Shown: positions 1-64,000, counted from the stretch's first letter. The stretch: DNA of 64,000 nt from Halobacteriovorax sp. (GCA_002720865.1 PBIO01000028.1:1-64000); one strand, 5' to 3'. Made by a program: numbers and translations. Notes: generated by a model not told the origin, from the sequence alone.

Positions 1-1457
1 ATGATGCTGGTGCGCTAGATCTTGGAGACGACGATGATGCTGGTGCGCTAGATCTTGGAAGCGACGATGATGCTGGTGCGCTAGATCTTGGAAGCGACGA
101 TGATGCTGGTGCGCTAGATCTTGGAGACGACGATGACTCCGGTGCGCTAGACCTTGGTGACGATGATGACTCTGGATCACTCGATTTAGGTGAGCCAGAT
201 GTTGAAGATAATCTTGACCTTGGAGCTGAAGAATCTTCAGAAGTAGAGGTTGAAGAAGAGGATGAAGTCAGCGCGGTTCTAGAAGATATCGTATCCGATG
301 CGGACGAGGATTCAGGTGAGTTGAATATTGCTGCAGAATTCTCTGAAGATGAAACTGAAGATGATGAAGAATTAGACTTTGGAGACGATGAAGAGGATGC
401 ATCAGAAGTCTTAGACTTCTCAGATGAAGGGACTGGTGAATTAGAAGCGCCAGATATGACTGAAACAGACTCTGAAGTTTTAGATTTAGGGGAAGCAGAG
501 GATGATTTAGATGAGTTTGCTGAGGAGACCAATCCTACAATGGTCGTCAGTGCAGAAGATGATAGTTTAAGAGAGTTTAAAGCACCTATACCTGGTTCGA
601 GTTCTTCTGATGAGGATGAAGACGATGAAATATTGGACCTTTCTGGTGAAGAAGAAGATGAAGAAGAAGTTGATTTTGATGCCACGGTTACCGAGGTCGT
701 TGAGCCACCGGTAGAGGAGGCTCCAGTCGCTGAGGTAGCAGCTGAACCTGCACCTAAGGAAGAAGCTTCACTAGAGCCGGAAGCTACTCCTGAGCCAGTA
801 GTCGATGAGCCAATTATTATTACACCAGAAGAGCAAAGGGTGGCGGAAGCTTTTAATCAAACTGAATTGGCTAGATTGCAGGGAACCATAAGGCAGCTAA
901 GAGAAGAAAGAGAAGAGCTGTTAAAAGAGATTCATGAGCTTAAAACTGACTCAAAACTTGGAGACCAAGAAAGGCTTGGACTTCAGGCGGAGTTAGATGA
1001 GGCAAAGATAGAAATTCAAATTTTGAAAAAACGTAGTCATGACGAAGTCGATGAACTGAAATATCAACTTCGTTTAAGTGAAGAGAAGAAACAAATCTTT
1101 GAAGAGCGTTCTAGAAGTGTTCAAAAAGAATTTGATCGCCTTAATCAAAAAGTCAGAATAGATATTAATCAGGTTAAGCAAAGAGAAAAAGAACTTGAGA
1201 GTCAATTAGAATTAGTTACGATGGACTCTCAGAGTCAGGTTAAAAGTAGAGATATGAAGATTCTCGACTTAAAGCGAAAGATTGATGCTCTTGAGTTTAA
1301 TATGGAAAATGCTAGTATTCGTGAGATAAAATCGAGAGAAGATAAAGAGAAGGTCGAGGAACGACTTGAAAAAATTATGAGAACTTTACGAGGTTCACTA
1401 AAGTCTCTTGAGTCTGATGTTGATGATAGTGTTTTAGATAAAATAGATAAGTTATAA
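1..1457 (+). CDS. Acidic repeat and coiled-coil protein (5' end outside window)
   Basis: The reading frame is open from base 3, so the gene begins left of the window; 484 residues are visible. Residues 2-67 are six 11-residue repeats of the form AGALDLG(D/S)DDD, followed by about 200 very acidic residues rich in Asp, Glu and Ser with recurring LDLG/LDF pieces. From about residue 276 to 465 the protein becomes a charged coiled coil (LARLQGTIRQLREEREELL is typical). A TTG at 321 could look like a start but is internal. It lies 16 bases before the GGDEF gene and is probably co-transcribed with it. I do not recognise the family. The layout suggests a flexible acidic tether on a helical rod, perhaps a scaffold or partner for the diguanylate cyclase; that role is inference. 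Confidence 0.8.
   Translation, partial: DAGALDLGDDDDAGALDLGSDDDAGALDLGSDDDAGALDLGDDDDSGALDLGDDDDSGSLDLGEPDVEDNLDLGAEESSEVEVEEEDEVSAVLEDIVSDADEDSGELNIAAEFSEDETEDDEELDFGDDEEDASEVLDFSDEGTGELEAPDMTETDSEVLDLGEAEDDLDEFAEETNPTMVVSAEDDSLREFKAPIPGSSSSDEDEDDEILDLSGEEEDEEEVDFDATVTEVVEPPVEEAPVAEVAAEPAPKEEASLEPEATPEPVVDEPIIITPEEQRVAEAFNQTELARLQGTIRQLREEREELLKEIHELKTDSKLGDQERLGLQAELDEAKIEIQILKKRSHDEVDELKYQLRLSEEKKQIFEERSRSVQKEFDRLNQKVRIDINQVKQREKELESQLELVTMDSQSQVKSRDMKILDLKRKIDALEFNMENASIREIKSREDKEKVEERLEKIMRTLRGSLKSLESDVDDSVLDKIDKL
6..203 (+). repeat. 33-bp in-frame tandem repeat, six copies
   Basis: Units start at 6, 39, 72, 105, 138 and 171, exactly 33 bases apart, and encode 11 residues each (AGALDLG plus an acidic tail). 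Copies 1-4 are almost identical at the base level, while copies 5 and 6 diverge. The array probably continues beyond the left edge, so the copy number is a minimum. Near-identity of the first copies points to recent expansion by slippage or recombination. Confidence 0.95.
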
Positions 1458-1473
1458 AGATAGAGGAATTTTT

Positions 1474-2493
1474 TTGGATATTCCAAAACCACTAAACGAA
1501 TTAATGGAGTTCATGTGCTCTTTCTCAAAGCTAGAAGGCGGTAAAGAACTTTATGGTGAGTTAGATAAGTTTTTTCAAAAAAGAATGGAAACTTCTCCAA
1601 TGGTTGTCTTTGCAAAACCTAGAGATGGTTCGAAGATTCATTCAAAGGAATTAGCAAAGGCTTGCCGAACTCTGTGGAACCGAAATTTTGTGGGGAAGGA
1701 CCCTTTCAGCGCAGAGATGGTGGAGTTAAACCTCTTAAAGGCCTGTGAAGGTGAGCCTATCTTTAAGAGCTGGAAAGAGTACGACTCTGGAAATGGTTTT
1801 TATTATAGTGTTTATTGTGGTCACTCTGATCAACAAGTTTTTTTCGGCATTCTATATAAAAAAGAAAAGCTAGATGCTGAAATTCTAGACTATATGGTGA
1901 GATACCTCTCTAACCTTGAAACGATAGTCTCTTCTTTCTCAGAACTAAAAAAAATGGAAGATCTCGCCCATGTTGATGATGTCACAGGGTTGTACAATCA
2001 AAGAAAGCTTTTTAAGGACTTAGATCAATCGATTCTTAAGCATAAAGACTACAAAGAAGAGTTTTCTGTACTTTTTATCGATATAGATCATTTTAAGTCT
2101 GTTAACGATGGTCATGGGCATATGGTGGGAACTCATCTATTACATGAGCTTGCTGACCTATTGAAGAAAGTTTTAAGAGAAACAGATATGATCTATCGGT
2201 ATGGTGGGGATGAATTTGTCATGATTATTCCAGATTCAAATACCGAAATTGCAAAGATTGTAGGAAAAAGAATTTTAAATGCCGTAAAAAATAATGAATT
2301 CACTAATGCCAAATCGGATGAAATAAAAGGTACGGAGAGTTTTAAGCTATCAGTCTCTATCGGAGTCGCAGGCTTTCCAAGTGATGCAAAAACTAGAGAA
2401 GAGATTTTAGATATTGCAGATAAAATGATGTATGAAGCCAAAGAAGCGGGTAGAGGACAAGTATGTCATGCCGGTAAACTTATTTCTGGATAA
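1474..2493 (+). CDS. Diguanylate cyclase (GGDEF domain)
   Basis: Makes cyclic di-GMP from two GTP. Of 339 residues, about 1-155 form a GAF-like or otherwise unassigned sensory region and 165-335 the GGDEF domain. The active-site GGDEF is intact at residues 244-248. An RETD motif lies at 235-238, five residues upstream, which is the position of the inhibitory I-site (RxxD), so product feedback is likely. There is no membrane segment or signal peptide, so it should be cytoplasmic. The TTG start is supported by AGAGG seven bases upstream. It lies between the coiled-coil gene and a metallophosphoesterase gene (3-base gap), suggesting one operon. A PilZ protein at 62260 is a possible downstream reader. 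Confidence 0.93.
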   Translation: MDIPKPLNELMEFMCSFSKLEGGKELYGELDKFFQKRMETSPMVVFAKPRDGSKIHSKELAKACRTLWNRNFVGKDPFSAEMVELNLLKACEGEPIFKSWKEYDSGNGFYYSVYCGHSDQQVFFGILYKKEKLDAEILDYMVRYLSNLETIVSSFSELKKMEDLAHVDDVTGLYNQRKLFKDLDQSILKHKDYKEEFSVLFIDIDHFKSVNDGHGHMVGTHLLHELADLLKKVLRETDMIYRYGGDEFVMIIPDSNTEIAKIVGKRILNAVKNNEFTNAKSDEIKGTESFKLSVSIGVAGFPSDAKTREEILDIADKMMYEAKEAGRGQVCHAGKLISG

Positions 2494-2496
2494 TCT

Positions 2497-3576
2497 ATGC
2501 TCTTGTTAGTCGTAAGTGACCTCCATTTAGGGAAAGGTAAATTCCTAAAAAATGGTCAATTAAATATCCTAGAAGACTTTTTTGAGGACGACCGTTTCCA
2601 AGAATTTACTGATTATTATAGTTCTGGGAAACATTATTGGACCCACTGTCATCTGGTTCTTAATGGCGATATTTTAAACTTAATTCAAATTGATGTAGAC
2701 GGAGTTTTTTCAAGTATCATTGATGGAGAAACAACTGTTAGGGCGATAGAGCAAATCGAAAAGGGACATCCGATCTTCTTTGATGCCCTTAAAAAGTTCC
2801 TATCGACACCAAATAAAAAAATTACTTATGTCATAGGTAATCACGATTCAGGCATAGCCTTTGATGAGGCTCAAAGAAAACTAAAGGACATGGTTGGAGA
2901 GGGAATCGAATTTGCTTTTGAACTAATCATTGATGGTGTTCATATTGAACATGGACACCGTTTTGAAGTTATTAATACCGTGCCTCCTCATAAGTTTTTT
3001 TTAGATGGGCCAAATGGGAAAAAAATCTTAAACTTACCGTGGGGGAGCTTGTTTTGTATAAACGTGCTTCCCATGCTTAAAAAAGAAAGGCCAATGATTG
3101 ATAAAGTTAGGCCAATGTCTAGCTATATAAAATGGTCCTTCTTTAACGACTTTGCTTATTTTTTTAGAATGTTTTTAACCGTCCTAAAGTATTTTGTAAG
3201 GACAAATTTTGATACCTATACCAAACAAAATAGAAACTTTCAGACCACTCTAAAAGTTCTTAAGCAAATAACCATTTATCCTAGGTATGAAAAAAAGGCT
3301 AAAAGTATTCTAAAACGAAACCCCGATCTTCATACCGTAATTATGGGTCATACTCATGTGCAAGAGTGGAGAAGGTTTCCAGAAGGGAAATATTACTTCA
3401 ATACCGGAACTTGGAATATGATTCCATCAATGGATGCTGCTCTTCATGAGTCAGCAGCCAATCTCACTTACTGTGCAATAGACCTTCATTCGAGAAGTAA
3501 GACCATTAGAAGTGGCTCCTTAAACGTCTGGCAAGGTAATTGGCGACCTTTTAGGGAAGAGGTTAGCACCAGTTAA
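2497..3576 (+). CDS. Calcineurin-like metallophosphoesterase
   Basis: A 359-residue protein with the metal-binding motifs of the calcineurin-like phosphoesterase fold in order: SDLHLG near the N-terminus (residues 7-12), NGDILN, GNHD, a middle HGHRFE, and GHTH near residue 287. Family members include LpxH, nucleases and cyclic-nucleotide phosphodiesterases. At 359 residues this is longer than typical LpxH (about 240) and has a large insertion between GNHD and GHTH, so the substrate cannot be assigned. No signal peptide is visible. It starts three bases after the diguanylate cyclase stop, so translational coupling is likely; an unusual phosphodiester substrate is possible but not shown. Confidence 0.85.
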   Translation: MLLLVVSDLHLGKGKFLKNGQLNILEDFFEDDRFQEFTDYYSSGKHYWTHCHLVLNGDILNLIQIDVDGVFSSIIDGETTVRAIEQIEKGHPIFFDALKKFLSTPNKKITYVIGNHDSGIAFDEAQRKLKDMVGEGIEFAFELIIDGVHIEHGHRFEVINTVPPHKFFLDGPNGKKILNLPWGSLFCINVLPMLKKERPMIDKVRPMSSYIKWSFFNDFAYFFRMFLTVLKYFVRTNFDTYTKQNRNFQTTLKVLKQITIYPRYEKKAKSILKRNPDLHTVIMGHTHVQEWRRFPEGKYYFNTGTWNMIPSMDAALHESAANLTYCAIDLHSRSKTIRSGSLNVWQGNWRPFREEVSTS

Positions 3577-3650
3577 GTGCTTGATTTTATTTAGTTATCT
3601 TTATTACAAGACCCATAGACGTCCCCTCTATTCTATCGTAGTTTCCCGGA

Positions 3651-4304
3651 ATGCAATTTTTAGTTTTGGTAGTAGTCTTCTTAGGTCTTTTAACTTCTTG
3701 TGGTCAAAGAAAGGCCCCTGCGAATGATGCTCGTTTCAATATTTATAAGTCTCAGTTTCAAGAGGAGGCTAAAAAACGAGGTATTGAGATTACCGATGGT
3801 GAACTTTCTTTGCCAATAGCATTTGGTGAAACTGGAGAAGGCTCAGATGGTATTTGCACCATTCCAGGCATGGGGAGAAATGCTTTTTCTGCGGCTGCGA
3901 ATAATCTATTTAATAAGGAAAATTACGATCGTAAGTTTATACTTATTCACCCTGATATCTTAGAAAAAGATCTTTTTTATATAGAGGCCGTTGTCTTTCA
4001 CGAACTAGCTCACTGTTTGCTAGGAAGAGATCATACAGAAGAAAAAAGTCTAATGAACTTTTCTCAAGAAAGAAACACAGACTATCCTATGCTTAGAACA
4101 GTTTATCTCGATGAGCTATTTGGTCTAGAGGCAAATTTTGATGATTTTAATATGCAGCTTGGTTGTGGCAAGCCCGCAGATTCTTCAGAGTTTCTCGAAG
4201 ATGTCCTTTATCGTTCTTTTGGGAGAACTTTAAGATATTCAATTTTTCCAGGTGATAACGAGGAAAGTTCAGAAGTCTTCTGTGTTAATTCAATTTTAAA
4301 GTGA
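3651..4304 (+). CDS. Lipoprotein with zinc-protease-like motif
   Basis: A 217-residue protein with an N-terminal lipoprotein signal: a hydrophobic stretch ending LLTSC, so Cys17 is the likely lipidated residue. It contains HELAHCLLGRDH at about residues 122-133, an HExxH zinc-binding motif followed by Gly and a further His. The third His is one residue further away than in classical metzincins (HExxHxxGxxH). It probably sits in the periplasm or outer membrane as a metalloprotease or an inactive relative. The gene ends inside the last codons of the convergent permease gene (9-base overlap). Activity and substrate are unknown. Confidence 0.75.
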   Translation: MQFLVLVVVFLGLLTSCGQRKAPANDARFNIYKSQFQEEAKKRGIEITDGELSLPIAFGETGEGSDGICTIPGMGRNAFSAAANNLFNKENYDRKFILIHPDILEKDLFYIEAVVFHELAHCLLGRDHTEEKSLMNFSQERNTDYPMLRTVYLDELFGLEANFDDFNMQLGCGKPADSSEFLEDVLYRSFGRTLRYSIFPGDNEESSEVFCVNSILK

Positions 4305-6464
4305 AGAGCTATGAACAGCTAAAACTGAGCATGCTGCTTTGGCGATAAGCTGATCATCTTTAGAACCTAGAAACGCTTTTTTAATGGAATGGTCAGTACT
4401 TCCTAACACCAAAAGATCAAACTCTACTGTTTCAGAAATGACAGCTTGAATTTCATCTTTTCCAGTCAAAACTTTTGTATGAGTAGGTGCTTTGAGAGTT
4501 GATGCCAGTTCGTCTAAAAAACTTTGCTCATATCTTTTCTTCTCTTCACTTACAGAATCATGAGCAAATCTAATCAAAGTTATATCTGCTCTATTTACTT
4601 CTGCAAGATGATCTGAAGTCTCTAAGACGAGGGCGTCATTTTTATCAGTTGCGATAAGAGCAATTATCTTTCTTACGTACCTAACTCCTGAGTCTCTAAA
4701 GACTGCCAAGTTACAGTGCAAATGTGACTTAAGCCAACCAATAGGGTTGTGAAAAGTAAGGGCACCTCTATTACGGCCTCTCCATTCGATCAAAAGCCAT
4801 TGGCAATGTAGGCGCTGTGAAATCTCAAAGATTGTTCGGGACATATCGTGGCTTACAACCGGGTCGAAAGTTATTGGTTCTTTCTTTTCGATGGCCATAG
4901 CAATGACTCTTCTTCTAAGTGATCTTAACTCCGCTGGTTCCTCAATGATGTCGTGGAGAGATGCCTGTTCTGGTATCTCTAAAATATGAGCCACTTCAAG
5001 ATTTCCATGCTCCGCTAAGGCAACACCCATTTCAATTAACATTTCAGGGCTTCTTTCTTTTCCAAATAATGAAACGACTAGCCTCGCATCTCGAGACAAG
5101 TCCATGCTTTTATAACTAGAGTTTGTAACCCCAGGTGCCATTTGCTCTTGAAGAAGGTCCGTTCTTTTTCCTCTGATACCGACAACACCTTTTCGGTCTG
5201 TTTTTCTTCGACTGTAAACAAAGTATAAAATAATCCCAAGAGCTGAGATAAAAGCAAGAGACTTAAGAGCTAAAATCCCCATTCCTATTAAAAGAGCTAA
5301 CCCTGAGATGATTCCAAAAACCTGTAAGAATGGATAAAGTGGGGCTTTATATACAGGTTTATACCACTGAGTTCTACTTTCTCTTAAGACAACAACGGAG
5401 ATGTTCTCAACCATATAAATGGCGATCATAAACGCCGATGCCATCTTTGCAATCTTTGTTACGTCAAAAGAAACGAGAACAAAGGCAACGACTAAAAAAG
5501 ATAAGATAATAGAAGAAATAGGAGTTAAAAACTTTTTATGTAGTTTACCTAAGAAACTGGGTAATAACTTATCTCTACTCATCGCAAATGGAAATCTTGA
5601 GCCGGCCAATAGACCAGCGTTTGAAACATTAACCATTGTTAAGATCGCTATAACCGCAATTATTGAGCCAAAGATCGGCCCACCAACTTTAGTTGCTAAG
5701 GTATAGGCAGGCTTTAAGTCTCCGGCCAGCTCTAGGTAAGAAAAGTTCCCGGCCATAACGAGTGAAGTTACACAATAGAGGACAGTTACAATTACAAGAG
5801 ATAATAGAATTCCCCGACTTAGGTTTTTTCCTGGGTCTTTTACTTCTTCAGCAATAGCAGCAACTTTTGTGACACCCGCAAAGGAGACAAAAACTAATGC
5901 CGTCGCTTCACCAAGGCCTATCATGCCTCTAGGGAATAATGGCTTTAAATTACTTAATTTCCAGGTAAAGATTCCAAGAACATCAACCGCAGTCATACCC
6001 GCAATAGAAATAAAAAGGATGACGGTCATAAACCGTGAAACCTTCCCAACTCCCAATACATTTATAAAAGCGATAACGGCCAAGAAACTCAATATCGTTG
6101 GTTTCAAAGGAAGACTCGATATGACCGACATATAAGCCCCAATCCCAATTAGCGCAAAAGCTGCTTTTAAAAGAATTGAAAGCCAAAGCCCTAAACCTGA
6201 AACGGTTCCGGCCAAGGGGCCAAATGTTCTTTCCAAGTAAACATAAGTTCCACCACTTGTTGGCATGGCCGTGGCCAGTTCTGCCTTACTCATGGCCGCT
6301 GGAAGAATACAAAGTGCTGATAATAAATAGGCTAAATAAATTGAAGGACCGGTAATTGCAAAGCCAAGGCCTGGAAGAACAAAAATTCCAGATCCAAGCA
6401 TTGAACTAATACAAATTGTTACAACGGAAAACAGTCCGAGTCGTCTCTCTAGGGTATTTTGCAT
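4296..6464 (-). CDS. APC-family amino-acid permease fused to universal stress domains
   Basis: A 722-residue protein. Residues 1 to about 425 are an APC-superfamily transporter: about 12 membrane helices starting with a conserved block (SSMLGSGIFVLPG) typical of amino-acid/polyamine permeases. Residues of about 455-722 form a soluble cytoplasmic tail that reads as two tandem UspA-like modules; the second ends with the usual LLVLGSTDHS and CSVLAVHS pattern. APC-USP fusions are known in bacteria and archaea and are thought to let a nucleotide-binding stress domain control transport. The substrate cannot be deduced. The ATG at 6464 is a reasonable start. It is the last gene of a minus-strand group after nadE and the histone-like gene. 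Confidence 0.9.
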   Translation of the reverse strand: MQNTLERRLGLFSVVTICISSMLGSGIFVLPGLGFAITGPSIYLAYLLSALCILPAAMSKAELATAMPTSGGTYVYLERTFGPLAGTVSGLGLWLSILLKAAFALIGIGAYMSVISSLPLKPTILSFLAVIAFINVLGVGKVSRFMTVILFISIAGMTAVDVLGIFTWKLSNLKPLFPRGMIGLGEATALVFVSFAGVTKVAAIAEEVKDPGKNLSRGILLSLVIVTVLYCVTSLVMAGNFSYLELAGDLKPAYTLATKVGGPIFGSIIAVIAILTMVNVSNAGLLAGSRFPFAMSRDKLLPSFLGKLHKKFLTPISSIILSFLVVAFVLVSFDVTKIAKMASAFMIAIYMVENISVVVLRESRTQWYKPVYKAPLYPFLQVFGIISGLALLIGMGILALKSLAFISALGIILYFVYSRRKTDRKGVVGIRGKRTDLLQEQMAPGVTNSSYKSMDLSRDARLVVSLFGKERSPEMLIEMGVALAEHGNLEVAHILEIPEQASLHDIIEEPAELRSLRRRVIAMAIEKKEPITFDPVVSHDMSRTIFEISQRLHCQWLLIEWRGRNRGALTFHNPIGWLKSHLHCNLAVFRDSGVRYVRKIIALIATDKNDALVLETSDHLAEVNRADITLIRFAHDSVSEEKKRYEQSFLDELASTLKAPTHTKVLTGKDEIQAVISETVEFDLLVLGSTDHSIKKAFLGSKDDQLIAKAACSVLAVHSSSL

Positions 6465-6513
6465 GGGCTACAGACTAGCTATATACGCGCAATGGGTAAA
6501 GAAAATAGGGTAT

Positions 6514-6960
6514 TTATGTCCTTTTCTTCGTTGCTTTTTTGCGGGTAGTCGCTTTTTTCTTGGCTTTCTTCTTGGTTTGCTTTTTCTTTGTCACTTTTTT
6601 CTTTGCAGCAGTAGTCTTTTTAGTCGCCCTTATGGAAGGAGGGACTAGGTTGATTTTTACATCATACTTTTTGACTTCTTTTTTAAATTCCTTAAGAGAC
6701 TTTTGGGCCTTCTTAATTTCACCTTTTACGACTTTTTCTACAGTCTTCTCTAAGTCTTTCTTCTCTTTTTTGAATCTCTTTACAAGTTTTGGAATATCTT
6801 TTTCAACGGCTTGCTTGATATCTTTTTCAGCTTGAGTAACAAACTTTTTTAAGATTTTTTGAGCATCTTTTACTGGTTTCTTACTTTTAGTAAGCCCTTT
6901 AACCTCTTTTTTTATCTTAGACCAAGTTTTGATAATTGATGCTGAAGTTCTTTTTGCCAT
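6514..6960 (-). CDS. Lysine-rich histone H1-like protein
   Basis: A 148-residue highly basic protein. Residues 1-105 form a Lys/Glu-rich, probably helical region; residues 109-148 are a low-complexity Lys/Thr/Ala/Arg tail (runs such as ATKKTTAAKKK) resembling the C-terminal domain of eukaryotic histone H1 and bacterial H1-like proteins. A role in DNA compaction or nucleoid organisation is plausible from composition only. Such compositional similarity arises easily, so homology is not claimed. There are no cysteines, membrane helices or signal peptide. It lies between nadE and the permease on the minus strand, with gaps of about 50 bases on each side. Confidence 0.8.
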   Translation of the reverse strand: MAKRTSASIIKTWSKIKKEVKGLTKSKKPVKDAQKILKKFVTQAEKDIKQAVEKDIPKLVKRFKKEKKDLEKTVEKVVKGEIKKAQKSLKEFKKEVKKYDVKINLVPPSIRATKKTTAAKKKVTKKKQTKKKAKKKATTRKKATKKRT

Positions 6961-7014
6961 TATTACTCCGTAAGTTAGAGTAAACTATATCATTCATTTT
7001 TTAGACTAGGTAAA

Positions 7015-8748
7015 TCATCTTTTACAAATAGGGACTCTATAACCAAACCCAAAGCTTTTTGGCTTCACTTTGATAATGGGACAGAATTGAGCTCGTTTAT
7101 ACTCGCTTCGTTTATAAAGTTGATAAGTTTTATCAACCTCATGCTTGTCAAACCCACTAGCAATCAGGTCTTCACTACTAAGCCTATAGCTTAGAATACC
7201 TTCTAGAATTGCATCTAGTCTTTCGTAAGGGGGTAGACTCTGTTGGTCTTCTTGATCCTCCCTTAGTTCTGCTGAAGGAGGTCGATCAATTATGCCTTGA
7301 GGGATTAGACCACCAAACTTTTTGTTTAAGAACTCGCATAGTCGAAAAACTTCAGATTTGTAGAGGTCGCCGAGTAAAGAAATCGCTCCAACACTATCTC
7401 CATAAAGAGTAGAGTAGCCCACGGCCAATTCACTTTTATTGGAAGTATTTATAACCATACTATTTATATGATTACTTCTCGCATAAAGTAGTGATCCCCT
7501 CAGGCGGCTTTGTATATTTTCGTCAGCGAGGCCATCAAGCTCTGAGCCAAAAGCATCCTTATAACCAAGTTTAACTGAAGAATGAAAAAATTTAATGGGA
7601 AAGCTGGTTAGCTTCACACCTAGGTTTTCGCAAAGCCGGTCAGATAGCTCCCAGCTTATTTCACGATTGTAGATACTAGGCATATATATGGCTTCAAGCC
7701 TTTGGCCTTCCTTTAAAAATAATTTAATAAGAGTTAAAACGAGTGCCGAGTCCACTCCACCAGATAGAGCAACCGTAAAATTATTAAAGCCACACTTTTT
7801 AGAGTACTCTTGAAAGCCAAACTTTAAGGCTTCAAAGGTTTGAAAACAGTCTTCATCTGATAATGGTATTAACTTTGGTAAAGTCTCTGTCTTTTCCAGA
7901 GAAGGGTCAAAAAGAGATTCCCAGGTATTTTCTTTTGTATCTTTAGGAACAGAGCTTTCACCGGAGAATTTCTCCAAATCCACAGTCAAAAAATCTTCAC
8001 AAAAGGACTTTGCGACTCCGATTAGTTTTTGACCATTGACTGCAAAGCTAGATCCATCAAAAAGAACTTCATCTTCACCGCCAACTCGGTTCACATAGAA
8101 AAATGGGGCTTCCAGAATTTGAGAAATCTCTTTTGCTCGAGATATTCTCTTTTCTTTTTTTCCTATATGAAAAGGAGAAGCAGAAAGATTGAGGACACCA
8201 TCAAACTCTAATTTATTCTGTTTAAGTTCAAAAAGCTCTTTAACTGGGTCCATTTCATGAGTACTTGAATGCCACATATCTTCACAGATAAGTAAGGCAA
8301 AAGACTTCCCAGCAAAACTTAAAAGTCCCGGTTTATCACCTGGAGTAAAGTATTTTTCTTCATCAAATATATCGTAGTTTGGTAAAAGCCTTTTCGTGTA
8401 AATACTTTTTAACTTTTTACCTTTTTCCCAGGCATAAATAACATTTTTGATTTTATTCGGAAGTCCTGAACCTTCTAGTTCGTATTCAAGACCACTCATT
8501 AAAATCAGAGTATCTTCTTCCCAGAGCTCATTTTTCGATGCGTCAATCTTACTAAGTAAACTCGTAAACTTTTCTATATAGGTTCTTTGAAGACAGAGGT
8601 CCTGAAGAGGGTAACCAGTTAGAAATAGCTCAGGAAGAAGGTGAATTCCAGGTAAAGGCTTCTTGACCAAGAAATTTTCATCTAAGTATTTAAATATCTG
8701 CTCTGTATCGGCCAAAATATGGTGGCTTTGATGAAGATGAATTTGCAT
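7015..8748 (-). CDS. nadE: Glutamine-dependent NAD+ synthetase
   Basis: Last step of NAD biosynthesis: nicotinic acid adenine dinucleotide plus ATP and glutamine gives NAD+. The 577-residue protein has two domains. Residues 1 to about 265 are a nitrilase-like glutaminase domain with the expected Glu (LPELFLTGYP), Lys (KRLLPNYD) and Cys (LICEDMWHS). The C-terminal half is the synthetase, with the PP-loop SGGVDS at residues 329-334 and a conserved TSNKSELAVGYSTLYGD block. Length fits bacterial two-domain NadE. It is transcribed away from trmFO, with a 62-base divergent gap that must hold both promoters. Confidence 0.96.
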   Translation of the reverse strand: MQIHLHQSHHILADTEQIFKYLDENFLVKKPLPGIHLLPELFLTGYPLQDLCLQRTYIEKFTSLLSKIDASKNELWEEDTLILMSGLEYELEGSGLPNKIKNVIYAWEKGKKLKSIYTKRLLPNYDIFDEEKYFTPGDKPGLLSFAGKSFALLICEDMWHSSTHEMDPVKELFELKQNKLEFDGVLNLSASPFHIGKKEKRISRAKEISQILEAPFFYVNRVGGEDEVLFDGSSFAVNGQKLIGVAKSFCEDFLTVDLEKFSGESSVPKDTKENTWESLFDPSLEKTETLPKLIPLSDEDCFQTFEALKFGFQEYSKKCGFNNFTVALSGGVDSALVLTLIKLFLKEGQRLEAIYMPSIYNREISWELSDRLCENLGVKLTSFPIKFFHSSVKLGYKDAFGSELDGLADENIQSRLRGSLLYARSNHINSMVINTSNKSELAVGYSTLYGDSVGAISLLGDLYKSEVFRLCEFLNKKFGGLIPQGIIDRPPSAELREDQEDQQSLPPYERLDAILEGILSYRLSSEDLIASGFDKHEVDKTYQLYKRSEYKRAQFCPIIKVKPKSFGFGYRVPICKR

Positions 8749-8810
8749 AGCCGTTCCCGTAGCGGTAGAGTGCGCCTCAAGTTAACCATTTGTAACTAAA
8801 CGTTTTTCAC

Positions 8811-10175
8811 ATGAAAACACTCGATAGTAAAGTTCTTGTCGTAGGTGCTGGCCTTGCTGGTTCAGACGCTGCGTGGTATTTGGCCAACAAAGGGGTCCAA
8901 GTTATTTTGGCGGAAGTCAAAAAACAAAAATTAGGACCGGCTCAAAAGATTGATACCTTTGCTGAACTTGTATGCACAAACTCACTTAAATCCCTAAACC
9001 CAGATAGCGGTCACGGACTCCTAAAGAATGAAATGAAGGCCCTTGGATCATTGATCTTAGAAGTAGGACACGAGCATGCAGTTCCAGCGGGAGATGCTTT
9101 AGCCGTGGATCGAGATAAATTTTCCGCAGCAGTTTCTAATAGATTAGAAGAACATAAGAATATCAAAATTTTAAATGAAGAAGTCGCTGACCCCATTAAG
9201 TTTGCTAAGAAATACGACGCCGAATTTATCATCGTGGCATCAGGACCACTAACCACTGAACCCTTAAGCCAGTGGATTACTGATAATATTGGCGGTGATG
9301 ATTTTTATTTTTACGATGCCATCGCTCCAGTTGTTGATGCCGACTCACTAGACTTTTCCAAAATGTACTTTAAAGATCGCCATAAGCCTTACGATGAAAG
9401 CGAGGGAGAGGCAGATTATTTAAATGTTCCTCTAGAAAAAGAAGCTTATCAAAAATTTATAAATGATTTAATCGAAGCTGAAAAAGTTCCAGCGCAAAAT
9501 TTTGAAGAAGAAAAGTTTTTCGAAGCCTGCCTTCCAATTGATCTTATGGCAGAAAGAGGGGAAGATACACCTCGCTTTGGACCAATGAAGCCGATAGGTC
9601 TTGAAAAAGAAGACGGCTCAAGACCGTATGCTTGTATACAGCTTAGAAAAGAAAACTTACTTGGAAGTGCTTATAACCTTGTCGGTTTTCAAACGAGATT
9701 AAAATACCCCGATCAAGTTAGAGTCTTTAAAACCTTACCAGGATTTGAAGAAGCTAGTTTTATTCATCTTGGGTCGGTTCATCGAAATAGCTTTCTAAAC
9801 GCTAAAAAACTTTTGAATTTTGACCTCTCATCAAAAGAATTTCCTAAGCTACACTTCGCAGGACAAATGACAGGAGTTGAAGGCTATACGGAATCAGCCA
9901 CTATGGGACTATATGTCGCTTGCCAGATTTGGAGAAAGATAAATGGTAAAGAAAGTTTCAGGTTTCCAGTTGAGACAGGTATCGGAGCCCTTGTAAATTA
10001 TATTATGACGGTTTCAAAACCGACTCCCTCTAATATAAATTTTGGCTTACTTCCCACTGTAGAGCTAACTAAAGAGGAAAGAAGAAAGAGAAAAGAGAGA
10101 AAGAAAATAAAGAAAGCCAAAGCATCGGCTAGGGCAAGAGAAGTCTTTTCGACAATTATGGGGGAGATTCATTAA
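8811..10175 (+). CDS. trmFO: tRNA (uracil-54-C5)-methyltransferase, folate-dependent, TrmFO
   Basis: Makes 5-methyluridine at position 54 of tRNA using methylene-tetrahydrofolate and reduced FAD. The 454-residue sequence starts with a Rossmann FAD-binding motif (VGAGLAGSDAAW), followed by the family-typical ELVCTNSLKS and GHGLLKNEM blocks and a late GQMTGVEGYTESATMG block. The last 35 residues are a strongly basic extension (KEERRKRKERKK...) past the usual end of the enzyme, possibly an RNA contact. The stop codon overlaps the next start (TAATG), so it is coupled to the EamA exporter gene. Confidence 0.95.
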   Translation: MKTLDSKVLVVGAGLAGSDAAWYLANKGVQVILAEVKKQKLGPAQKIDTFAELVCTNSLKSLNPDSGHGLLKNEMKALGSLILEVGHEHAVPAGDALAVDRDKFSAAVSNRLEEHKNIKILNEEVADPIKFAKKYDAEFIIVASGPLTTEPLSQWITDNIGGDDFYFYDAIAPVVDADSLDFSKMYFKDRHKPYDESEGEADYLNVPLEKEAYQKFINDLIEAEKVPAQNFEEEKFFEACLPIDLMAERGEDTPRFGPMKPIGLEKEDGSRPYACIQLRKENLLGSAYNLVGFQTRLKYPDQVRVFKTLPGFEEASFIHLGSVHRNSFLNAKKLLNFDLSSKEFPKLHFAGQMTGVEGYTESATMGLYVACQIWRKINGKESFRFPVETGIGALVNYIMTVSKPTPSNINFGLLPTVELTKEERRKRKERKKIKKAKASARAREVFSTIMGEIH

Positions 10176-11068
10176 TGGGAATCTTGTTCATTGTTTTAGC
10201 TTGTAGCACTTGGGCCGTAGATACATTAATTAGATACCCTCTTCTTGGAGAGGCTTCTGCTCTTCAGATTGTCTTTGGGGAACACCTAATTTTATCAGTT
10301 TTATTTATTCCGTTTTTTTTCAAGTCGGTTAAGAAAATTTGGAAAATGGAAGTTAGTCATATTTTTAGCTTTATAATAATTGGTGGGATGGGCTCTGCTC
10401 TTGGCACCTTAGCCTTTACAGCGGCTTTCTCTAAAATTAATCCAAGCTTGGTGATTCTTTTACAAAAGTTACAACCATTGGTGGCCGTAAGTTTAGCTAG
10501 AATTGTTTTAAAAGAGCCGGTTCAAAAAAAGTTTTTATCTTGGGCCCTTCTTTGTTTAATCGGTGGCATTCTTATCAGTTATCAAGATATTTTTCCTGGG
10601 CTAATGAAGCTTGATTTTAGAGCAAGCTTTGGTAACGAGACCGCCATGTGGGGATACCTGTTAACACTTATAGCAGTGGTTAGCTGGGGAGCATCAACGG
10701 TTTTTGGAAAAAAATTAGAATTACAAGGCTATAGCGAGTTTGAGGTTATGGGAGGAAGATTTTGGCTAGGAGCAATAGCTTTAATTCCGGTCCTCATAAG
10801 CCAAGGAGAGGGGCTCGCCACCGGTACAGAGGTTTGGGGCAAAATTTTGGCGCTGGTGGCCATTTCTGGATTACTAGGGATGTGGCTTTACTATCACGGC
10901 CTTAAGAAGCTATCCGCTCGGCTATGTGCACTAGCAGAAATGTTCTTTCCTTTTTGCGCTGTAACAGTGAATTGGATATTCTTAGGGAAGACTTTAGATA
11001 TAACCCAAATTGTTGGGGGTGGACTCTTATTATTGGGATCCACTGTGATACAGGTTAAAAGGTATTGA
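10175..11068 (+). CDS. EamA/DMT-family transporter
   Basis: A 297-residue integral membrane protein with about ten predicted helices arranged as two EamA-type halves (an ASTVFGKKL region opens the second half and each half ends with a Gly-rich helix). The drug/metabolite transporter superfamily exports small metabolites, amino acids or nucleotide sugars; the substrate is not evident. The start codon overlaps the trmFO stop by one base, and it is followed seven bases later by a sugar-nucleotide enzyme gene, so a link to the glycan cluster downstream is possible but unproven. Confidence 0.85.
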   Translation: MGILFIVLACSTWAVDTLIRYPLLGEASALQIVFGEHLILSVLFIPFFFKSVKKIWKMEVSHIFSFIIIGGMGSALGTLAFTAAFSKINPSLVILLQKLQPLVAVSLARIVLKEPVQKKFLSWALLCLIGGILISYQDIFPGLMKLDFRASFGNETAMWGYLLTLIAVVSWGASTVFGKKLELQGYSEFEVMGGRFWLGAIALIPVLISQGEGLATGTEVWGKILALVAISGLLGMWLYYHGLKKLSARLCALAEMFFPFCAVTVNWIFLGKTLDITQIVGGGLLLLGSTVIQVKRY

Positions 11069-11075
11069 GGAAAAT

Positions 11076-12053
11076 ATGGTTCAAAGAGTAGAACTTCCAG
11101 AAACTTTAGAAGGGAAAACAATTCTCGTGGCCGGCGCTGCTGGGTTCGTTCCATCCTATGTTAGTGAGTTTTATTTAAAGCTAGGGGCTAAAGTTATTGG
11201 TTTAGATAATTTTATTACGGGCTCTAGAAGTAATATTGAATTGCTTTCGAAATATGAAAACTTTGAGTTTCATGAATGTAATATTTATGAATCACTGCCA
11301 GACTTCTCGGCCATTAAGATCGACTATATCTTCTCACTGGCCTCGCCGGCTTCACCGATAGACTTTAAAGAAATCCCTCTTGAAATTATGAGAGTAAACT
11401 CAGAAGGAACAAGATATTTACTAGAACTCGCTAAGGAAAAGAAAGCGAGATTCTTAGAGGCATCTACTTCTGAAGTTTATGGAGATCCAGAGATTCACCC
11501 ACAGAGAGAAGAATATGTGGGGTGTGTAAATCCTATTGGACCAAGATCTTGTTATGACGAGTCCAAACGTTACGCCGAAGCTTTAACCATGAGTTATCAT
11601 CGAAGGTACGGTGTAGATACAAGGATCATTCGAATTTTTAATACTTATGGGCCAAGAATGAGACCGGATGATGGAAGAGTTATTCCTAATTTTATTAATC
11701 AGGCCATGGAGGGAGATGACATTACCGTCTATGGTGACGGCTCACAAACTCGCTCCTTTTGTTTTGTAACAGACCTTGTTAACGCTATTCATAATGTGAT
11801 GTTCTCAAAGGATCATACTCCTTTTAATTGCGGAAACCCTGACGAGTACACCATCTTAGATACCGCTGAAACGATTAAAAAGTTTTTAAGTTCTGAGTCT
11901 AAAATTAGCTTTAAGGGTCTACCTGAAGATGATCCAAAAAGAAGAAGACCTAATATAGATAAACTTCAAAGTGTCTCAGACTATAAACCGCTTGTGAGCT
12001 TTGAAGATGGTATTAAGCAAACAGCTGAATACTTCCAGAGCTTAAAAAAATGA
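11076..12053 (+). CDS. NAD-dependent sugar-nucleotide epimerase/decarboxylase (UXS-like)
   Basis: A 325-residue extended short-chain dehydrogenase. The NAD-binding loop is GAAGF near residue 20; the usual third Gly is replaced (GAAGFVP). The catalytic YxxxK is present as YDESK near residue 161, with an upstream serine block (EASTSEVYGD). FNTYGPRMRPDDGRVIPNF is typical of UDP-glucuronate decarboxylase and dTDP-glucose dehydratase relatives. It probably converts a nucleotide sugar in the cytoplasm as the first enzyme of the glycan cluster. It overlaps the next gene by four bases (ATGA). Confidence 0.88.
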   Translation: MVQRVELPETLEGKTILVAGAAGFVPSYVSEFYLKLGAKVIGLDNFITGSRSNIELLSKYENFEFHECNIYESLPDFSAIKIDYIFSLASPASPIDFKEIPLEIMRVNSEGTRYLLELAKEKKARFLEASTSEVYGDPEIHPQREEYVGCVNPIGPRSCYDESKRYAEALTMSYHRRYGVDTRIIRIFNTYGPRMRPDDGRVIPNFINQAMEGDDITVYGDGSQTRSFCFVTDLVNAIHNVMFSKDHTPFNCGNPDEYTILDTAETIKKFLSSESKISFKGLPEDDPKRRRPNIDKLQSVSDYKPLVSFEDGIKQTAEYFQSLKK

Positions 12054-13081
12054 AAATAGGGATAGGCTGCGATCATATTTTAGAAAGAGACAAATCTATT
12101 GAGATGGTTGAGGCACTATGTGCACTTTTCCCGGAAGCAGAAATTTATACTTTGGCCCATCGACCTAAGCAGGTCTTAGGACCACTTGAAAGAAAGAAGA
12201 TTCATTCAACATTTTTAAGCCATAAAGTTTCAAATCACGATGATTTAAAAAAGTATTCATATCTTGTTCCAACTGCAGCTAAAAACCTACATATTACTTG
12301 TAGTCTAGATGTTTTTATTGATGTCTCCAGTGGATTAAGTCACGGGCTGAAAACCTGTAAAAAAACGAAGAGGTTTTCTTATCTACTTGATGTGAGAGGA
12401 GATTCTGGCAGTAAGGGCATATTGAACAAAATATTTTCGGCTTATTTAGAAAGTTGGAAAAAGAAGAACTTGCTAGATAATAGAACTCTTTGGGTTGAAA
12501 CTCCCGAGCTTGAAAAGTCGCTTAAAGAAATAGGAAGAGAGTCTAAAGTACTAAGGCCTTTTGTGAAAATTGAAGACTTCAAGGTTATAAAAGCAAAGGG
12601 ATTTACTCATTCCGCATTTTTAGTTAATGCCTACTCTTTGAACTGTCAAAGGGCTAAACAAATAGCGGACGAGTTAAAGAAGAAAAAATTAAAATTTAAA
12701 TTTATCGGTTCAGATGAGCATTTAGCAGATCTAAAAAAAGCACTTGGGGAAGATATTTTTTTTGGTGAAAAATGTCATGGGGAGCTAGCTCCACTTCTAT
12801 CATCTGCAGCAGGACTTATCGATTTTGATAAACATCCTTATTCACCTCTTGCGCTTGAGTGTCTTGCAAGTGGTCGTCCCGTTCTTAAAAATGGCGATGA
12901 AGAATCCTCAAAAGAGCTAACAGGACTGATTCCCTTTGAGGACTTAAATGATTTATTTAAAAAACTACCTAGCCTTTCCAATGAATCTTGGACTGATAAG
13001 TCTGAAGAGTTACGTCGAGGTGTAGTCAAATTTAATGAAGCGAGATTCAAAACCCAGGTGAAGAAGTTTTTGGAGAGTTAA
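12050..13081 (+). CDS. Glycosyltransferase (GT-B fold, GT4-like)
   Basis: A 343-residue soluble protein. The C-terminal half carries a SPLALECLASGRPVL block at about residues 264-278, the nucleotide-sugar-binding E-x7-E-type region of GT4 glycosyltransferases; the N-terminal half is divergent. It should transfer a sugar in building a surface glycan. Its start overlaps the upstream UXS-like gene by four bases and a GT2 gene follows after five bases, so it belongs to the same operon. Donor and acceptor are unknown. Confidence 0.75.
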   Translation: MKIGIGCDHILERDKSIEMVEALCALFPEAEIYTLAHRPKQVLGPLERKKIHSTFLSHKVSNHDDLKKYSYLVPTAAKNLHITCSLDVFIDVSSGLSHGLKTCKKTKRFSYLLDVRGDSGSKGILNKIFSAYLESWKKKNLLDNRTLWVETPELEKSLKEIGRESKVLRPFVKIEDFKVIKAKGFTHSAFLVNAYSLNCQRAKQIADELKKKKLKFKFIGSDEHLADLKKALGEDIFFGEKCHGELAPLLSSAAGLIDFDKHPYSPLALECLASGRPVLKNGDEESSKELTGLIPFEDLNDLFKKLPSLSNESWTDKSEELRRGVVKFNEARFKTQVKKFLES

Positions 13082-13086
13082 GGAAT

Positions 13087-14025
13087 ATGAGTAAATTGAT
13101 AAGTATCGTCACTCCCTGTTTCAATGAAGAAGATAATATTGATGCTGTTTATGCGGCGGTTAAGAATATTTTCGAACCCCTAGAGAAGTATAAATACGAA
13201 CATATTTTCATTGATAACGACTCCACAGATAAAACGCAATCTATGCTTAGGGATTTAGCGGCGAAAGATAAACGTGTAAAAGTGATTATTAATAGCCGTA
13301 ACTTTGGGCATATTCGTTCTCCATACCATGCCATGTTGGAGGCTAATGGGGACGCGGTTATTCTTTTAGTCGCCGATTTACAAGACCCACCGGAACTTAT
13401 GCTAGAGTTTCTAAAAGGCTGGGAAGATGGGCATGATGCGGTCATTGGGACAAAGACAAAAAGTCTTGAATCACCGACGATGTTTTTCATTCGAAAGGTC
13501 TATTATGGAATTATTAATCGACTTTCAGAGATCAAACTTCAGAAAAACTATACGGGTTTTGGTCTTTACGATAAACGTGTCATCGATGCTATGAGAAGCT
13601 TAGACGATCCTTACCCCTATTTAAGAGGGCTAGTTTTTGAGATTGGTTACGATATTAAGACCATCGAATATACTCAACCAGCGAGAATGCGGGGAATTAC
13701 AAAGAACAATTTTTTTACACTATACGATATGGCAATGCTTGGGATTTCGAATCACTCTAAAATCCCTCTACGAATCGCAACACTATCTGGCTTTCTACTT
13801 TCTGCTGCATGTTTTTTTGTCGCTCTTTTATACTTTGTTTATAAGCTAATGTTTTGGGATAAATTTGAAATTGGAGTTGCTCCAGTAGTGATAGGACTTT
13901 TTCTCTTTGCTTCGATTCAGCTATTTTTTATCGGAATTCTTGGTGAATATATCGGATTCATACATACTAAAGTTCAAGGTAGACCTCACGTGTTTGAAAA
14001 AGAGAGGATAAACTTTGATACCTAG
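13087..14025 (+). CDS. Polyprenyl-phosphate glycosyltransferase (GT2, two C-terminal helices)
   Basis: A 312-residue membrane-associated GT2 enzyme. The N-terminal GT-A domain starts with SIVTPCFNEEDNI, has the DND and ADLQDPPE acidic motifs, and ends around residue 230. Two hydrophobic helices follow at about 235-260 and 270-295, as in GtrB/ArnC/DPM1-type enzymes that load a sugar onto undecaprenyl phosphate at the inner membrane. It has an AGG-type ribosome site before the ATG. It overlaps the next gene by 11 bases. Confidence 0.9.
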   Translation: MSKLISIVTPCFNEEDNIDAVYAAVKNIFEPLEKYKYEHIFIDNDSTDKTQSMLRDLAAKDKRVKVIINSRNFGHIRSPYHAMLEANGDAVILLVADLQDPPELMLEFLKGWEDGHDAVIGTKTKSLESPTMFFIRKVYYGIINRLSEIKLQKNYTGFGLYDKRVIDAMRSLDDPYPYLRGLVFEIGYDIKTIEYTQPARMRGITKNNFFTLYDMAMLGISNHSKIPLRIATLSGFLLSAACFFVALLYFVYKLMFWDKFEIGVAPVVIGLFLFASIQLFFIGILGEYIGFIHTKVQGRPHVFEKERINFDT

Positions 14026-14935
14026 GATTTGCCTAATTGGAGCTACTGGATTTGTAGGAAAAGGCCTTATCTGTGCGGCCCATAAACGAGAAGATCTTAA
14101 ACTTACTCTTTCTTCAAGAAGCACTGACCAGATTCAACAATTTCTTAACGAAAACGATTACGACTTTGATACCATTGAACTAAATAAAATAAAGTCTAAC
14201 CAATTCGATATTATTATTAACGCTGCTGGTGTTTGTGATCCAAAAGTAATTCAGGAAAATCCAGAACTACTATTTAAGAGTCATCGTGATGTTGATGAAC
14301 TTATCATAGAAAACCTAAGGGCTTTCCCAAAAACTTTGTTTTTTAATTTAAGTAGTGGAGCAGTATATGGCGCAGATTTCTTAGAGCCAGCCCCGAAAGC
14401 TATTGATTGGAATGTGCCTGATTCTTTAGAGGATATATCTGGAGATCCAGCTTCAATGTACTCAAAGACAAAGATTTTCTTTGAGAAAAAACATAGAGAT
14501 CTTAAGGACCTAAATATTGTAGACGTTAGACTCTTTAGTATCTTTCATAGGCACTTAAATATCGGGGCCCATTACTTTCTCTCTCAATTGATAGAATCTT
14601 TGAAAAATAAGGAAGTCTTTGTAACGAGTACCCAAAATATTGTAAAAGACTATGTACATCCAGTAGACCTTCTAAACCTGGCCATAATGCTTTGGGAGAA
14701 AGGACAAATAAACTGCGCTCTTGACCTTAGCTCTGCTGCACCGGTTAAAAAATCCGAGATAATCGAATATTTTGAACAAAAGCATCAATTAAAGGTGGAG
14801 TACAAGGAAATGGAGTTTAAAGGTACTAAAGTGAATTATTACTCAACTTCAAAAGAAGCTCTAGAATTGGGCTTTTCTCCCTTGGGAACCTCTTTAGAAT
14901 GCATCGCTAAAGAAATGGAACACCTCAGCTTCTAA
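14015..14935 (+). CDS. NAD-dependent epimerase/dehydratase family protein
   Basis: A 306-residue SDR protein with the GATGFVGKG nucleotide-binding loop at its N-terminus, a serine block (LSSGAVYG) and YSKTK near residue 149 as YxxxK. It probably modifies a nucleotide sugar for the cluster. The TTG start at 14015 has AGAGG seven bases upstream, inside the end of the GT2 gene, so translation is coupled. The best-conserved features are the N-terminal fold and catalytic pair; the C-terminal substrate domain is divergent and the specific reaction is unknown. Confidence 0.82.
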   Translation: MIPRICLIGATGFVGKGLICAAHKREDLKLTLSSRSTDQIQQFLNENDYDFDTIELNKIKSNQFDIIINAAGVCDPKVIQENPELLFKSHRDVDELIIENLRAFPKTLFFNLSSGAVYGADFLEPAPKAIDWNVPDSLEDISGDPASMYSKTKIFFEKKHRDLKDLNIVDVRLFSIFHRHLNIGAHYFLSQLIESLKNKEVFVTSTQNIVKDYVHPVDLLNLAIMLWEKGQINCALDLSSAAPVKKSEIIEYFEQKHQLKVEYKEMEFKGTKVNYYSTSKEALELGFSPLGTSLECIAKEMEHLSF

Positions 14936-14983
14936 GTACTTATTTACAAGACAGAACGGCATTGAAACTCTAAAATTTGTTTG

Positions 14984-15790
14984 ATGAATTTAGAACCAAA
15001 AAACTTACGAAAACATATTATCAATATGGCCTATACAGGTAGTTCTGTTCATATTGCCTGTGCCTTCTCCCTTGTTGAAATTTGCTCTGTTCTTTACGAC
15101 AAGATCATGACTTTTAACAACTCCAACCCCGATGATCCGACACGAGACATTTTGGCCTTATCTAAAGGTCATGGGGTCATGGCCATCTATGCCTGTTTAA
15201 AAGAAATGGGAGTTATTGAACAGGAGCATTTTGATAAATACTTTACGGATGGATCCCTTCTTCATGGACTAGGAGAACCTAGAGTTCCAGGTATTGAAGT
15301 TTTAGGTGGAAGCTTAGGGCATGGTCTTCCGGTTGCAATTGGAATGGCCCTTGGTCTAAAAAGAGAAGGAAGCAATAGACAAGTCTATTGTATCGTCGGA
15401 GACGGTGAAATAAATGAAGGGACTATTTGGGAAGGTTTACTTTTTGCCGGCCACCATAAGTTAACAAACTTTACTGTCATTGTAGATGCCAATGGTCTTC
15501 AGGCCATGGGGGAAATCGATGAGATTCTTAATCTGGAGCCTATGGGTGCTAAGTTTAAGTCTTTTGGTTTTCATACAATTGAATGCGATGGTCACAACGT
15601 AAAATTGTTAGAAGACGCTTTCAAGGATAAAACCCACGAAGAAGTTCAAAAGCCAAAAGCTATTATTGCTCGAACCATGAAAGGTAAAGGAGTGAGCTTT
15701 ATGGAAAATGATAATATTTGGCATTATACCAGACTTAACCCTGAAACTTTAGATAAGGCCATGGCTGAGCTCCAAGAAGGTGAAGAGTAA
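14984..15790 (+). CDS. Transketolase-like protein, N-terminal (TPP-binding) subunit
   Basis: A 268-residue protein matching the N-terminal third of transketolase: GDGEINEGTIWEGLLFAGHH followed by a DAN is the thiamine-diphosphate/Mg motif, and KGHG and GSLGHGLP blocks are typical. Transketolases move a two-carbon ketol unit between sugars. Here the enzyme is split in two, with the C-terminal half encoded immediately after (TAATG overlap). A TTG lies three bases before this ATG, but I prefer the ATG. Its place in a glycan cluster, rather than with central-carbon genes, suggests a dedicated sugar precursor, which is inference. Confidence 0.9.
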   Translation: MNLEPKNLRKHIINMAYTGSSVHIACAFSLVEICSVLYDKIMTFNNSNPDDPTRDILALSKGHGVMAIYACLKEMGVIEQEHFDKYFTDGSLLHGLGEPRVPGIEVLGGSLGHGLPVAIGMALGLKREGSNRQVYCIVGDGEINEGTIWEGLLFAGHHKLTNFTVIVDANGLQAMGEIDEILNLEPMGAKFKSFGFHTIECDGHNVKLLEDAFKDKTHEEVQKPKAIIARTMKGKGVSFMENDNIWHYTRLNPETLDKAMAELQEGEE

Positions 15791-16698
15791 TGCGTACAGT
15801 TCTATCCAATAAGATTACTCAATCAGCTGTTGATAACCCAAAGTTTGTAGCTCTAACCGGTGACCATGGTTACGCCCTATTTGACGAGATTAGAAAAACA
15901 AGACCAGAACAATTTTTAAATGTCGGAATGATTGAGCAGGCCATGATTGGTCTAGCCGCTGGCCTAACTCAAGTAGGTCACCAAACTCTTGTTTATGGAC
16001 TTGCTAGTTTTATTCCTATGAGAGTTATTGAGCAGATAAAGTTAGACGTTTGTTATAGTAAGTTACCTGTGAAAATTATTGGAGACGGAGCAGGAGTTGT
16101 TTACTCAGTCCTTGGTTGTAGTCACCATTGTGCTGAAGATGTTTCTTGCCTTAGGTCTCTACCTCATATTGAAATTTATTCTCCGGGAGATCCGGAAGAA
16201 CTTCGGATTTGTTATGATGAAAGTATGGCCTATGAGGGACCTACTTATTTAAGAGTTGGGAAGTGTGATAACCCGGCCATCAATACTGAAAAATTAACTA
16301 GCACAAAACCTTATTTAACCCATGAGGTTTTAGATTCAGATACTTTGTTCGTAACAACAGGAGCAATGCTCGGAATAATTCATGAGTATGCTAAAGAGTT
16401 TAAGGTGAATCATCTTTCTATCATGAAGCTAAAGCCTCTAGATGAATCACTAGCTGAAATTTTACCAAAGTATAAAAGGATCGTTTGTTTTGAAGAGCAT
16501 ACAAGGTATGGGGGACTAACTTCGGCCCTAACTGATTTTATGATTGATAGACAGATTCCAATACCAACGATGCATCCTTTTAACTTAGAAGATAAGTTTG
16601 CGAATCATTGTGGGTCTCATCAATATGCACTTTCAGAGCATAATCTATCAAATGAGCAGATTCGATCAAGACTTTCTGACTTAGCCTCAGAGTTTTAG
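15790..16698 (+). CDS. Transketolase-like protein, C-terminal (pyrimidine-binding) subunit
   Basis: A 302-residue protein corresponding to the pyrimidine-binding and C-terminal domains of transketolase/DXS-type enzymes. The conserved catalytic Glu is in VGMIEQAMIGLAAGL at about residues 49-63. It must pair with the preceding subunit; their genes overlap by one base. The gene ends four bases inside the convergent histidine-phosphatase-like gene, closing the plus-strand run that began at trmFO. Confidence 0.9.
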   Translation: MRTVLSNKITQSAVDNPKFVALTGDHGYALFDEIRKTRPEQFLNVGMIEQAMIGLAAGLTQVGHQTLVYGLASFIPMRVIEQIKLDVCYSKLPVKIIGDGAGVVYSVLGCSHHCAEDVSCLRSLPHIEIYSPGDPEELRICYDESMAYEGPTYLRVGKCDNPAINTEKLTSTKPYLTHEVLDSDTLFVTTGAMLGIIHEYAKEFKVNHLSIMKLKPLDESLAEILPKYKRIVCFEEHTRYGGLTSALTDFMIDRQIPIPTMHPFNLEDKFANHCGSHQYALSEHNLSNEQIRSRLSDLASEF

Positions 16699-17306
16699 TT
16701 ATTTAATGGCTGCCCGTTTAGCTCTAGGACTTTAAATTCAGGTAAGCTAACAACCACGTAAGATGGACAAGAAAGTTTTTGCCAGACATCAAAGGCATCA
16801 ATTTCTTTATTATGTTTTGCTAGAAATAAACTTATTACAGTGCCATGAGTAACGATAAGGCGTTCATCTTCTTGAGGATCTTTTATTATTTCTTTAATTC
16901 CACTTTCAAATCTCTTTAAGGCATCATTGGCTGATTCGCTTCCGAGTACTGCTTCAGCAGGCTTCTTAAAGATGGCTTCATTCCTGCTTATATGACCTTC
17001 CTCATCTAAAATTTTCGAGGGGGCTCTATCTATCTCACCAAGATCAGGATTCGTTTTATGATTCAGACCTAGAGTCTCGGCTAAAACTTTTGCCGTATCT
17101 ATCGCCTTACTTTCTTCAGAGCTATAAATTATAGGGTCTACATCTAGATTGTCTTGAACAAAACCTGCAAATTTTTTTGCCTGCTTTAAACCTTTTTCAC
17201 CTAATTGCCATTCTTTTGGAGCGACTTCTTCGTTTAACTCTGGAAGGGCATGTTTTACTAAAATTAAAGTATTTTCAATTTCGATCTCTGTTTCAGAATT
17301 ATCCAT
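16695..17306 (-). CDS. Histidine phosphatase superfamily protein
   Basis: A 203-residue cytoplasmic protein of the phosphoglycerate-mutase/histidine-phosphatase fold. The N-terminal phospho-His motif is LVKHALPE at about residues 16-23, so the usual Arg of RHG is Lys. A YSSEESKAIDTAKVLAETLG block (typically S-x-x-x-R-A-x-x-T-A) has Lys for the usual Arg, and the C-terminal VTHGTV supplies the second His. Some subfamilies carry KH, so it may be active, but two basic substitutions make the substrate uncertain. It is a single gene between converging and diverging neighbours. Confidence 0.82.
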   Translation of the reverse strand: MDNSETEIEIENTLILVKHALPELNEEVAPKEWQLGEKGLKQAKKFAGFVQDNLDVDPIIYSSEESKAIDTAKVLAETLGLNHKTNPDLGEIDRAPSKILDEEGHISRNEAIFKKPAEAVLGSESANDALKRFESGIKEIIKDPQEDERLIVTHGTVISLFLAKHNKEIDAFDVWQKLSCPSYVVVSLPEFKVLELNGQPLNN

Positions 17307-17345
17307 TTTAAAGCTCCTAATTTATGAAACCTATTATCCACAAAA

Positions 17346-17361
17346 TTTCAGGGGTGAATAG
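17346..17361 (+). repeat. Upstream copy of the TTTCAGG-N4-WATAG box
   Basis: TTTCAGG followed by nine bases ending AATAG. The same pattern occurs at 17405-17420 and 23551-23566, where it sits immediately upstream of sigma-54-type promoters. This extra copy lies about 60 bases upstream of the second and could be an activator site. Function is inferred from position only. Confidence 0.4.
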
Positions 17362-17404
17362 AATTTTGACAGCCTAGCATAGTAAGGACAAATAAATAAC
17401 CTTA

Positions 17405-17445
17405 TTTCAGGCATTTATAGTCAATTTTTTGGCCTGATCTTTGCT
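17405..17445 (+). promoter_or_regulatory. Sigma-54 (RpoN) promoter with upstream TTTCAGG box
   Basis: TGGCCT at 17430-17435 and TTGCT at 17441-17445 fit the -24/-12 consensus TGGCAC-N5-TTGCW, with GG and GC exactly ten bases apart. The TTTCAGG-N4-TATAG box is immediately upstream (17405-17420). The promoter faces the lipoprotein gene starting at 17481. A nearly matching arrangement lies at 23551-23591. Sigma-54 promoters require an AAA+ activator, which I do not see nearby. Confidence 0.75.
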
Positions 17446-17480
17446 CTTTAAAGCCTATATATCTTTTGAGAGAGGAAATT

Positions 17481-18257
17481 ATGAGAACAAAGATTCTATT
17501 GGCCCTATCATTACTGATTGTTTCTTGTGGAAAAACAGAGGCACCTAAAACAAGTGGTGAAGGGGTACAAGAAGAGCCCGTAGCTAATACATTTAATACA
17601 GGTGCTCCAGGAAATGGAAGTAACGGTCCAACTGGAAGTTCCGATCCTGTTGATCCAACGACTCTTCCTGGTTATACCCCACCACCTGGCGGAGCACCGG
17701 CCCCAACCCCAACACCGGGACCAAGCCTAACTGAAGTTTGTGGAATTGCTTATGCAAGTTTTTACGATAATGTCATTAGACTATATGAAGATGAGAATAC
17801 GACTCATGTCGTTTCAGCAGATGACTATTCGGCCACATATTATTTTTCACCGGGAAGATTAACTTATCCAAATGATGCTATCGAAGTTTGTACACAATCT
17901 TATATGGATAATGGAGTATTAAAAACTAGATCAGTTAATGTAATGAACGCCGATGCTGCTCACCCTGAAAGACTTTTAACTGAATCTTATTCATATGAAG
18001 TTTGCGGAGAGTTTAAGTATGTAACAGACAATGGTGGAAGAACTTATTTAGAAGCAAACGATGCAGGGACTCCTTATATTGTTGTTGATGAAAATATGCC
18101 AGCTCTAGCGCTACCTGCTTTTACTGATAGTGAAGGCGAGGCCATAAGTGCGATGGGATGTATGTACTCAAATCAAGCTCCTTATAATGATTTTTCTTAC
18201 ACTTTTAAGAAACATTTGAGAGTAGAAGCTTATGACTTTGGACCTCTCCTTCCATAG
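17481..18257 (+). CDS. Lipoprotein with Pro/Gly-rich linker
   Basis: A 258-residue protein. The ATG at 17481 has AGAGGA directly upstream at normal spacing and gives a lipoprotein signal (LLIVSC), so it is preferred over an upstream TTG at 17466. After the lipidated Cys comes a low-complexity linker rich in Gly, Pro and Thr (to about residue 85, with runs such as APAPTPTPGP), then a globular domain of about 165 residues with four or five cysteines that may form disulfides. It is probably surface-exposed or anchored in the outer membrane. I do not recognise the C-terminal domain. Expression is probably sigma-54 dependent. Confidence 0.85.
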   Translation: MRTKILLALSLLIVSCGKTEAPKTSGEGVQEEPVANTFNTGAPGNGSNGPTGSSDPVDPTTLPGYTPPPGGAPAPTPTPGPSLTEVCGIAYASFYDNVIRLYEDENTTHVVSADDYSATYYFSPGRLTYPNDAIEVCTQSYMDNGVLKTRSVNVMNADAAHPERLLTESYSYEVCGEFKYVTDNGGRTYLEANDAGTPYIVVDENMPALALPAFTDSEGEAISAMGCMYSNQAPYNDFSYTFKKHLRVEAYDFGPLLP

Positions 18258-18271
18258 AGAGTTTTAGAAAA

Positions 18272-18300
18272 CAACACTACCTCTATAGAAGGTAGTGTTG
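18272..18300. terminator. Bidirectional terminator between convergent genes
   Basis: CAACACTACC at 18272-18281 pairs perfectly with GGTAGTGTTG at 18291-18300 across a nine-base loop. It sits between the stops of the lipoprotein gene (+) and the HEAT-repeat gene (-). The minus-strand side is followed by TTTTCT, making it the better terminator in that direction. Confidence 0.8.
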
Positions 18301-18310
18301 CCATGTTTAC

Positions 18311-19216
18311 TTAGTTAAAATTTAAGCCGCCACCGTTTTCAAGTGACTTGTTAACTTTTGTGAAGTTAAAGGCTTCAGCACCCTCAAAAGGATCTCTTGA
18401 AAAGTTTCCTCTTGGGTCAGTCGTTAAATGAAACCAACGAACATCAGCTTCTCTTAGGTTGAACCTTACTGCCTGCGCTGCCATTGAACGAACTCTAGTG
18501 TCTCCACCAAGTTCAATCAATCTCTCTAAAACATTCCTTGCTCTTGTTCCTTGCGGAAAAGTCGTCATGAAACGAATCGCAGCAACTCTAACGTTTAAGT
18601 TATCATTTCCATTCTCAGCAATTGCCTGAATATTTTGTCTTAATCGGCTATCAGTACTTCTAGCATAAAGAGATTTGATAGCTTCAACTCTTTGGCGAAC
18701 ATCATTTCTTGGGTTCATGGCCACATTAGTTAAAGATTCTCTAACATTGCGGTCACTCGTAGATGCCATCAATCCAAATGCTGCTGCCCTTCTTATCTCT
18801 ACTGCAGGGGCATTTAAAAGGTTTGCGATTAAGCCTCTTTGGATATTGTTGCTCTTTGTAGCGGCAAGATACATGGCCTGAAGACAAGTTGCTCTAAACT
18901 CAGTATCACTTGACTGATCATGGGCCCTTACAATTGCGTCATAGATATTTCTTTCATCAGCTTCTGGGCTTAAGGCCTTAACTGCTGCCATTCTAATAAG
19001 TCTATCTTCGGCAGTATTAGACACAACATTGATTAAAGTTCTTTCAACATCATTGTCAGTTATAAAGTCCCTAAGAGTTTCAACTGCTGACACTCTAACG
19101 GGAGTATCGTTGCTGTATTGAACTTCTCTTAATAAAAGACGAATGGTGTTTGAATCTGCAAAAACACTTGTACTTAATAAGATAAGACCCATCATGGTCA
19201 TCTTTATAGTCCTCAT
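18311..19216 (-). CDS. Secreted HEAT-repeat protein
   Basis: A 301-residue exported protein. The signal peptide covers about residues 1-20 (ending SVFA), then the rest is six or more helical HEAT-like repeats of 30-40 residues, seen in repeated patterns such as IRRAAAFGL, VRQRVEAIKSL and VRVAAIRFM. HEAT arrays act as protein-binding scaffolds; here in the periplasm or outside. Start: ATG at 19216 with AGGAGG six bases upstream. No neighbour suggests a specific partner. Confidence 0.88.
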   Translation of the reverse strand: MRTIKMTMMGLILLSTSVFADSNTIRLLLREVQYSNDTPVRVSAVETLRDFITDNDVERTLINVVSNTAEDRLIRMAAVKALSPEADERNIYDAIVRAHDQSSDTEFRATCLQAMYLAATKSNNIQRGLIANLLNAPAVEIRRAAAFGLMASTSDRNVRESLTNVAMNPRNDVRQRVEAIKSLYARSTDSRLRQNIQAIAENGNDNLNVRVAAIRFMTTFPQGTRARNVLERLIELGGDTRVRSMAAQAVRFNLREADVRWFHLTTDPRGNFSRDPFEGAEAFNFTKVNKSLENGGGLNFN

Positions 19217-19320
19217 ATCTTCCTCCTTGGTGTTTAAAGATATGTTCTTTAATGATTGGCTGTTATTCTAGGCATTAGAGCTAATTAAAGTCATATGAAA
19301 ACTTATTACATCTGACGTAT

Positions 19321-19402
19321 GGTGCCATGCAGTTCCCATTGAGGTTTTAAGGACTTAGAATTCGTCACGTGACGCGAGGCACCCCAGAAAGTACATGGCA
19401 CC
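19321..19402 (+). promoter_or_regulatory. Possible structured leader upstream of the amino-acid ABC operon
   Basis: GGTGCCATG at 19321-19329 pairs perfectly with CATGGCACC at 19394-19402, closing an 82-base element. Inside it is a perfect 12-base palindrome CGTCACGTGACG at 19363-19374 and a second GGCACC at 19378-19383 that competes for the same 5' arm. The element ends 51 bases before the aapJ start. This could be a regulatory RNA or a protein-binding region. I recognise no known riboswitch consensus. Confidence 0.4.
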
Positions 19403-19453
19403 TTTATAAATATTTGATTTAATATGTAGATTAAAATTATCACGGAGAGACCC

Positions 19454-20464
19454 ATGAACCTTTTTAAGGCCCTTTGCCTTGTTTTATTATTAATTAGCCA
19501 GGCTGCTTACGCTGGTAAAACCTTCGATGCGATTAAGAAAAGAGGGGAAATCAAGTGTGGCGTCACCACAGGTATCCCAGGATTTTCAGTTCCTGACTCA
19601 AAAGGAAAGTGGACGGGAATCGACGTTGATGTTTGTCGAGCAGTGGCCGCGGCCATGTTTGGAAACCCTGAAAAAGTAACCTTTGTGCCTCTTTCTTCAC
19701 AGCAAAGATTTACGGCCATTCAGTCTGGCGAAGTAGACCTCCTCTCTCGTGTGACAACTCATACACTTTCTAGAGACACTAGCCTCGGTCTAAACTTTGC
19801 TCCAGTTACTTACTATGATGGTCAGGCCTTTATGGTAAGGAAAAGTGATGGGATTAAATCAGCAAAAGATTTAAATGGGGCCACCGTTTGTGTTCAGCAG
19901 GGAACTACTACTGAGCTTGGTTTAGCCGATTATTTTAGGGCCAATAGAATGAAGTTTAAATCAGTTGTTTATGAAGCAAACGATGAAGTTGCTCAGGCCT
20001 TCGTTAAGAAAAGATGTGATGCTTTTACGACAGATGCTTCAGGGCTTGCAGCAGAGAGAACAAGATTTAAAAATCCAAGTCAGTATATTATTCTTCCTGA
20101 GGTAATTTCAAAAGAGCCTCTTGCTCCAGCGGTTAGGCATGGGGATGATAAATGGTTTGATATAGTTAAGTGGACTGTTTATGCATTACTTGAAGCAGAA
20201 GAGATGGGAATGACTAGCTCTAATGTTGATGGGTTTAAAAAATCGAAAGACCCAAATATTAAGAGGTTTTTAGGAGTAACAAAAGGTAACGGAAAGGCCC
20301 TCGGCCTATCTGAAACTTGGGCCTATAATATTGTTAAGAAAGTAGGAAACTATTCAGAAATTTTTGAAAAGAATATTGGTAAGAAAACTTCTTTAAAACT
20401 TGAGCGTGGACTTAATGCCCTTTGGAAAGACGGCGGTATTATGTACGCTCCACCACTTAGATAA
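19454..20464 (+). CDS. aapJ: General L-amino acid ABC transporter, substrate-binding protein
   Basis: A 336-residue periplasmic binding protein of solute-binding family 3. Signal peptide about residues 1-20 (ending AAYA), then TFDAIKKRGEIKCGVTTGIPG, a WTGIDVDVCRAVAAA block and an LSRVTTHTLSRD ligand-loop region typical of AapJ/BztA. It binds acidic or general L-amino acids and delivers them to the permease encoded next door. GGAGAG lies a few bases before the ATG. It leads a four-gene operon (aapJQMP) ending at 23483. Confidence 0.94.
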   Translation: MNLFKALCLVLLLISQAAYAGKTFDAIKKRGEIKCGVTTGIPGFSVPDSKGKWTGIDVDVCRAVAAAMFGNPEKVTFVPLSSQQRFTAIQSGEVDLLSRVTTHTLSRDTSLGLNFAPVTYYDGQAFMVRKSDGIKSAKDLNGATVCVQQGTTTELGLADYFRANRMKFKSVVYEANDEVAQAFVKKRCDAFTTDASGLAAERTRFKNPSQYIILPEVISKEPLAPAVRHGDDKWFDIVKWTVYALLEAEEMGMTSSNVDGFKKSKDPNIKRFLGVTKGNGKALGLSETWAYNIVKKVGNYSEIFEKNIGKKTSLKLERGLNALWKDGGIMYAPPLR

Positions 20465-20470
20465 GGATAG

Positions 20471-21640
20471 GTGCTAGTGGAGGAAAGGACGCCCTTCTGG
20501 CAAGACCCCAAAAAAAGATCTCTTGTTTATCAAGGAGTCACCCTCGCAATCGTCGGGGGTGTGGGCTACTATCTTTTTAAAAACACCCAGGCCAACTTAA
20601 CCAGACAAAATATTGCCTCCGGCTTTGGGTTTTTATCTCAAGAAGCTGGTTTTGATATCTCTGAATCAGTGATTGATTATTTTTCAGATGAGTCCTATGG
20701 AAAAGCATTAAAAGTAGGTTTTTTAAATACTTTAAAGGTAAGTGTTGTTGGCAATGTCTTTGCTGTGCTTCTTGGCGGTCTTGTTGGAATACTAAGTATT
20801 TCTTCGAATTGGTTAGTTTCAAGAATCTCTCGCGGTTACGTGGAGATGGTTAGAAATGTTCCTCTGCTGCTTCAGCTTTTCTTTTGGTATACCTTATTTT
20901 CAGAAATTTTTCCTAGTGTAAGACAGGCCTATAATCCAATGCCTGGAGTTTTTGTCTCAAATAGGGGAGTCGTTATTCCTGCCTTTGAAGCCCATCCTGT
21001 TTGGACCTGGGTCCTTCTTACAATTTTAGGGACAGTGGTTGTTATAATCCCTCTTATTTTTAGCTGGGGCAAAAAACAAAAAGAAGAATTTGGAATTGAA
21101 AGACCCACTGAATGGATAATGGGAGCAGCACTGATTTTACTCCCTCTTATTGTTTGGATGATTGGTGGGATGCCTACCAAGTTTGAAGTTCCTTCACTGC
21201 AAGGCTTTAACTTTAAAGGCGGCTTTACTCTCTCCCCGGAATATATCTCTTTATTACTGGGGCTAGTTCTTTATACGGGAGCTTTTATTGCCGAAATTGT
21301 GAGAGCGGGAATTCTTTCTGTAAATAAAGGTCAGTGGGAAGCTTCAGAGGCCCTTGGTTTAAGTGGCTGGAGAACTCTGACTCTTGTGATTATTCCTCAA
21401 GCTTTAAGAGTTATTATCCCACCGCTTACGTCGCAGCTTCTAAATTTAACAAAGAACTCTTCTTTAGCTGTGGCCATTGCCTATCCTGATTTTGTTTCCG
21501 TCGCCAATACGAGTTTGAATCAAACGGGGCAGGCGATTGAGATGGTAGGGCTGATTATGCTTGTTTACTTAACATTTAGTTTAACAACTTCATTTGCCAT
21601 GAATTGGTATAATAAAAAAATAAAGCTTACGGAGCGTTAG
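20471..21640 (+). CDS. aapQ: General L-amino acid ABC transporter, permease 1
   Basis: A 389-residue inner-membrane permease of the His/Glu/Gln family. After a short cytoplasmic N-terminus there are about eight helices; the conserved EAA-type loop QWEASEALGLSGWRTLTLVIIPQALR lies at about residues 283-308 and contacts the ATPase. It is longer than typical GlnP proteins, as expected for AapQ. The start is GTG at 20471; a second GTG at 20477 is equally possible. Its stop overlaps the aapM start by one base. Confidence 0.93.
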   Translation: MLVEERTPFWQDPKKRSLVYQGVTLAIVGGVGYYLFKNTQANLTRQNIASGFGFLSQEAGFDISESVIDYFSDESYGKALKVGFLNTLKVSVVGNVFAVLLGGLVGILSISSNWLVSRISRGYVEMVRNVPLLLQLFFWYTLFSEIFPSVRQAYNPMPGVFVSNRGVVIPAFEAHPVWTWVLLTILGTVVVIIPLIFSWGKKQKEEFGIERPTEWIMGAALILLPLIVWMIGGMPTKFEVPSLQGFNFKGGFTLSPEYISLLLGLVLYTGAFIAEIVRAGILSVNKGQWEASEALGLSGWRTLTLVIIPQALRVIIPPLTSQLLNLTKNSSLAVAIAYPDFVSVANTSLNQTGQAIEMVGLIMLVYLTFSLTTSFAMNWYNKKIKLTER

Positions 21641-22746
21641 TGGTTTATAAATTTACGAAAAACCCAGAAAAAAGAACGCTTCCACGAATGGAGGCTATGG
21701 CCAAGTGGATGAAGAAAAATCTTTTCTCCACTAAGGCCAATACAGTTCTCTCTCTTTTTTTAATCGCAGGTTTAATTAAAATTTTCACGCCAATTTTTAC
21801 TTGGCTTTTTGTGGATGCTACTTGGATAGGAGATGCTGCCGCTTGCCGAGAGGGAAGTGGTGCCTGTTTAGCTTTTATTAATGAGAAGTTCACTTATATT
21901 ATTTTTGGTCCTTATCCAAGAGAAGAGGTCTGGAGACCAGCTCTCACTATGTTTCTTATGTTCGCTCTTTTGTGGTGGTCAAAAGAGCCAAGTCGTTGGA
22001 GCAAGAAGCTTATAAAGTGGTGGGCAGGTTTTGTGATTCTGGGCTGGATACTTATGAGTGGAGGCCTTGGGCTTGCTCCCGTAAAAAGTACGTCTTGGGG
22101 TGGATTACCCCTAACACTAGTTCTCTCTTTTGTAGGAATTTTTATTAGCTACCCATTTGGAATTGCGTTAGCTCTTGGTAGAAGAAGTCAGATGCCTTTT
22201 ATTAAAAGTATCTGTGTTATTTATATTGAACTTATACGTGGGGTTCCAATGATCTCACTCTTATTTATGAGTTCAGTGATGTTTCCTCTTTTTCTGCCTG
22301 AAGGAGTAAGCATTGATAAACTTCTTAGAGCGCAAGTTGCCATCATAATGTTTATCTCCGCTTATATGGCAGAGGTTGTTCGCGGGGGCCTCGCTGCTAT
22401 TCCGAAGGGGCAATATGAGGCAGCCGATGCTTTAGGTTTGAATTACTTTCAAACCATGAGGTTTATAATTCTTCCTCAGGCCTTAAAAATCGTCATTCCT
22501 CCATCAGTGAACACGGCCATTGGAATGTTAAAAGATACATCCCTTGTCATCATTATTGCTTTGTTTGATTTATTATCGACTACAAAGGCATCTTTGAAAG
22601 ATCCTGAGTGGTTAGGTTTCTCAGTTGAGGGTTATCTTTTCGCTGCCTTTATTTATTTTATTCTCTGTTTTTCCATGGGCAAATATGCACGAAGATTAGA
22701 AGTAGAGTTTCACCGAGGTCATAAGAACCGAGAGGTACAGATATGA
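21640..22746 (+). CDS. aapM: General L-amino acid ABC transporter, permease 2
   Basis: A 368-residue inner-membrane partner of AapQ. The EAA loop ([26 protein letters not shown]) lies in the C-terminal third. An N-terminal extension with extra helices is characteristic of AapM. GTG start overlaps the aapQ stop (TAGTG), and its own stop overlaps the aapP start by four bases, so the three genes are translationally coupled. Confidence 0.93.
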
Positions 22747-23483
22747 GTACAAATCCAATTATTGAAATGAAGAATATGAATAAATGGTTTGACGACTTTC
22801 ATGTTCTAAAAAATATAAACTTTAAAGTAACTAACGGTGAAAAAATTGTTATTTGCGGTCCATCGGGGTCTGGTAAATCTACGCTTATTAGATGTATTAA
22901 CCGACTTGAAGTTCATCAGAATGGAAAGATAATTGTTGATGGAACTGAGCTTACAAATAATTTAAAAAATATCGAAAAAATTCGCGCTGAAGTAGGAATG
23001 TGCTTTCAGCATTTCAATCTATTTCCACATTTAAGTATTGTAGAAAACTTAGCACTAGCTCCAATGTGGGTTAGAAAAGAAAGTAAAAAAGAGGCCGTCG
23101 AAAGGGCCATGCATTTTCTTGAAAAAGTGAAGATTTCAGATCAAGCGCTAAAATACCCTGGGCAACTTTCTGGTGGTCAACAGCAAAGGGTGGCCATTGC
23201 CAGGGCCCTTTGTATGAAGCCTAAAATTATGCTCTTCGATGAGCCAACCTCAGCCTTAGATCCGGAGATGGTTAAAGAAGTGCTCGATGTAATGGTAAGT
23301 CTGGCTGAGGAAGGGATGACTATGCTTTGTGTAACCCATGAAATGGGTTTTGCCAGACAAGTGGCAGACAGAGTCGTCTTTATGGATGACGGGCAAATCG
23401 TGGAAGAGGCCAAGCCGGACGAGTTCTTTGATAATCCAAAACATGAGCGATCTAAGGAATTTCTTTCCCAAATCCTTCATTAG
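22743..23483 (+). CDS. aapP: General L-amino acid ABC transporter, ATP-binding protein
   Basis: A 246-residue ABC ATPase with all motifs: Walker [11 protein letters not shown]-loop QHFNLFPH, signature LSGGQQQR, Walker [15 protein letters not shown] and H-loop VTHEMGFA. It hydrolyses ATP in the cytoplasm to drive uptake through AapQ/AapM. It is the last gene of the operon; no strong terminator follows, only a weak GTCTA/TAGAC hairpin near 23490. Confidence 0.95.
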
Positions 23484-23550
23484 CCAAAAACCGTCTAGTC
23501 TTTAGACAGTATGTAAGAAGTACACAATTCCATGGAGTGCTTTATCCTAA

Positions 23551-23591
23551 TTTCAGGTGGTTATAGCACTATTTCTGGCATTTTCTTTGCT
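23551..23591 (+). promoter_or_regulatory. Sigma-54 (RpoN) promoter with upstream TTTCAGG box
   Basis: TGGCAT at 23576-23581 and TTGCT at 23587-23591 match the sigma-54 -24/-12 consensus almost perfectly, with GG and GC ten bases apart. TTTCAGG-N4-TATAG at 23551-23566 lies immediately upstream, in the same position relative to the -24 element as at 17405. It drives the secreted-protein gene at 23628. Confidence 0.8.
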
Positions 23592-23627
23592 TATTAAAAG
23601 GGAAAGATAATGAGAGGGGAAACCACC

Positions 23628-24338
23628 ATGAGAAAGCTACTTATAAGCTTTGTATTTACACTTCTAACTGCTCAAACGGCCTACGCTAATGCTGAGCAAA
23701 CAAGAACTGAGCATTCAGTTAAACTCATTAAAACTTTTGAGGCCGATAAGGTCGACTCAGTTATTAATTCTAGTGTAAGTGCCATCAAGTGCGGTGAAGG
23801 CGTTAACCATGTTACCGAAGTTAATACTTCAGGGGACGTTGTCGATAGAGGACCTGGTAGAGCGCCAGCTATAATTGCTGGAAAGAGTAAGCTTGAGAGC
23901 TTTAAAGAGCTTGTTGAAAAAGGTGAGTTTAGAGAAAAGTTCTACAATGAAGGGGATATCTACTCTTATAGCTCTGAGGTTATGAAGCCCGTTAGCGGTG
24001 TTCCTTTTGAAATGCATGTTAGAAGCTTTGAGCATGTCTTTAATAGAAAATCAAAAACAAAAGATCAGCCCTTTGAGCATGAGATGGGCCTAACTGAAGC
24101 TGAAGTTAAGGGAGCCCTTCTGGCAATTATGGCCAAAGCTGATGAGAGTTATCAAACTAAAGAGAAAGCTTTTGTTTTTAGAATTGATGAAAAGGCTTAT
24201 TTAATAGATTTAGAACTTCCACTGATTGCTAATCCTGTTTATAAGCAAGACGTAACTACTGGAAATATTGATTATGGTTTTTCAAATGTAGTTCCTAGAA
24301 CCAGTGAATTTGATCTGAATTTCGTCACAATGAAGTAG
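23628..24338 (+). CDS. Secreted protein of unknown function
   Basis: A 236-residue exported protein. The preferred ATG at 23628 gives MRKLLISF..., a standard signal peptide cleaved near TAYANA, with a GAGGGG ribosome site before it; an ATG 18 bases upstream (23610) would add six residues. The mature part is mixed charged, lacks cysteine pairs and has no domain I recognise. It lies just downstream of a clear sigma-54 promoter and is followed by an intrinsic terminator, so it is a single-gene unit. Confidence 0.85.
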   Translation: MRKLLISFVFTLLTAQTAYANAEQTRTEHSVKLIKTFEADKVDSVINSSVSAIKCGEGVNHVTEVNTSGDVVDRGPGRAPAIIAGKSKLESFKELVEKGEFREKFYNEGDIYSYSSEVMKPVSGVPFEMHVRSFEHVFNRKSKTKDQPFEHEMGLTEAEVKGALLAIMAKADESYQTKEKAFVFRIDEKAYLIDLELPLIANPVYKQDVTTGNIDYGFSNVVPRTSEFDLNFVTMK

Positions 24339-24377
24339 TCTTATTTTGTGACGATAATCAAAAGATAATTATTTCTT

Positions 24378-24403
24378 AAAGCCACCTTAGAGTGGCTTTT
24401 TTT
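24378..24403 (+). terminator. Intrinsic terminator
   Basis: AAAGCCAC at 24378-24385 pairs with GTGGCTTT at 24392-24399 across a six-base loop, followed by an uninterrupted T run to 24403. It lies 40 bases after the stop of the secreted-protein gene. Confidence 0.92.
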
Positions 24404-24429
24404 GTTAGCTTCTCCTAACTGGAGATCTG

Positions 24430-25245
24430 ATGAAGAGAAGAATTTATGCCGTTTTGGTAGTACTTTGCCTTTTTAATGTATTGAACGTAAATGCTTCAAC
24501 TTACACAAACTTAAAGGTTGAGCATTGTTCAAAGGAAGCAGTAGGTCCCTATGTTTACTCCAACGATTTTTCTTGGGGAATGAGCCTAAATCAAATTAAA
24601 GAAAAAAGCACCGAGATTTATAATTCTGGTAAGAGATTAAGAAATAGAGCTTTCTTTGATGGCAAGAATGTCGTGATGCCTCTTTCTGTCTCTGGCGGTG
24701 ATGCTCTTGTAAAACTTAGCCCGAGATTTTTAGAATCAGTTCAAAAGCATATTGAGGTTGGTTATAAAAGAGGTTATATCGACGCCGTTATTTTTCCGGA
24801 TATGGGTCATAGTCATTTCTTTATCCCTAAAAAATATTATGAAGAAGTTCTTGCTCCAATGCCAAACTCAAAAAGAGGGGAGAAGTATGAGCTAATGATC
24901 AACCACCCGGAGCTTAAGATTCTATACCATACAGCTGAACAGCTAACGATGTTGGACGAAAATAAGAAGCCTCTCCCTGATAGAATGTTACAGTGGCGTT
25001 TCTATACTAGAAATCTTGTTGGAGATAATAAAGCATTAGGACGAGTTGAGCTTCTCCATGAAACTGACTCAAGTCATAATACAGGTAGAGATTACGATGA
25101 TAATCACCGCTACTGGGGACATGGGTTTAATCTTAGTGCTTCTAAAGAGGGATGTTTTTCCTTCACTAAAAACGGCAAGACTTTTTATTTTGATTTAAGT
25201 TTTGATGATTTAACGAGTTCTTCGACTGACGGCTGGGACTTCTAA
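24430..25245 (+). CDS. Secreted protein of unknown function
   Basis: A 271-residue exported protein with a signal peptide of about 23 residues (ending NVNA). The mature region has two or three cysteines and a His-rich stretch (GHSHFFIP near residues 120-127), which could bind metal. No family is recognised. Ribosome site TGGAGA is just upstream of the ATG. It follows a terminator with about 26 bases of gap and faces a small lipoprotein gene across a strong hairpin. Confidence 0.82.
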   Translation: MKRRIYAVLVVLCLFNVLNVNASTYTNLKVEHCSKEAVGPYVYSNDFSWGMSLNQIKEKSTEIYNSGKRLRNRAFFDGKNVVMPLSVSGGDALVKLSPRFLESVQKHIEVGYKRGYIDAVIFPDMGHSHFFIPKKYYEEVLAPMPNSKRGEKYELMINHPELKILYHTAEQLTMLDENKKPLPDRMLQWRFYTRNLVGDNKALGRVELLHETDSSHNTGRDYDDNHRYWGHGFNLSASKEGCFSFTKNGKTFYFDLSFDDLTSSSTDGWDF

Positions 25246-25247
25246 AG

Positions 25248-25301
25248 AAGTTTAGGTGCTCACTTTGTCAGGTCGTCCAGAACCCGTGAGCACCAAAACT
25301 T
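25248..25301. terminator. Bidirectional terminator hairpin between convergent genes
   Basis: GGTGCTCAC at 25255-25263 pairs with GTGAGCACC at 25286-25294. Past one A-A mismatch, AAGTTT (25248-25253) pairs with AAACTT (25296-25301), giving a 15-pair stem with a 22-base loop. It fills the gap between the stops at 25245 (+) and 25302 (-). Confidence 0.8.
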
Positions 25302-25511
25302 TTAACGGTTATTATCGCGCTTATTTTCTTCGAACTTTTCAGATTCGTAGTTAGCAATATCGCGGTAGCCGTGCTTTTTTTCTAACCATGCATTATCATT
25401 TTGTTCCTTATGCTCAATTGCATATGGGTCTTGAAATAGGGCACATCCTTGTCCGAAAAGAACAATTCCGAGCATTCCAGTGATAACAAGTAGGCTCAAT
25501 ACTTTCTTCAT
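25302..25511 (-). CDS. Small putative lipoprotein
   Basis: A 69-residue protein with a basic start, a hydrophobic segment and Cys near residue 23 in the context FGQGC, a loose lipobox. The rest is hydrophilic and charged (many Glu, Lys, Asn, Asp). It probably sits in an envelope membrane. AAGGAGGG lies upstream of the ATG at 25511, giving a strong ribosome site. Family unknown. Confidence 0.7.
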   Translation of the reverse strand: MKKVLSLLVITGMLGIVLFGQGCALFQDPYAIEHKEQNDNAWLEKKHGYRDIANYESEKFEENKRDNNR

Positions 25512-25565
25512 AATCCCTCCTTGGGGTTAGGGTTGCAGGTTGAAGCGTATATCTACCTATCGGTG

Positions 25566-25634
25566 CTCAGGGGGGAAATGAGAGGGACCTAGGTCCCATA
25601 GGCAGCTTTTGCCGGATTCTTGGGTGAAAACCCA
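25566..25634 (+). ncRNA. Candidate structured RNA (series of short hairpins)
   Basis: In about 70 bases there are four inverted repeats in a row: CTCA/TGAG (25566-25582), a perfect 14-base palindrome GGGACCTAGGTCCC (25584-25597), GGCA/TGCC (25601-25613), and TGGGT-GAAA-ACCCA (25621-25634), a five-pair stem with a GNRA tetraloop. It lies in the 187-base gap between two small genes. Strand is chosen from the GNRA loop; the palindrome could instead bind a protein. I recognise no known RNA family. Confidence 0.35.
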
Positions 25635-25698
25635 TTAAAACGTGAAGAAATCTTAAAAAAAGACTAAAGTTTTAGGAAAAATACCCGACAAGATTAGT

Positions 25699-25881
25699 AT
25701 GGAACTCGACAATCAAAGGCTTTTAACTTTCATCACAACAATTGGCCTCTTGGTAACTATCGTGACAACCCTAACACTGCCTTCCCTAGATTGGGGTGAA
25801 GAAAAGAAGGTTGATCCTGTCGCTAAAAAAGAAGTTTTTTTAGAATATAAAATTCCTAAAAGGTTAAGTTCAACTAACTAA
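25699..25881 (+). CDS. Small single-helix membrane protein
   Basis: A 60-residue frame with one membrane helix at about residues 8-28 followed by a charged tail (WGEEKKVDPVAKKEVF). It resembles small membrane-anchored subunits, but no family is recognised. There is no clear ribosome site before the ATG, so it could be non-coding. It lies after the hairpin-rich region 25566-25634. Confidence 0.4.
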   Translation: MELDNQRLLTFITTIGLLVTIVTTLTLPSLDWGEEKKVDPVAKKEVFLEYKIPKRLSSTN

Positions 25882-26095
25882 GACTTTAGAATCCAAGTTT
25901 CATTTTTCTTTTTATCAAAACAGTCCGTTTACAAACTCAGTTTTTCATGAGAAAAAAATAAGTTTATTACTACTCGTTGCTTGTTTTTTTTGAAATTTAA
26001 TTGGGATTTACTTAGAGAAATGCTTAATACAATAACAATTTATCTAAGTTTCGATTAAAGGTCAAGGCTAATAGCAACAATACACCGGAGGTTTC

Positions 26096-26272
26096 ATGGT
26101 TTTCATGAAAAGGTATTTCTTTGTCTTTAAAATTGCTTCATTTTTAGACTTGAACCTATTCAGAATTAAAAAAAGTCCTAGAAAGGGATTTTTAAACCAA
26201 AAAGAAAAAGAGGAGTTTCTTCTCCAAAGGGAGGCCATTAAGGCCTCTCAGTACAACAGACTTCCGTTGTAA
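26096..26272 (+). CDS. Small basic protein, 58 residues
   Basis: The ATG at 26096 is preceded by GGAGG five bases upstream (a strong ribosome site) and opens a 58-codon frame to TAA at 26270-26272. The protein begins MVFMKRYFFVFKIASF, then is basic and charged (KKSPRKG, NQKEKEEF, SQYNRLPL). The first 20 residues are hydrophobic/basic and could form an amphipathic or membrane-associating helix. It is below the usual length cut-off. It lies 37 bases upstream of the 77-residue gene. About 210 bases upstream (25882-26095) are AT-rich and hold no other gene I can see. Confidence 0.6.
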   Translation: MVFMKRYFFVFKIASFLDLNLFRIKKSPRKGFLNQKEKEEFLLQREAIKASQYNRLPL

Positions 26273-26289
26273 GGGTAAAGTTTAAGCTT

Positions 26290-26312
26290 CATGCCTCCGA
26301 TAAGGAGGCATG
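26290..26312 (+). promoter_or_regulatory. Hairpin covering the ribosome site and start codon of the next gene
   Basis: CATGCCTCC at 26290-26298 pairs perfectly with GGAGGCATG at 26304-26312 over a five-base loop GATAA. The right arm contains both the GGAGG ribosome site and the ATG (26310-26312) of the 77-residue gene. An in-frame TAA lies at 26301-26303, so no upstream start exists. There is no T run after it, so it is not a standard terminator. Translational control is inferred. Confidence 0.6.
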
Positions 26313-26543
26313 AACTTTGAAACAGTTAAAACATTAAAAGGTGAATTTGTCGTTATCCTTGAAGAAACAAAGGATGGTGGGTACCTCTGTGTTTATCCTA
26401 AAGGTGAACAGATTATTCTTGCTCCTACTGAGCTTGATCAAGATTCATTTTCCGAATATTCAGAGGATGATATGAGAGTGACGATCAAGCAAAGACAGGC
26501 GTTAAAGAATTATTTTCCAGATGATTTTTCTAAAGTGGCTTAA
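26310..26543 (+). CDS. Small acidic protein of unknown function
   Basis: A 77-residue protein, mixed beta-like at the start (FETVKTLKGEFVVILEE) and acidic in the second half. No signal peptide, membrane helix or recognised domain. The ATG is forced by an upstream in-frame stop; GGAGG lies only one base before it, an unusually short spacing, and both are inside a perfect hairpin. It may be co-transcribed with the 58-residue gene upstream. Confidence 0.6.
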   Translation: MNFETVKTLKGEFVVILEETKDGGYLCVYPKGEQIILAPTELDQDSFSEYSEDDMRVTIKQRQALKNYFPDDFSKVA

Positions 26544-27034
26544 CGAAGTTTTCTTTTAACACAGTTAATGATGCTTCTATCTACCCAAGGTTGTCCGACT
26601 TTATCCTGACAGCTATCTAATACGTTTTGGGTAAAAGCGTGACAGTCATTTTCATTTTTAAATCTAGAATCTTTTCTTTTTGCCATACAGAAAAAACTCA
26701 TATTTTGAGAGATCTCTATTTGGAGCTCTTTTACTTTCTCCGCACCTAGTGCAGGCTTTACAGGTCTCTTGCGTTTTACGACCTTTCGCTTTTTATAGTA
26801 CCGGGTTTTTTTTCGAGTTACTTTTGAACGTCTAAGGGCCTTTCTTTTACTTTGGATTTTTTTCCAATTGTCCCAGCGTAGTTTTTTATATAGCTCAATC
26901 GCTTTTTCTTTTTCAATCTCTTCAAAACTCTTTTCAACATCTGCAGAATAGGTTTTTGTAGAGTTTCTCTTCTTTCCCGTTTGAGCACAGGAAAGAAGTA
27001 GGAAAAATATTAAAAGAAGAGAAAAGTAGCGCAT
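26540..27034 (-). CDS. Basic lipoprotein, Lys/Arg-rich
   Basis: A 164-residue protein with a lipoprotein signal (LLLLSC, Cys16). The middle is strikingly basic (RKKTRYYKKRKVVKRKR), and the C-terminal 60 residues contain four cysteines. A basic periplasmic or surface lipoprotein might bind DNA or acidic polymers; this is speculation from composition and from its coupling to a secreted nuclease gene (1-base overlap, TAATG on the minus strand). It ends four bases inside the convergent 77-residue gene. Confidence 0.8.
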   Translation of the reverse strand: MRYFSLLLIFFLLLSCAQTGKKRNSTKTYSADVEKSFEEIEKEKAIELYKKLRWDNWKKIQSKRKALRRSKVTRKKTRYYKKRKVVKRKRPVKPALGAEKVKELQIEISQNMSFFCMAKRKDSRFKNENDCHAFTQNVLDSCQDKVGQPWVDRSIINCVKRKLR

Positions 27035-27786
27035 TAGTAGTTTTTAATTCTGTAGACCCATTTCGGATAATCTATAAATGGATTTCTATTTCCTTGAAAC
27101 TTTTCAACTAAGTCATTTCTCTTTCTTTCAAAAGAGTCGACTGGGTCTGACTCGTGCCATTTTCTTAAGTAACGTTCTTCGGCGTCGTCAATTTCGATAT
27201 TGTATCTAACGGAAAAGTAAAATAAGGCCCGGGCAACATTACCGCGGTGGTTAGCTGGGGGTTCAAAAGCTAAGTACTCTGAAAATCGACCAGAGCCATA
27301 CTTTGAAGCTGAACAGTTTCTAAGAGGCTTTCCCTCTACCATTGAGAACAGATGATTTTTTCTTGTGCTATTTGCTCTAGAGTCTGTGGGGTAGAGGTGA
27401 TGAAGATCTGTTAGTTGTTTGTTCTTACTTTCATTGGGATTGAAACGCGACTTAGGCCAAGTATGCTCGCAATTAATAATGGCATGATTTGGAATTCTAC
27501 CTGGGCCAACTCCGTCTTTAGATCCGATCTCTTTTTTACAATAGACTTCTTTAACAAAGTACTTCTTTCCAGATTTTTGAAGATGAATATTTCCGAAAAG
27601 TTCAATTCTCGCTTGTTTGTAACTAATCCCTCCACGGTGAGTATTTGAGAGGTGTTCGTATAGCTCTTCTTCAAAGCTTCCAGATTCTTTAATAACTTGT
27701 GAGGGATAATAGTCTTCTAAGTCAGCATAGGCAGATACTGAGCTCAAAAATAATGAGACGATAAAAATTTGTTTTAGCAGCGACAT
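27034..27786 (-). CDS. Secreted endonuclease I (EndA family)
   Basis: Non-specific DNase of the endonuclease I family. The 250-residue protein has a signal peptide of about 21 residues (ending SAYA), then the conserved EHTWPKS near residue 109 and DLHHLYPTDSRANSTRKNHLF near residues 126-146, which hold the catalytic His and Mg-binding residues of the beta-beta-alpha-metal fold. It is probably periplasmic or secreted and would break down environmental or prey DNA. It is translationally coupled to a basic lipoprotein gene. Confidence 0.93.
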   Translation of the reverse strand: MSLLKQIFIVSLFLSSVSAYADLEDYYPSQVIKESGSFEEELYEHLSNTHRGGISYKQARIELFGNIHLQKSGKKYFVKEVYCKKEIGSKDGVGPGRIPNHAIINCEHTWPKSRFNPNESKNKQLTDLHHLYPTDSRANSTRKNHLFSMVEGKPLRNCSASKYGSGRFSEYLAFEPPANHRGNVARALFYFSVRYNIEIDDAEERYLRKWHESDPVDSFERKRNDLVEKFQGNRNPFIDYPKWVYRIKNY

Positions 27787-27845
27787 TCCATTCCGTCCTT
27801 GGATTGGGTTAGGCTTTAAGGATAGTTCGGAAAACTGGAACTGCC

Positions 27846-27878
27846 AAAAAAAGAAAGCCCGAGTTTTTCACTCGGGCT
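27846..27878 (-). terminator. Intrinsic terminator of the PLD-family gene
   Basis: AGCCCGAG at 27856-27863 pairs with CTCGGGCT at 27871-27878 across a seven-base loop. Read on the minus strand, the stem is followed by TTTCTTTTTTT (complement of the A-rich stretch at 27846-27855). Confidence 0.92.
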
Positions 27879-27911
27879 GCCTCGCATATATAGTAAATTT
27901 AATTAATTAAA

Positions 27912-29243
27912 CTAAGGTAAAACTAACTCAGAAGGCATATCCTTAGCACTATCTGCCAATTCATTCCAAAAGTGAGAGTATTGCTCTTGATAGGCCTTAA
28001 ATACTTCTGGAATTGAAATAAAATAAAAATTCTCATAATTGACGCTAAAGGCTGCGCCAGTAAGGTTACCAGCACCTGTAAAGACAGAACCTTTTTTATT
28101 CTTATACGTGAAAATGAGAAATTTATTATGTTGAAGTTGTAGAGACTTAGGCTCAAAAACTTTGTCCGTGTATGTTTCTACGTACTTAGTTTTCATTCCT
28201 AGTCTTTCTAAACTTCTAACTTTTCCAAGTTCCGTTAGGCTATTTCTACCCATGCCTCTTTTATAAACACCTGACCAGTAGATATCATCGTCCGCAACGA
28301 GCCTTACTTCAGTTCTCTTTGTTTTTAATTGAGCTTTTAGGGCATTAATTAAAGCCGTATAGCTAAAGCGGTGCGCAGCCATATCTATATTTGTTGAATA
28401 CTTTATGGCCTTCTTAATCGTGCTAAGAGCTTTACTTCCTTCACCTGGAATAAAGAAAGTTTTAATATCACTTTCTTCTTCAACCTGGATCTTCTTACGG
28501 CATTGGCTGATGAAATTTGTATAAGCTTTCTTTCCTGAGTCATGCTTTAAAATTCCTTCTCTTAAACATAAATGGGCTTTTGCAAAATAAGAGTCAGGCG
28601 AAGTTGTTACAAAATGCCAATTCTCATGGTGAGTCGTTGTCCCTGAACTCATATTCCCAGAGCTAAAACCAATTCTTACTTCGTTTTTATCAAACGGGTT
28701 GATGAGAATAACTTTATTGTGAGCATACTTTGCACCACCCTTGTTTCCACTAGTATGAACTTCAGGAAGGTTAGCCTTTCCTGGAGCGACATTTTTAGGA
28801 CGACATTTACCTAGCTTTCTAAGTTGCGCCATACGATTTGGGTCTGACTCATTATTGCTGTCAATAACAAAAGTAACCTTAACGTTTCTATACTTAATGG
28901 CATTGCAAAGTTCTTTTTGAATGTCCCCATTTGAAAAACTTAAATAGGCCATAAAGATTTCTTTTGTGTTCTTATCTTTGATCCAGTCCTTTAATCTTCT
29001 ATGAGGACTATTTTTGCGGGCCCTAGATTTAGAAGAGTCTGAGCTCTTACAATAGGCATCTTTAGTTTTTGAAATAAGCTCGTCACCACTATTGCTAACA
29101 ACTGTTTCATTATAAAAGTATTGCTTACAAACTGGATTGGTAAAAAGAACTTCGTATTCAAAGGGAGTATAATCTTTAAGACTTACCGCCAATGCTGAAG
29201 TGCTAAGAATGCTCGTAATGAATAATAAAGAAATGATTTTCAT
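27912..29243 (-). CDS. Secreted phospholipase D-family protein
   Basis: A 443-residue exported protein. The start was placed at the ATG at 29243, which gives a proper signal peptide (MKIISLLFITSILSTSALA) with GGGGA upstream; the longest frame starts 20 codons earlier. Two HxK motifs typical of the PLD superfamily are present: HNKVILINP near residue 190 with a GNMSSGT follow-up, and HNKFLIF near residue 390 with a GAGNLTG follow-up. The family includes phospholipases and nucleases, so the substrate is open; adjacency to secreted endonuclease I makes a nuclease plausible. Its own terminator follows. Confidence 0.88.
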   Translation of the reverse strand: MKIISLLFITSILSTSALAVSLKDYTPFEYEVLFTNPVCKQYFYNETVVSNSGDELISKTKDAYCKSSDSSKSRARKNSPHRRLKDWIKDKNTKEIFMAYLSFSNGDIQKELCNAIKYRNVKVTFVIDSNNESDPNRMAQLRKLGKCRPKNVAPGKANLPEVHTSGNKGGAKYAHNKVILINPFDKNEVRIGFSSGNMSSGTTTHHENWHFVTTSPDSYFAKAHLCLREGILKHDSGKKAYTNFISQCRKKIQVEEESDIKTFFIPGEGSKALSTIKKAIKYSTNIDMAAHRFSYTALINALKAQLKTKRTEVRLVADDDIYWSGVYKRGMGRNSLTELGKVRSLERLGMKTKYVETYTDKVFEPKSLQLQHNKFLIFTYKNKKGSVFTGAGNLTGAAFSVNYENFYFISIPEVFKAYQEQYSHFWNELADSAKDMPSELVLP

Positions 29244-29437
29244 AAATATCCCCGATGTGCTGTATTGCGTAACCTCGTTGATGCACTCTAACAAAACCGA
29301 CAAAAATTATCAAAAAATAGGCTCTATCTATTTTTTAGATGATTAAAAAAGTACTCTGTAAAATCAACATATTAGATATGTGTCACTGCCTATTTTAAAG
29401 ATTGAACAGAGACAGGCACCTCTTTATACTTAATCTA

Positions 29438-30460
29438 ATGAAATCAATAAGCTTATTGCTTCGCGATAGAGGCGTTTCTTATGTTCAAATTCTTTTGGCC
29501 TCCTCAGTAATTGCGGGTTTGGCCGTTATTGGTTTGAAGATGATGAAAAATCAAGAGCGCGTGGCCAAGTTAACTTCACAGAAGTTTGAAATTTCTTATT
29601 TAGTTAATGAGATGAGCTTTCTATTAAAAGATCCAGCAAACTGTAAGGCTTCCTTTGATGGATTAAACCCAAGAAAGTCAGTTCGTAAAATAAACTCTTT
29701 AAAAAAGGAATTTAGGGGAGGCAAACATAAAGAAGCTTCTTTTTATTTAAAATATTTTACTTTTGATTCTTCCAAGAAACTGTATGGCGAAGGAAATATT
29801 AAGATTTTAAACTATAGCCTCCTAGACACTGCCCCCGGGGTAAAGGTTGAAAAAGGTAGTACTAACCTCGTCGTTACTTTTGAAACAGAAGAGTCCGATG
29901 GAAAATCTATCACTTTGAAAAAAAGAATCCCTATTAAAGTCAAACTTGAAAATGAGAGGATTAAAGAATGTGAGCTTTCAAGTCTCGCGGGAACCTCTGT
30001 AGGGGCTACAAGCAAAAGTGGAATAAATCTTGGATCTAGTCTCTCACTTGGTGCAGAAACAATTGGATCTGGATTAGCAGTATTAGGGGATTTAACATTA
30101 GTTCCCTATAAAGGAGAGTTGCCCCCTTGTGATGAAGGTCGGTTTGGACAGTTATTATACTCTGATAAATATGATGATCTTTACTTTTGTTCGAATTACG
30201 AAGAGTGGGGAACCTTGGGAGAATTACCTTATAATTTTAGCCAACCTACCGTGTATAGAATCGAAGCATCAAATTTAAATGAGAATAGTAAACTAACGAA
30301 ACGACATAGAATTTGCTTATTAAAAGAATTTAGGTCAAATATTGAAAGCCGCTGTAGGGTTCGAAGATTAGAACATCAAGGCTTAACAAGTTGGCGAATT
30401 GAATCAAAGTTCAATACATTAAGTGGGGGCCAATACTGCTCTGTGGAGTGTTTTAATTGA
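29438..30460 (+). CDS. Prepilin-like protein 1 of 3
   Basis: A 340-residue protein with a type IV prepilin-like N-terminus: short basic leader ending RDRG, then a 20-residue hydrophobic helix (VSYVQILLASS...), with Gln where the usual Glu5 stands. After the helix, FEISYLVNEM and a CKASF motif recur in the two downstream proteins. A two-Cys module (C..EGRFGQLLY...LYFC) and a Cys-rich C-terminus (RICLL, SRCRV, VECFN) follow. Start chosen at the ATG 29438 for a 12-residue leader; a TTG at 29402 would lengthen it and neither has a clear ribosome site. It is probably a minor pilin or pseudopilin. Confidence 0.75.
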   Translation: MKSISLLLRDRGVSYVQILLASSVIAGLAVIGLKMMKNQERVAKLTSQKFEISYLVNEMSFLLKDPANCKASFDGLNPRKSVRKINSLKKEFRGGKHKEASFYLKYFTFDSSKKLYGEGNIKILNYSLLDTAPGVKVEKGSTNLVVTFETEESDGKSITLKKRIPIKVKLENERIKECELSSLAGTSVGATSKSGINLGSSLSLGAETIGSGLAVLGDLTLVPYKGELPPCDEGRFGQLLYSDKYDDLYFCSNYEEWGTLGELPYNFSQPTVYRIEASNLNENSKLTKRHRICLLKEFRSNIESRCRVRRLEHQGLTSWRIESKFNTLSGGQYCSVECFN

Positions 30461-31242
30461 ACAATGATCGCGGCTTATCAAGTTTAGAAGTATTAATGTC
30501 TGTGGGCTTTTTGGCAGCTCTAATCATTGTTTGTCTCAATATTTTTAAAAAACAACAAATCGAATTGATTAATGCTATTCAGGAAATTGAAATTACTTCC
30601 ACTGTGAATGATATTAGATTGGCCTTAAAGGGAGAGGAAGCTTGCTCAGCGACTTTTGAAAATAAGGTGATTGGGAGTCGAGACGTCAAAGTTGTTAAGA
30701 AAGTAGTTCAATATCCAGAGACCAATGAAATCGAAGAAATTGAAGCTTTTCCTCTATTTCAATATGGTAGAAAAACATTTGGAACCCATGACTTGAAGAT
30801 TTCAGACTTTAGACTTGTGGACCCCGTAGGCGAAAAGAGAAGTGGAGAAAGACCGATTATTTTCAGAATAAGTTTTGATAAGGGTTTACCTGACCTTGAA
30901 GAAAAGAATATTGTCTCTAGAGAAATTAAGATTTATGCCACGACCGATAACTTAGGAAGAGTTGAGTACTGTAGCCTCGGCAAAATGATAATTAAGAGTA
31001 AAAAGTTTGAATCTGTAGCGGGGCATTTAAAGAGGGAGACTGGAAATATTGGAGTTGGTACTAATTTTGTTCCCTCTAAAATGACTATCAATGGTGGGCT
31101 ACTTCTAAGAAACAAGAAGACGCAAATTTGTACATCGGATAGTAATGGAGTCATTTTCTTTGATAACTCCACAAAAAAACTGTCTATCTGTCATGAAACT
31201 AAAATATATGCTCTCTCTAATATGGCGGTCAAAGATTTATGA
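30457..31242 (+). CDS. Prepilin-like protein 2 of 3
   Basis: A 261-residue protein with the leader MNNDRG then LSSLEVLMS, a prepilin cleavage context with the canonical Glu at +5, followed by a hydrophobic helix. It shares with the flanking genes the IEITSTVNDIR-type block, a CSATF motif and the two-Cys module (ICTSDSNGVIFF...LSICHE), but lacks the Cys-rich C-terminal domain of the other two. The TTG start overlaps the previous stop by four bases; its stop overlaps the third gene (ATGA). Probably one operon of related pseudopilins. Confidence 0.75.
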   Translation: MNNDRGLSSLEVLMSVGFLAALIIVCLNIFKKQQIELINAIQEIEITSTVNDIRLALKGEEACSATFENKVIGSRDVKVVKKVVQYPETNEIEEIEAFPLFQYGRKTFGTHDLKISDFRLVDPVGEKRSGERPIIFRISFDKGLPDLEEKNIVSREIKIYATTDNLGRVEYCSLGKMIIKSKKFESVAGHLKRETGNIGVGTNFVPSKMTINGGLLLRNKKTQICTSDSNGVIFFDNSTKKLSICHETKIYALSNMAVKDL

Positions 31243-32237
31243 AAAAACAAGGCGGATTCTCTCTTGTTCAGTTAATGATTGTGGCCGGAATGCTCTCCGG
31301 CATTTTCGTTGTCAGTTTAAAGATAATGAAAAACCAAAATCAGATTGGAAAAAGCTCAAGTGAAGAGTTTGAAATCACCTACCTCTTTGACGATATAAGA
31401 AGTTTAATGGCTGACTCATCTGTCTGTAAGGCAACTTTGGAACTTGTAAGTCCCTATGAGCCAATGGAGCTTGAGGGGATTAAGTCAGACCCCGATAGTA
31501 ACGAGCTCAATTATCAACCGTTTAGATTAGCGGGTAAAAAATATGGACAAAGTAATATAAAGATAAAGAGCATTTCCTATTTGGTGGGAGATCAAGAAGC
31601 GAGTATCGATGATGGAGAAGCCTTTGTTAAAATAGTTTTTGAGAAATCTAAAAGCGCACTAGGTAGAAAAGAAGTTGAAAAACGGATGAAGCTGCATTTG
31701 TTGCTAGATAACAATAAAAAAATTTCGACTTGTTTTTCTCTTCCTGGAATTAACACTGAAGGGGAAAGCGTCAGTGAGGTTAAAGATCGGTGGTATGATA
31801 TATCGGGAACACCGAATATTTATACCAACGAGAAGAAGGTTCAAATTGGAGCAGTAGGGAGATGGTCAGGAGAGGGAGTGGCTGTCCAAGGAAGTCTCAA
31901 AATTGGCAGTGAGCTGGGTGCTTGTCACAAAGAAAAGGTAGGTAGTTTGAGATATGAAAAAAATAGTCTCCTCATCTGTAAGAAAACAGGAAAATGGCAT
32001 GAAGTATGGAATCCCTACAGAAATGTCGTCGTAGATGATTTTAACTTTGCAACCTCTGGAAAAGATAGAGTGGAGGTGACGAAAAAGCCTTATCATTTCT
32101 GTACCATCACAAAAAGCGAATTATACGGAGCAAGATGCCTAACTAAAAGATTGAGTGGTAATCTCTGGCAACTTTCCCTTTATTATGACAGAGGCGAAAA
32201 ATCGAAATGTACTTTTCGTTGTTTTTCAAAGAGGTAA
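31239..32237 (+). CDS. Prepilin-like protein 3 of 3
   Basis: A 332-residue protein with MKKQGG then FSLVQLMIVAGML, a prepilin leader with Phe at +1 and Gln in place of Glu at +5. It shares FEITYLFDDIR, VCKATL, a two-Cys module (ACHKEKVGSLRY...LLICKK) and a C-terminal Cys-rich end (FCTITK, ARCLTKRL, FRCF) with the first gene of the set, so genes 1 and 3 appear to be the closest relatives. No pilus assembly ATPase, platform or peptidase is in the window. Confidence 0.75.
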   Translation: MKKQGGFSLVQLMIVAGMLSGIFVVSLKIMKNQNQIGKSSSEEFEITYLFDDIRSLMADSSVCKATLELVSPYEPMELEGIKSDPDSNELNYQPFRLAGKKYGQSNIKIKSISYLVGDQEASIDDGEAFVKIVFEKSKSALGRKEVEKRMKLHLLLDNNKKISTCFSLPGINTEGESVSEVKDRWYDISGTPNIYTNEKKVQIGAVGRWSGEGVAVQGSLKIGSELGACHKEKVGSLRYEKNSLLICKKTGKWHEVWNPYRNVVVDDFNFATSGKDRVEVTKKPYHFCTITKSELYGARCLTKRLSGNLWQLSLYYDRGEKSKCTFRCFSKR

Positions 32238-32238
32238 T

Positions 32239-33228
32239 ATGTCACTTGAAATGCTAATCATTGGTGCTGGTCCCGCTGGAATTTCTATGGGTGCTGAAGC
32301 TGTAGCTTCTGGCATAGATTCAGATAAAGTATTAATCTTGGAAAAAGCTCCAGAGCATAGCTATATGATTAGAAAGTTCTATCCGGAACAAAAATTGGTA
32401 ACCGCTAATTATAAAGGGCAGGCAGCCGTTTGTAACGGAGTCATGTGTATTCCGGACTATTCTAAAAGTGAAACCTTAAGCTATCTTGATCAAGCAATTG
32501 AAAAACATAATATTAATGTGAAATACCAGGAAACAGTTTGGAAGCTTGAACAGTTAAAAGACGGAAGCTTTTATGTCTCTTCGGATAAGGGAGAGTATCA
32601 AACTAAGACCTGTATAATAGCGATTGGAATGATGGGAAAACCCAATAAACCCGACTATAAAATTCCAAGTGAATTAAACGGTAAAGTTCATTTTGATATT
32701 ACTAGCAAAAAGATAGAAAACGCTAAGGTTCTAGTTGTAGGAGGTGGGGACTCTGCTTCAGAGTACGTTCAGTACTTATCTCAAGAAGGTAATGCTGTCG
32801 ATCTTTCTTATAGAAAGGATTCGTTCGCAAGGATGAATGAGATTAATATTAATTCCCTTATGGCCCTTTGTGAAAGGGAGAAGACGGAGCTAATCTTAAA
32901 CTCTAATGTTTGTGAGCTTAAAGCTAATGGTGAAATGGTAGAGGTGGTTTTTAATGAGGAAAATATTCCTAACCGTCTGTATGAACATGTCGTTTACGCC
33001 CTTGGCGGCTCGACACCAAAAAACTTTTTAAAGCTTCTTAAAATCGAATTTAGTGGAGAGGATGATCAGCCCGTAGTTAAAGAGGGATATGAGACTTCAA
33101 TTCCGGGATTATTTTTAGTAGGAGATTTAAGTGCAGGTAAAAGGGGAGGCTCTATCATCAGCGCCTTTAATTCTTCCCATGAGGCCATGAAAAAAATCTG
33201 TACCGATTACCTGACTTGTAAAATTTAA
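32239..33228 (+). CDS. FAD-dependent pyridine-nucleotide oxidoreductase (YpdA/thioredoxin reductase-like)
   Basis: A 329-residue two-dinucleotide-binding flavoprotein. GAGPAG near residue 9 binds FAD, VVGGGDSASEY near the middle binds NAD(P)H, and LFLVGDLSAG near the end is the second FAD contact. No CxxC redox pair of thioredoxin reductase is visible, which fits YpdA-like or ferredoxin-NADP reductase-type members. ATG at 32239 with AGAGG is preferred over a longer frame that reads into the previous gene. It lies one base after the pseudopilin stop; a functional link is not evident. Confidence 0.85.
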   Translation: MSLEMLIIGAGPAGISMGAEAVASGIDSDKVLILEKAPEHSYMIRKFYPEQKLVTANYKGQAAVCNGVMCIPDYSKSETLSYLDQAIEKHNINVKYQETVWKLEQLKDGSFYVSSDKGEYQTKTCIIAIGMMGKPNKPDYKIPSELNGKVHFDITSKKIENAKVLVVGGGDSASEYVQYLSQEGNAVDLSYRKDSFARMNEININSLMALCEREKTELILNSNVCELKANGEMVEVVFNEENIPNRLYEHVVYALGGSTPKNFLKLLKIEFSGEDDQPVVKEGYETSIPGLFLVGDLSAGKRGGSIISAFNSSHEAMKKICTDYLTCKI

Positions 33229-33231
33229 GTT

Positions 33232-33627
33232 CTACAAAAAAGTCTTAACATAGCTAAAAATTAAACAACCGGATGCTAGGGCCAATACTAAAAAAGTACC
33301 AGCCGTTCCGTAAAACCTTCCTTTTGAAGGTCCGTTACTCTTACCAAGACCTATATAGTGTCCAATCCTTGCAGCAAACAATATAAGACAAAGGGCATGG
33401 ATAACCTCCATTCTCCAGTTTTGAATCTCGAGAAAACTAATCAAGATAAGAGCAAGGGGAACATACTCAGAAAAATTACCATGGGCCCTTACGGATTGTT
33501 CTAACTCCCCATCAGTTACACCCAGCCCTTTTTTATACTTCCATCTATTATTGACCACTTGCTTGGCCATATAGATATAGAAAAAAGTGTAAAGCGCCGC
33601 GTAAAAAGGGGTGATAATTGGGGTCAT
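33232..33627 (-). CDS. MAPEG family membrane protein
   Basis: A 131-residue protein with four predicted membrane helices and the family block RAHGNFSEYVPLAL at about residues 48-61. MAPEG proteins include microsomal glutathione transferases and leukotriene synthases; bacterial members such as YecN are of uncertain function. It converges on the flavoprotein gene and lies divergent to the FabH-like gene, so it is an isolated unit. Confidence 0.9.
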   Translation of the reverse strand: MTPIITPFYAALYTFFYIYMAKQVVNNRWKYKKGLGVTDGELEQSVRAHGNFSEYVPLALILISFLEIQNWRMEVIHALCLILFAARIGHYIGLGKSNGPSKGRFYGTAGTFLVLALASGCLIFSYVKTFL

Positions 33628-33726
33628 TTCTCTCTCCTGTATTTATTTTTGATTATCTTACCCAAAAATTTGAGGAAGTTCTTCTCTTTGTTTTAGACTT
33701 TAAGAAAATAAAACAAAGGAAGTCCC

Positions 33727-34743
33727 ATGGGAATCGGTAGTCGAATCGTTGGTGTTGGAAGCTATGTGCCACCTAAGATTTATGAAAATAAAGATTTAGA
33801 AGAAATGATGGATACGAGCAACGAGTGGATTATTCAGCGCACGGGAATTGAGAGAAGACATTGGGTTGATCCAAAAACAAGTACCTCAGACCTTGCACTT
33901 GAAGCTTCATTAAGGGCCATCAAAGATGCAGGACTTAAAAAAGAAGATATCGATATGATAGTTCTTGGTACCTTAAGTCCAGATCACGATTTTCCGGGGA
34001 CAGGTTGTTTCCTACAGGCAAAACTCGAGCTACCAGAGATTACCGTTTTAGATATTAGGCAACAATGTACAGGTTTTATTTATGGAATATCCATTGCAGA
34101 TAAATTTATAAAATCCGGTAGCCACAAAAATATCTTAGTCGTTGGAGCAGAGGTTCACTCGAAAGGCCTGGATAAAACGCCAAGAGGCAGGGCCGTATCT
34201 GTCCTATTCGGTGACGGGGCCGGAGCAGTGGTTATTCAGCCTACGGAAGTAAATGACCCTAAAAAAGATTCACATATAATGACAACTAGACTTCATGCGG
34301 ATGGCGCTTTTGCAAAGGAACTATGGCTACCAGCTCCTGGTATGGCCTTTGAAGGTACTGAAAGGTGGTCCGAAGAGATTATGGCTGAGGGGCTTCATTA
34401 CCCTCAGATGAATGGAAAAGTTGTTTTTGTTCACGCTGTAAAAAGGATGGCTGAATCGTTGACTGCCGCTTGTAAAGAAACAGGGGTAAGTTTTGATGAC
34501 GTGGATTGTTTTTTATTTCATCAAGCAAACTTAAGAATCAATTCAAAGGTGGCAGAAGTATTGGGACTAGATGAGAGTAAAATCTTCAATACAATTCAAG
34601 ACTTTGGAAATACAACAGCCGCCACTATTCCTCTTGGGATGGATGAGGCCATAAAAGCAGGAAAACTTAAAAAAGGTGATCTCGTTGCATCCGCGGCCTT
34701 TGGGTCAGGATTTACTTGGGGATCTGCAATATGGAGATATTAA
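33727..34743 (+). CDS. fabH: 3-oxoacyl-[acyl-carrier-protein] synthase III (FabH)
   Basis: Condenses acyl-CoA with malonyl-ACP to start fatty-acid synthesis. The 338-residue thiolase-fold protein has the Cys-His-Asn triad of the family: Cys114 (QQCTGF), His265 (FHQAN) and Asn295 (FGNTT). A short insertion makes it slightly longer than E. coli FabH. It is not next to other fab genes here, so it may be a second, specialised KAS III. Its stop overlaps the next start by one base (TAATG). Confidence 0.88.
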   Translation: MGIGSRIVGVGSYVPPKIYENKDLEEMMDTSNEWIIQRTGIERRHWVDPKTSTSDLALEASLRAIKDAGLKKEDIDMIVLGTLSPDHDFPGTGCFLQAKLELPEITVLDIRQQCTGFIYGISIADKFIKSGSHKNILVVGAEVHSKGLDKTPRGRAVSVLFGDGAGAVVIQPTEVNDPKKDSHIMTTRLHADGAFAKELWLPAPGMAFEGTERWSEEIMAEGLHYPQMNGKVVFVHAVKRMAESLTAACKETGVSFDDVDCFLFHQANLRINSKVAEVLGLDESKIFNTIQDFGNTTAATIPLGMDEAIKAGKLKKGDLVASAAFGSGFTWGSAIWRY

Positions 34744-35450
34744 TGAAGTACTTAGCGATAATATTATTTATTTTTTCGATTTCAGCCCATGCTGAATTTA
34801 AATCTTGTAAGGAAGGTGTAGGAGAGTTCGGAAACTTAGGGTCTATGAGATACCAAGTGGGATATTTTGAAAAGTATGATAAATGCTTTTTAAGTATTGG
34901 ACCTAATAATAGATACCCTAAATATCGCGGGTATCATTTTGATTCTGCTGGAGAGTTAATGGTTTTCAACTCTCTAGGTGCAGGAAGACCATCTAAAGAT
35001 ACCGGAGCTCGTAATTTTCAATTCCCAGTAATAACTTCCGAACTAAAGTATAAGTTAGATTTTGAAGATGAGTACATTTTGATTCAAAGTACTGACGGAC
35101 GAGTTTGGACGTTTGATGCGAAAGCGGCAAAGTTAATTTCTATTAGTGAAATGGATTTTGTTGAAGATCCAGATGTGACAAGGACTAATGATGGGGGGCT
35201 AGAGCTAAGTCCCAAATTCGGAACAATCGTAGATCAAGGCTGGAGAGTGGGTGGTCCACCAAATATCGTTTTAAGTCGAAATTCAGTTATTAAAAATGAC
35301 TCTGGTCTAGAATGCTCAGTAAAGAATAAAAAACTTTTCAAGCTTATTTACGATAATGCTGGTGGAGTGGATGGCGCTTATTTTATTCATTCCGATAAAG
35401 ATGACTGGGAAAAATTCTTAAAGAAAAACTGTAAGAATTTTGGATTATAA
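34743..35450 (+). CDS. Secreted protein of unknown function
   Basis: A 235-residue exported protein. The start was moved to the ATG at 34743 (GGAG four bases away, overlapping the fabH stop) because it gives a signal peptide MKYLAIILFIFSISAHA; the longer frame from 34716 lies inside fabH. The mature part has four cysteines and no recognised domain. It overlaps the start of the following hydrolase gene by 11 bases, so the three genes look like one operon. Confidence 0.8.
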   Translation: MKYLAIILFIFSISAHAEFKSCKEGVGEFGNLGSMRYQVGYFEKYDKCFLSIGPNNRYPKYRGYHFDSAGELMVFNSLGAGRPSKDTGARNFQFPVITSELKYKLDFEDEYILIQSTDGRVWTFDAKAAKLISISEMDFVEDPDVTRTNDGGLELSPKFGTIVDQGWRVGGPPNIVLSRNSVIKNDSGLECSVKNKKLFKLIYDNAGGVDGAYFIHSDKDDWEKFLKKNCKNFGL

Positions 35451-36387
35451 GGCACCTTGGCCACTTAAAAATGGGCATATAAATACTCTTCACACTGCTC
35501 TTCTTCGTAAAGTCGAGCAGCTTCCCTATTCAAGAGAGAGAATAATATTAAAAGACGGAGACTTTATTGATCTCGATTGGGTTACGAGAGGCTCAAGAAA
35601 ATTAGTTGTTCTTTCCCATGGTTTAGAAGGGGATTCTCGAGGAACTTATATCCAAGGTATGATGAAAAAGTTTCTTGAGGAAGGCTACGATGGTCTCGCT
35701 TGGAATTGCCGTGGCTGTAGCGGGGAAGTAAACCTTAAGCCTTTTTACTATAATAGTGGTGTCTCCCATGATCTGGACGAAGTGCTGTCTCATGTAATCG
35801 AAAATAAAAACTATGATGAAATTTTTCTCGTTGGATTTAGTATGGGGGGAAATATTAGTCTTAAGTACCTTGGGGAAAAAGGTACTTCAGTGTCAGAAAA
35901 AATAAAAGGTGCTGCTATCTTTTCTACGCCGGTGGACTTAAGAGGATGCTCCTTCAAATTAGATGAGGGGTTTTGCAAAGTTTATACACAAAACTTTTTA
36001 AAAACTCTTAAACAAAAAGTTAAGTTAAAGGAAGAGCAAATAAAAGATGCAGGGTTTGAACCTCGGGATATATATAAGTGTAATAACTTAAATGACTTTG
36101 ACAATATCTTTACTGGACCCTTGCATGGATATAAAGATGCTGAGGATTATTACACACGAGCAAGCTCCAAGCAGTTTATATCAAGTATTGAAGTACCCAC
36201 CCTTTTAGTTAATGCTAGTGACGATCCCTTTTTGACGGAAAGTTGTTATCCTCATGGAATTGAAAATAATAAATTTACCTTTGAAAGAACGGAGTATGGT
36301 GGGCATGTAGGATTTGGAAATCTAAAGTCCTATCAAACCATTTGGTCGGAAGATAGGGCCTTTAGATTCATTTCTAGTATTAAATAA
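35440..36387 (+). CDS. YheT-family alpha/beta hydrolase
   Basis: A 315-residue alpha/beta hydrolase. An NGHINTL motif near the N-terminus matches the YheT family's NPHLQT-type block; the nucleophile elbow is GFSMGG near residue 138, and a late AsnAlaSerAspAspPro turn and GGHVGF supply Asp and His. Members are esterases of unknown physiological substrate. TTG start overlaps the upstream gene; the C-terminus converges with the 202-residue gene by eight bases. Confidence 0.85.
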   Translation: MDYKAPWPLKNGHINTLHTALLRKVEQLPYSRERIILKDGDFIDLDWVTRGSRKLVVLSHGLEGDSRGTYIQGMMKKFLEEGYDGLAWNCRGCSGEVNLKPFYYNSGVSHDLDEVLSHVIENKNYDEIFLVGFSMGGNISLKYLGEKGTSVSEKIKGAAIFSTPVDLRGCSFKLDEGFCKVYTQNFLKTLKQKVKLKEEQIKDAGFEPRDIYKCNNLNDFDNIFTGPLHGYKDAEDYYTRASSKQFISSIEVPTLLVNASDDPFLTESCYPHGIENNKFTFERTEYGGHVGFGNLKSYQTIWSEDRAFRFISSIK

Positions 36388-36988
36388 AGTTTGCGGTGTA
36401 ATTAAAAATCTCTTGTCTATACTTTAAGATAGTAATAGGTGAGAGATCTTCTGTTAGCTCAGTATTTTGTGGAATCACTTCATACAATAGATGCTCCATT
36501 GCAAATTGAATTGTTTGCATCCCGACGTAAAGATTTTCAAAAAAGGTAATATCTTTTTTTGCCCAATATTGAATAAGTTCAGCTACATCAGCATGGTTAT
36601 CACAGCTACTACAACCATGGCAGTCGCCAGATTTTTCAATAAAATTGACATGATTATGAGATTGAATACTAATGACTTTTTCTCTTTCCTCTAGATCAGC
36701 TGCAAAATTCTCAATTAGTGGAATTGTCATTTCGCTATTGTCTCTAACGGTAGAGAATATTTGCTCATAAAACGTAACGTAGAGAGATGAGAATACACTG
36801 TCCTCTAGTAAGCAGAGTAGGTACTCCTCTTCATCCGCTGCAGACTTGTTTATAGCCTCTAGTGAGTTTAGAGCAAGAGTTAAAGGAAAGTTTTCACTTC
36901 CTTCCATAGAATAAAAATATTTTAAGAGTTTTGCAGGGGATTCTGTCTTTTTAGGTTTAAAACCTTGAACTTTGTGGACTAATCCCAT
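36380..36988 (-). CDS. Protein of unknown function with a CxxCxxC motif
   Basis: A 202-residue, mostly helical, acidic protein. Near residues 127-133 it has CHGCSSC with a nearby His, which could bind a metal. No signal peptide or membrane helix, so likely cytoplasmic. The helical, acidic composition is loosely reminiscent of TorD/DUF-type chaperones, but I do not claim homology. GAGGT before the ATG is an adequate ribosome site; a GC-rich hairpin lies in its 5' region (37009-37041). Confidence 0.65.
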   Translation of the reverse strand: MGLVHKVQGFKPKKTESPAKLLKYFYSMEGSENFPLTLALNSLEAINKSAADEEEYLLCLLEDSVFSSLYVTFYEQIFSTVRDNSEMTIPLIENFAADLEEREKVISIQSHNHVNFIEKSGDCHGCSSCDNHADVAELIQYWAKKDITFFENLYVGMQTIQFAMEHLLYEVIPQNTELTEDLSPITILKYRQEIFNYTANFI

Positions 36989-37074
36989 AATGACCTCGCT
37001 TAGAGTTTTCCTCCCTCCATTTTACCTTATATGGGGGAGGAATTAGTCTGGGAAAAACCTACCTATAATGCTCT

Positions 37075-38115
37075 TTAAGGCGATGGGTTCGGATGTTTGA
37101 CGTGAACGGCTTCGATCTCCTGAAGAAGCTCATCTGAAAGCTTGACTGAAATACTCTCGATATTTTCCTTTAGCTGCTCCATTTTTGTTGCCCCAATTAT
37201 ATTGGAAGTCACAAACGGTCTTGTATTTACATAGGCTAGAGACATTTGAGCTAATGAGAGTCCATGTTTTTTAGCAATTTGAGCGTAGGATTCGGTCGCT
37301 GCTATGGCCTGAGGGTTATTATAGCGATCAAAGTATTCCCAAATGGTAAGTCGGCAACCAGCTGGTTTTTTCCCACCAAGGTACTTTCCGGAAAGGGCAC
37401 CAAAGGCCATGGGTGAATAGGCTAATAAACCACATTGCTCCCTATGAGAAACTTCGGCCATGCCAACCTCGTAAGAACGGTTTAACAAATTATAAGGGTT
37501 TTGAACTGAAGCCATTCGAGGTAATTCTTTCTCTCCACTAATTCTTAAAAATTCCATTGTTCCCCAAGGGGTCTCATTGGAAAGGCCAAACTCTCTAACT
37601 TTTCCACTTTTTTTAATTTCATTGAGTGTTTCTAAAACTTCTTGAATTGGTGTCCAGGGCTCTTCTGAATTTTGCACAGTGTACCCCAATTGTCCGAAGT
37701 AATTTGTTTTTCTCTCAGGCCAATGAAGTTGATATAAGTCGACGTAATCCGTACCTAGTCGGTCTAGGCTAGAGTCAATTGCCTTTAGTAAATGATCCTT
37801 ATTAAAAGTATTTTTTCCACCTCGAATATAATCATCCCAAAAAGGCCCCACAATCTTAGTCGCAAGAACGAATTTATCTCTTTGAGATTTCATCTTGTCC
37901 CATTTTCCAATGTACTGTTCTGTTAGTGAGTAAGTTTCTTTGTTAGGAGGAACGGGATACATCTCAGCGGTATCAATAAAATTTACTCCATTATCAAGAG
38001 AGTAGTCTAACTGTTCGTGAGCTTCTTCTATAGTATTTTGTTCTCCCCAAGTCATTGTACCAAGACAGATAACAGAGACATCGATATCAGTTTTACCTAA
38101 TTTTCTAAATTCCAT
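37075..38115 (-). CDS. Aldo/keto reductase, Tas family
   Basis: A 346-residue NADP(H)-dependent oxidoreductase of the TIM-barrel AKR fold. FIDTAEMYP carries the catalytic Asp and Tyr, LATKIVGP the Lys, and YQLHWPER the His of the AKR tetrad. The overall sequence matches the Tas-type group (about 345 residues). The physiological substrate is unknown. It lies 16 bases before the VC0807-like gene and may be co-transcribed with it. Confidence 0.9.
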   Translation of the reverse strand: MEFRKLGKTDIDVSVICLGTMTWGEQNTIEEAHEQLDYSLDNGVNFIDTAEMYPVPPNKETYSLTEQYIGKWDKMKSQRDKFVLATKIVGPFWDDYIRGGKNTFNKDHLLKAIDSSLDRLGTDYVDLYQLHWPERKTNYFGQLGYTVQNSEEPWTPIQEVLETLNEIKKSGKVREFGLSNETPWGTMEFLRISGEKELPRMASVQNPYNLLNRSYEVGMAEVSHREQCGLLAYSPMAFGALSGKYLGGKKPAGCRLTIWEYFDRYNNPQAIAATESYAQIAKKHGLSLAQMSLAYVNTRPFVTSNIIGATKMEQLKENIESISVKLSDELLQEIEAVHVKHPNPSP

Positions 38116-38131
38116 AATTTAAACCTTTGGA

Positions 38132-38839
38132 TTATTGCCTTAAGAAGTGTTCTATTTCTTTTTCCGTATTTTTCTTAATACTATTGGCCATGAAAAAGAT
38201 AATTCCCATAACCATGAACATCATAGGAAAAGTAATGACTGGAAAGCTAAGTGCCGTCATTTTTCCAAGTGATTCATTAAATTCAGTCGTGCCTGGTTGT
38301 CCAACTAAAGTCATAACGGCCAAAATATAATTTAATAGAGCGGATAAAAAGAAGGTTCCACCTAACAAAAGACTACTGGTTTTTAAATTCTTTTTAAATA
38401 GATGGGCGTGGCCATGTTTTGTAAATTCTTCATCTATTTTTTCTAAATTTAAAATTTGATTCAAAAAAGTTTCGACTAGAGGGAACTTAGTTTTATTTGA
38501 AACAATTACCGCTAATCCCATTAAAAATGGAATGGCTGTTTCTTTGGCGATCATCCATTCCCTATTGAGCTTGAAGAGACCAATTCCACCTGTCATCAAA
38601 ATTGAGAAAAGACCAAGGCCAGAGAAGAAGTTTACTTTTTTAATTCTGATGAAATCCCAGACACCGTAGGAGATAGGAAAAGCAATGGCCACTATAAGCC
38701 CATAAATTTGACCTAAATGCTCAGGTCCAGAGAACTTCATGAGAATAGCTGAAGGAATAATTACATTGAGCCCAATGTTTAGGAGAAAGGGCTCCTTTTG
38801 TTTTTTATTATTGTCTTCTGTATTCGAAACTTGATTCAT
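38132..38839 (-). CDS. VC0807-like membrane protein
   Basis: A 235-residue integral membrane protein with about six helices. It contains NVIIPSAILMKFS and a GLFSILMTGGIGL block that I associate with the VC0807 family, whose function is not known. The ATG at 38839 (start MNQVSN) avoids a poorly conserved extension; the longest frame begins at 38908. Neither has a clear ribosome site, so the start is uncertain. Confidence 0.7.
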   Translation of the reverse strand: MNQVSNTEDNNKKQKEPFLLNIGLNVIIPSAILMKFSGPEHLGQIYGLIVAIAFPISYGVWDFIRIKKVNFFSGLGLFSILMTGGIGLFKLNREWMIAKETAIPFLMGLAVIVSNKTKFPLVETFLNQILNLEKIDEEFTKHGHAHLFKKNLKTSSLLLGGTFFLSALLNYILAVMTLVGQPGTTEFNESLGKMTALSFPVITFPMMFMVMGIIFFMANSIKKNTEKEIEHFLRQ

Positions 38840-38980
38840 CGTGCCAAAGGAAAGAGGTTTGCTTTTGTAATAATTCCTTACTTCATCGCATATAAAGAAG
38901 AGCACCATTGTAACAAATGCATCTCCCTATAAACTAGAAACTAGAATAGAGATTAATTACTACATTTCAAGGATGAATGC

Positions 38981-40261
38981 ATGAAAACATTGATTTTATT
39001 GGTATTTTTAGTTTTGGGCGCGGCAGCGAATGCTAGTGACTTTGAATACTTAGTTAAATTAGAAACGAGTAAGGGGCAAGAGGCTCTTGAAAGCCTTAAC
39101 TTAATGGGAAAAACGCGAACCTTTCAAACAAGTTTTGGTGAGTTTGCAGTGCTTAAGACTAAAAGAGAATTAGAGATTAGCGACTTTAATTATCTTCATT
39201 CAAAAAGCGCTATTCAGTACGTTGATCGAAATATTCAGATTAAGGTTTCACCTATTGAGCCAGGTAAGAGTATTAATGCAGAGGACGCTAGTTTCAAAAA
39301 ACAGTGGGGCCTAAAAAATACAGGCTGGAATGGCGGTCCGATTTGGAGACTTGGTAAAAAAGGTGAAGATATTAATGCCGAAAAAGCTTGGGGTCTATCT
39401 AGAGGTAGAAGCACCATCAAGATTGCGGTCATCGATACCGGAGTTGATTATGATCATCCTGATTTGAAGAATAATATCCTAATGAATGAAGCCGAATTCA
39501 ATGGTGTCGATGGTGTTGATGACGATGGTAATGGCTACGTTGATGATGTGTTTGGTTATGACTTTGCTAATAACGATGCTGATCCAATGGATGGACATGG
39601 ACATGGAACTCACTGCGCCGGAGTTATTGGAGCAACTCATAATAGGTCTGGAATAAGAGGAGTCATGGGGAGAGTAAAAGTGCTTCCCATTAAGTTTTTA
39701 GGGGATAATGGATCGGGGACTCTGGAAGGCGCTGTTAGAGCAATCGATTATGCTATTAAAATGAAAGTGCATGTGATGAGTAACTCCTGGGGAGGAGGCG
39801 GGGCGAATAAGGCTCTACTAGAGGCGATTAAAGCTGCTGATGAAGCTGGAATTGTTTTTGTCGCTGCTGCTGGGAACTCCACAAATAATAACGATAAGAA
39901 CCCTTCTTATCCAGCTTCTTACCAAGTCGATAATATTATTTCGGTAGGAAGTATGGACGGAAATGGAAAAAAATCATGGTTCTCAAATTATGGGAAGAAA
40001 TCTGTTCATATTTTTGCCCCTGGCTCAGATATCCTCTCTACGGTTAAAAATGGGAAATATAAGAAAATGAGCGGTACTTCTATGGCCACTCCTTTTGTTT
40101 CTGGGGCTATTGGTCTTTTATTAACTCATGAAAAAAATATGACCCCTAAGGAGATTAGAGAGAGGTTGATGGCAACCTCGGTTAAGAATAAAACTCTAGT
40201 CAAATACGCAGCTTCTGGTAGGCTTGATGCTTATAGGCTTTTAAAAGATATGAGAAATTAG
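38981..40261 (+). CDS. Secreted subtilisin-like serine protease (S8)
   Basis: A 426-residue secreted protease. Signal peptide about 1-18 (MKTLILLVFLVLGAAANA), then a pro-region, then the S8 catalytic domain with Asp152 (IDTGVDYDHPD), His208 (GHGHGTHCAG) and Ser367 (GTSMATPF). The catalytic triad is complete and in the usual order, so it should be active after maturation. It could serve digestion of prey or extracellular protein. It diverges from the VC0807-like gene and leads into the DUF502 and ligase genes with a 3-base gap. Confidence 0.95.
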   Translation: MKTLILLVFLVLGAAANASDFEYLVKLETSKGQEALESLNLMGKTRTFQTSFGEFAVLKTKRELEISDFNYLHSKSAIQYVDRNIQIKVSPIEPGKSINAEDASFKKQWGLKNTGWNGGPIWRLGKKGEDINAEKAWGLSRGRSTIKIAVIDTGVDYDHPDLKNNILMNEAEFNGVDGVDDDGNGYVDDVFGYDFANNDADPMDGHGHGTHCAGVIGATHNRSGIRGVMGRVKVLPIKFLGDNGSGTLEGAVRAIDYAIKMKVHVMSNSWGGGGANKALLEAIKAADEAGIVFVAAAGNSTNNNDKNPSYPASYQVDNIISVGSMDGNGKKSWFSNYGKKSVHIFAPGSDILSTVKNGKYKKMSGTSMATPFVSGAIGLLLTHEKNMTPKEIRERLMATSVKNKTLVKYAASGRLDAYRLLKDMRN

Positions 40262-40264
40262 AAA

Positions 40265-40858
40265 TTGATTAAAAATATTTCAAAAATATTCTTTAAGGGA
40301 GTGTTGGGGGTTTTACCTTTAACTCTCTCTTTGTATTTTATTTACTGGTTTTTCACTAGTATGGAAACTTTATTTGATAGTTATCTTATGAAAGTTCTTC
40401 CTGATGCTGTTCGATTCCCAGGAGTCGGAGTCGCCAGTGGCTTTTTTGTTATCTTCGGTATAGGTCTTTTATTATCCACACCATTTTTTGCAAATATTCA
40501 TAAGCTTATTTTAAAGCCTGTAAGAAATATCCCTTTAGTTAAATCAGTATATTCGGCGATTGAAGATCTTATGAGCTACTTTGCTCCAAGCGATGATAAA
40601 ACAGTTTCTAAAGTTGTTAAAGTGAATCTTCCAGGTCAAAGCTTTGAGTTAGTAGGGCTCCTCACTCAAGATGAATTAGACTCCATCGAAGGAATTGCTT
40701 TTGCTCCTGATAAAGTAGCAGTCTTTATTCCCATGAGTTATGCCCTCGGTGGTTACACCATTTTTGTTCCTAGAGACTGTCTTGTTGTAACAGATATGAA
40801 AGTTGAACAGGCCATGAAGCTTGCTTTAACGAGTTGGATGAAGAAAAAAAATGTTTAG
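40265..40858 (+). CDS. DUF502 family membrane protein
   Basis: A 197-residue protein with two N-terminal membrane helices (residues about 5-30 and 55-80) and a C-terminal soluble domain. The pattern matches the DUF502 family of widely conserved membrane proteins of unknown function. The TTG start at 40265 is accepted because it directly follows the protease stop. It overlaps the ligase gene by eight bases. Confidence 0.82.
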   Translation: MIKNISKIFFKGVLGVLPLTLSLYFIYWFFTSMETLFDSYLMKVLPDAVRFPGVGVASGFFVIFGIGLLLSTPFFANIHKLILKPVRNIPLVKSVYSAIEDLMSYFAPSDDKTVSKVVKVNLPGQSFELVGLLTQDELDSIEGIAFAPDKVAVFIPMSYALGGYTIFVPRDCLVVTDMKVEQAMKLALTSWMKKKNV

Positions 40859-42572
40859 TCTTTCTAATATTTGGGTTTACGGCCTTTTGATTTTTCCCTT
40901 CTTCTTTATTACTGGAATTCCTTTTCCCTATATTTACCCAAAGGTGATTTTCATTGAGGTTTGGGCCGCGATTGGTCTATTACTTTTTACTTTTAAAAAA
41001 GAAGAAGACAAAAAGATAAGCCTTAGCGGGATTGAGTTAACTTTTATAGGTTTAACCCTCTTTGGATTTTTATCCTTACTTTGGACCGAGGATATTATTG
41101 CTGGTCTTTTTGGTCCCTTTTGGAGAGGGACAGGTCTTGTCTTTTATAGTGCTTTGATTTTGGCTGGGATGGTTTTTAAGGAAAGAGAGTTTGATAAAGA
41201 GCTATTTGCAAAATTTGTCTTATATGCTGGGACTGCCGTTAGTATAATCCTTTTTTGTACAGCCATTTTTGACAGCGTTGGGCAAATGCAGAAAAACTTA
41301 ATGGGTAATCCTAATGCATCATCAATGTGGGTGGGAACAACTGTACTCTTAAACTATCTATACGGTGAAAAAATATTTAAAAATGATAAGTTTAAGATCG
41401 GCTTTGTTTACCTTATCAATATTGTTGTAGTTTTGATGCTAGGTTCTCGCTCGGCCATCTTTGGAGTTCTATTAGGTTTACTTATTGGAAGTTTTCTGGG
41501 AAATAAGAAAATTTTCAAAAGAAGTGTATATATCACCTTAGGTGCCACTGGCTTGATGCTGGCTCAATACTTCTTAATGAAAGAATCGGTTCTAAAAAAT
41601 TTAATTATAAGAAGCAAGCAATTTTACCGGATAGATATTTGGGATGGTGCACTCCATTCGTTTTTAGCCAAACCATTTTTAGGTTATGGCTTTCACGGAC
41701 TTATTCAAGGTTATTGGGAAAATTATACAAGCTCCCTCATCGTAAAACATGCTTGGAATGATAATGCTCACTCGCTTTTTTTAAATTTAGCCGCTGAGCT
41801 AGGGCTTTTTGGAATTCTAGGTTTTATAGCCTTATGTTATTTTTTTGGAAAAGAGCTTCTTAAGAAAGAGGGCGCTGCTAAATCTGGTTGGTTAGGTATA
41901 TTATTTTATATTGGTCTTTATTCAGCTTTCCAACCATTTTATGTTGATTCTTCTCTTCTCATTCTTTTTCTTGTTCTCGTTATGGGTGGTGAGGAAATTG
42001 TGAAATTTTCTCGGAACAATTTAGCTTGGAAGGGGACAAAAGTCATTTTATCAATTTTCCTTTTAGTCATTGCTTTTTATCAATATTCATTAATGACTCT
42101 AGCTAATAAAACGAGACACGATATTGTAGGAAAGGGAAACTATAGAAAAACCTGGAATAAATTTATGAAGACACCAAGCTTTCTTGATAAGCCGGGAGTT
42201 TTCCTCGAAATTAGTAATCAAATGAGACTTCCTTTTACTGCTGCAGGTGCGAGATTTAAAGTTCTTCAAAAGCCATTTTCTAGCTTTATGGTCAATGAAT
42301 ATTCAGAAGTGATAAAAGAGTGGGAGCATAGACCTCGTTCACTTGAGAACTATTCAATGTGGCTTGTAAGAAGAAAGAAAATGGATGACGCTCTTATTTA
42401 TTTGGATAAAATCCTAAAGCGCTCAGATCGAGTGACCAAAGCCTACTACAATAAGGCTCATGTCTATATTATGAAAAAAGATTATAAAACAGCGAAAGAA
42501 AATTTATTAAAAGTAAAAGAGCTAAACCCAAAATTTGATAATATTGATAAGATTCTTTCTCGCTTTAAATAA
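40851..42572 (+). CDS. O-antigen ligase/polymerase-like membrane protein with C-terminal TPR
   Basis: A 573-residue protein. Residues about 1-430 contain ten or more membrane helices with the large periplasmic loop (RIDIWDGALHSFLAKPFLGYGFHG...) and a conserved HNxxLxLAAELGL-type block of the WaaL/Wzy ligase-polymerase superfamily. The last 70 residues are a TPR-like solenoid (DALIYLDKILKRSD, AYYNKAHVYI). It probably polymerises or attaches a surface polysaccharide at the periplasmic face of the inner membrane. Whether it serves the glycan cluster at 11-17 kb is unknown. Confidence 0.85.
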   Translation: MFSLSNIWVYGLLIFPFFFITGIPFPYIYPKVIFIEVWAAIGLLLFTFKKEEDKKISLSGIELTFIGLTLFGFLSLLWTEDIIAGLFGPFWRGTGLVFYSALILAGMVFKEREFDKELFAKFVLYAGTAVSIILFCTAIFDSVGQMQKNLMGNPNASSMWVGTTVLLNYLYGEKIFKNDKFKIGFVYLINIVVVLMLGSRSAIFGVLLGLLIGSFLGNKKIFKRSVYITLGATGLMLAQYFLMKESVLKNLIIRSKQFYRIDIWDGALHSFLAKPFLGYGFHGLIQGYWENYTSSLIVKHAWNDNAHSLFLNLAAELGLFGILGFIALCYFFGKELLKKEGAAKSGWLGILFYIGLYSAFQPFYVDSSLLILFLVLVMGGEEIVKFSRNNLAWKGTKVILSIFLLVIAFYQYSLMTLANKTRHDIVGKGNYRKTWNKFMKTPSFLDKPGVFLEISNQMRLPFTAAGARFKVLQKPFSSFMVNEYSEVIKEWEHRPRSLENYSMWLVRRKKMDDALIYLDKILKRSDRVTKAYYNKAHVYIMKKDYKTAKENLLKVKELNPKFDNIDKILSRFK

Positions 42573-42573
42573 T

Positions 42574-43020
42574 CTATTCACTTTCTAAATTTTTAGGAAC
42601 TTCCTCAAGTAATGAGATAAACTCCTCTGGGAAAGCAGGCATTTTCTTTTTTACGTTACTAATATGAGAAGGAAGCACAAGTTCAAAATACTTAACCCCT
42701 TTTTTAGTAAGCTCGTAGGCAGGTCTTTTTTCTGAGCCATTTTCAATCGTTGAGTTGATAAGCCCATCTTCTGTTAATCTCTTTAAGAAAGTCGTTATAT
42801 TAGCCCGACTCACTTTCATTAGACGGCTAAGCGTAACTGGAGTATGAGGGCCAGTCGTGTGTAAGTGTAATAAGATTTGAAAACGTGGCACAGAGCAGTC
42901 GTGCTCTAGTAGACTGCTCTCAAACTCTGAGGAAAGGCTTTTGAAGGCATTAAACAATGCTCTCCATGAGCGAACTTCGGGGCTTGCCAGTAATTTTGAA
43001 ACTTTTTCTGTATTCTTCAC
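42574..43020 (-). CDS. MarR-family transcriptional regulator
   Basis: A 148-residue winged-helix regulator. The wHTH region is at about residues 53-113, with a typical MKVSRANITTFLKRLTEDGLI recognition-helix block. Residues outside the DNA-binding core are generic, so the ligand and target are unknown. It is a lone gene converging with the O-antigen-ligase gene (1-base gap); no direct link to the downstream cluster is evident. Confidence 0.88.
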   Translation of the reverse strand: MKNTEKVSKLLASPEVRSWRALFNAFKSLSSEFESSLLEHDCSVPRFQILLHLHTTGPHTPVTLSRLMKVSRANITTFLKRLTEDGLINSTIENGSEKRPAYELTKKGVKYFELVLPSHISNVKKKMPAFPEEFISLLEEVPKNLESE

Positions 43021-43110
43021 AGCTTAAGAATAAGCATGGAAGAGTGGAAAGAAAAGAGGGTAATTTATCTAAAGCTCTTGTGACACTCCAAGTTATTAAA
43101 GGATATTAGC

Positions 43111-43596
43111 CTAAGCCGCTTTATCGCCACCCTCCAGTTCAAGAATTTTATGATTGAGCTCCTGAACAACGAGATTTGAATTCTTAAGTCGTTTTGTGAT
43201 TAGTCTTGTAACGTTTAAAACCATCAGTGCGAATACTGAGGGGTTTTTACTAAAAAATTTATAAAAGTTCTCAAAGCTTAAAACTAGAACGTCACATTTT
43301 TCTTTGCAAATTATATTTGCGGTTCTTTTAGTCTCATTTATTAAAACCATTTCACCGAAAATATCACCCTTATTAATAGTGGCGATATAGTGACTTTCGT
43401 CTCCTTTCATTACGGAAATATCTGCATTGCCACTCAGAATAACACAGATATCTGTACCTTCCTCTCCTTGTCTCATAATATAATCGCCAGGCTGATATGT
43501 TGCCACTAGGCAATCAGCCAATATTTTTTCTACTTCATTGTCATAGATCTCATGAAAAAGGGGGCATCCTTTTACTAGGTTAGCGATGGCACTCAT
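43111..43596 (-). CDS. Cyclic nucleotide-binding domain protein
   Basis: A 161-residue protein made up almost entirely of one CRP/PKA-type cyclic-nucleotide-binding domain. The phosphate-binding cassette is GDIFGEMVLINETKRTANI at about residues 77-95, with Glu (GEM) and Arg (KRTAN) in the expected positions, so nucleotide binding is plausible. There is no helix-turn-helix, so it is not a CRP-type transcription factor. GGAGC is six bases upstream of the ATG. It starts three bases after the stop of the channel gene, making it the third gene of the proposed operon. Confidence 0.9.
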   Translation of the reverse strand: MSAIANLVKGCPLFHEIYDNEVEKILADCLVATYQPGDYIMRQGEEGTDICVILSGNADISVMKGDESHYIATINKGDIFGEMVLINETKRTANIICKEKCDVLVLSFENFYKFFSKNPSVFALMVLNVTRLITKRLKNSNLVVQELNHKILELEGGDKAA

Positions 43597-43599
43597 ATT

Positions 43600-44538
43600 C
43601 TAAGCTCCTTCCTTTTGCTTAAACTCTTCTTCTTCATTTTCCTGCTTTCCTTCAGCTGCTTTTCTAAGGGCCTTAACTTCTTCTAGAAGAGCGGGAAGAA
43701 CTTCATGCATCTCTTCCTCAAGGGATTTTTCTCCGTGAATTGAATGCCAAATATTTTCAAAGCAGTTAGAAATTTTCTTATAGGTTCTATTTCTCATACC
43801 AGTAACAGGGGCAATAGTGTTGAGCAGGGTCATGACTACTGAGAATAAGATACCGGCGATACTTGTTTTCATTGCATAAGTAACACTAAGAACAAATTGA
43901 GTTAGGATTGCACCAGAGGCCTCAAGGTTATTAAAGTCCATTTCTGCAATTTTAGGAAGGGCCATTGAGATCCCAATGAAGGTACCGAAAATACCAAAGA
44001 CTACAAATAGTCCTGGCAGAATATCAATTAATCTTGAAATAGGTCCTATTGGGAAAAAGTTCAGTAGCTTGTTCCAGTTATCATCCTTTTCTAAGATTCG
44101 ATCAGTTAGCTCGTTAAAGTTTGGAGGAAATTTAGATTTAAAAGAAGCACTCTCGTTTTTTATTCCCAAAAATAAACTTTGATCACCTTTTACATATTCT
44201 CTAAGTGATACAACATTCTGAGCACCCATTTTTTCTGCAGTCTTTTGATTTGATTTAGACTGCGATTTGTTTCTAAGACTACGTGTTGGTAGCTTTTCAC
44301 TTACCGTCTCTAGAAGCTCAGCTAAATACTTATCCACGTCTTCTACTTGCTCGTGGGTTAAATCTTTTTGCAATAAGATTGTTTTTTCAATCTCTGAAGT
44401 AAAACCGGTGAAGTAAGCGTCTTCTCGTTTACTTGAGCGCCAGCTGGCCCATCTAAAACCTAGTCCTATTATGAGCATTGAACCCATAAATTCGATTAGG
44501 TAGTTACTGAAAAAGTCAAAAACCATATTAAGTATCAC
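43600..44538 (-). CDS. MotA/TolQ/ExbB-type proton-channel protein
   Basis: A 312-residue inner-membrane protein. A first helix lies at about residues 12-30, a cytoplasmic stretch of about 140 residues follows, then helices at about 172-194 and 215-240. GIFGTFIGISMALP in the second block and the YAMKTSIAGILFSVVMTLL helix match the conserved pore region of the MotA/TolQ/ExbB family. GTG start at 44538 has GGGAG upstream; an ATG at 44526 is an alternative. It overlaps nothing but sits 18 bases after the giant MotB-like gene, its likely partner, with which it would form a proton-driven complex. Confidence 0.9.
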   Translation of the reverse strand: MILNMVFDFFSNYLIEFMGSMLIIGLGFRWASWRSSKREDAYFTGFTSEIEKTILLQKDLTHEQVEDVDKYLAELLETVSEKLPTRSLRNKSQSKSNQKTAEKMGAQNVVSLREYVKGDQSLFLGIKNESASFKSKFPPNFNELTDRILEKDDNWNKLLNFFPIGPISRLIDILPGLFVVFGIFGTFIGISMALPKIAEMDFNNLEASGAILTQFVLSVTYAMKTSIAGILFSVVMTLLNTIAPVTGMRNRTYKKISNCFENIWHSIHGEKSLEEEMHEVLPALLEEVKALRKAAEGKQENEEEEFKQKEGA

Positions 44539-44556
44539 AACTTACTCCCTTACGAG

Positions 44557-47500
44557 TTATTTATTTTCCCAAACGTCTTTATTATCTTTAAGTGTAAAAC
44601 TTATCTCTACACGTCGGCTTAATTTACAGTCGTATTTGCCGCAATCATTTTCGCTACTTTTAACTGAACCAGGTTGCCTTAGAACTGGATCAGAAAAGCT
44701 TTTTCCAATAGCTTGTACTTTCTGTCTGAATTGAGGCTTGTAACTAAAGCTACCGAATTTATTTCCAAAGATGTACTTAACTATACTTCTAGCTCTATCT
44801 GAGCTGAGGTCTAAGTTGAAGTTATAGGCCCTAATGTTTTTTCCTAGCGGGTCGACATATTTTTGCCGATGCCTAGGGGAGGCATGACCAATTATATTTA
44901 CGTGGTTTATCTTATTAGCGACACCTGCATCTTTAAAAAGTTCATCTACATAGAGAGGAATAACATTTTTAAGAGTCTTCTTTAATCCACTAGACAACTC
45001 AGCTGAATTTCTTTTAAAGAGAAAGCTATTGTCCATCCTAAGGATGACTGCGCCCGTATTTGGGTCAACAAATACATCAAGGTTTGCCGCCTTCATTCGG
45101 TCGGCAATCTTCTTACCTATATGAGCACGAAGCGAATTTTGCACACTTGCGATCTTTCTCCCTTCGTTTTTAGCCTTTTTTGTAGCCTCGTTTTCTTTTC
45201 TTTCGAGTAGCTTCTTAAGAACTGCATTTTGCTGTGCAAGCATCGTATTCTCTTCTTGAAGCTTGTCTGTTAGTTCAGGTGAACTTTCCTTAGAACGATC
45301 TTTGTTGACTTCCATTTGGGCATATAATTCACGAACTTTATTGTTAAGTTTTTTAAGTTCCTCTTCTTGCCCTTTATTCCTATTTAAAGCATTAGAGTAG
45401 TCGTTCGCCATACGATCAAAGCGCTCTTTTATTCCCATGCTAACTTGTCCATTTTTTGCCATTTGACCATTCATTGAGGCGATCTTATTTTTTAATTGGG
45501 AGATTAGATTATCTTTTTGATTGCCTTGGTTTTTAGATTGGCTTAGCTCTGTTTGACCGGCTGCATATTTGTTTTGTAAATCTTTTAGCAGAGATTCCAT
45601 ACCTTTTACTGATTGGTTTTTCTTTTGAAGGTCCTTGTTTAAACCTGCAATTTTCCCTTCAAGTCCTTCAATGCTTTTTCTGAGCTTTTGGTTCTTTCCT
45701 TCCTTACCTTGAAGACCATTTTGAAGAGACGCGATCTTTTCTTCAAGAGCTTTTTGATTCTGTGCTCTCTTACCAAGTGAAGAATTGAGCTCATTGATTT
45801 GGTTTTTTAATGAATCTATATTACTACTTAACTTTCCGTTATTGCTTAACTGGTTATCAAGCTGCTTCATTAACTTTGCAACTTCGCTGTTAAGACCTTT
45901 GTTCTTACTTTCTTTAGAGTTTATGTCTGATTGTAAGTTTGCAATCTGGCCGTTCAGACCATTGATAACAGATTGTAGTTCCTTTCTTTTATTTTCATTC
46001 TTGGAATAGCTTTGCTCTAGCATCGCTAAATCTTTATTCACTTTTTCTTTGTTTTCGATTTCATTCTTTAATTCATTATTTAGATTACTGATTTGGCTTT
46101 CTAAACTTGCTACCTTGCTGTTAAGGGCTGAGTTCTTATTGTCTGCTTTTGAATTCATTGCCTTTGAGGAGGCAAGCTTGATTTCTAATTCTTTTACCGC
46201 ATTTTCTTTTGATGTGATCTGTTTTTGAAGGCCATCAACATTTTGTCTCATATTGTCGATATTTTTCCTCATGTCCTCTGCCTTTTTTACGGCAGCTTTA
46301 TAATCGACTTCAATATTAGCTTTTTCGAGTTGCTCTATCTGTAACTGCTCAGTCGTTAGGGCCAACTGAGCCGTAAGGTTATCAGATTTTTGATTAAGCT
46401 TTTGATTTTCTAGTACCGACTCATCAAAAGTTTTTTGTAAGGTAGATAACTCTTTATTTAAGTTAGCTATATTCTGATCTTTGCCCGAAACCTGGCTTTC
46501 CAGTTCAGCAATTTGAGACTTGGCGCTTGCCACCGTTTTATCAAGTTCCTCTATATTCTTGTTTAAATTTTGATTAACCAGCTTTTGATCAGCGACTGAC
46601 TTTTTAAGCTCTTCTATTTTTCTTATCTTTTCTTGAATATGAGTCTTATTCTTAACGATTTCTGACTTAGCCACCTTTACCTGTTTTTCAGTTTCACGTA
46701 GGTTAGTGGATAGTTCAACAACTTTGCTATCAAGCTGTTGATTGTTTTCAAGCTCTTTGGTCAATTTTTTTTGTAAGTTTTCAATATTGGCTGACTTAAT
46801 TTGAACTGTCTTTTTTGTATTCTCGAGATTTTTCTCTAAATTTGCGAGTTCATCTTTTTTTACGACCAGATTTTTATTTAGCTCTGATACGCTTTCTTGT
46901 AGTTCACTTATAACCTGAACTTTCTCTACTTGAACCTTTTTTAGTTGTGTGATCGTTTGGTCGAGTTCGTTATTGGTTTGCTCTTTGTTGACAACCTCTA
47001 GTTGTAAACTTTTGATATCTTCATTCTTCTTTATGATTTTTTCTTCATGCTCTTCTTCTATTTTTACAACTTTTTGTTCCCAGTCAATAATTTGCTTTTT
47101 TAATTCAACTTTTCTTTTTTCTAAAATCTCATTCTCTTTTTTATTTTTACTTAGGTCTTCAATTTTTTGATTTAAAGTTTTATTGAGGTCATCAATTTTT
47201 TGCGTAGTCTTAACCATATCCGCTTCTTTTTGGTCTAGCTCCTTTCGGAGTTCGGCCATAACGGTCTCTTTGATTTCTTGATCTTTTAGTAGATCGACCA
47301 TCACATTTTGATGTTTCTTCATCTTTTCTTGGAAAGTATTTATTTCCATCATCTTTTTATCAATGACTTCACTAAAACTATCCATTTCTTTAATAGATTT
47401 ATCTAAAGTGTCTTTTTTCTTTTGATTATCAAGAGCAAGCTTTTCAGGGATCTTTCCTTCTAGAATTTCCTTTTGAGCCTGTTTCTCTCTCAGGGCCTTT

Positions 47501-47640
47501 GCCGTATTTATTCCCGAGCGCAGAAGGGCGAAGACGAACATAACAAGGAAAATAACAGCGACGGTTGTAAAAAGGTCAGAATAGGAGGTCCATACGGATC
47601 CATCGTCTTTGTTTTCATCATCATGGTGGTGAGCTGACAT
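44557..47640 (-). CDS. Giant MotB/ZorB-like protein with coiled coil and OmpA-like domain
   Basis: A 1027-residue protein. After a His/Asp-rich N-terminus, WTSYSDLFTTVAVIFLVMFVF at about residues 17-37 forms the single membrane helix; Asp22 is in the place of the proton-carrying Asp of MotB/ExbD. Residues of about 45-830 are almost unbroken coiled coil (Lys/Glu/Gln/Asn/Leu-rich heptads), and about 855-1015 is an OmpA-like domain (IIGHASPRH, NLDLSSDRARSIV, SRRVEISF) that would bind peptidoglycan. Ordinary MotB is 300-350 residues. AGGAGA precedes the ATG. It heads the operon with the channel and cyclic-nucleotide genes. Confidence 0.9.
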   Translation of the reverse strand: MSAHHHDDENKDDGSVWTSYSDLFTTVAVIFLVMFVFALLRSGINTAKALREKQAQKEILEGKIPEKLALDNQKKKDTLDKSIKEMDSFSEVIDKKMMEINTFQEKMKKHQNVMVDLLKDQEIKETVMAELRKELDQKEADMVKTTQKIDDLNKTLNQKIEDLSKNKKENEILEKRKVELKKQIIDWEQKVVKIEEEHEEKIIKKNEDIKSLQLEVVNKEQTNNELDQTITQLKKVQVEKVQVISELQESVSELNKNLVVKKDELANLEKNLENTKKTVQIKSANIENLQKKLTKELENNQQLDSKVVELSTNLRETEKQVKVAKSEIVKNKTHIQEKIRKIEELKKSVADQKLVNQNLNKNIEELDKTVASAKSQIAELESQVSGKDQNIANLNKELSTLQKTFDESVLENQKLNQKSDNLTAQLALTTEQLQIEQLEKANIEVDYKAAVKKAEDMRKNIDNMRQNVDGLQKQITSKENAVKELEIKLASSKAMNSKADNKNSALNSKVASLESQISNLNNELKNEIENKEKVNKDLAMLEQSYSKNENKRKELQSVINGLNGQIANLQSDINSKESKNKGLNSEVAKLMKQLDNQLSNNGKLSSNIDSLKNQINELNSSLGKRAQNQKALEEKIASLQNGLQGKEGKNQKLRKSIEGLEGKIAGLNKDLQKKNQSVKGMESLLKDLQNKYAAGQTELSQSKNQGNQKDNLISQLKNKIASMNGQMAKNGQVSMGIKERFDRMANDYSNALNRNKGQEEELKKLNNKVRELYAQMEVNKDRSKESSPELTDKLQEENTMLAQQNAVLKKLLERKENEATKKAKNEGRKIASVQNSLRAHIGKKIADRMKAANLDVFVDPNTGAVILRMDNSFLFKRNSAELSSGLKKTLKNVIPLYVDELFKDAGVANKINHVNIIGHASPRHRQKYVDPLGKNIRAYNFNLDLSSDRARSIVKYIFGNKFGSFSYKPQFRQKVQAIGKSFSDPVLRQPGSVKSSENDCGKYDCKLSRRVEISFTLKDNKDVWENK

Positions 47641-47737
47641 TAAGTCTCCTGTTCATAAAACTAACAGTAAACTTGTCGGGTATTATAGAGATTTTCTTTA
47701 GTAAAAAGCTCAGTTTTATCGATATGGTAAGTGTCTA

Positions 47738-48511
47738 TTATTGCTCAATAAACCAATCAAAATCATAGTTGATTTTACCTTCGTCCAAGAGCACCTGATG
47801 GATTTCTTTAAACCAAGTTTTCTTTGATGGGTTCCATTTGAATCTAGCTTTTGCCACTTTATTTTTTACCTTATTAAAGGCGTCTACCTCGTTGGCATTT
47901 CGCCAATTTGGAGCGTTTAATTTTGCAATAATTTTAACAATGGGAGATTCAGCAAGCTTTGCCATTCTATTGATATCGTAATGACTCGCTATCTTTAGCA
48001 TAGAAAGAACATCAGTAATGGCTCTGTGAGGAAATGGGTTTATAAATCCATGTGCATGTTCAAGTAGGGCCATACTCCTACCTTTAATCATTCTCGGGAA
48101 CTCTAAATCTACCATGGTATCAATCCAAACCGTTCCAGGCATTTCAATATTATACCTTTTGAACATGGCCTTTATCATTGGTTCGTCGTAGTTTGTTCCA
48201 TTATGGGCCATGCAGTAATCTGCTCTATCCATCATGGCGGCTAAGTTTCGTAGAGTCGCTTCAATATGCTTTTCACCTAGGCCCCATTTTTGGCAAATGC
48301 TTTCAGAGATACCGGTTAGCTCTTCTAATTCTTCTGAGATTTTTAGACGATCTGGTTCATTAACTATTTCAGAGATCATGCTTACTGGTTGACCAGCATC
48401 CCAATCCCAAAGGGCAGCTCCAATTTCAATAACGCGGTCAACTTCCAAATTAACACCGTTTTCTACTAAGTTTTGGTTAACACCTTCTAAATCAATTCCT
48501 AAAATAATCAT
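47738..48511 (-). CDS. DEDDh-family 3'-5' exonuclease (DnaQ-like)
   Basis: A 257-residue exonuclease. Asp7 and Glu9 (GIDLEG), a middle Asp (AHNGTNYDEP) and the C-terminal His and Asp (HRAITDV) complete the DEDDh metal-binding set. The sequence matches the RNase T/exodeoxyribonuclease X type more than the polymerase III epsilon subunit. Its C-terminal 80 residues have no recognised domain. It is upstream of the channel operon on the same strand with a 97-base gap, so an independent gene with its own promoter is likely. Confidence 0.88.
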   Translation of the reverse strand: MIILGIDLEGVNQNLVENGVNLEVDRVIEIGAALWDWDAGQPVSMISEIVNEPDRLKISEELEELTGISESICQKWGLGEKHIEATLRNLAAMMDRADYCMAHNGTNYDEPMIKAMFKRYNIEMPGTVWIDTMVDLEFPRMIKGRSMALLEHAHGFINPFPHRAITDVLSMLKIASHYDINRMAKLAESPIVKIIAKLNAPNWRNANEVDAFNKVKNKVAKARFKWNPSKKTWFKEIHQVLLDEGKINYDFDWFIEQ

Positions 48512-48567
48512 CTACTGGCCTTTATTTATAGTTTTGTGGCCCAGACCTTAACAAAAAAGGCTAGATT

Positions 48568-48590
48568 TTGACAGTACCCTGACAAAGGGT
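48568..48590 (+). promoter_or_regulatory. Promoter-region repeats upstream of the two-component operon
   Basis: TTGACA at 48568-48573 resembles a -35 element. TGACA is repeated 11 bases apart (48569 and 48580), the spacing used by OmpR-type regulators, and ACCCT (48576-48580) and AGGGT (48586-48590) form an inverted repeat. The gene starts at 48625. The downstream response regulator is OmpR-type, so autoregulation is possible. Confidence 0.35.
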
Positions 48591-48624
48591 GGTTTATTGG
48601 TGATAATCTGCATTTGGGAGACAA

Positions 48625-50220
48625 ATGAAGCTATATGTAACCTTGATATTCACTGCCGTAGGGATTGCCTTCACTCTAGGGTACTTCGCTCTGTTCATTC
48701 AAGGCTCGAATGTCGCTACGCAAGAAGAAACTATGGAAATCACGGCCATCAAGACTGATTTTCAAAGAAGGGTCGCCCCCCAGTCTATAGTGAACTTTAA
48801 CTCCCTCTATTTTTCACCTGAACAGTTTAAATTATTAGATCCGGCCAACACTCTACCTGAACCAGGAACAGACAATAGTATTCTTTATTCAACAACAAAA
48901 AAGTGTTTCAAAGGATTTACAAAATTAATAAATACGGAAAATTTTGAGAAAGTTTGGGTTTGGGAAGAGTTTCGTTGCGGTGGGAGATCTTACCTGCCAG
49001 CAAGTTTTTTCACTGATCCACCCTATATGCACCCATCTGGAAAATCTTTTGCCTACTTAGCTTTCAATTTAAAAAAGGGAGGCTACGACGAAAAGTCCTG
49101 GGTAAAGAATCATCTTTCCTACTTTCATACTATGGAGCTTAAAAAGCTTAGACAAAATATTGGTGAATTAGGGGGAATATACTCGATTCTTGAAAGACTC
49201 GATGAAGACGCCCTGTCGGATCTTGCGAAAGGACAAGGAACGATTTTAACGAAGGACTTTTTATTTGCAAGACTTCGATATCCAAAGATTTTTAATATTT
49301 TAGAATACAGAATTTACTTAAGAGATGACCTTGATAACTTTTTAGAAAGCTCTCCCTACAGTCTTCAAACTTATAAGGTAAACCGAAGCTGTTTTTATAA
49401 AGATGGAGAGCTTTGTTGGAATTATAATGTTAGGCATATCTTTAGGATGGCCAATACTTCTACTGTAGGGGTCTTCGTCGGTCTGCTTATCATGATTGTG
49501 GTTTCGGTCCGATTGCTTTTAGTTAAAATCAAAGGACAGAGACTTGAGGATGATAGAAGGAGATTAGCGCTTCAAGTTTTAACTCACGAATTTAGAACTC
49601 CCATCACTAGTATGCTTCTAACCATAGAGCGATTAAATAAAAGATATGATGGAATGGATGAGGAAACTCAAGAAGCTTTTTTAAGACTTTCATCTGAAGT
49701 CTATAGGATGCAAAGGTTAACTGAAACCAGTCGAAATTATTTAAAGGCCCAGCAAAGTAAGGAGCTTATCAACTTTAACTTTGAAACCGTCCCAAGTGTA
49801 AACATGTACTTTGAGGAACTGCTTGGTGGTTATGATGAAAGGTTAGGAGATGACTTTAAAGTGTCTTATCTCGAGACTGATTGTGAGCTTAATACCGATA
49901 CTTATTGGGTCGCCATCTGTGTTAAAAACCTTGTCGAAAATGCATTAACTCATGGGTTAAAACCAATAACGGTTAGCTTAACCTGGAAAGATGAATATCT
50001 TTATGTTGAGGTTAGCGACCTTGGTGAATGTGATTTTGATAACCTTGAAGAGCTAACTAGAGAGTTTGTTAAAGGAAATAAGAGTTCAGGTACTGGGCTT
50101 GGTCTAAATATTGTTAAGAAGGTTGTAAAAGAGATGGAGGGACAAATGCTTTTCAATCCAAAACCAACCTCCTTTACGATCACTTTAAAAAATCAAAAAC
50201 TAGGAGAAACGAATGGATAA
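48625..50220 (+). CDS. Membrane sensor histidine kinase
   Basis: A 531-residue sensor kinase. A first helix at about residues 5-25 and a second at about 285-305 bracket a periplasmic sensor domain of about 260 residues with several cysteines. The kinase core has His321 (THEFRTPI), the N box NLVENALTHG near residue 438 and GTGLGLN near the end. It partners with the response regulator encoded eight bases into its 3' end (overlap). The sensor-domain family was not recognised with confidence. Confidence 0.9.
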   Translation: MKLYVTLIFTAVGIAFTLGYFALFIQGSNVATQEETMEITAIKTDFQRRVAPQSIVNFNSLYFSPEQFKLLDPANTLPEPGTDNSILYSTTKKCFKGFTKLINTENFEKVWVWEEFRCGGRSYLPASFFTDPPYMHPSGKSFAYLAFNLKKGGYDEKSWVKNHLSYFHTMELKKLRQNIGELGGIYSILERLDEDALSDLAKGQGTILTKDFLFARLRYPKIFNILEYRIYLRDDLDNFLESSPYSLQTYKVNRSCFYKDGELCWNYNVRHIFRMANTSTVGVFVGLLIMIVVSVRLLLVKIKGQRLEDDRRRLALQVLTHEFRTPITSMLLTIERLNKRYDGMDEETQEAFLRLSSEVYRMQRLTETSRNYLKAQQSKELINFNFETVPSVNMYFEELLGGYDERLGDDFKVSYLETDCELNTDTYWVAICVKNLVENALTHGLKPITVSLTWKDEYLYVEVSDLGECDFDNLEELTREFVKGNKSSGTGLGLNIVKKVVKEMEGQMLFNPKPTSFTITLKNQKLGETNG

Positions 50221-50893
50221 GATACTAATTGTAGAAGATGATGAAAGTTTAGGTACTAGCTTAAAGCAATACTTAAGTGATGAGAGTTTTGATGTAACTT
50301 GGTCTAAATCAATTGCTGAAGCAAAAGAGCAAGCGGTGGACGATTATAAGCTTTTAATTCTGGACTGGATGCTGCCAGATGGACAGGGAATTGATTTTCT
50401 CAAAGAGATTAGAAGTGAAGGAAAAAAGCAGCCCGTAATTATGCTAACGGCACGGACTGATCTAATTGATAAGGTTATAGGTTTAGAGTCCGGAGCAAGT
50501 GACTATATCACTAAACCTTTTGAGCCTAGAGAGCTCGTTGCAAGAGTAAGGGTCCAGATAAGAGATAAGGTTGAGTCTCAGTCCGATGCAACCAATACTG
50601 CAGAGGTTCTAACTTTAAAGGATCTTACTATCGATTCAATTCAAAGAATAGTATCCGTAAATGATAAGCCTATTGAGTTTACTAAAATGGAATTTGATTT
50701 TTTAAAGCTTCTCGCTGAAAGTCCTAACAGAGCTTTTTCTAGAGAGGAAATCTTGAATAAAGTATGGGGCTACGAAAACTATCCTACGACGAGAACTGTT
50801 GATACTCATGTTCTTCAGATTAGACAAAAGATTGGTGAAGATTGGATTGAAACAGTAAGAGGAATTGGCTACCGACTGAAATTTGAAGAGTAA
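50213..50893 (+). CDS. OmpR-family response regulator
   Basis: A 226-residue regulator with a receiver domain (acid pair Asp9-Asp10, phospho-acceptor Asp51 in LILDWMLPDG, Lys in YITKPF) and a C-terminal winged helix (residues about 130-225, DTHVLQIRQKIG, VRGIGYRL). It overlaps the kinase gene by eight bases, so the two form a two-component pair. Its 3' end overlaps the convergent radical SAM gene by 25 bases. Confidence 0.95.
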   Translation: MDKILIVEDDESLGTSLKQYLSDESFDVTWSKSIAEAKEQAVDDYKLLILDWMLPDGQGIDFLKEIRSEGKKQPVIMLTARTDLIDKVIGLESGASDYITKPFEPRELVARVRVQIRDKVESQSDATNTAEVLTLKDLTIDSIQRIVSVNDKPIEFTKMEFDFLKLLAESPNRAFSREEILNKVWGYENYPTTRTVDTHVLQIRQKIGEDWIETVRGIGYRLKFEE

Positions 50894-52386
50894 ATTTTTT
50901 CTTCCTTTTTAAAAATTCGTAGTTGATATTTTTCTTGTAGCTTAGTGGTTAGCTTCTTAAAGCCACTAAGCTGAGTTCTCTCAAAGGGAACAGGGTCCCA
51001 GCTGACTTTAATCGCCTCTAAAAAATTTTGCATATCTTTTAATCTGTTGGCCCTAACTTCTGGAGTGAATTTCCCGTCTTTGGAGTACCACTTTCCATTG
51101 TCATCAAAAAACACAGAACCGTCATTGTTCAGTTTTATATCAAAAGCTTTTGGTCTTTGAGACATTGGGGCTATAGGGGGAAGCTGGAGAGTTCCACCGA
51201 TGGTCACTTTGAATAAGTCTTTTCTATTATCATAGATGAATTTCTTAGTTTGATAAAAGTCTTCCTCGGTTTCTCCAGGGAAGGCGATGATAAATAACCC
51301 GTGAACTTTTATCCCCGAAGATGCCGTATCGGCAATAACTCTATTTGCTGTTTCAACAGAATTATTTTTATTCATTAGCTTTAATATCTTATTCGATCCA
51401 GATTCAAATCCAAAAAAGAGTTCGTTACAGCCGGACCTTTTCATTCTTGTTAACAGCTCTTTCGTTAACCTGTCATCGGCACGGCAAAAGGCGACCCAAT
51501 CGCATTCAAATTCATTTTCTAAAATTAAATTTACAAGCTCCGATAACATTTCATGATTTCCATTGATTAAGGAGTCACAAAAATAAAAGGAGTTAATTCC
51601 GGTCTCTTTGGCAATACTGACCATTTCATCAAAAACATTCTTAGCTGTTCTGACTCTATAGGATCTCCAAGTGACAAATTCTGTACAGAAAGTACAGGCC
51701 GCTACGCAACCGCGGCTCATCATGATGGGAATTTGTTTATGCATATACTTATCTAAATAAAAATCAGAGAAATCAGGCAGTGGTAATTTTGAAAAGTCTA
51801 TTGGAGGGCGTTTCTTCGCTTTTTCATAATTAGTATTTTTATTGTTGGTTACTAATCCAATGATTTGATCTATAGGAGTATTTTTCTCCCAACACTCAAA
51901 AAGCTCATCAACGATCTCTTCTCCCTCACCAATGACGGCAGCATCAACCACGCCTGAGTATACATCCTCCAAAAGTTTATTTTGTTCGCTATAAACTTCA
52001 GGGCCTCCTATAAAGATTTTTATGTCCGGGTTCATTTTTTTGATGAGCTGAACGACAAACCTAGTGGAGTGCACATTGAGCTCATTTACGGTAAATCCAG
52101 CAGCATCGAAATCACTAAAGGCAATTTTTTTAGCGTATATGGTTAGGTCCGTCTGCACGACTGGCATTAAAGTTTCTTTAAAATACTTTAGATTGCTCGC
52201 CTTATCTAAGAGAAAGCCATCCCAAGGGTTAGCATGGTTCTTCTTTACTCTTGTCCAACATTCGAGATTAAGGTCCTTGACCGCAACCTCATATCCTCTT
52301 CTCCTAAGAACGGCAGTGATATAGGCTAAACCTAAGGGGGGCATATAGGTTGGCCAGAAGGGCAGTTGTGCCAAAGCCACTTTCAT
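50869..52386 (-). CDS. B12-binding-domain radical SAM protein
   Basis: A 505-residue enzyme. The N-terminal third resembles the cobalamin-binding domain (MPPLGLAYITAVLRRRGYEV is the usual opening), and the radical SAM cluster motif CVAACTFC is near residue 227. The rest is a SPASM-free TIM-barrel-like region. Members carry out methylations, rearrangements or thioether formation; the substrate is unknown. Its stop overlaps the response-regulator gene, and its ATG overlaps the MATE-gene stop by four bases, so it is probably co-transcribed with the MATE exporter. Confidence 0.9.
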   Translation of the reverse strand: MKVALAQLPFWPTYMPPLGLAYITAVLRRRGYEVAVKDLNLECWTRVKKNHANPWDGFLLDKASNLKYFKETLMPVVQTDLTIYAKKIAFSDFDAAGFTVNELNVHSTRFVVQLIKKMNPDIKIFIGGPEVYSEQNKLLEDVYSGVVDAAVIGEGEEIVDELFECWEKNTPIDQIIGLVTNNKNTNYEKAKKRPPIDFSKLPLPDFSDFYLDKYMHKQIPIMMSRGCVAACTFCTEFVTWRSYRVRTAKNVFDEMVSIAKETGINSFYFCDSLINGNHEMLSELVNLILENEFECDWVAFCRADDRLTKELLTRMKRSGCNELFFGFESGSNKILKLMNKNNSVETANRVIADTASSGIKVHGLFIIAFPGETEEDFYQTKKFIYDNRKDLFKVTIGGTLQLPPIAPMSQRPKAFDIKLNNDGSVFFDDNGKWYSKDGKFTPEVRANRLKDMQNFLEAIKVSWDPVPFERTQLSGFKKLTTKLQEKYQLRIFKKEEKIYSSNFSR

Positions 52387-53702
52387 GATTTTGGACCTTC
52401 CTCTTTAAATTTTTTATATTTTAATAAAAACACGCAGACTAAGAAAAAGCACATGACTGTAAGTCCTGAGGCAAGACCGGCCCAGTATCCCGCAGCCTCC
52501 ATTCCTTTTGTGACGGCAAAATAATGTCCCACAGGAAGACCTATCGCCCAGTTACTTATTAGGGCAAAAAACATAACTTCCTTGGTTACACCCATTCCTC
52601 GCAGGATACCAGACATAGTGACTTGAATACCGTCGGGGATTTGAAAAGCGGCAACGAATACTAACATTCCTGCGCCGTATTTTAAGAGCTCCGGGTCGTC
52701 AGTCGCAAATCTTAATAAAATTCCTGGAATAAAGAAGTAGCATAAGGCCGTCGAGATCATAAAACCGACTGATAATATTTCGGCAGCTAAAGTGTACTGC
52801 AGTAATTCTTTAGGGTCATTCTTTCCATAGGAGCCTCCGATCTTTACTGATGCTGAGGAAGCTAAAGCAAGAGGAACCATAAAAGTTAGGGAGGCTAGAT
52901 TTAAAACGATATTATGAGAAGCACTCGCTGTAATGGACATCTTTCCAACTAATACAGTTACGACAGAGAAAAGAGAAACTTCTATTAGAGTAGATAATGA
53001 AATAGGGATTCCTAAGTTAATCACAGACTTTAAAGTAGGCTTGCTCCAAACTTTATCAAAAGGATGCTTCTTTAAAGTATATTTTAGAATGACAAGTGCC
53101 ATTAGAGATCTAGAGATCAAAGTTGCTATTGCCGCCCCTTTAATTCCCAGTTCAGGAATAGGACCAAATCCAAACATTAAAACGATATTTAATAAGATGT
53201 TAAAGATATTAAAAGCTAATATGGTTCCATTAGCATAATAAGTATCATCATAAGCTTGTAGGTATTCTTTAAAAACCTGGAAAATCATAATGGGAAAAAT
53301 ACTAGGACCCGCATAAATCAAGTAGGTTTGAACTTTTCCTGCAATAGCATCTGGAAGGTTTAGTAAATCTAAGTTGAAAATAAATACTGATAAAATAAAC
53401 AGTAGAGCAGCGCCGCAGATATGAGCGGCCATGATGGAGGAGCCAACCAAGTCTTTTAGCTCTTGGTTTTGACCTCTTCGCTGAGCTGCAATAGCTGACA
53501 CTGCGTAGGTGATCCCAAGACCCACCATAATAAAAGGGGCGAGTATACCTGTAGCAACTCCAAGGGCCGATACAACTTCGTTTGAGTACCTTCCGGCCAC
53601 CATGATATCGCCTATTCCAAAGAACATTTGGCCTATCTGCCCCGCAATAATAGGTATGGAAAAAAGGGCAAGCTCTTTGACTCTGGATTTTAAACTTATC
53701 AT
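52383..53702 (-). CDS. MATE-family efflux transporter
   Basis: A 439-residue membrane protein with about 12 helices in two MATE halves. Near the start, FSIPIIAGQIGQMFFGIGDIMVAG is the conserved first block, and the second half begins near residue 230 (LGIPISLSTLIEVSLFSV). MATE transporters export drugs or metabolites using Na+ or H+. Coupling to a radical SAM gene suggests export of that enzyme's product, which is inference. Confidence 0.92.
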   Translation of the reverse strand: MISLKSRVKELALFSIPIIAGQIGQMFFGIGDIMVAGRYSNEVVSALGVATGILAPFIMVGLGITYAVSAIAAQRRGQNQELKDLVGSSIMAAHICGAALLFILSVFIFNLDLLNLPDAIAGKVQTYLIYAGPSIFPIMIFQVFKEYLQAYDDTYYANGTILAFNIFNILLNIVLMFGFGPIPELGIKGAAIATLISRSLMALVILKYTLKKHPFDKVWSKPTLKSVINLGIPISLSTLIEVSLFSVVTVLVGKMSITASASHNIVLNLASLTFMVPLALASSASVKIGGSYGKNDPKELLQYTLAAEILSVGFMISTALCYFFIPGILLRFATDDPELLKYGAGMLVFVAAFQIPDGIQVTMSGILRGMGVTKEVMFFALISNWAIGLPVGHYFAVTKGMEAAGYWAGLASGLTVMCFFLVCVFLLKYKKFKEEGPKS

Positions 53703-53772
53703 ACAGAAATTTTACACTGGGATACGTGATTTGAGATAGCCAAACCTTGGTAAATCTGGGGAAAATAGGGCG

Positions 53773-54573
53773 GTGAACAAAGAAAAGAAGTCCCTGGCAG
53801 AATCGAATATAAATGAGCTTAAGTCTCGTAGAAAGGGACTAATAGGTCTTTTTGAGAATCTCTTTAGGAAATTCCCCACCATTGTCTCGTTTTTGAGCTC
53901 GAGCCCCATGATTTTGATTTATATTTTATGTATCGGGATCTCCTGTGTTCCGGGAATTTGGCTCTGTTTAACAAGTTTTGAGATGAGTCAAGATTGGTCC
54001 ACTTTATCTAGGTCTATCCTTATGGCCTTAAGTTTTAGTACTGGTGGTTTTTTATTTGTCTTAAGTCTTATTTTCGTTGTTCCGGTTTTTAATATTCCTT
54101 TTAAAATCTGGCTTAGGAAAAACGGCAAATACAAGGGACCTTGGCTTTCTATACAAACTATCCCCTGGTATATGCATAATGCTCTTATTTATCTTGTGCG
54201 CTACACCGTTTTAGATTTTATAACCCCTTCAATATTAAATGAGACATTCTTTAGACTGATGGGAATGAAAATCGGTAAGAACGTAATGATTAATTCCTCT
54301 AATATATCCGATGCCTGTCTTATTGAACTTGAAGATAATGTGACCATAGGAGGCTCAGCTGTATTGATGGCCCACTACGGAATGCATGGACTACTGGTCT
54401 TAGATGATTTAAAAATTGGAAAGAAGACCACGATTGGTTTGAATGCAATGGTATTTGGTGGAGCTGAGATTGGGGAGCGAGTAACTATTGGTCCTAATTC
54501 AGTTATTTATCCAAAAGATGTAATTGAGGCTGGTCAAAAAGTTGGAATTAAAAGTCATGTTAAAGATAATTAG
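53773..54573 (+). CDS. Membrane-anchored hexapeptide (left-handed beta-helix) acyltransferase-like protein
   Basis: A 266-residue protein. Two hydrophobic helices lie at about 43-70 and 83-110. From about residue 165, repeated hexapeptide units (IGKNVMINSS, VTIGGSAVL, IGKKTTIGL, IGERVTIGPNSVIY) form a left-handed beta helix as in acyltransferases. GTG start with an AGGG-rich ribosome region. It overlaps the next acyltransferase gene. It probably modifies a lipid or polysaccharide at the membrane. Confidence 0.8.
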   Translation: MNKEKKSLAESNINELKSRRKGLIGLFENLFRKFPTIVSFLSSSPMILIYILCIGISCVPGIWLCLTSFEMSQDWSTLSRSILMALSFSTGGFLFVLSLIFVVPVFNIPFKIWLRKNGKYKGPWLSIQTIPWYMHNALIYLVRYTVLDFITPSILNETFFRLMGMKIGKNVMINSSNISDACLIELEDNVTIGGSAVLMAHYGMHGLLVLDDLKIGKKTTIGLNAMVFGGAEIGERVTIGPNSVIYPKDVIEAGQKVGIKSHVKDN

Positions 54574-55276
54574 AATAATTGCCATCGGATCTTATGTTGC
54601 GGGAGTCATGAGCTTAGGAATTTTATTCTCGCTTTTTAGACCACGCCATCCGAACAATGTTTATTTGATTTCTAAAATGCTTGCTTGGAAAGGCTTTGAT
54701 ATTTTAGGAATTGAGTACGATAGAAGGGATTATGATCTCCATGAAAATATTGGAGCGGCAGTTTTTTGTAGTAACCATCAAAATAATATTGATATGTTTC
54801 CAGGAGGATCTTGTGTTCATAAAAACACAGTCGTCCTAGGTAAAAAGTCGATAATCTGGATTCCTTTTTTTGGACAGTTCTTTTGGCTTTCAGGGAATAT
54901 TTTAATTGATAGGTCTAATCCCTTTAATGCCAAAAAATCTATGGAAAAAGTAACTGAGAAAATTAGAAATGAAGGGATCTCTGTATGGGTTATGCCGGAG
55001 GGGACCAGAAGTAAGGGACGAGGATTACTTCCCTTTAAAAAAGGGGCTTTTGTAACGGCAATTGCCGCTCAGTGTCCCATCGCACCAGTAGTTTTTAGCT
55101 CTTATGCTAAAAGGATCAATTTAAATAATTGGAAGAGCGGAAAAATTATCGCTAAGTGTTTACCGTTAATCTCGACAGTTGGAATGACTAAGGAAGATGT
55201 ACCTGAATTAATGGAAAAGACTAGAACCGCTATGCTCAATTGCCAGATTGAGTTGGATCGTGAAATTTATGATTGA
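54557..55276 (+). CDS. 1-acylglycerol-3-phosphate acyltransferase (PlsC-like)
   Basis: A 239-residue membrane acyltransferase. SNHQNNIDMF carries the HX4D catalytic motif and MPEGTRS the EGTR motif; PIAPVVFSS follows. The ATG at 54557 overlaps the previous gene by 17 bases and begins with a membrane helix; a TTG 33 bases earlier would add 11 residues. It adds an acyl chain to lysophosphatidic acid or a related lipid. Coupled to the beta-helix acyltransferase upstream, it may make an unusual lipid. Confidence 0.88.
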   Translation: MLKIIRIIAIGSYVAGVMSLGILFSLFRPRHPNNVYLISKMLAWKGFDILGIEYDRRDYDLHENIGAAVFCSNHQNNIDMFPGGSCVHKNTVVLGKKSIIWIPFFGQFFWLSGNILIDRSNPFNAKKSMEKVTEKIRNEGISVWVMPEGTRSKGRGLLPFKKGAFVTAIAAQCPIAPVVFSSYAKRINLNNWKSGKIIAKCLPLISTVGMTKEDVPELMEKTRTAMLNCQIELDREIYD

Positions 55277-55919
55277 TGATGGAGTCATTAAATTTAGTTT
55301 TTCTGAATTTTTAAAAACTAAGGCAGTGCCTCTAGCTGAATTTGAGTCCCTAGAGCTCCAGAGAAAAAGACTTTTTGAATACAACTTAATTGGTGAGTAT
55401 CTTCCTGAAAAAATAGGCTTCGGAAATATATCTATTAGAAAGGATTATATTAGTAGGAAGGAGTCCACCTTTCCTCAGTTTATAATTACAGGTACTCAAA
55501 CTGGTGCCTTAAAAGATCTAACTGGTGAACATTATACCAGAGTGGTTGATGGGGATTTAAACTCACAAAGTATTGGTTGTCATGGACCGATTGAGGCCTC
55601 TAGCGAATCACTGACTCATGGAGCTATGTACTTAGCGAGCGAAAAGATCAAGGCCATTGTTCATATTCATCATAAGCAAATGTGGGAAGAAATGTTAAAA
55701 AAAGATTTCCCGCGAACTAAAGATTGTACTTCATACGGAACTAGTGAAATGGCCCATGAGGCGATGAATTTGATAAAAGGCAAGGAGGAAGGAGTTCTTG
55801 TTATGCATGGTCATCAGGATGGAATTATTTTCTATGGGCAAAGTATAGAAGAGGCAACTGAGCTTACTTTAAAGCATTACTTTTTGATTGTTTCGGAAGG
55901 TGGTTCTTTCCCTGGTTGA
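55269..55919 (+). CDS. Class II aldolase/adducin-family protein
   Basis: A 216-residue protein of the class II aldolase/adducin fold. GFGNISIR near residue 52 and a Zn-type His pair AIVHIHHKQ near residue 130 are family features. It could act as an aldolase, epimerase or isomerase on a sugar phosphate. The ATG at 55269 overlaps the PlsC-gene stop by eight bases, so the three genes 53773-55919 appear coupled. The longest frame (TTG at 55248) adds seven residues. Confidence 0.78.
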   Translation: MIDDGVIKFSFSEFLKTKAVPLAEFESLELQRKRLFEYNLIGEYLPEKIGFGNISIRKDYISRKESTFPQFIITGTQTGALKDLTGEHYTRVVDGDLNSQSIGCHGPIEASSESLTHGAMYLASEKIKAIVHIHHKQMWEEMLKKDFPRTKDCTSYGTSEMAHEAMNLIKGKEEGVLVMHGHQDGIIFYGQSIEEATELTLKHYFLIVSEGGSFPG

Positions 55920-56686
55920 AGTCCAGAGTCGAGTCTCTTAAAGAGGTCCCCTCTGTTGTTATCAAAGACTTTTGGGGCGGTCATAATTGAACTATCTGTA
56001 AAACAGTTATTCACTAAATTTATTTTCTCACTATTTTTTAATTTCTTTCTTCGGCAGTGAAGAAAATCACCTTCGATCTCTACTTTATGACAATGCTTCT
56101 TAAGAGATTCACCTTCAGTTGAAGGCCAAGTCATTTCAACCTCGCATCTTAATGAGTCCTTTTTTAAAAATAAGATACAGTTTCCATAGCTCACAGACTT
56201 AACTGCTTTTTTCGGGGGACAGATATTTCCAGTTGAGCTACTGTCTCTTAAGGTTCCGTCAAAGTTTATTAACTTTGTTCCTTTTGCTGTTTTACATAAG
56301 AGATGATCTTTTGAGTTTGAAATTTTTAAAGAGCCACAAAAATAAAGATTATTCACAGAAATTAATTCACCAAGTTTTACAATATGTAGATAGTGTCCAC
56401 CAATAGACCAGATTCTTTTGTCACTACTATTTTTTGGTCTAAGACCGTTAAAAAAGTAGAGAAAAGGAGTATTTGAAAACTTATCGTCTAGACTTAAAGG
56501 CAAAGAGGTATTTGCAATAGATTTTGCGACTTCTTTTTCGATATCTAGCTCAACACAGAGCTCACCAATTTCGGTTTCTGAGCTTATCTGCCTTTGCTCT
56601 AGGCCTTGACTAACTTTTAGAGGAGGACTTTCAGCGAAGAGCTTAGACGAAAATAAGACGAATAAAATAATAACCAAGCGAATCAA
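55877..56686 (-). CDS. Secreted protein of unknown function
   Basis: A 269-residue exported protein with a signal peptide of about 18 residues (ending SKLFAES). It has at least nine cysteines spread along the chain, compatible with disulfide-stabilised extracellular folding. No domain recognised. It overlaps the 3' end of the aldolase-family gene by 43 bases on the opposite strand, which is unusual. Confidence 0.72.
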   Translation of the reverse strand: MIRLVIILFVLFSSKLFAESPPLKVSQGLEQRQISSETEIGELCVELDIEKEVAKSIANTSLPLSLDDKFSNTPFLYFFNGLRPKNSSDKRIWSIGGHYLHIVKLGELISVNNLYFCGSLKISNSKDHLLCKTAKGTKLINFDGTLRDSSSTGNICPPKKAVKSVSYGNCILFLKKDSLRCEVEMTWPSTEGESLKKHCHKVEIEGDFLHCRRKKLKNSEKINLVNNCFTDSSIMTAPKVFDNNRGDLFKRLDSGLQPGKEPPSETIKK

Positions 56687-56785
56687 GCAGTTTCTCCCAT
56701 TACTAACACCTTATTGTACCTTTATGGGGGGCTAAAACAATCGGGGGAAAATTAGATTAAATTGAGTCCACAATGGGGCTAAAAG

Positions 56786-59116
56786 GTGTTAAAAGAGCAT
56801 ATGGAACGATTTAAAGACCTTATCATTCGCTATTGTATGGGCTATCCAAAGTCAGCTCTAGGGCTTGGATTATTGATAACCTTTATTTTCCTACCTTATT
56901 CTACAAATATTGTTTTAGATTTCTCTGCAAGGACCTGGTTTAGGGCCAATGATCCCAATATCACTCAGCTAGACTCCTTTGAAAAAAAATTTGGAAATGA
57001 CGAGTCTGCGGTTCTCGTAATGCACTCTAAAAATGGTTTTTTTGATCGTGAGAGTTTGAAAACCTTGCATAAGGTTACAGAAGCTATTTGGCAGGTTCCA
57101 GATATCGCTCGAGTTGACTCTTTAAATAATCAAAACCTAACCACTTCAATAGATGATGATATTTCGACAGAAGAGTTTATTCCTGTGGAAAGGATTGATG
57201 ATGAAGGCTTCTTAGAGGAAAGAAAAAAGGCTTTTCAAAAACATAAAGTTCTTCCTGGGGTTTTCTTAACTAAGGACTATAAATCAGCCGTCATCTACGG
57301 AAGGGTTGTTCAAAAACCAGAAGGAGAAGTTGATTTTGATGCCATCTTTGATGGCTTTCAAAAGGTAGGGCGTGACCTTCTTGAGCCAAGTGGAATTGAA
57401 TATCATATTTTAGGTGCGCCCTCACTAAATGTAACCTTTAAACGAACCTCTTTTAAAGACTTAAGAACAATTAATCCCATCCTCGTTGGGTTGGTGATTA
57501 TTTATCTTATTTTTTGTTTTAGGAACTTCTGGGGAGTCTTCTTGCCACTAACAGTTATAGGGACGACTTTAATCTTTATGACAGGCTTAATCGGATTTCT
57601 ACAGATTAAAATGAATAGCCTTACTTTTATTCTACCTGGAATTATTATCGCCATTGCCATTGCCGATTCAGTTCATCTTTTATCAACCTACTTTGACAAA
57701 TATGCCGAAGGGGAAGAGCTGAATGCGTCTTTAAAAGCCGCTTTAGATAAGAATATTTCTCCCATCTTTTTAACTTCTATTTCAACTGCAATTGGATTCT
57801 TTAGCCTCACGACTTCGGACGTAAGACCAGTTGCAGAAATGGGCCTACTCGCCGGTATCGCTACCATAATGGCATTTGTTTTATCTCTTTTATATATTCC
57901 CTCAACTCTAATTCTTTTCAATGTCGGCTCAACAAAAGCACAGCGAGGGGGAAGGGCCATAAAAAAACTAACTGCCCGTAGGTACATTAAGTTCCTAGAA
58001 CGATGGCATAAATCAATATTGGTGTCTTTTATCCTGATTAGTGGAAGCTTTACCTGGTTAGCATTACAAAATGAGGTGAACTCTAACCCATATGAATACT
58101 TTAACGAAACTAATCCAATAAGCATTGGAAACCAGTTTACTTTAAAAACATTTAAAGGAGTCGGCGGCCCGGAGTTGGTCATTGATAGTGGACGTGAGAA
58201 TGGAATCACAGATCCTGGCTTTTTAAAGATAGTGGATCAGTTTCAAACTTGGCTGAACGAAAGAGATTATATAAATCGAATAATCTCAATTACGGATATT
58301 ATAAAAGAGGTCAACCAATCACTACATGGTGGTCAGGAAGATATGTACCGGATTCCTGATTCAAAAGAAATGATAGCACAGGAGATATTTCTCTACACCA
58401 TGGGGCTTCCTCAAGGGATGGATTTAAATAATAGGATAGACTTAAAGCAGAGAGAATTAAGGCTCAGCGTTCTATGGAATGTTCAAAACTCAAAAGAAAG
58501 TTTAATTCGAATTGAAGAGATTGAAACTAAGGCCGAAGAGCTCGGACTAAAAATGGCTTCAACTGGAAAGCCCGTCCTGTTTCAAAGGATGAATGGTTAC
58601 GTTGTCGAGACTTTCACCACTTCAATGGGGATGGCGTTAGTATTGATCACACTTATTCTCATTGTGGTTTATAGATCTTTTAAGATGGGGCTTCTTTCAC
58701 TTATTCCAAATTTTATTCCCATTGTATTGGGAGCAGGACTTTTAACTATTATAAAGACTCCCGTCGATGTTGGCTGTGCCATTGTAGCTTCGGTAACTTT
58801 AGGTATTGCTGTTGATGACACCATCCACTTTCTTTCTCATTATAGTAAACTAATTCGAGAAGGGTCTCCACGAGTAGAAGCTCTCACTGAGGTTATCAGT
58901 GGAACTGGGGTGGCCCTAATAGTCACGACGATGATTCTCGTAAGCGGATTTGGACTCTTTATGTTTGCCAGCCTCACCCCTAATAAGAACTTTGGGATAC
59001 TCTCTTCTTTTGTCCTTTTTATGGCCTTATTCTGTGATCTAGTCATTCTACCTTGTATTGTCTTAGCCGTAGAAAGCCTAAGTGGTAAAAAAATACAGGG
59101 TGTAAAAATTTCTTAA
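56786..59116 (+). CDS. RND/MMPL-type membrane transporter
   Basis: A 776-residue protein with 12 predicted helices in two equal halves; each half has one helix, a large extracytoplasmic loop, then five helices. SFEKKFGNDESAVLVM opens the first loop, and the late helices (VTLGIAVDDTIHFLSHY and an FGILSSFVLFMALFCDLV segment) are typical of MMPL/sterol-sensing transporters. The IAIADSVHLLS and GIAVDDTIHFLS helices hold the conserved Asp of the proton relay. It is probably a lipid or hydrophobic-molecule exporter. GTG start at 56786, with an ATG five codons later. Confidence 0.9.
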   Translation: MLKEHMERFKDLIIRYCMGYPKSALGLGLLITFIFLPYSTNIVLDFSARTWFRANDPNITQLDSFEKKFGNDESAVLVMHSKNGFFDRESLKTLHKVTEAIWQVPDIARVDSLNNQNLTTSIDDDISTEEFIPVERIDDEGFLEERKKAFQKHKVLPGVFLTKDYKSAVIYGRVVQKPEGEVDFDAIFDGFQKVGRDLLEPSGIEYHILGAPSLNVTFKRTSFKDLRTINPILVGLVIIYLIFCFRNFWGVFLPLTVIGTTLIFMTGLIGFLQIKMNSLTFILPGIIIAIAIADSVHLLSTYFDKYAEGEELNASLKAALDKNISPIFLTSISTAIGFFSLTTSDVRPVAEMGLLAGIATIMAFVLSLLYIPSTLILFNVGSTKAQRGGRAIKKLTARRYIKFLERWHKSILVSFILISGSFTWLALQNEVNSNPYEYFNETNPISIGNQFTLKTFKGVGGPELVIDSGRENGITDPGFLKIVDQFQTWLNERDYINRIISITDIIKEVNQSLHGGQEDMYRIPDSKEMIAQEIFLYTMGLPQGMDLNNRIDLKQRELRLSVLWNVQNSKESLIRIEEIETKAEELGLKMASTGKPVLFQRMNGYVVETFTTSMGMALVLITLILIVVYRSFKMGLLSLIPNFIPIVLGAGLLTIIKTPVDVGCAIVASVTLGIAVDDTIHFLSHYSKLIREGSPRVEALTEVISGTGVALIVTTMILVSGFGLFMFASLTPNKNFGILSSFVLFMALFCDLVILPCIVLAVESLSGKKIQGVKIS

Positions 59117-59147
59117 CTTTCCGTATTTCATGGCATAGGTTGCGCTC

Positions 59148-60404
59148 GTGGAAACTTTAAAAAAAATGATGCTACTAGTGGTCTTGGCACTTACCACCAA
59201 TGTATTTGCCTATGTAGACCGGTCTGAGGACACTTCCTCTTCTCTATCCAATAAGTACACTGGTGAGTACTTAGTGACGGCCTTAGGTCAGTCTAGCTTA
59301 AATGCAGATAAGGTAACTCATATTATAGTTGTCGGATCTAGCATGAAGAAAGACTCTGATCAGTTCCTTCAATCTGGCCTGATTCAAGGTTATAAATACA
59401 GGGAAATGTACCCTTCTCATCAAGTTGTTGTCATAACTGCTCCCGATGTAAAAGGCGCAGATAATGATGAAGTCTTTATGAGATTTAATCTACCTATTAT
59501 TAAGCAGGTCGATGTAACTCTCAATGTATATAACTTAGTTAACGAAATGCTATTTTTTAAACAGATTGCTAGTTTCGATTATTACGGACACTCAAGCCCT
59601 TGGGCCATAAAGCTAGCTAAAAAAGATGGAACTATCGAACCAGGTAGCCATAAATCAACTCTTCAAAAAGTAATACCGCGTTTTACTAAATATGCTTATG
59701 CCACCTTAAATGGTTGTAATGGTGGATTTAATATTGCACCAGAGCTTTCAACTGTTTGGGGAATACCGGCAAGTGGTTCTCTTACAAGCACTCAATTTGA
59801 AAGACTTCAAGTTGATGGTTTCTATAAAAAATCTGACAGAGATGACTCTCAAAAACTTAGTGTAAATACTTTGAGCTTTAAGGATGCACTTGATTGTAAG
59901 GTAGGGGTTTGCTGGAGACTAAAAACGGCTCGTAAGAACTATTCAAGTTATTGGGGTAATTTTAAGGATGGTGGACTTAGCTTTCCTAAGTTCTTCTGTA
60001 ACTTTGATAATTCTGATAAGCGCTGTGAAAAAGCGATGGCATTACAGCTTTTTTCTTTTCCTTCAGTTAAGGCCATCGATAAAAATGCAAATCTAGAAGA
60101 TTATAAAACTGTATTATTTGATTATCTTTGCTCAACAGCTAAAGATAAAAACTATTTTAAAAATTGTGTTAATGGAATTAAGAATGCCATCGCCAATAAT
60201 ACGAATAGGTTTCAGGCCCATCCTGGAAATGCTCTTCAGTGTGACTTTAAAGGCTGTAACGCAAGAATTAAGTGTAAAAAGAAGATCTTTGGAAGCGGTC
60301 CAAGAGGCGGTTCTTGCAAGGTCATAACAACTGTAAACTCAAACCCTACAACTCTCGTTCGTGAGTACAAGGCCTTTATTGAGGGTTTTCAGTTACTTAA
60401 ATAG
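59148..60404 (+). CDS. Secreted protein, possible clan CD (caspase/gingipain-like) peptidase
   Basis: A 418-residue secreted protein with a signal peptide of about 21 residues (ending TNVFA). The central region has FDYYGHSSPWAI near residue 147 and YATLNGCNGGF near residue 187: a His after hydrophobic residues and a Cys after hydrophobic residues about 40 positions later is the arrangement of clan CD cysteine peptidases (caspase, gingipain, clostripain). Ten or more further cysteines lie in the C-terminal half. Assignment to a family is not secure. Start: GTG at 59148. Confidence 0.75.
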   Translation: METLKKMMLLVVLALTTNVFAYVDRSEDTSSSLSNKYTGEYLVTALGQSSLNADKVTHIIVVGSSMKKDSDQFLQSGLIQGYKYREMYPSHQVVVITAPDVKGADNDEVFMRFNLPIIKQVDVTLNVYNLVNEMLFFKQIASFDYYGHSSPWAIKLAKKDGTIEPGSHKSTLQKVIPRFTKYAYATLNGCNGGFNIAPELSTVWGIPASGSLTSTQFERLQVDGFYKKSDRDDSQKLSVNTLSFKDALDCKVGVCWRLKTARKNYSSYWGNFKDGGLSFPKFFCNFDNSDKRCEKAMALQLFSFPSVKAIDKNANLEDYKTVLFDYLCSTAKDKNYFKNCVNGIKNAIANNTNRFQAHPGNALQCDFKGCNARIKCKKKIFGSGPRGGSCKVITTVNSNPTTLVREYKAFIEGFQLLK

Positions 60405-60420
60405 ACTGATTTTTTCCATC

Positions 60421-60444
60421 GAGGATCTCAACTTTGGGGTCCTC
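60421..60444 (+). terminator. Weak terminator-like hairpin
   Basis: GAGGA at 60421-60425 pairs with TCCTC at 60440-60444 across a 14-base loop, followed by TTATTATT. The stem is short, so this is a weak candidate for the end of the 59148 gene. The remaining gap to 60574 holds no gene I can see. Confidence 0.35.
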
Positions 60445-60574
60445 TTATTATTCACGATATTCATTTATGCATACTAGTCTAACTACTTGAATTTTAGATA
60501 AAGTAGGCCCGTTCGCTTATAATAAGTCCTTATCGATTCTTAATGAAATATTCCGGTTTTGACGAAAAGGATTT

Positions 60575-61888
60575 ATGAACAATAGGTCTGAATTAAAGCT
60601 AATTTTGTGGGTGTTCTCTGGTCTTATTTTTGGGGTCCTTCTCCCTATCGTATTTATCACCTTTGATCTCAATCAGCTCGGACTTGAATTTAATATTCAA
60701 AATATTATTGAGGTTTCTAAAGTTCAATATATCTACCTTTTTAGTGCTGTATTTTTTCCGGCAGTTTTTGCGACAATTTTCTTCCTCTTTTATACCATTC
60801 AAAAAAGAAATCATAGCTTAAGAGAGGTGAATGACTTTGTAACTTCAGTATTAAACTCCTTACATGACAATATTTTGGTTTTTAGTGAAGACCTGGAAAT
60901 TATTGGTGCTAACGATGCTGCTAAAAATATGCTTGGGTACTTTGTAGGAGGGGATCAGAACTATCGAGGTATCGAAGAAATTAGGGAACTGATTAATAAG
61001 TCAGGGGACTTTGATATATATAAAGAAAGTTTAAATGGAGTGGGGACTTACCTTATTTCTATAAAAAAATTATTGGCCCAAAATAAGATTATTGTAAGTA
61101 TTAAAGATATTCATCAAATCACAGCTCAAGAAAAAATTATTGAAGACCAAAAACGAGAACTTGAAGCAGCATCGAAGTTTGCAGGGTATGGAGAAATGGC
61201 CGCAGGTATGGCCCATGAAATTAATAACCCTCTCGCCATACTCTTATTAAACAATAATTTGGTCATGAAGTTTTTAGAAAAAGGCATCGTTGACGAAAAA
61301 GTTAAAAGTAAGATTAAAAAGAATGATGAAGTTATAAAGAGAATCTCTAAGATCATAAATACAATGAAATCACTTTCAAGAAATGCGGCAGATGATCCAG
61401 TAGAGCAAGCCAGTGTGGTTGAGGTTGTAGATGATGCCATGGAGTTTTGCCGGGGACTACTTAATCCTGAGGGTGTTGCATTAGATGTGAATTTTAGCGG
61501 TTTAGAAGAAGCTCGAATTTTATGCAAAAAAGCTGAGGTATCTCAGGTTTTAGTTAATCTGATAAAAAACTCTAAGGATGCTCTGGATGAACTATCGAAT
61601 GAGCAAACAAAGTGGATTCGACTTTGCGTAAATGAGGTTAAAGATAAGATACAAATCCGTGTTATAGACTCAGGTAAGGGTATTGATAAGGAAATCCACG
61701 AAAAGCTTTTTGATCCTTTTTTTACCACCAAACAAGTGGGGAAGGGCATGGGACTTGGACTCTCGATTAGTAAAAACTTGCTGCTGAAGCAAGGTGGAGA
61801 TCTTTATTATAGCCTTCATGACGGGAACACCTGCTTTACCCTAGAGTTTAAGAAATCGGAGTCATTTCCAATCAAAATAGTTGGTTAA
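60575..61888 (+). CDS. PAS-domain sensor histidine kinase
   Basis: A 437-residue kinase. Two N-terminal membrane helices (about 10-30 and 48-73) are followed by a PAS-like domain (about 85-185, VLNSLHDNILVFSEDLEIIGAN) and the kinase core: His214 (GMAHEINNPLA), an N box (NLIKNSKDALDEL) and G boxes (DSGKGI, GMGLGLSI). The His box is of the NtrB-like type. It has no response regulator next to it, so its partner is encoded elsewhere. Confidence 0.92.
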   Translation: MNNRSELKLILWVFSGLIFGVLLPIVFITFDLNQLGLEFNIQNIIEVSKVQYIYLFSAVFFPAVFATIFFLFYTIQKRNHSLREVNDFVTSVLNSLHDNILVFSEDLEIIGANDAAKNMLGYFVGGDQNYRGIEEIRELINKSGDFDIYKESLNGVGTYLISIKKLLAQNKIIVSIKDIHQITAQEKIIEDQKRELEAASKFAGYGEMAAGMAHEINNPLAILLLNNNLVMKFLEKGIVDEKVKSKIKKNDEVIKRISKIINTMKSLSRNAADDPVEQASVVEVVDDAMEFCRGLLNPEGVALDVNFSGLEEARILCKKAEVSQVLVNLIKNSKDALDELSNEQTKWIRLCVNEVKDKIQIRVIDSGKGIDKEIHEKLFDPFFTTKQVGKGMGLGLSISKNLLLKQGGDLYYSLHDGNTCFTLEFKKSESFPIKIVG

Positions 61889-61984
61889 AAAAAGACCGCA
61901 CTTATTTCTTGCAAAATTATACCTCTGACTTAGAATTGAATTTTGTAAACAAAAAGTATTTTCGAGATAAGAATTAAAAAATTC

Positions 61985-62257
61985 ATGTTTTTCACTTTTC
62001 TATTAATAAGCTCAACCTCAAACGCAGGGATGATCGACCATTTTATGTCCTGGGTTGATGAAAATTGTGAGGGAACCGGAAAACTATTAATAAAAAAATC
62101 CGCAATTGAACTCATTAAAACCTATAAAGAAAAAGAATGTCATGGCTTCTTTACTAAAAAAATAATTAATAAGTGCGAAAAAATCACCTGCGAGAAAATG
62201 ATTGAAGAGTTCTCAAGTCTTAAAGAAAAAGAAACTGGTAACGTTATTGGTCAGTAG
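61985..62257 (+). CDS. Small secreted protein
   Basis: A 90-residue protein whose first 15 residues are hydrophobic and end SSTSNAG, so it looks like an exported protein with a clipped signal peptide. An ATT codon at 61973, in frame, would add KKF and complete a standard signal peptide; use of ATT as a start is rare, so I keep the ATG. The mature part is charged with four cysteines. It converges with the PilZ gene two bases later. Confidence 0.6.
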   Translation: MFFTFLLISSTSNAGMIDHFMSWVDENCEGTGKLLIKKSAIELIKTYKEKECHGFFTKKIINKCEKITCEKMIEEFSSLKEKETGNVIGQ

Positions 62258-62259
62258 TT

Positions 62260-63006
62260 TTAAGCACTGACGACTGCTGCAGTATCTCTTAAAATTTGAT
62301 CCAAGACCCACCGGTTAGTGACAGTCATATCTTTAAATTTAATACCGATGCCACCTGGGTAATCACCTTTAGGCTTTGTTAATCTTACAATCTCAGCCTG
62401 ACATGAAAATTCTTTTTGACCTGATAGACCTAAGGTTAAGGATATTTCATCACCTTCATTTAAGGGATTTGGAAGATCTTCTCTAGTGCTTGTTAAACTC
62501 GAATGAGAAAGAAATGCACCAGACTTAGAAATATCGAAAGTCTTGGATAGGAGCGGGCTGCCCAATGGCCCTTGAATCCAAACAGGTAAATTCCTCTTAA
62601 ATCTTTTAGGGGCTAACCACCACCTCTTGTTTTGATCATTTAAGACTTCTCTAGCATTAGTGAAAAATAAGTATGAGCTTATGAGACCAAAAGATAGAGT
62701 GGCTAGAGTTGTGGCCAAGGGACTATAGTCTTGCGCCAATTTTGAAACGAAAAAATTGTTTATTGCTACGACAAAAAATGAAAAAGGAAGAGAGAGCTTT
62801 AATAGCCAGTGCCCGTAATAAGAAAAAGCGGCATTTATTAAACAAACTCCAATCACTGACCAGTTCAGATAGGTCATTTTGTTCATGATCATTGATGCTT
62901 CCGTTGGCTCATGACCATAGATGGCCATAATTTGCACTGGAAAACTAATGGCTACAGATAAAAAGAATAAGGAATAAAGATTAAATAGTAATGGTCTCTT
63001 TTTCAT
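62260..63006 (-). CDS. PilZ-domain membrane protein
   Basis: A 248-residue protein with about four N-terminal membrane helices (residues about 8-130) and a C-terminal PilZ domain (about 145-240). DISKSGAFL matches the (D/N)xSxxG part of the cyclic di-GMP site. The Arg motif is KRFKR, close to but not a perfect RxxxR. It may read c-di-GMP at the inner membrane. Its start overlaps the lytic transglycosylase gene by four bases. Confidence 0.85.
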   Translation of the reverse strand: MKKRPLLFNLYSLFFLSVAISFPVQIMAIYGHEPTEASMIMNKMTYLNWSVIGVCLINAAFSYYGHWLLKLSLPFSFFVVAINNFFVSKLAQDYSPLATTLATLSFGLISSYLFFTNAREVLNDQNKRWWLAPKRFKRNLPVWIQGPLGSPLLSKTFDISKSGAFLSHSSLTSTREDLPNPLNEGDEISLTLGLSGQKEFSCQAEIVRLTKPKGDYPGGIGIKFKDMTVTNRWVLDQILRDTAAVVSA

Positions 63007-64000
63007 AAGCTACTCACCGAAAAAGGAGCGTAAGACTCCCCAGAGTTTGAAAAGTGATAACAATAAGACTTAACTTTTTTTACGTATTTCTTAGCTTCAT
63101 TTAAGGTGTTTGAGTTTAGCCAATCTTTTCCACGTCTTTCGATCGCTTTTTTTACTCTAAAAGGACCAGAGTTATATGAGGCCAGTACGATTTCTTCAAA
63201 AATTTCTGGATGATGAGGAAAGACCTGCTCTACCATTTTTTTATTAGAATTTATTGACCAGTATGACTCAACAAAGCGAAGGTACTCTATACCACCTTTA
63301 ATAGACATTTCTTCGTTTAATCTCCACTCATTTTCCTTATTAATTTTTCCAAGAAGAATTAGAGACTTAACTTTTGGGTATGAGAATTCAGTGATGTCTT
63401 CGTATCTTGGCCAATGGGGGAATTTTTTTAGGACATGGGTCTCAGCTAAGCTTGTTACTTGAGTTAGGCCAATTGCTTTTGCCCAGCTTACGGCGAGAGG
63501 GTTAAATCCTGACTCTTGGGCAATTAGACCTGCGAGTAAACTTGGATTAATACCTTCTTCTAATGATATCTTTTCAATTGTCTTGAAGGTGATCTTCTTA
63601 GATTTAAATCGTCCATGATCTTTTACTTTTTGTACCGAATCGATAGGACATTTTGGTTCTTCGTAATGTTTAATTAGTGGTGCGCTGTGATCATCTCTTT
63701 GATAGGCCACAGAAATTTTATTTTCTCTGTCTAAAGTCAATCTAAAGTTTTTAAGCGAATATAAAATTGTCTTCTGATCTTTTGAAATTTTCTTAATTGA
63801 ATATTTTTGAATTTGCTCAGTAATATCTTTATTATTGTAAAAAAACTTTATCTTTGACCTAGGACCAACTCCATTATGATCATGGATCCTTGTTCTAAAG
63901 TTAATGGCCGAGTGCCAGTTTTGTCTTCCCGGTAAAAAATCAATGACCGCATCTGTTGTACTTATATAGCTTGAAGGACTTCTAATTGGTTCAGTACTTA
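63003..64000 (-). CDS. Lytic transglycosylase (SLT domain), 5' end outside window
   Basis: Cleaves peptidoglycan to give anhydro-muropeptides. The SLT domain has AQESGFNPLAVS with the catalytic Glu, AIGLTQV and the late ASYNSGP block. A TTG at 63740 could look like a start, but the frame continues without a stop to base 64000, and the extra residues (for example NWHSAINFR, GVGPRSKIKFFYNN) are protein-like, so the gene is incomplete at the right edge. About 332 residues are visible. It is a periplasmic wall-remodelling enzyme, coupled to the PilZ gene. Confidence 0.88.
   Translation of the reverse strand, partial: STEPIRSPSSYISTTDAVIDFLPGRQNWHSAINFRTRIHDHNGVGPRSKIKFFYNNKDITEQIQKYSIKKISKDQKTILYSLKNFRLTLDRENKISVAYQRDDHSAPLIKHYEEPKCPIDSVQKVKDHGRFKSKKITFKTIEKISLEEGINPSLLAGLIAQESGFNPLAVSWAKAIGLTQVTSLAETHVLKKFPHWPRYEDITEFSYPKVKSLILLGKINKENEWRLNEEMSIKGGIEYLRFVESYWSINSNKKMVEQVFPHHPEIFEEIVLASYNSGPFRVKKAIERRGKDWLNSNTLNEAKKYVKKVKSYCYHFSNSGESYAPFSVSSL

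Follow-up and report, generated by a model that had tools for sequence, protein, structure and literature searches.

A three-gene locus of Halobacteriovorax encodes a probable ZorAB-like variant of the 5:2 motor class with a long coiled coil in its B subunit and a cyclic-nucleotide-binding partner

Three consecutive genes of Halobacteriovorax sp. encode a probable motor of the 5:2 class whose core resembles ZorAB, in which the giant B subunit carries a coiled coil in a single heptad register, predicted to form a rod of about 108 nm, and in which the third gene encodes a stand-alone cyclic-nucleotide-binding (CNB) protein. By profile and fold comparison both motor subunits are nearest to ZorAB, and not to MotAB or TolQR. 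The operon is unstudied: a literature search turned up no description of it, and a 2024 comparative paper on the phylum contains none of the terms sought. The window that we analysed is a stretch of 64,000 nucleotides (GCA_002720865.1, PBIO01000028.1:1-64000), and the features of the locus within it are collected in Table 1.

Results

Organization of the locus and authenticity of the B gene

All three genes are read from the minus strand, B first, then A after a gap of 18 bases and CNB after a further gap of 3 bases. They correspond to open reading frames of 1027, 312 and 161 residues, in agreement with an earlier reading of the window from its sequence only (hereafter the sequence-only reading), which had described three consecutive minus-strand genes with these same gaps. 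The ATG start of B is preceded by an AGGAG-type ribosome-binding site, and promoter and terminator scans at the locus remained at chance level. The host genome is a 4.9 Mb assembly in which the channel gene is present in a single copy. Because intact B genes, encoding 556-1758 residues, occur in dozens of other genomes, with products of 1022 and 926 residues in two genomes of the same genus, we ruled out that the giant gene is a frameshift or fusion artefact of the assembly, a concern that the sequence-only reading had itself raised.

Table 1. Coordinates of the locus and its neighbour, counted from the first nucleotide of the window
Feature	Position	Strand	Remarks
CNB protein, 161 aa	43111..43596	minus	stand-alone cyclic-nucleotide-binding domain, FGEMVLINETKRTA phosphate cassette
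DKAA tail of CNB protein	43114..43125	minus	degron-like; CNB family tail counts in the text
A subunit, 312 aa, GTG start	43600..44538	minus	ZorA/TolQ-type pore protein, three membrane helices
EGA tail of A	43603..43611	minus	degron-like small residues; A subunits ending in two small residues: 74/76
Pore-lining helices of A, residues 164-242	43813..44049	minus	invariant GTF.G (Thr186) and SI.GI (Ser226)
B subunit, 1027 aa	44557..47640	minus	short cytoplasmic N-terminus, membrane helix, coiled-coil rod, ZorB/OmpA-like C-terminal domain
ZorB/OmpA-like peptidoglycan-binding domain of B, residues 822-1022	44575..45177	minus	GHASP (918-922), Cys1000, Cys1005
Coiled-coil rod of B, residues 62-787	45280..47457	minus	single heptad register; proline-free over residues 66-787
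Axle membrane helix of B, residues 20-40	47521..47583	minus	contains invariant pore Asp22 (codon 47575-47577)
DEDDh exonuclease	47738-48511	minus	just upstream of the B gene in the window and near relatives

Both subunits of the core resemble ZorAB

Thr186 and Ser226 of the A pore helices are invariant in 39 A proteins. The Pfam model MotA_ExbB (PF01618) gave no match to the A subunit, and the ZorA models of PADLOC and NCBIfam matched it at 2e-8 and 1e-8, respectively, the latter under the curated cut-off (a score of 34.7 compared to curated cut-offs of 100 and lower). A profile built from 39 A homologues matched only ZorA chains in the PDB (3e-7). The AlphaFold model of A (pLDDT 82) places helices at residues 2-60, 164-198 and 205-242, and a fold search with this model returned ZorA first, followed by ExbB and TolQ, at moderate significance (best E 2.3e-3). 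The assignment of A to the MotA/TolQ/ExbB family of channels in the sequence-only reading is supported at the level of the superfamily, as is the MotB-like nature of the giant protein, with the nearest relatives now corrected to ZorA and ZorB. After the last pore helix A continues for about 70 residues and has no long cytoplasmic tail.

Asp22 lies inside the sole membrane helix of B, as had been read from the sequence, and is invariant in all 36 aligned B proteins. B bears the motif W-T-S-Y-S-D-L-F, which takes the form SD[LMV]F in the family, with S-D invariant in the same 36 proteins, and residues 6-38 are matched weakly by MotB_plug. With a conserved Thr/Ser pore ring in A and an Asp in the single helix of B (36/36), the pair has two sequence features of the 5:2 motor class.

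For the C-terminal domain of B, the comparison with the PADLOC model ZorB1 gave E=9.6e-36, and the AlphaFold model of the domain (pLDDT 88.5) had five ZorB chains as its top structural matches in the PDB. Structure comparison of the model shows an OmpA/MotB-like fold, so the OmpA-like domain proposed earlier stands and is refined to a ZorB-like one. In PDB searches with the C-terminal region, the profile yielded ZorB matches and the single sequence yielded no match. OmpA and MotB proteins usually carry GHTD where B carries GHASP; H919 and S921 of B align with His141 and Ser143 of ZorB II, and the Asp of the classical TD motif is missing. In ZorB II, His141 and Ser143 contact the wall (PMC11890865). 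In the B proteins of a sister form described below, Phe replaces the wall-contact His. Cys1000 and Cys1005 are invariant in 39 of 39 sequences, and such a pair fits a disulfide in the periplasm. We infer that B forms a dimer and that its terminal domain is disulfide-bonded and binds the wall.

With the ZorAB core of Zorya (PDB 8VVI, 8VVN, 8QYD; PMC11890865), which both subunits resemble by profile and fold, the locus has in common a pore subunit of three helices, an Asp-bearing axle helix of the MotB type and a putative wall-binding domain in which a His and a Ser are conserved. B is in these respects a ZorB-type partner, to which the coil insertion is an addition. Unlike in ZorAB, B here precedes A, and the long element is on B, apparently in the periplasm, whereas in Zorya it is the cytoplasmic tail of ZorA; the sequence-only reading had drawn the latter contrast, which agrees with the published description (PMC11890865). 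The defining traits of Zorya are the tail of ZorA and the presence of effector genes next to ZorAB (PMC11890865). None of the effector genes ZorC/D, ZorE or ZorF/G was present among the flanking genes at 38981-52386, and in place of genes of the ZorC/D/E/F/G type the third gene encodes a CNB protein or, in the sister form, an FHA protein. Since A has no ZorA tail and the scanned flanks contain no effectors, we rejected membership of Zorya and class the locus as a 5:2 motor variant with a ZorAB-like core. MotAB/PomAB stators likewise have an Asp-bearing axle helix and an OmpA-like wall anchor, but A lacks the MotA_ExbB Pfam signature, flagellar genes are not nearby, and B has three times the length of its counterpart, a coiled-coil rod standing where plug and linker would be. 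TolQR/ExbBD share the three-helix pore fold, but TolR and ExbD, unlike B, are short and have no OmpA-like domain.

A coiled-coil rod in a single heptad register

The sequence-only reading had put the coiled coil of B at about 780 residues; the coil was confirmed, and its length is reduced to about 726 residues (62-787), with no proline in residues 66-787. The hydrophobic repeat over residues 62-787 lies at 102.75-103 degrees, corresponding to 3.5 residues, with a heptad power of 54 compared to 8.7 for the 99% level of shuffles; heptad powers of 32-54, against 9-10 for shuffles, are far above chance. From one end of the coil to the other the heptad phase hardly shifts, and the signal is weak in only one stretch, near residues 403-445; the coil thus forms one register and not a chain of broken segments. 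All 35 CNB-type B proteins, whose coils comprise 248-1424 residues, peak at 102.25-103.25 degrees and above their own shuffle level. Relative to the pore Asp, the first 105 coil residues share one phase in all 35 CNB-type B proteins (resultant 0.99, to which homology contributes), and the phase of the whole coil gives a resultant of 0.76 from the pore Asp and about 0.5 from the C-terminal motif. These resultants indicate that the N-terminal end of the coil is locked in register to the membrane axle, whereas the register between coil and terminal domain is not fixed.

Between B of the window and three related loci (L042-L044), identity amounts to 28-41% in the coil and 61-81% in the terminal domain. 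Gaps in the coil between near relatives are mostly heptad multiples (49 and 49 residues between L041 and L042; 7, 7 and 7 between L050 and L051), with few non-heptad exceptions, located near the coil end. At the rise of a coiled coil, 0.1485 nm per residue, the predicted rod length is about 108 nm for B of the window, in keeping with the earlier estimate of over 100 nm for a straight rod, and 37-211 nm for its relatives; coil length varies six-fold among CNB-type B proteins while the register is kept. It had been proposed that such a rod must fold back, run along the wall or bundle. Because the heptad register is continuous, folding back on itself is unlikely, and since this rod, in which no break is predicted, far exceeds the depth of the periplasm, it most probably extends along the wall. 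A freely varying length with a conserved register would fit a shaft or tether for which stiffness, and not length, is important.

Conservation of the cassette and a sister form with an FHA protein

In 43 loci with a CNB-type A gene, B lies directly upstream of A wherever the contig permits the check, and the channel and the giant protein are therefore conserved together, the point on which the sequence-only reading had proposed to be judged. B is split into two open reading frames in L062 and is short in L053. The CNB gene adjoins A in all informative loci but one (L064, which has no CNB gene) and is on the other strand in L056. Pairwise distances of A, B and CNB correlate with coefficients of 0.89, 0.85 and 0.83 (permuted maximum 0.21 for A-CNB), values to which shared ancestry contributes, and in genomes with two cassettes the copies diverge to a similar degree in A, B and CNB. 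A short-peptide scan of GTDB contigs returned only four close relatives, and the plasmids searched contained no channel match and one weak Nostoc match to the C-terminal region of B.

Within the family, 72 of 129 genomes matched the A profile, and within the phylum, 183 of 369. Many of these matches belong to a sister form of the operon, in which B mostly comprises 513-835 residues, the coils are shorter with a weaker heptad signal than in the CNB type, and A is followed by a large protein with an N-terminal FHA domain (8/14 loci of a first set and 17/17 of a second). The sister form appears, on our assumption, to include B. bacteriovorus HD100. One motor type is thus found with two different signalling-domain partners, CNB or FHA; this swap lends weight to a signal-input role of the third gene, for which it is the best indirect evidence.

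The CNB protein as a candidate signal input

The CNB protein matches PF00027 at 1.1e-19, its phosphate-binding cassette FGE...R[TA]A is conserved in 25 aligned CNB proteins, and its nearest matches in the PDB are PKG, PKA-R and the bacterial channel SthK. The host genome encodes one class III cyclase. In B. bacteriovorus, the CNB domain of Bd1971 is known to sense cAMP (PMC6717892). The protein resembles Bd1971, a cAMP-sensing EAL phosphodiesterase, as well as SthK and PKG, in its CNB fold with a phosphate-binding cassette; unlike these, it consists of the lone domain, with no EAL, channel, kinase or DNA-binding domain attached, and its gene accompanies those of a ZorAB-like motor, which it probably switches.

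Degron-like C-termini of A and CNB

A and CNB proteins commonly end in two small residues (A 74/76, with AA, AS, GA, VG and others; CNB 34/40), mostly following lysine, as in KKAA and KKAS, and 33 of the 34 CNB tails have a nearby Lys. Elsewhere such ends are found in 27 of 670 other host genes, taken from 800 kb of the host genome as background, in 0 of 76 B proteins and in 1 of 28 FHA proteins; among six other MotA/TolQ/ExbB proteins of the host genome, one has a small-residue end. These counts come from homologous, non-independent sequences, and p-values calculated from them exaggerate the enrichment, but the contrast with B at the same loci stands without such values. Known ClpX signals include ssrA (...ALAA) and MuA (RRKKAI) (PMC8138137). 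The tails of A and CNB resemble both, and the tag of one host tmRNA ends in AMAA. Judged by these tails, A and CNB, both exposed to the cytoplasm, may be under regulated proteolysis, and the occurrence of degron-like tails on A and CNB but not on B supports a periplasmic C-terminus of B.

Discussion

We favour, as a rather probable reading, a signal-gated, ion-driven motor of the 5:2 class built on a ZorAB-type core, with the rod as its driveshaft or as an extended tether. Homology suggests that five A subunits ring a B dimer in which Asp22 carries the ion, and that ion flow past Asp22 turns A relative to B. From the membrane the B dimer would extend, phase-locked at its N-terminal end, as an uninterrupted coil of about 108 nm, with a ZorB-like, disulfide-bonded domain that binds peptidoglycan at its far end; running along the wall, this rod may link the motor, as a driveshaft or a long tether, to an anchor up to about 100 nm away. 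The CNB protein would sense a cyclic nucleotide and switch A from the cytoplasm, setting when A turns; in the sister form the FHA protein, a phosphothreonine reader, would take this role. Through the degron-like ends of A and CNB, a ClpXP-type proteolysis could clear the motor, perhaps at a stage of the predatory cycle. A bolder version makes the locus a distinct class of envelope motor, in which a register-locked coiled-coil axle of 37-210 nm serves as a driveshaft, passes torque or tension on to a remote anchor along the wall, is switched by cyclic nucleotide or phosphothreonine and is removed by regulated proteolysis in the predatory cycle; this we offer tentatively, expecting it to fail sooner than to hold.

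That the closest homologues are ZorA and ZorB, and that both the window and near relatives have a DEDDh exonuclease gene immediately upstream in the same orientation, would suit a Zorya-type anti-phage defence, in which B senses wall damage, A relays the signal and a nuclease, with this exonuclease as the candidate, destroys phage DNA. We regard such a defence as unlikely: the flanks scanned contain no ZorC/D/E-like genes and A lacks a cytoplasmic tail, almost every sampled species of a Bdellovibrio-like genus (g84) has the sister form, a distribution unlike the patchy one of a defence gene, and plasmids gave no channel match. The exonuclease itself adjoins the cassette only in near relatives, not in distant ones, and is present in genomes without a channel homologue (G004, G007, G008, G028 and G032); it was rejected as a fourth part of the system. 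An equally low standing belongs to the view that the rod is a passive periplasmic skeleton or tether and the pore only an assembly platform or leak sensor, with no torque transmitted. A coil that varies six-fold in length and diverges fast in sequence between conserved ends, as spacers do, and that is not in fixed register with the C-terminal domain, would agree with this view, but the invariance of the pore Asp, Thr and Ser is what an important ion flow would predict, and the gene for the putative signal input is conserved.

A stator for flagellar or gliding motility, its linker lengthened, is far less probable, despite the shared superfamily, the motility of the lineage and the AglRS homologues of the gliding motor in B. 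bacteriovorus (PMC12505986). The host genome has six separate PF01618 proteins and PF01618 does not match A, no motility genes were identified among the neighbours, and fold and profile are ZorAB-like; with neither Pfam signature nor gene context fitting, we rejected a flagellar stator. The least probable of the alternatives is an inverted topology that places the coil of B on the cytoplasmic side, like the ZorA tail. The charges flanking the membrane helix of B, acidic before and basic after, speak for it, contrary as they are to the positive-inside rule, but the helix motif and the orientation of B match ZorB and MotB, B has an OmpA-like C-terminal domain with an invariant Cys pair, and the degron-like cytoplasmic tails occur on A and CNB and never on B.

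The 5:2 motors known to us work only nanometres away from the membrane or, in Zorya, via a cytoplasmic tail. Here, under the signal-gated motor that we favour, the long element is on the axle and apparently periplasmic, and its heptad register is preserved while its length changes six-fold, which raises the question of how force or a signal could be passed across 100-200 nm of coiled coil. The exchange of CNB for FHA makes the input side of the motor testable, and since the sister operon is apparently present in the genetically tractable predator B. bacteriovorus HD100, the role of this uncharacterised motor, widespread in predatory bacteria of the Bdellovibrio group, can be tested directly.

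C-terminal tails and tmRNA

Small-residue, degron-like C-termini were found on 74 of 76 A (ZorA/TolQ-type pore) proteins and 34 of 40 CNB (cyclic-nucleotide-binding) proteins, compared to 27 of 670 background genes, and recur on A and CNB homologues in loci L041-L160; B, the giant coiled-coil subunit, never carries one. The window's own genome (G000) contains three tmRNA matches above the gathering score, two of which were read by ARAGORN, with differing tags (ANNDFAPAMAA versus ANNNDNFEYALAA). Either the genome has several tmRNAs, or some contigs of its assembly are foreign; contamination is given as 4.36%.

Features located in the window and in other genomes
Feature	Location	Strand	Remark
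CNB degron-like C-terminal tail	window 43114-43125
A degron-like C-terminal tail	window 43603-43611
DEDDh exonuclease	window 47738-48511	-	directly upstream of cassette
Histidine-kinase-like gene	window 48625-50220		divergent
tmRNA match L161	G000:C24:30321-30739
tmRNA match L162	G000:C14:895606-895971
tmRNA match L163	G000:C25:4159-4521
Weak A-profile match	G016:C7:45434-45772		in 501-aa open frame
Weak A-profile match	G038:C52:54829-55089		in 592-aa open frame
Longest B seen, 1758 aa	L063 7048-12324	-
B split into two ORFs	L062 5608-7446	+	second cassette of G021
Sister operon B-A-FHA	L121 6425-11317		G170, 3,782,950-base contig

Cassette neighbours, variants and relatives

Near relatives keep both upstream neighbours, the DEDDh exonuclease and the divergent histidine-kinase-like gene; the exonuclease also occurs elsewhere, in genomes lacking the cassette. 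The longest B retains a single heptad register over a coil of ~1424 residues, predicted to span 211 nm, with glycine unusually frequent (~10%) in its proline-free stretch. The split B gene is either a pseudogene or an assembly error. The two long frames with weak A-profile matches may encode genuine, tailed ZorA; both genomes have the new system as well.

The sister operon, for which we found no publication, encodes at L121 a 529-aa B, a 301-aa A and a 794-aa FHA-domain protein, in that order. With further loci at L122-L124 and L156-L159, it was found in nearly all species sampled from the genus of G170, presumably B. bacteriovorus HD100.
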